DNA from: Firmicutes bacterium UBA6132
Lineage (GTDB): Bacteria > Bacillota_A > Clostridia > Tissierellales > Sedimentibacteraceae
Direction: 5' to 3'
Length of the DNA: 8,086 nt
Assembly: GCA_002435835.1 (NCBI GenBank)
Contig: DIVM01000187.1
Location: forward strand, 1 to 8,086
Below are positions 1-8,086 of the stretch, one piece after another. The notes beneath the pieces were generated by a model, which did no database searches, was not told the origin of the DNA, and saw nothing but the letters and a program-made list of their open reading frames with translations. The position numbers and the translations under genes were made by a program. Within the stretch, counting starts at the first letter, position 1, and every line of letters begins with the position of its first letter.

Positions 1-340
1 ATGCACTAAAATATGCAACAAGTTGAGCTTGTTCCCTATTTTTAATTTTCTTGGAAGTTAAATCCCCAAAAGCCTTAGCAGCTCCTGAAATTTTAACCAT
101 ATACACAAATCCACCACAAGCAACAATCAACATAATTGTACCTGCGTTCCAAGTATTTCCAATCTGAGGAATAAAAAAATCTGATATCATTTTTGGTAGT
201 GCAATTATTGGATTCCAACCATTAATTATTGTTGTACCTATCCACAAACTCACTAATAAAGAAAAAATAGTTTGCTTTGTAATTAGTGCCAACACAATTG
301 CCATTAACGGTGGTACGATAGATAAAAAACCATATTCCAT
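1..340 (-). CDS. NhaC-family Na+/H+ antiporter, N-terminal part (runs off the window)
   Basis: My reading of the minus strand from the ATG at 340-338 stays open for 113 codons to the window edge, so the C-terminal three quarters or so of a normal 450-500-residue antiporter is missing. The start is fixed by AAGGAG about 8 nt upstream. The N-terminus (MEYGFLSIVPPLMAIVLALI) and the next hydrophobic stretches look like membrane helices at about residues 5-21, 24-41 and 64-83. The Ser-Ile-Val-Pro-Pro start, Leu-Ile-Thr-Lys, Asn-Gly-Trp-Asn-Pro and Trp-Asn-Ala-Gly motifs are typical of the NhaC family as I recall it. Known members exchange Na+ for H+, and some are malate/lactate or amino-acid exchangers, so the substrate is open. 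It follows the carbamate kinase gene after 179 nt containing a hairpin, so it may be only partly co-transcribed with the ureide genes. A role in ion or pH balance during ammonia-releasing catabolism is an inference. Confidence 0.82.
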   Translation of the reverse strand, partial: MEYGFLSIVPPLMAIVLALITKQTIFSLLVSLWIGTTIINGWNPIIALPKMISDFFIPQIGNTWNAGTIMLIVACGGFVYMVKISGAAKAFGDLTSKKIKNREQAQLVAYFSA

Positions 341-457
341 TTTAAATCTCCTTTTTCTTTTTTTATTTTATGTGATTTGTAAAAAATCATCATATTAAAT
401 AAATTTAATCAAATAGTTAAAATGTTAGAAATATAAGAATATAAGATTTTTTAAACT

Positions 458-495
458 AGTTAAACAGTATTCTATACTAAGAATACCGCTTAACT
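458..495 (-). other. 16-bp RNA stem-loop between arcC and the NhaC-family gene
   Basis: Positions 458-473 and 480-495 are inverted repeats around a 6-nt loop (474-479). Read as minus-strand RNA the stem is unbroken: 16 pairs, two of them G-U. Read as plus-strand RNA the same two positions become A-C mismatches, so the structure fits transcription in the gene direction. The bases after it on the minus strand (AGUUUAAAAAAUCUU) are not a good U-tract, so a classical intrinsic terminator is not well supported. It may instead be a weak terminator, a 3'-end stabiliser of the upstream mRNA, or a processing site that sets a different level for the antiporter gene. Confidence 0.55.
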
Positions 496-496
496 T

Positions 497-518
497 TAAA
501 TTTTCTAATCAAAATTTA
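497..518 (-). repeat. AT-only inverted repeat just after the arcC stop codon
   Basis: Eight-base arms TAAATTTT (497-504) and AAAATTTA (511-518) flank a 6-nt spacer, directly after the arcC stop codon and just before the 16-bp hairpin. It resembles a CodY-type dyad only loosely, and its 3' position and pure A/T composition make chance likely. It could form a weak first hairpin in tandem with the stronger one. Confidence 0.25.
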
Positions 519-519
519 T

Positions 520-1464
520 TTATTTCTTAATCACTGTACCACATTTTCCTTCTAAAGCTTCTGTAGCTTTATAAAGTGAAGTAATTATTGCTTTTCTACC
601 TGTTTTTGATTTTGCAAAATTTACTGCTGCCAATATTTTTGGAAGCATACTTCCTGGTGCAAAATGTCCTTCTTCAATATATTGTTCTGCTTTTTCTACT
701 GTTAAATTAGTTAAATCTTCTTGATTTGGTTTCCTATAATTTATAGATACATTTTCTACTTCTGTGAGTATCATGAGAATATCTGCTTCCATATCTTCTG
801 CTAATCTTCCTGCTGCATGATCCTTATCTATAACTGCAGCTATACCTTGTAGGGAACCATCTTCATTTTCAATAACTGGAATTCCTCCGCCACCGCAAGT
901 TACAGAAATAGTTGTGTCCCACAATGTTTTAATTGTATCTATTTCTACTATTCTTTTTGGTATTGGTGAAGGTACTACCCTTCTCCATCCTCTTCCAGCA
1001 TCTTCTTTAACTATATATCCCATTTCTTCTGCTAATTCTTTTGCTTCCTGCTCTGTATAAAATATTCCAATTGGTTTTGAAGGGTTTTGAAAGGATTTAT
1101 CTTCTTTATCTATGATCATTTGCGTAATTATACTTACTACTGGTAATATTCTATTTCTTTTTGCTAAAGCATATTTTAATCCCTGTTGTATATGGTATCC
1201 TATATATCCCTGACTCATTGCTCCACACACATCAAAAGGCATTGATGGCGTTACGTTTGCAGCTGTTTCGGAAGCTAATAATATTCTTCCTACTTGAGGG
1301 CCATTACCATGTACAACTGCTATTTCATATCCTGCACAACTTATATCTGCTATATATTCACATGTTCTTTTTACTACTTCTAATTGGGACTGGGCTGTAG
1401 ATGGAAGATTTTTATCTTCTAAAGCGTTACCACCTAATGCAATTACAACTCTTTTTGGTCTCAT
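520..1464 (-). CDS. arcC: Carbamate kinase (ArcC family)
   Basis: This cytosolic enzyme catalyses the reversible reaction carbamoyl phosphate + ADP = ATP + carbamate; in catabolism it is the ATP-yielding step. The 314-residue length is normal. Family motifs run in order: VIALGGNAL (residues 7-15), VVHGNGPQVG (50-59), SQGYIGY (84-90), SKPIGIFY (129-136, with the conserved substrate-loop lysine), VTCGGGGIPV (188-197), the nucleotide-site segment AVIDKDHAAGRLAE (210-223) and GSMLPKI (271-277). AAGGAGA about 7 nt upstream supports the ATG at 1464. It starts 28 nt after the carbamoyltransferase gene and is almost certainly co-transcribed with it and allE. No arginine deiminase or ornithine carbamoyltransferase genes lie nearby, so the carbamoyl phosphate probably comes from ureide breakdown rather than arginine. 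In allantoin operons this role is played by AllK/YbcF-type carbamate kinases. All key motifs appear intact. Confidence 0.95.
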   Translation of the reverse strand: MRPKRVVIALGGNALEDKNLPSTAQSQLEVVKRTCEYIADISCAGYEIAVVHGNGPQVGRILLASETAANVTPSMPFDVCGAMSQGYIGYHIQQGLKYALAKRNRILPVVSIITQMIIDKEDKSFQNPSKPIGIFYTEQEAKELAEEMGYIVKEDAGRGWRRVVPSPIPKRIVEIDTIKTLWDTTISVTCGGGGIPVIENEDGSLQGIAAVIDKDHAAGRLAEDMEADILMILTEVENVSINYRKPNQEDLTNLTVEKAEQYIEEGHFAPGSMLPKILAAVNFAKSKTGRKAIITSLYKATEALEGKCGTVIKK

Positions 1465-1492
1465 TTTTCATCTCCTTATAAAAATTATAATT

Positions 1493-2506
1493 TTATGATA
1501 AACCAACCATTGAAGCTATTAAAGCCATTCTTATTGGAATACTGAATCCTATTTGCTTAAAATATAATTCATGTTCAGTTTTATCTATTTCAAAATCAAA
1601 CTCACCTTCAAATCTTGGTAAAGAGTGCATTATTCCAATTGTTCTGCCGTATTTTTCTTTTGCTTTTATTAAAGTATCTAATTTTATATAATAATTTTTA
1701 GATTTTTCCATAAATAGCTCTCTTGCATCTTGACCTTTTGGAACACTACATCCAGGTAAATATACTAAGTCACATTCCATCACAAGTTCTTCCTGTTGCT
1801 TTTCACTTAAATCAAAATGTTCAGTATACTTGCAGCCAGTTTCATCAAGTTTTTCACGTATTGCTTCAGATGTACGTAACTCACTTGGTCCTGAATAAAT
1901 TATTTCTGCTCCCATTCTTGCAAGACCCATTGCAAATGATTGTCCACTTCTGGCTCTTGTCAAGTCAGGAGAAGTTACCATTACTTTTATTCCTTCTAAT
2001 GTACCTAATGCTCTATAAGCTGTATACATATCTAAAAGTCCTTGTGTAGGATGTGTTATATTGCCATAACCACAACTTATTACTGGTACTTGTGCAGTTT
2101 TAATATCATCAAAAATTGTAGTATCATTATAGTGTCTTAAAGCTACAATATCAGCATACTCCGAAATAACTCTCATTGTATCTGCTAAAGACTCATCTTT
2201 TGCAGCTGATGAATTGGCACCAGGGTTAGACTCGCTTATTACATCACCACCAAGCCTAAGCATAGCCATTTCAGTTGAAAATCTTGTTCTTGTACTTGGT
2301 TGGAAAAACATAGTACAAAGGGCTTTGCCTTCTAATAGATTAATTTTGCTTTTATGAAAAGGTTCTAGCATTTCAGCTGCTTTAAATAAACTATAAAGTT
2401 GATTTTTGCTTAAATCAGTAAGAAAATTTAAGTTTTTTCCTTTAAGTTCTGTTTTTTCAAGATAATCATTTAATTTTAATGTTTTGAATTCCTTAGTTAT
2501 AGCCAT
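1493..2506 (-). CDS. ATCase-like catabolic carbamoyltransferase, candidate ureidoglycine (allantoate-forming) or oxamate carbamoyltransferase
   Basis: The 337-residue protein has the aspartate/ornithine carbamoyltransferase fold. The carbamoyl-phosphate site is complete: FFQPSTRTR (67-75), a mobile-loop lysine in SSAAKDES (99-106, matching Lys84 of E. coli aspartate transcarbamylase), ALRH (122-125) and THPTQ (151-155). The C-terminus, from MHSLPR (293-298) to YFKQIGFSIPIRMALI (315-330), is aspartate-transcarbamylase-like. The second-substrate site differs: the usual TRVQKER with its aspartate-binding arginine is replaced by LPGCSVPKGQ (250-259), HPLPR is HSLPR, and the SMG and HCLP motifs of ornithine enzymes are absent. 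It is also unlike E. coli YgeW as I recall that sequence. Lying 26 nt after allE and 28 nt before carbamate kinase, it probably works in the phosphorolytic direction. The best candidate reaction is allantoate + phosphate to (S)-ureidoglycine + carbamoyl phosphate; oxalurate to oxamate is second. AGGAGG 8 nt upstream fixes the ATG at 2506. Fold and class are secure; the substrate is inferred. Confidence 0.85.
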   Translation of the reverse strand: MAITKEFKTLKLNDYLEKTELKGKNLNFLTDLSKNQLYSLFKAAEMLEPFHKSKINLLEGKALCTMFFQPSTRTRFSTEMAMLRLGGDVISESNPGANSSAAKDESLADTMRVISEYADIVALRHYNDTTIFDDIKTAQVPVISCGYGNITHPTQGLLDMYTAYRALGTLEGIKVMVTSPDLTRARSGQSFAMGLARMGAEIIYSGPSELRTSEAIREKLDETGCKYTEHFDLSEKQQEELVMECDLVYLPGCSVPKGQDARELFMEKSKNYYIKLDTLIKAKEKYGRTIGIMHSLPRFEGEFDFEIDKTEHELYFKQIGFSIPIRMALIASMVGLS

Positions 2507-2532
2507 TTTTCAATCCTCCTATATTTTAAAAT

Positions 2533-3300
2533 TTATATAATTTCGTCCCTATTGCAATCTTTTGAATAAATATATGTAAATCTTTCTCTACCTGTGGCAT
2601 AACAACCTTGTTGAACAAATGGAGCCATCCAAAGGAAGTCGTCTTTTTTAACTTGAATCCACTCAGCGCCTAATTGATAATAACCTTGACCATTAGTAAT
2701 ATATGCACTGTGTTCTTGAACATGGGTTTCTATAAATGGATGACAACCAGCAGGTTTAAAACTTAATATGTGCATGTTCATATCAAATCCTAAATGTGTA
2801 GGAAGTAAATCTTTAATGAACATATTATCCATTCCATCATATTCTCTTTCTTCAATTTCATTAACATTTCCTACAACAGTATCTGCTTTATGTCCATTAA
2901 GTTCTATATACTTTTGTTTATAAAGAAGTATTCTATAATTACCATCTGATTCATTAAAAAGCTCCATTGTTTTATCAGCTGGTACAAAAGCATATCCCCC
3001 TTGAGATAATTCAAAGTTTTCATTTCCTGCTTTTACTTTGAGTATACCTTCTCCATCCATAAAATACACAAATGTTTCAACTCCGTTACCACCAAAAGGC
3101 AATGTAGTCTTAGCACCTGGACTTACTGTTGATACATAAAAAACACTTTGTGCACCCATTTTAGGTGATGTCAATATAGTTGTTTTAAAACCTTCAAATC
3201 CTGGTATTACATTTATAACTCTACCTTCTGGTGGCAATACTGCATATTCCCCACGTTTAATTATTGCTCTTGATTCTAAAAAATCTTTTGGATATCCCAT
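2533..3300 (-). CDS. allE: (S)-ureidoglycine aminohydrolase (bicupin, AllE/YlbA)
   Basis: AllE releases ammonia from (S)-ureidoglycine to give (S)-ureidoglycolate in allantoin catabolism. At 255 residues it matches E. coli AllE (about 261) from end to end by recall: the MGY start, RAIIKRGEYA (11-20), VIPGFEG (31-37), GVETFVYFMDGEG (73-85), LGFDMNMHILSF (170-181), IETHVQEH (190-197), VQQGCYATGR (229-238) and the tail YIYSKDCNRD (243-252). It has two cupin domains, at about 40-125 and 170-250; the second carries the Mn2+ ligands Glu191, His193, His197 and Gln231. Lys248, in the conserved tail, corresponds to a substrate-site lysine of plant ureidoglycine aminohydrolase. The AGGAGG about 5 nt before the ATG at 3300 is strong. 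It heads the allE-carbamoyltransferase-carbamate kinase unit, and a TATAAT at 3330-3335 suggests its own promoter. All ligands are intact, so activity is expected. Confidence 0.95.
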   Translation of the reverse strand: MGYPKDFLESRAIIKRGEYAVLPPEGRVINVIPGFEGFKTTILTSPKMGAQSVFYVSTVSPGAKTTLPFGGNGVETFVYFMDGEGILKVKAGNENFELSQGGYAFVPADKTMELFNESDGNYRILLYKQKYIELNGHKADTVVGNVNEIEEREYDGMDNMFIKDLLPTHLGFDMNMHILSFKPAGCHPFIETHVQEHSAYITNGQGYYQLGAEWIQVKKDDFLWMAPFVQQGCYATGRERFTYIYSKDCNRDEII

Positions 3301-3329
3301 AACGTCCTCCTGATATATTCTATACTTCT

Positions 3330-3335
3330 ATTATA
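3330..3335 (-). promoter_or_regulatory. Candidate -10 element for the allE operon
   Basis: A perfect TATAAT on the minus strand would start transcription near 3323 and give a very short leader of about 23 nt that still includes the AGGAGG of allE. The -35 region 17-18 nt upstream (ATGAAT or TATGAA-like) is a poor match to TTGACA, and there is no TGn extension. In such AT-rich DNA a TATAAT can occur by chance. An activator-dependent promoter would explain the weak -35; a dyad at 3370-3394 lies in a suitable upstream position. Confidence 0.4.
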
Positions 3336-3369
3336 ATAATAAAAGCACGTATATTCATTAGCATAACTT

Positions 3370-3394
3370 GATAAGAAATTAATTAATTTTTATC
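3370..3394. repeat. Interrupted palindrome upstream of the allE promoter
   Basis: A perfect 14-bp palindrome AAATTAATTAATTT (3376-3389) is flanked by GATAA (3370-3374) and TTATC (3390-3394), which extends the symmetry with one extra G at 3375. Its centre lies about 60 bp before the predicted start of allE transcription, a common place for an activator site. It is nearly all A/T, so chance symmetry is possible and no regulator family can be assigned. It could also form a weak hairpin after the amidohydrolase gene, without a U-tract. Confidence 0.3.
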
Positions 3395-3440
3395 TCTTTT
3401 GTTCAATCATCTCTTATAACAAATCAAGGTTAATTTATAA

Positions 3441-4901
3441 TTATCTTATTTTAAATGAAGGCTTAAAAATTTCATCTTCTGGTAAATGTTTATAATCTCT
3501 TTCCATATAACCATATTTCATTTTGTCATAGTATTTCTGAGCTTTTATTTTCATTTCATCTAAATCTATTCCTTCTATTTTTCTATCCTTCATAACAGTT
3601 TTTCCATTTATTATTGATACTTTAACATCAGTTCCTGATCCACACATAATCATAGTACGTATAGGATCATCAACAGCTCCCATATGAAAAGCATTGAGAT
3701 CAATTACTATAATATCTGCCTTAGCGCCTTTACAAAGCCTTCCTAAATCTTCTCTACCTAACATTTTTGCTCCACCTAAAGTAGCTGCCCTATATATATC
3801 TGCATATCGTGAATCTTCATTATTTCCTTCATACATTTGTGAAAACATACTTGCCACTCTTATATTTTGGAAAAAATCAGGTGGGAAGGTATCAGTTCCT
3901 ATTGCTATATTTATTCCGTTTCTTTTATATTTGGCAAATGACTCCATAAAATGTCCATTTCTTCCTAATATAACTGGACAATGTATAACAGTTGTACCTG
4001 TTTCTTTTAAAAGTTCAAGGTCATCACCATAACCTTTATTTACTCTGCTGCTTCCTGTAACTATATAACAATGTGGAATTCCTACTTTTTCATCTAAAAA
4101 TCCTATATCATATAAAAATCTTATTGATGACTTTCCATACTTACTGTAAATAATATCATATTCACTTTCACCTTGAGCAGCGTGTAATTTAATTGGACAA
4201 TTCAACATATCTGCATATTTTTTTGTATTAATTAAATTAGCTTCTGTCTGTGTTTCTATTCTCTCAGGTTCTAAAGCACCCCTTATAAGACCGTTATATG
4301 CTCCATCATATTTTTTAACAAATTCAACAGCTCTTGCTAGACCTTTTTCGCCTTCTTCTTCATCAAATTTTACAGTCATAGTTCCATCTGATTGCATAAC
4401 TTTAAAACCTGACTGATAACTTGGTCCTAAATACATTCTTATACCTAATTTTCCTGCATGATGAACTGCAGCTTCAAGTTCTTCATATGTTTCAGCCCAT
4501 CTTTTATAATATACAGAAGTAATAGGCATTGCAGTTGTAATACCATTTAGAATTAGTTGTGTATAAGCAAATAAAGATTTAAAATCTTCTTCCTCAGGTG
4601 TCATAAGTTCATGAGTTCCTTTATTAAAATATTCTTCAGAAGGACTTAAACTTTTACTTACTTCCTTACTTGCTTCAAAATGTAGTATATCATGATCTAT
4701 ATCTCCAAGTGCATTTAAATCTATAAATCCAGGACTAATTACTGCATTGCCATAATCAGCTTCCTCATCAACCATTCCATAATAATTCTTTCCAACATAT
4801 ATTATTTCTTCATCCTTATATACAACTTCGCCATTTAAAATTATTTCATGGTCATTTCCATCATAACCTATTACATATTTACTTTTAATTTTTTTAATCA
4901 T
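3441..4901 (-). CDS. SsnA/chlorohydrolase-like amidohydrolase with atypical metal-site residues
   Basis: This 486-residue protein has the composite amidohydrolase layout: a small beta domain at about 1-55, a TIM-barrel core at about 56-390, and the returning beta domain with the typical GAKADIIVIDLN (392-403). Family landmarks are SPGFIDL (56-62), LHAAQGE (239-245), GIPHCY (274-279), IHCP (306-309) and the strand-8 IGTDTF (334-339). Relatives are metal-dependent deaminases or dechlorinases of purines, pterins and triazines (guanine deaminase, SsnA, TrzN, AtzA). Two positions are unusual: the strand-1 His-x-His after Pro-Gly-Phe is missing (the segment reads DLNALGDIDH), and the usual His-x-x-Glu is HAAQ (240-243). 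His240, His277, His307 and Asp337 remain; Asp67, Asp69, His70 or Glu245 might substitute. It lies between the transporter and allE genes with 140-nt gaps on both sides. A ureide or purine substrate is suggested by context only. Confidence 0.8.
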   Translation of the reverse strand: MIKKIKSKYVIGYDGNDHEIILNGEVVYKDEEIIYVGKNYYGMVDEEADYGNAVISPGFIDLNALGDIDHDILHFEASKEVSKSLSPSEEYFNKGTHELMTPEEEDFKSLFAYTQLILNGITTAMPITSVYYKRWAETYEELEAAVHHAGKLGIRMYLGPSYQSGFKVMQSDGTMTVKFDEEEGEKGLARAVEFVKKYDGAYNGLIRGALEPERIETQTEANLINTKKYADMLNCPIKLHAAQGESEYDIIYSKYGKSSIRFLYDIGFLDEKVGIPHCYIVTGSSRVNKGYGDDLELLKETGTTVIHCPVILGRNGHFMESFAKYKRNGINIAIGTDTFPPDFFQNIRVASMFSQMYEGNNEDSRYADIYRAATLGGAKMLGREDLGRLCKGAKADIIVIDLNAFHMGAVDDPIRTMIMCGSGTDVKVSIINGKTVMKDRKIEGIDLDEMKIKAQKYYDKMKYGYMERDYKHLPEDEIFKPSFKIR

Positions 4902-4907
4902 AATAAA

Positions 4908-4917
4908 CCTTCCTTTT
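4908..4917 (-). promoter_or_regulatory. Ribosome binding site of the amidohydrolase gene, possible target of leader pairing
   Basis: AAAAGGAAGG ends 6 nt before the ATG at 4901. It is weaker than the perfect AGGAGG sites of neighbouring genes. The GGAAGG core (4913-4908) could pair, with one A-C mismatch, with CCCUCC (4956-4951) in the loop of the leader hairpin, which would hide the site from ribosomes. Confidence 0.55.
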
Positions 4918-4924
4918 AAGAAAT

Positions 4925-4982
4925 TGAGTTTGATGAAATTTGTTCTATGTGGAGGGACAAAACTTAAAAATCATCAAACTCA
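4925..4982 (-). promoter_or_regulatory. Long-stem leader hairpin, candidate cis-regulatory RNA
   Basis: Arms 4971-4982 and 4925-4936 are perfectly complementary over 12 bp (UGAGUUUGAUGA with UCAUCAAACUCA in the minus-strand RNA). They enclose 34 nt with a possible inner 5-bp stem (4957-4961 with 4939-4943) topped by a 13-nt loop (4944-4956). That loop begins CCCUCC, the same kind of sequence as the ribosomal anti-Shine-Dalgarno. The structure ends 7 nt before the ribosome binding site of the amidohydrolase gene and is not followed by a U-tract, so translational control fits better than termination. I do not recognise a known riboswitch consensus. I faintly recall a clostridial RNA motif named after ssnA but cannot verify that this is it. 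Confidence 0.55.
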
Positions 4983-5004
4983 TTTAAGTGTTTATTCTTT
5001 AATA

Positions 5005-5031
5005 AAAGGAATGCATAATAAGCATTCCTTT
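5005..5031 (-). terminator. Probable intrinsic terminator after the solute-binding protein gene
   Basis: A 10-bp stem (AAAGGAATGC at 5005-5014, GCATTCCTTT at 5022-5031) with a 7-nt loop starts about 10 nt after the stop codon of the solute-binding protein gene. On the minus strand the 3' arm runs into UUUUAUU, a modest U-tract. The opposite strand also has a short T-run after the stem. It probably ends or reduces transporter transcription before the amidohydrolase gene. Confidence 0.65.
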
Positions 5032-5041
5032 ATTCAAATAT

Positions 5042-6607
5042 TTACTCGAAATATACTTTATGCACAAAGTGACTTGCTGCTGGTGTTGGTTTAAATCCCA
5101 TAACATTACTTCTCATACCTGCTATTTGTTGAGGATTTGCATATGTGATATATGGTACTTCTGATCTTATTAATTTTTGAACATCTTTTACAATCTTTTC
5201 TCTTTCAGGGCTATCAGGAGTTGTTCTACTTGCATTTAGCAATGCGTCCATCTCAGGATTGCTGTAAAAGCAATAGTTATTTGCTGGAATCTGTAAAGAA
5301 TGTAATGGCCCAAAAATATTATTGTCAGGTTCAGGGAATCCAACTGCTCCCCAACCACTTATGAAAAATTGAGAATCTCCCTGTTCAAGAGCATCCCAGA
5401 ATGTTCCTGCCTCTAAAATTTTTATTTCCAAGTTTATTCCTACTTCTTTAAGCATACTTTGTATAATAGTTGCTGAATCTATTCTCATTTTATTTTCACT
5501 TAATTTAACTTCATATGTTGTTCCTTCTGCTATACCAAGCTCTCTCAAAATTTTCTTTGACTCTTCAGGATTATATCTCATTTTTGTATCGCTATCATCA
5601 AAATATTTCATATTTGGAGTTACTGGTCCTGGAGTATACGTTGCATTTCCTCTGTACACTGATGCAACAATACTTTCTTCATCTATTGCAAGGTCTATAG
5701 CTCTTCTGAATTCAACATTATTAAATGGTTCCTTTGATGTATTCATTCCAAGGAATTCAAAAATAGTTGAATTCTTTTTTTCTATTTTTGTATCTGGATT
5801 ATCTTCAATTCTCTGAACATCATTTGCAGGTATATCGTATATTATGTCAACTCCACCTGCTTCAAGTTCAATAACTCTACTGTTAGCTTCTACAATAGTT
5901 CTTATTACAAGATTTGTATATGCTGCTTTTTCTCCCCAATATTCATCATTTCTGACATATATTACTCTATCACTCTTTTTCCATTCAACAAATTTGAAAG
6001 GTCCCGTTCCAACTGGATTTAAAGCAGCTTTTGCAGCATCAGCAGTAAATTCTTTTTCACTAACAATAACTGCTCCAACGTATGGAAGATAGCCAAGTAA
6101 CGGAGCAAATGGTTCATGCGTTCTAATTATAACTGTATAATCATCTACAATTTCACATTTTTCGGAATCTATAGCCTTCATAATGTATGATACTTTAGCC
6201 CCTTCAGGTCCTGTAGCTCTCTTCATGCTATAAATAACATCACTAGCTTTCATTTCTTCTCCGTTGTGAAATTTAACACCTTTTCTCAAATTGAATTTCA
6301 TACTCAGCTCATCAATTTGTTCCCAACTTTCAGCTAGAAGAGGGCTAATTTCGCCATTCTCGTCGTATCTTACAAGTGTTTCATAAATTGGATTTAGTGC
6401 ATTAACACTTGGAGATGAAGATGAAGAATGAGGATCCAATGTTGGTGGATCTGAACCAAATGCAACCGTTAATGTATCTTGTTTTGTTGCTGCTGGATCT
6501 GATGCTTCAGGAACATCAGTTTTTTGAGTGCAACCTGTCAATACTGAAGATAAAGCAAGCATTCCGATAACTGTAAAACTAATTAACCTACTAAATTTAC
6601 TTTTCAT
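5042..6607 (-). CDS. Extracellular solute-binding lipoprotein, family 5 (DppA/OppA-like)
   Basis: This 521-residue protein is the substrate receptor of a peptide/nickel-type ABC importer, anchored to the outside of the membrane. Residues 1-25 form a lipoprotein signal peptide (basic MKSKFSR, hydrophobic core, lipobox LTGC with Cys26 as the lipidation site). The mature part starts DTLTVAFGSDPPTLDPH (45-61), then NPIYETLVRYDENGEISP (72-89), and carries the family-5 signature region around AESWE and LRKGVKFHNGEEM (92-119). Near the end are FISGWGAVGFPEPDN and a C-terminal VHKVYFE. GGAGG 5 nt before the ATG at 6607 fixes the start. It follows the two ATPase genes after 89 nt, whereas the permease genes must lie upstream, outside the window. 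Family members bind oligopeptides, dipeptides, nickel, haem or sugars; sequence alone does not tell which. Proximity to ureide genes allows a nitrogenous catabolite as ligand, but a peptide is equally possible. Confidence 0.92.
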   Translation of the reverse strand: MKSKFSRLISFTVIGMLALSSVLTGCTQKTDVPEASDPAATKQDTLTVAFGSDPPTLDPHSSSSSPSVNALNPIYETLVRYDENGEISPLLAESWEQIDELSMKFNLRKGVKFHNGEEMKASDVIYSMKRATGPEGAKVSYIMKAIDSEKCEIVDDYTVIIRTHEPFAPLLGYLPYVGAVIVSEKEFTADAAKAALNPVGTGPFKFVEWKKSDRVIYVRNDEYWGEKAAYTNLVIRTIVEANSRVIELEAGGVDIIYDIPANDVQRIEDNPDTKIEKKNSTIFEFLGMNTSKEPFNNVEFRRAIDLAIDEESIVASVYRGNATYTPGPVTPNMKYFDDSDTKMRYNPEESKKILRELGIAEGTTYEVKLSENKMRIDSATIIQSMLKEVGINLEIKILEAGTFWDALEQGDSQFFISGWGAVGFPEPDNNIFGPLHSLQIPANNYCFYSNPEMDALLNASRTTPDSPEREKIVKDVQKLIRSEVPYITYANPQQIAGMRSNVMGFKPTPAASHFVHKVYFE

Positions 6608-6630
6608 ATATCCTCCATTGTTTTTTTATT

Positions 6631-6654
6631 TTAAATATTATTTAAAATATTTAA
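6631..6654. repeat. AT-only inverted repeat in the leader of the solute-binding protein gene
   Basis: TTAAATATT (6631-6639) and AATATTTAA (6646-6654) are perfect 9-bp arms around a 6-nt loop in the 89-nt gap after the second ATPase gene. On the minus strand it is followed by an A-rich run, so it is not a terminator for these genes. It may be a weak mRNA structure or an operator, or chance in very AT-rich DNA. Confidence 0.25.
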
Positions 6655-6669
6655 TTTAATTTTAATTAC

Positions 6670-6675
6670 ATTATA
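6670..6675 (-). promoter_or_regulatory. Possible -10 element for separate transcription of the binding protein gene
   Basis: A TATAAT lies about 63 nt before the ATG of the solute-binding protein gene, but no convincing -35 hexamer is seen 16-18 nt upstream (AAAATT). Binding-protein genes are often expressed more than their ATPases, which would suit an extra promoter, but the evidence is thin. Confidence 0.2.
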
Positions 6676-6696
6676 TATAGAATATAATTTTTAATT

Positions 6697-7656
6697 TTAT
6701 CTATTAACCAAATGACAAGCAACATATCTTTTATTATCAACTTCTCTTAGTTCAGGAGTTTCTTTTAAACATATATCCTTAACATACATACATCTTCCAG
6801 CAAATCTGCAACCTTCAGGTGGATTAACAGGGCTTGGCACATCTCCCTTTAAAATTATTCTCTTGCGTTCTACATTTGCCTTTGGAATTGGTATAGCTGA
6901 TAACAAAGCTTGTGTGTATGGGTGAAGGGGATCTTTAAATATTGCATTATGATCACTTAATTCAACCATTTTACCAAGATACATTACAGCAATTCTATTG
7001 CTAATATGTTTTACTACACTTAAATCATGTGATATAAACAAAAATGTTAAACCAAATTCCTTTTGTAAATTTTTTAAAAGATTAATTACCTGAGCTTGTA
7101 TGCAAACATCAAGTGATGAAACTGGTTCATCCAACACCATAAACTCTGGCTTAACTGACAATGCTCTTGCAACTCCAACTCTTTGACGCCTTCCTCCATC
7201 TAATTCATGTGGATATGAGTTTGTTAGTCTTTCAGATATACCAACTATATCCATCAGTTCTTTTACCCTTTTAGTAACTTTATTCTTATCTTGTTTAAAC
7301 TCATCAATATTCATCAACGGTTCAGATATCAAATCAAATATTGATAGTCTCGGGTTTAATGATGAATATGGATCTTGAAAAACCATTTGTACATTTTGCC
7401 TAAAATTTTTCATTTCTTTTTTGTCAAAGGATAGTACATTTTTATTATGGAATAATACTTCTCCTCCATCTGCTTCTATTAATCTAATAATTGTCCTACC
7501 TGTTGTAGATTTACCACATCCAGATTCTCCAACAAGTCCAAGAGTTTCACCTTTATTAATATAGAAACTTAAATCATCAACAGCATGTAATAAACCCTTC
7601 TTAACATTGAAATACTTTTTTAAGTTTTTTATTTCTATTAATTTCTCATTACTCAT
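6697..7656 (-). CDS. oppF: Peptide-type ABC transporter ATPase, OppF/DppF family
   Basis: This 319-residue cytoplasmic ATPase pairs with the OppD-type subunit to power import of the solute caught by the binding protein. It contains Walker A GESGCGKST (43-51), a Q-loop at VFQDPYSSLNP (92-102), the signature region YPHELDGGRRQR (148-159), Walker B FMVLDEP (172-178), D-loop SLD (181-183) and the H-loop histidine at 210. The family's C-terminal extension follows, with HPYTQALLSAIP (245-256) and four cysteines (283, 289, 296, 314) as in Opp/Dpp ATPases. The signature is odd: LDGGR replaces LSGGQ. The start at 7656 is supported by GGAGG about 8 nt upstream, inside the oppD gene, and overlaps that gene's stop as ATGA, so the two subunits are translationally coupled. 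The transported substrate cannot be told from the ATPase. Confidence 0.93.
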   Translation of the reverse strand: MSNEKLIEIKNLKKYFNVKKGLLHAVDDLSFYINKGETLGLVGESGCGKSTTGRTIIRLIEADGGEVLFHNKNVLSFDKKEMKNFRQNVQMVFQDPYSSLNPRLSIFDLISEPLMNIDEFKQDKNKVTKRVKELMDIVGISERLTNSYPHELDGGRRQRVGVARALSVKPEFMVLDEPVSSLDVCIQAQVINLLKNLQKEFGLTFLFISHDLSVVKHISNRIAVMYLGKMVELSDHNAIFKDPLHPYTQALLSAIPIPKANVERKRIILKGDVPSPVNPPEGCRFAGRCMYVKDICLKETPELREVDNKRYVACHLVNR

Positions 7657-8086
7657 TTTTGCACCTCCATTCTGTCATCATCAAATAAAAAGCATCTTAC
7701 ATAATGTTGGTCATCAATATATTTTACAGCTGGTTTGCTTTTTTTACATTTTTCCATACAACTTGAACATCTTGGATTAAAACAACAACCTTCTATTACC
7801 TCAGTAGGATCAGGAGGCAATCCGCCTATTTCCTCTAAAAATTCTTCTTCCGCATCGAGCTTTGGTATTGAATTAAATAATCCTATTGTATATGGGTGAC
7901 ATGGATTATTATAAAGCTTTTCTTTTGTTGCATATTCTACAACATTACCAGCATACATTATAGCTACTTTATCACAAATTTCAGCAACTATTCCTAAATC
8001 ATGTGTTATTAATATCATAGAAGTTCCAAACTTATCCTTTAATTCTTTCATTAAATCCATAACTTGTGCCTGAATAGTAACATCAA
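7653..8086 (-). CDS. oppD: Peptide-type ABC transporter ATPase, OppD/DppD family, C-terminal part
   Basis: The open frame continues to the window edge, so this is the last 143 residues of a protein usually 320-350 long. The ATG at 8060 is internal: the frame upstream reads DVTIQAQV, the conserved segment just after Walker B and the D-loop in OppD/DppD. Visible are LITHDLGIVAEICD with the H-loop histidine, a VAIMYAGNVVE strand, the family extension NPCHPYTIGLFNSIP and a cysteine-rich tail GCCFNPRCSSCMEKC followed by VRC. Such cysteines bind an iron-sulfur cluster in some DppD proteins. Walker A, Q-loop and signature lie outside the window. It ends with TGA overlapping the oppF start by 4 nt. 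Permease genes are presumably further upstream. Confidence 0.92.
   Translation of the reverse strand, partial: DVTIQAQVMDLMKELKDKFGTSMILITHDLGIVAEICDKVAIMYAGNVVEYATKEKLYNNPCHPYTIGLFNSIPKLDAEEEFLEEIGGLPPDPTEVIEGCCFNPRCSSCMEKCKKSKPAVKYIDDQHYVRCFLFDDDRMEVQK

Follow-up and report, generated by a model that had tools for sequence, protein, structure and literature searches.

A predicted ureidoglycine transcarbamylase between AllE and carbamate kinase points to an energy-saving route from allantoate

Three adjoining genes in a stretch of 8,086 bases (the whole of which is called the window here), taken from a genome that is likely clostridial, very probably constitute an energy-saving allantoate module, in which the middle gene encodes a predicted ureidoglycine transcarbamylase (UGTCase). 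An ORF search bears out the trio that an earlier, sequence-only reading had placed at 520-3300, as three minus-strand ORFs fill exactly that span:

2533-3300, minus strand: allE, (S)-ureidoglycine aminohydrolase, a two-cupin protein of 255 aa; first in the row
2507-2532, minus strand: gap between allE and the transferase gene, 26 bases, with ribosome-binding site AGGAGG
1493-2506, minus strand: carbamoyltransferase with UGTCase signature, 337 aa; middle gene
1465-1492, minus strand: gap between the transferase and carbamate kinase genes, 28 bases, with ribosome-binding site AAGGAG
520-1464, minus strand: carbamate kinase, arcC type, 314 aa; last in the row

Within the 22 bases upstream of each ORF, the ribosome-binding sites read AGGAGG, AGGAGG and AAGGAG. 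The trio is probably co-transcribed as one operon, for which we rely on spacing and strand, since scans of the window for promoters (43 sites vs 44.5 in shuffles) and terminators (2 vs 2.8) yielded no excess. No Rfam family matched in the window, and all tblastn matches to plasmids were below 60% identity, the best at 36%.

The two outer genes are what the sequence-only reading took them for. The AllE ORF scores 321.5 bits on TIGR03214 (cut-off 200), has E. coli YlbA (1rc6, 257 bits) as its best solved relative and is 48% identical to E. coli AllE; the carbamate kinase reaches 394.5 bits on TIGR00746 (cut-off 358.25) and is 37% identical to E. coli YbcF/AllK. The transferase matches Pfam PF02729 (OTCace_N) and PF00185 (OTCace), and its description as an aspartate transcarbamylase (ATCase) homologue was apt: it belongs to the ATCase branch, its nearest solved relatives in sequence and fold are ATCases, and so are the 50 best fold matches of its predicted model (pLDDT 89.8; first 1ml4, TM 0.81). 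Where a source names its relatives, they are mostly called "aspartate carbamoyltransferase". The protein nevertheless falls below the cut-off for ATCase (TIGR00670, 204 vs 236.95 bits), and below those for ornithine transcarbamylase (TIGR00658, 116.8; cut-off 280.85), putrescine transcarbamylase (TIGR04384, 97; cut-off 500) and YgeW (TIGR03316, 35.7; cut-off 500). PF06545 (AllG) had no match at E<=0.001 among the eight window proteins scanned.

Mapped against E. coli PyrB, the motif residues of the transferase are STRT 71-74, S99, K103, R124, HPTQ 152-155, R186, G252-C253-S254, K257 and HSLP 294-297; S99 was assigned by its spacing to K103, because the E. coli row is shifted by one residue at that point. 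The carbamoyl-phosphate site (S71-T74, S99, K103, R124, H152-Q155) is intact, while the PyrB motifs RxQ and HPLP are replaced by GCS and HSLP. None of the 40 family rows retains the RxQ arginine or the HPLP proline, whereas RxQ Arg and Gln and HPLP Pro are invariant in 64 PyrB rows. R186, G252 and S295 are present in 40 of 40 family rows; S254 is serine in 34 and K257 lysine in 37, variation that counts against the UGTCase assignment.

The activity itself is already known from Rubrobacter xylanophilus, so that the window transferase would be a further member. According to PMC4016543, Rxyl_2847, assayed in 2013, splits allantoate with arsenate, with ureidoglycine being measured, and forms carbamoyl phosphate from allantoate and phosphate, trapped as citrulline. 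The sequence-only reading had rightly pointed to a precedent, and the reaction it proposed is the assayed one; the window protein carries the published signature, H(T/S)LP (HSLP 294-297) plus GX[SC] (G252-C253-S254), and is on this basis predicted to catalyse it. Of the residues published for the Rubrobacter enzyme (PMC4581275), S74, T75, R76, T77, R126, H155 and Q158 correspond to S71, T72, R73, T74, R124, H152 and Q155 of the window protein, and S102, K106, R189, S258, K261 and L299 to S99, K103, R186, S254, K257 and L296, while T298 is matched by S295, serine for threonine; the residues were paired via motif, spacing and the E. coli PyrB alignment, not via the Rubrobacter sequence itself. 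All of the proposed UGTCase substrate residues (R189, S258, K261, T298 and L299) therefore have equivalents in the window.

One apparent mismatch was set aside. In PMC4016543, Table 1 lists the motif HPLA for "pseudo-ATCase 1", group 1 of the text includes R. xylanophilus and C. ljungdahlii, and the legend of Figure 5 groups C. ljungdahlii with Rxyl_2847. However, one paralogue among six matches in a C. ljungdahlii-like genome has GCS and HSLP, and PMC4581275 gives the Rubrobacter enzyme an H(T/S)LP motif with T298, which suggests that PMC4016543 numbers its table rows differently from its figure groups. If the C. ljungdahlii-like genome, G148, is of that species, C. ljungdahlii would fall in the clade of the window protein.

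In the proposed pathway, the transferase would convert allantoate and phosphate to ureidoglycine and carbamoyl phosphate, AllE would convert ureidoglycine to ureidoglycolate with release of ammonia, and carbamate kinase would use carbamoyl phosphate and ADP to form ATP, carbon dioxide and ammonia; substrate, direction and the yield of one ATP per allantoate are inferred. Ureidoglycine can be regarded as aspartate whose β-carboxylate is exchanged for a neutral ureido group. On this view, the arginine that in ATCase helps to bind the α-carboxylate (E. coli R167, window R186) would be expected to persist and the β-carboxylate pair, R229 and Q231, to disappear; the sequences fit this expectation, with R186 kept and the R229/Q231 pair gone. 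The UGTCase equilibrium favours carbamoylation (PMC4016543); with the kinase consuming carbamoyl phosphate and AllE consuming ureidoglycine, the reaction would hence be pulled towards allantoate cleavage.

The 40 family rows (near-copies included) form one clade, lying on one side of a branch with support 100/100, apart from 24 PyrB rows, which we picked from the 64, and 10 OTC-type rows. The long-branch warning for this tree concerns L098 with the rest and three PyrB rows together with OTC rows, and does not name the family branch alone. For gene context we used 19 loci, namely 18 family loci among the matches listed, a sample and not a census, plus the C. ljungdahlii-like locus L104; of the 80 loci listed, 62 (L019-L080) are PyrB-like by motif and were excluded, as were L081-L087, which duplicate loci already counted or L104. 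Neighbours were matched with phmmer on stop-to-stop frames, because taking the longest ORFs gives unreliable gene calls where G+C is high: of ten longest-ORF proteins from such loci, five had no family match at E<=1e-15, and L018:11039-12121 turned out to be a wrong frame of AllD, with AllD itself found there.

Carbamate kinase, which adjoins the transferase gene in the window, is present in 17 of the 19 loci; the two with none nearby, L004 and L007, count against the UGTCase assignment. AllE occurs in 14 of the 19 and allantoinase in nine, again among the matches listed plus L104. The window itself contains neither an allantoinase nor a known allantoin transporter in its 8,086 bases, which likewise weighs against the assignment. 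A predicted ureidoglycine-glyoxylate aminotransferase was found in three loci (L001, L005, L008), all without AllE seen; the L008 protein matches the solved aminotransferase 3nnk with 516 bits, and those of L001 and L005 were identified by their match to the L008 protein only. The L001 contig begins 0.7 kb before the transferase gene. Neither AllE nor the aminotransferase is seen in L011, a 3.2 kb contig, and L015. Since AllE and the aminotransferase are unrelated but have ureidoglycine as common substrate, this alternation points to ureidoglycine as the transferase product. An asparaginase-like gene adjoins the transferase in six loci (L001, L003, L005, L006, L008 and L016).

At E<=1e-40, AllE was found in only 8 of 391 genomes of one class and 11 of 369 of another, the two centre genomes included, and yet in 14 of the 19 loci, arguing that its pairing with the transferase is not due to chance. 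Conversely, none of 17 AllE-survey loci outside the two centres has the transferase near AllE (the contigs of L136 and L140 end just after AllE), so AllE alone does not call for the transferase. The pairing spans four phyla, and we found no report of it in the literature consulted; this conserved pairing is new here, as are clusters that might phosphorolyse both ureido groups.

In L104, whose transferase is 99% identical to C. autoethanogenum P0030, the gene order is AllE, M20 amidase, transferase, carbamate kinase, IlvC-like protein, allantoin-type permease and two allantoinases. M20 amidases related to AllC are nearby in L004, L007, L014 and L104, and could carry out the allantoate step instead. 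In the amidase tree, the L104 and L014 proteins group in a clade of their own (98/96), to the exclusion of E. coli AllC, L126 and L127. Ureidoglycolate hydrolysis is possible for these two of the four, given scores of 236.5 and 230.3 bits against ureidoglycolate hydrolase 4pxe and lower ones, 202.4 and 200.6, against AllC 1z2l; their best match, N-carbamoyl-L-amino acid hydrolase 3n5f (255 and 279 bits), is also that of the L129 and L130 amidases. The corresponding AllC and ureidoglycolate hydrolase scores are 453.9 and 205.5 bits for L126, 227.9 and 174.6 for L129, and 213.8 and 187.6 for L130, loci with no UGTCase nearby. The L007 amidase is close to neither enzyme, with 154.6 bits for AllC and 145.8 for ureidoglycolate hydrolase as against 369.4 for an uncharacterised amidase, and the L004 amidase pairs with that of L007 in the tree. 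Transferase-linked M20 amidases may thus, by sequence, still have AllC activity.

Whole-genome counts, made from the matches listed, cover 17 family genomes (the L011 genome left out), or 18 with G148. Whether such genomes lack allC while having allB, a question raised by the sequence-only reading, received a mixed answer: allantoinase is over the cut-off in only eight of 17, and AllC in none, the best score being 291 bits. The AllC cut-off of 597.75 is strict, since even L126 and L127, both clear AllC proteins, score below it (581 and 546 bits), and weaker M20 relatives of AllC are present in 15 of the 17 genomes. The same reading had named a genome with this gene as its only pyrB as evidence against its assignment. 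This situation is approached in six of 18 genomes, which have no other PyrB over the cut-off, while 12 have a separate one. Three of the six (G003, G005, G015) are metagenome assemblies; in G003 a contig ends in a truncated PyrB-like piece. The remaining three (G002, G010 and G014, Sutterellaceae) lack a dimer-type pyrC (0/3 vs 4/4 comparison genomes), so that the transferase is unlikely to be their pyrimidine enzyme.

It is unlikely that the transferase serves the catabolism of another ureido acid, either 2,3-diureidopropionate, as YgeW does, or carbamoyl-aspartate, and stands beside AllE as both serve purine breakdown. YgeW catalyses this kind of reaction in the reductive degradation of uric acid, with the carbamate kinase YqeA in its cluster (PMC12507026), the trio of L017 is accompanied by a YgeY-type hydrolase and by another carbamate kinase, and L015 has transferase and kinase without AllE. 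However, the score on YgeW is far too low, the identified neighbours in most loci are allantoin genes (the search for uric acid reduction being for YgeY alone), and carbamoyl-aspartate would need the lost β-carboxylate site. Still less credible is an oxamate transcarbamylase, with AllC-type hydrolysis yielding ureidoglycine, AllE ureidoglycolate, a dehydrogenase oxalurate, and the transferase oxamate and carbamoyl phosphate. The E. coli oxamate transcarbamylase genes do adjoin AllE and AllK (L143; PMC11326118), M20 amidases occur in four of the 19 clusters, AllD relatives at E<=1e-20 are found in 13 of 17 genomes and L104 and L014 have an IlvC-like gene that might encode a dehydrogenase; this role would also account for the 11 of 18 family genomes in which no AllG was found. 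But the E. coli enzyme, AllFGH, has an unrelated fold according to the same source, while the window protein has the ATCase/OTCase fold. AllF and AllG, moreover, share the transferase cluster in L008 and L018, where AllH was not found, and AllD is over its cut-off in only one of 17 genomes, G017. There, the predicted UGTCase, AllE, AllD, AllF and AllG are in one cluster and the genome has no AllC relative at E<=1e-3, which argues against the oxamate role. A diverged ATCase for pyrimidine synthesis, to which the nearest solved relatives, the names of its relatives and the six genomes without another PyrB would point, is highly improbable given the loss of the RxQ arginine and HPLP proline, the separate PyrB in 12 genomes, the nature of the remaining six, and 30 scanned neighbour proteins (seven of them matchless) with no pyrimidine gene as best match. 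On these grounds, the oxamate, PyrB and YgeW readings were set aside.

Returning to the transferase as a UGTCase, we tentatively, and with slightly more doubt than belief, propose that the window trio is one form of a modular pathway for phosphorolytic allantoate breakdown that is widespread, extending over Bacillota, Pseudomonadota, Planctomycetota, Thermodesulfobacteriota and Synergistota (where only transferase and kinase were seen). In it, either AllE or ureidoglycine-glyoxylate aminotransferase would pull the UGTCase; in its most complete form, in L018 and L008, the UGTCase would be stacked with the unrelated oxamate transcarbamylase genes AllF and AllG. Each of the two ureido groups would then become carbamoyl phosphate, and one kinase would gain two ATP per allantoate. 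We do not rate this higher because no AllH turned up in L008 or L018. If these proteins are UGTCases, a few residues separate an energy route for purine waste from pyrimidine synthesis, and bacteria such as gas-fermenting clostridia and Sutterellaceae can be expected to draw ATP as well as nitrogen from allantoin. The description of one enzyme of a thermophile would thereby grow into a testable pathway, with genes named for the preceding and following steps.

Compared with known systems, the transferase shares fold and carbamoyl-phosphate site with PyrB, but the aspartate-binding R229 and Q231, plus P266, are replaced. The YgeW-YqeA system of reductive uric acid breakdown similarly derives carbamoyl phosphate from a purine-derived ureido acid and has carbamate kinase in the cluster (PMC12507026), but YgeW belongs to the knotted transcarbamylase family. 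The AllB-AllC-AllE-AllD-AllFGH-AllK pathway of E. coli also combines AllE with a catabolic carbamate kinase; there, however, as described in PMC11326118, AllC hydrolyses allantoate, and carbamoyl phosphate arises only later, from oxalurate. Closest is Rxyl_2847, which likewise belongs to the ATCase branch, keeps STRT and HPTQ, has H(T/S)LP, GX[SC] and the proposed substrate residues R189, S258, K261 and T/S298 (PMC4016543, PMC4581275), and adjoins carbamate kinase. In the window the gene on the other side is allE, whereas no AllE is named among Rxyl_2840-2850 and an asparaginase-like protein was proposed to take its step; Rxyl_2847 has an asparaginase-like neighbour, as do the six loci described above.

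The sequence-only reading had proposed a compact module of allE, a carbamoyltransferase and a carbamate kinase at 520-3300, and the gene calls bear this out: all three open reading frames lie on the minus strand across that span, with gaps of 26 and 28 bases, good ribosome-binding sites and a G+C content of 31%. The genes of the window are as follows.

2-340, minus strand: beginning of a gene, truncated at the window edge, whose hydrophobic product resembles a membrane protein
520-1464, minus strand: carbamate kinase, family model above its curated cut-off
1493-2506, minus strand: carbamoyltransferase of the aspartate/ornithine fold, below the aspartate transcarbamylase (ATCase) cut-off
2533-3300, minus strand: allE, family model above its curated cut-off
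3441-4901, minus strand: amidohydrolase upstream of allE (NF004801, 657 bits against a cut-off of 416)
5042-6607, minus strand: family-5 substrate-binding protein, upstream of allE
within 5042-8084, minus strand: a pair of oligopeptide-type ABC ATPases, of which one is truncated at the window edge

Family-model scans gave no match for the product of 2-340. The closest solved structure to the amidohydrolase is 8-oxoguanine deaminase (80.5 bits), and no relative of it was found at E<=1e-12 in 19 related clusters among the matches listed. The substrate-binding protein and ABC ATPases (5042-8084) could possibly form an uptake system for the pathway substrate.

We infer that the trio likely provides the window organism with a three-step route, in which the transferase would convert allantoate and phosphate to ureidoglycine and carbamoyl phosphate, AllE would turn ureidoglycine into ureidoglycolate and ammonia, and carbamate kinase would generate ATP from carbamoyl phosphate. 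By sequence and by predicted fold, the closest solved relatives of the transferase are ATCases, and it keeps the carbamoyl-phosphate site and R186, equivalent to E. coli R167, which helps to position the aspartate α-carboxylate. E. coli R229 and Q231, which hold the β-carboxylate, and the HPLP proline are replaced by G252, S254 and S295 (residue roles from PMC4581275). G252 and S295 occur in 40/40 aligned family sequences and S254 in 34/40, with two Cys and four Arg in the rest, while 64/64 PyrB sequences have the ATCase residues. Every active-site residue proposed for the Rubrobacter xylanophilus ureidoglycine transcarbamylase (UGTCase) in that same paper has an equivalent in the window protein by motif and spacing, with Ser replacing Thr in H(T/S)LP. 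The 40 sequences form a single clade on a long stem (support 100/100). For the purified Rubrobacter protein, allantoate phosphorolysis and arsenolysis, that is, UGTCase activity, were measured in PMC4016543; there, the motif in row 2 of Table 1 fits group 1 of Figure 5, so that the pseudo-ATCase numbering apparently disagrees. The window transferase would be a new member of this already described kind.

A genome scan yielded 18 family loci out of 80 among the matches listed; the Clostridium ljungdahlii-like cluster L104 was added as a nineteenth after a single bacterial family had been searched (gene in 1/206 genomes at E<=1e-75). Among the matches listed, carbamate kinase is present in 17/19 loci, allantoinase in 9/19, AllA in 3/19 and AllE in 14/19. 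In 13 of these 14, no other identified gene separates AllE from UGTCase; the exception is L104, with an M20 amidase between the two. The AllE-UGTCase pairing spans four phyla (Bacillota, Pseudomonadota, Planctomycetota and Thermodesulfobacteriota). Three of the five loci without visible AllE, among the matches listed, carry a ureidoglycine-glyoxylate aminotransferase; neither gene was seen in L011, a 3.2-kb contig, or L015. As AllE and the aminotransferase are unrelated but have ureidoglycine in common, both point to ureidoglycine as the product. An asparaginase II-like gene (L001:1753-2769, for instance) lies between UGTCase and carbamate kinase in 6/19 loci among the matches listed; three of the six also have AllE, so the proposal of PMC4016543 that such a protein stands in for AllE fails to account for every locus. 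In two loci, the carbamate kinase adjoining UGTCase is split over two frames (L011:2061-3012, L017:11171-12111), either by sequencing error or by decay; a second copy in L017 adjoins a YgeY-type hydrolase.

AllC, the hydrolytic alternative, was above cut-off in 0/17 family genomes among the matches listed (best 291 bits), where weaker M20 relatives occur in 15 and none in two; these genomes are often metagenome assemblies, which makes absences soft. The cut-off is strict, as clear AllC proteins of two other loci also fall below it (581 and 546 bits), but the score gap remains. Among the matches listed, allantoinase exceeds its cut-off in 8/17 family genomes (9/19 when two further genomes, included for different purposes, are counted), AllD in 1/17, with relatives at E<=1e-20 in 13/17 including that one, and AllG is found in 7/18. 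In a control survey, an even draw of genomes from the classes of G148 (home of L104) and of the Sutterellaceae genome G010, both centres counted, AllE occurred in 8/391 and 11/369 genomes, respectively. Among the fetched stretches around the other seven AllE loci of G148's class, five hold an M20 amidase, two of them AllC (NF006768, 605.8 and 581.5 bits, cut-off 532), and none holds UGTCase; nor do the other ten of G010's class, where two contigs stop just past AllE and the AllE proteins are distant from that of the window (96 to 117 bits). This fits AllC and UGTCase being alternatives in Clostridia. Counter to it, 4/19 loci among the matches listed (L104, L014, L004, L007) hold an M20 gene plus UGTCase; the M20 proteins of L104 and L014 score higher as ureidoglycolate hydrolase than as AllC, and higher still as N-carbamoyl-L-amino acid hydrolase. 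These two clusters also share IlvC (ketol-acid reductoisomerase) paralogues that are 78% identical (L104:13573-14568, L014:8913-9905), which perhaps reduce glyoxylate or oxidise ureidoglycolate.

A role of the family transferase in pyrimidine synthesis is unlikely. A separate PyrB is above its cut-off in 12/18 family genomes among the matches listed; no other PyrB exceeded the cut-off in G003, G005, G015 or the Sutterellaceae G002, G010 and G014 (L002, L010, L015). The latter three have pyrE and no dimer-type pyrC, and so probably lack de novo pyrimidine synthesis.

AllF and AllG, components of the E. coli oxamate transcarbamylase, accompany UGTCase in 2/19 loci among the matches listed, and a cut-off AllG lies in L001.

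L018:3484-14795: cluster of UGTCase, carbamate kinase, AllF and AllG
L008:10001-17342: cluster of UGTCase, carbamate kinase, AllF and AllG

The first, from the planctomycete G017, also contains AllE, AllD and two allantoinases, and no AllC relative was found in this metagenome assembly. If AllF and AllG serve oxalurate, allantoate in G017 would be left to the UGTCase-type transferase alone. The two clusters could thus salvage carbamoyl phosphate from each of the two ureido groups in allantoate. AllH, the third part of the E. coli enzyme, was not found in either at E<=1e-10, which makes this second phosphorolysis step likely rather than sure.

UGTCase activity and its proposed coupling to carbamate kinase date from 2013 (PMC4016543) and were adopted in 2015 and 2018 reviews. 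For the AllE pairing, the aminotransferase alternative and the stacking with AllF and AllG, we found no earlier report in the literature searched, an absence that is weak evidence. The trio would save energy by the same logic as the arginine deiminase route. This logic also applies to YgeW, as described in PMC12507026.
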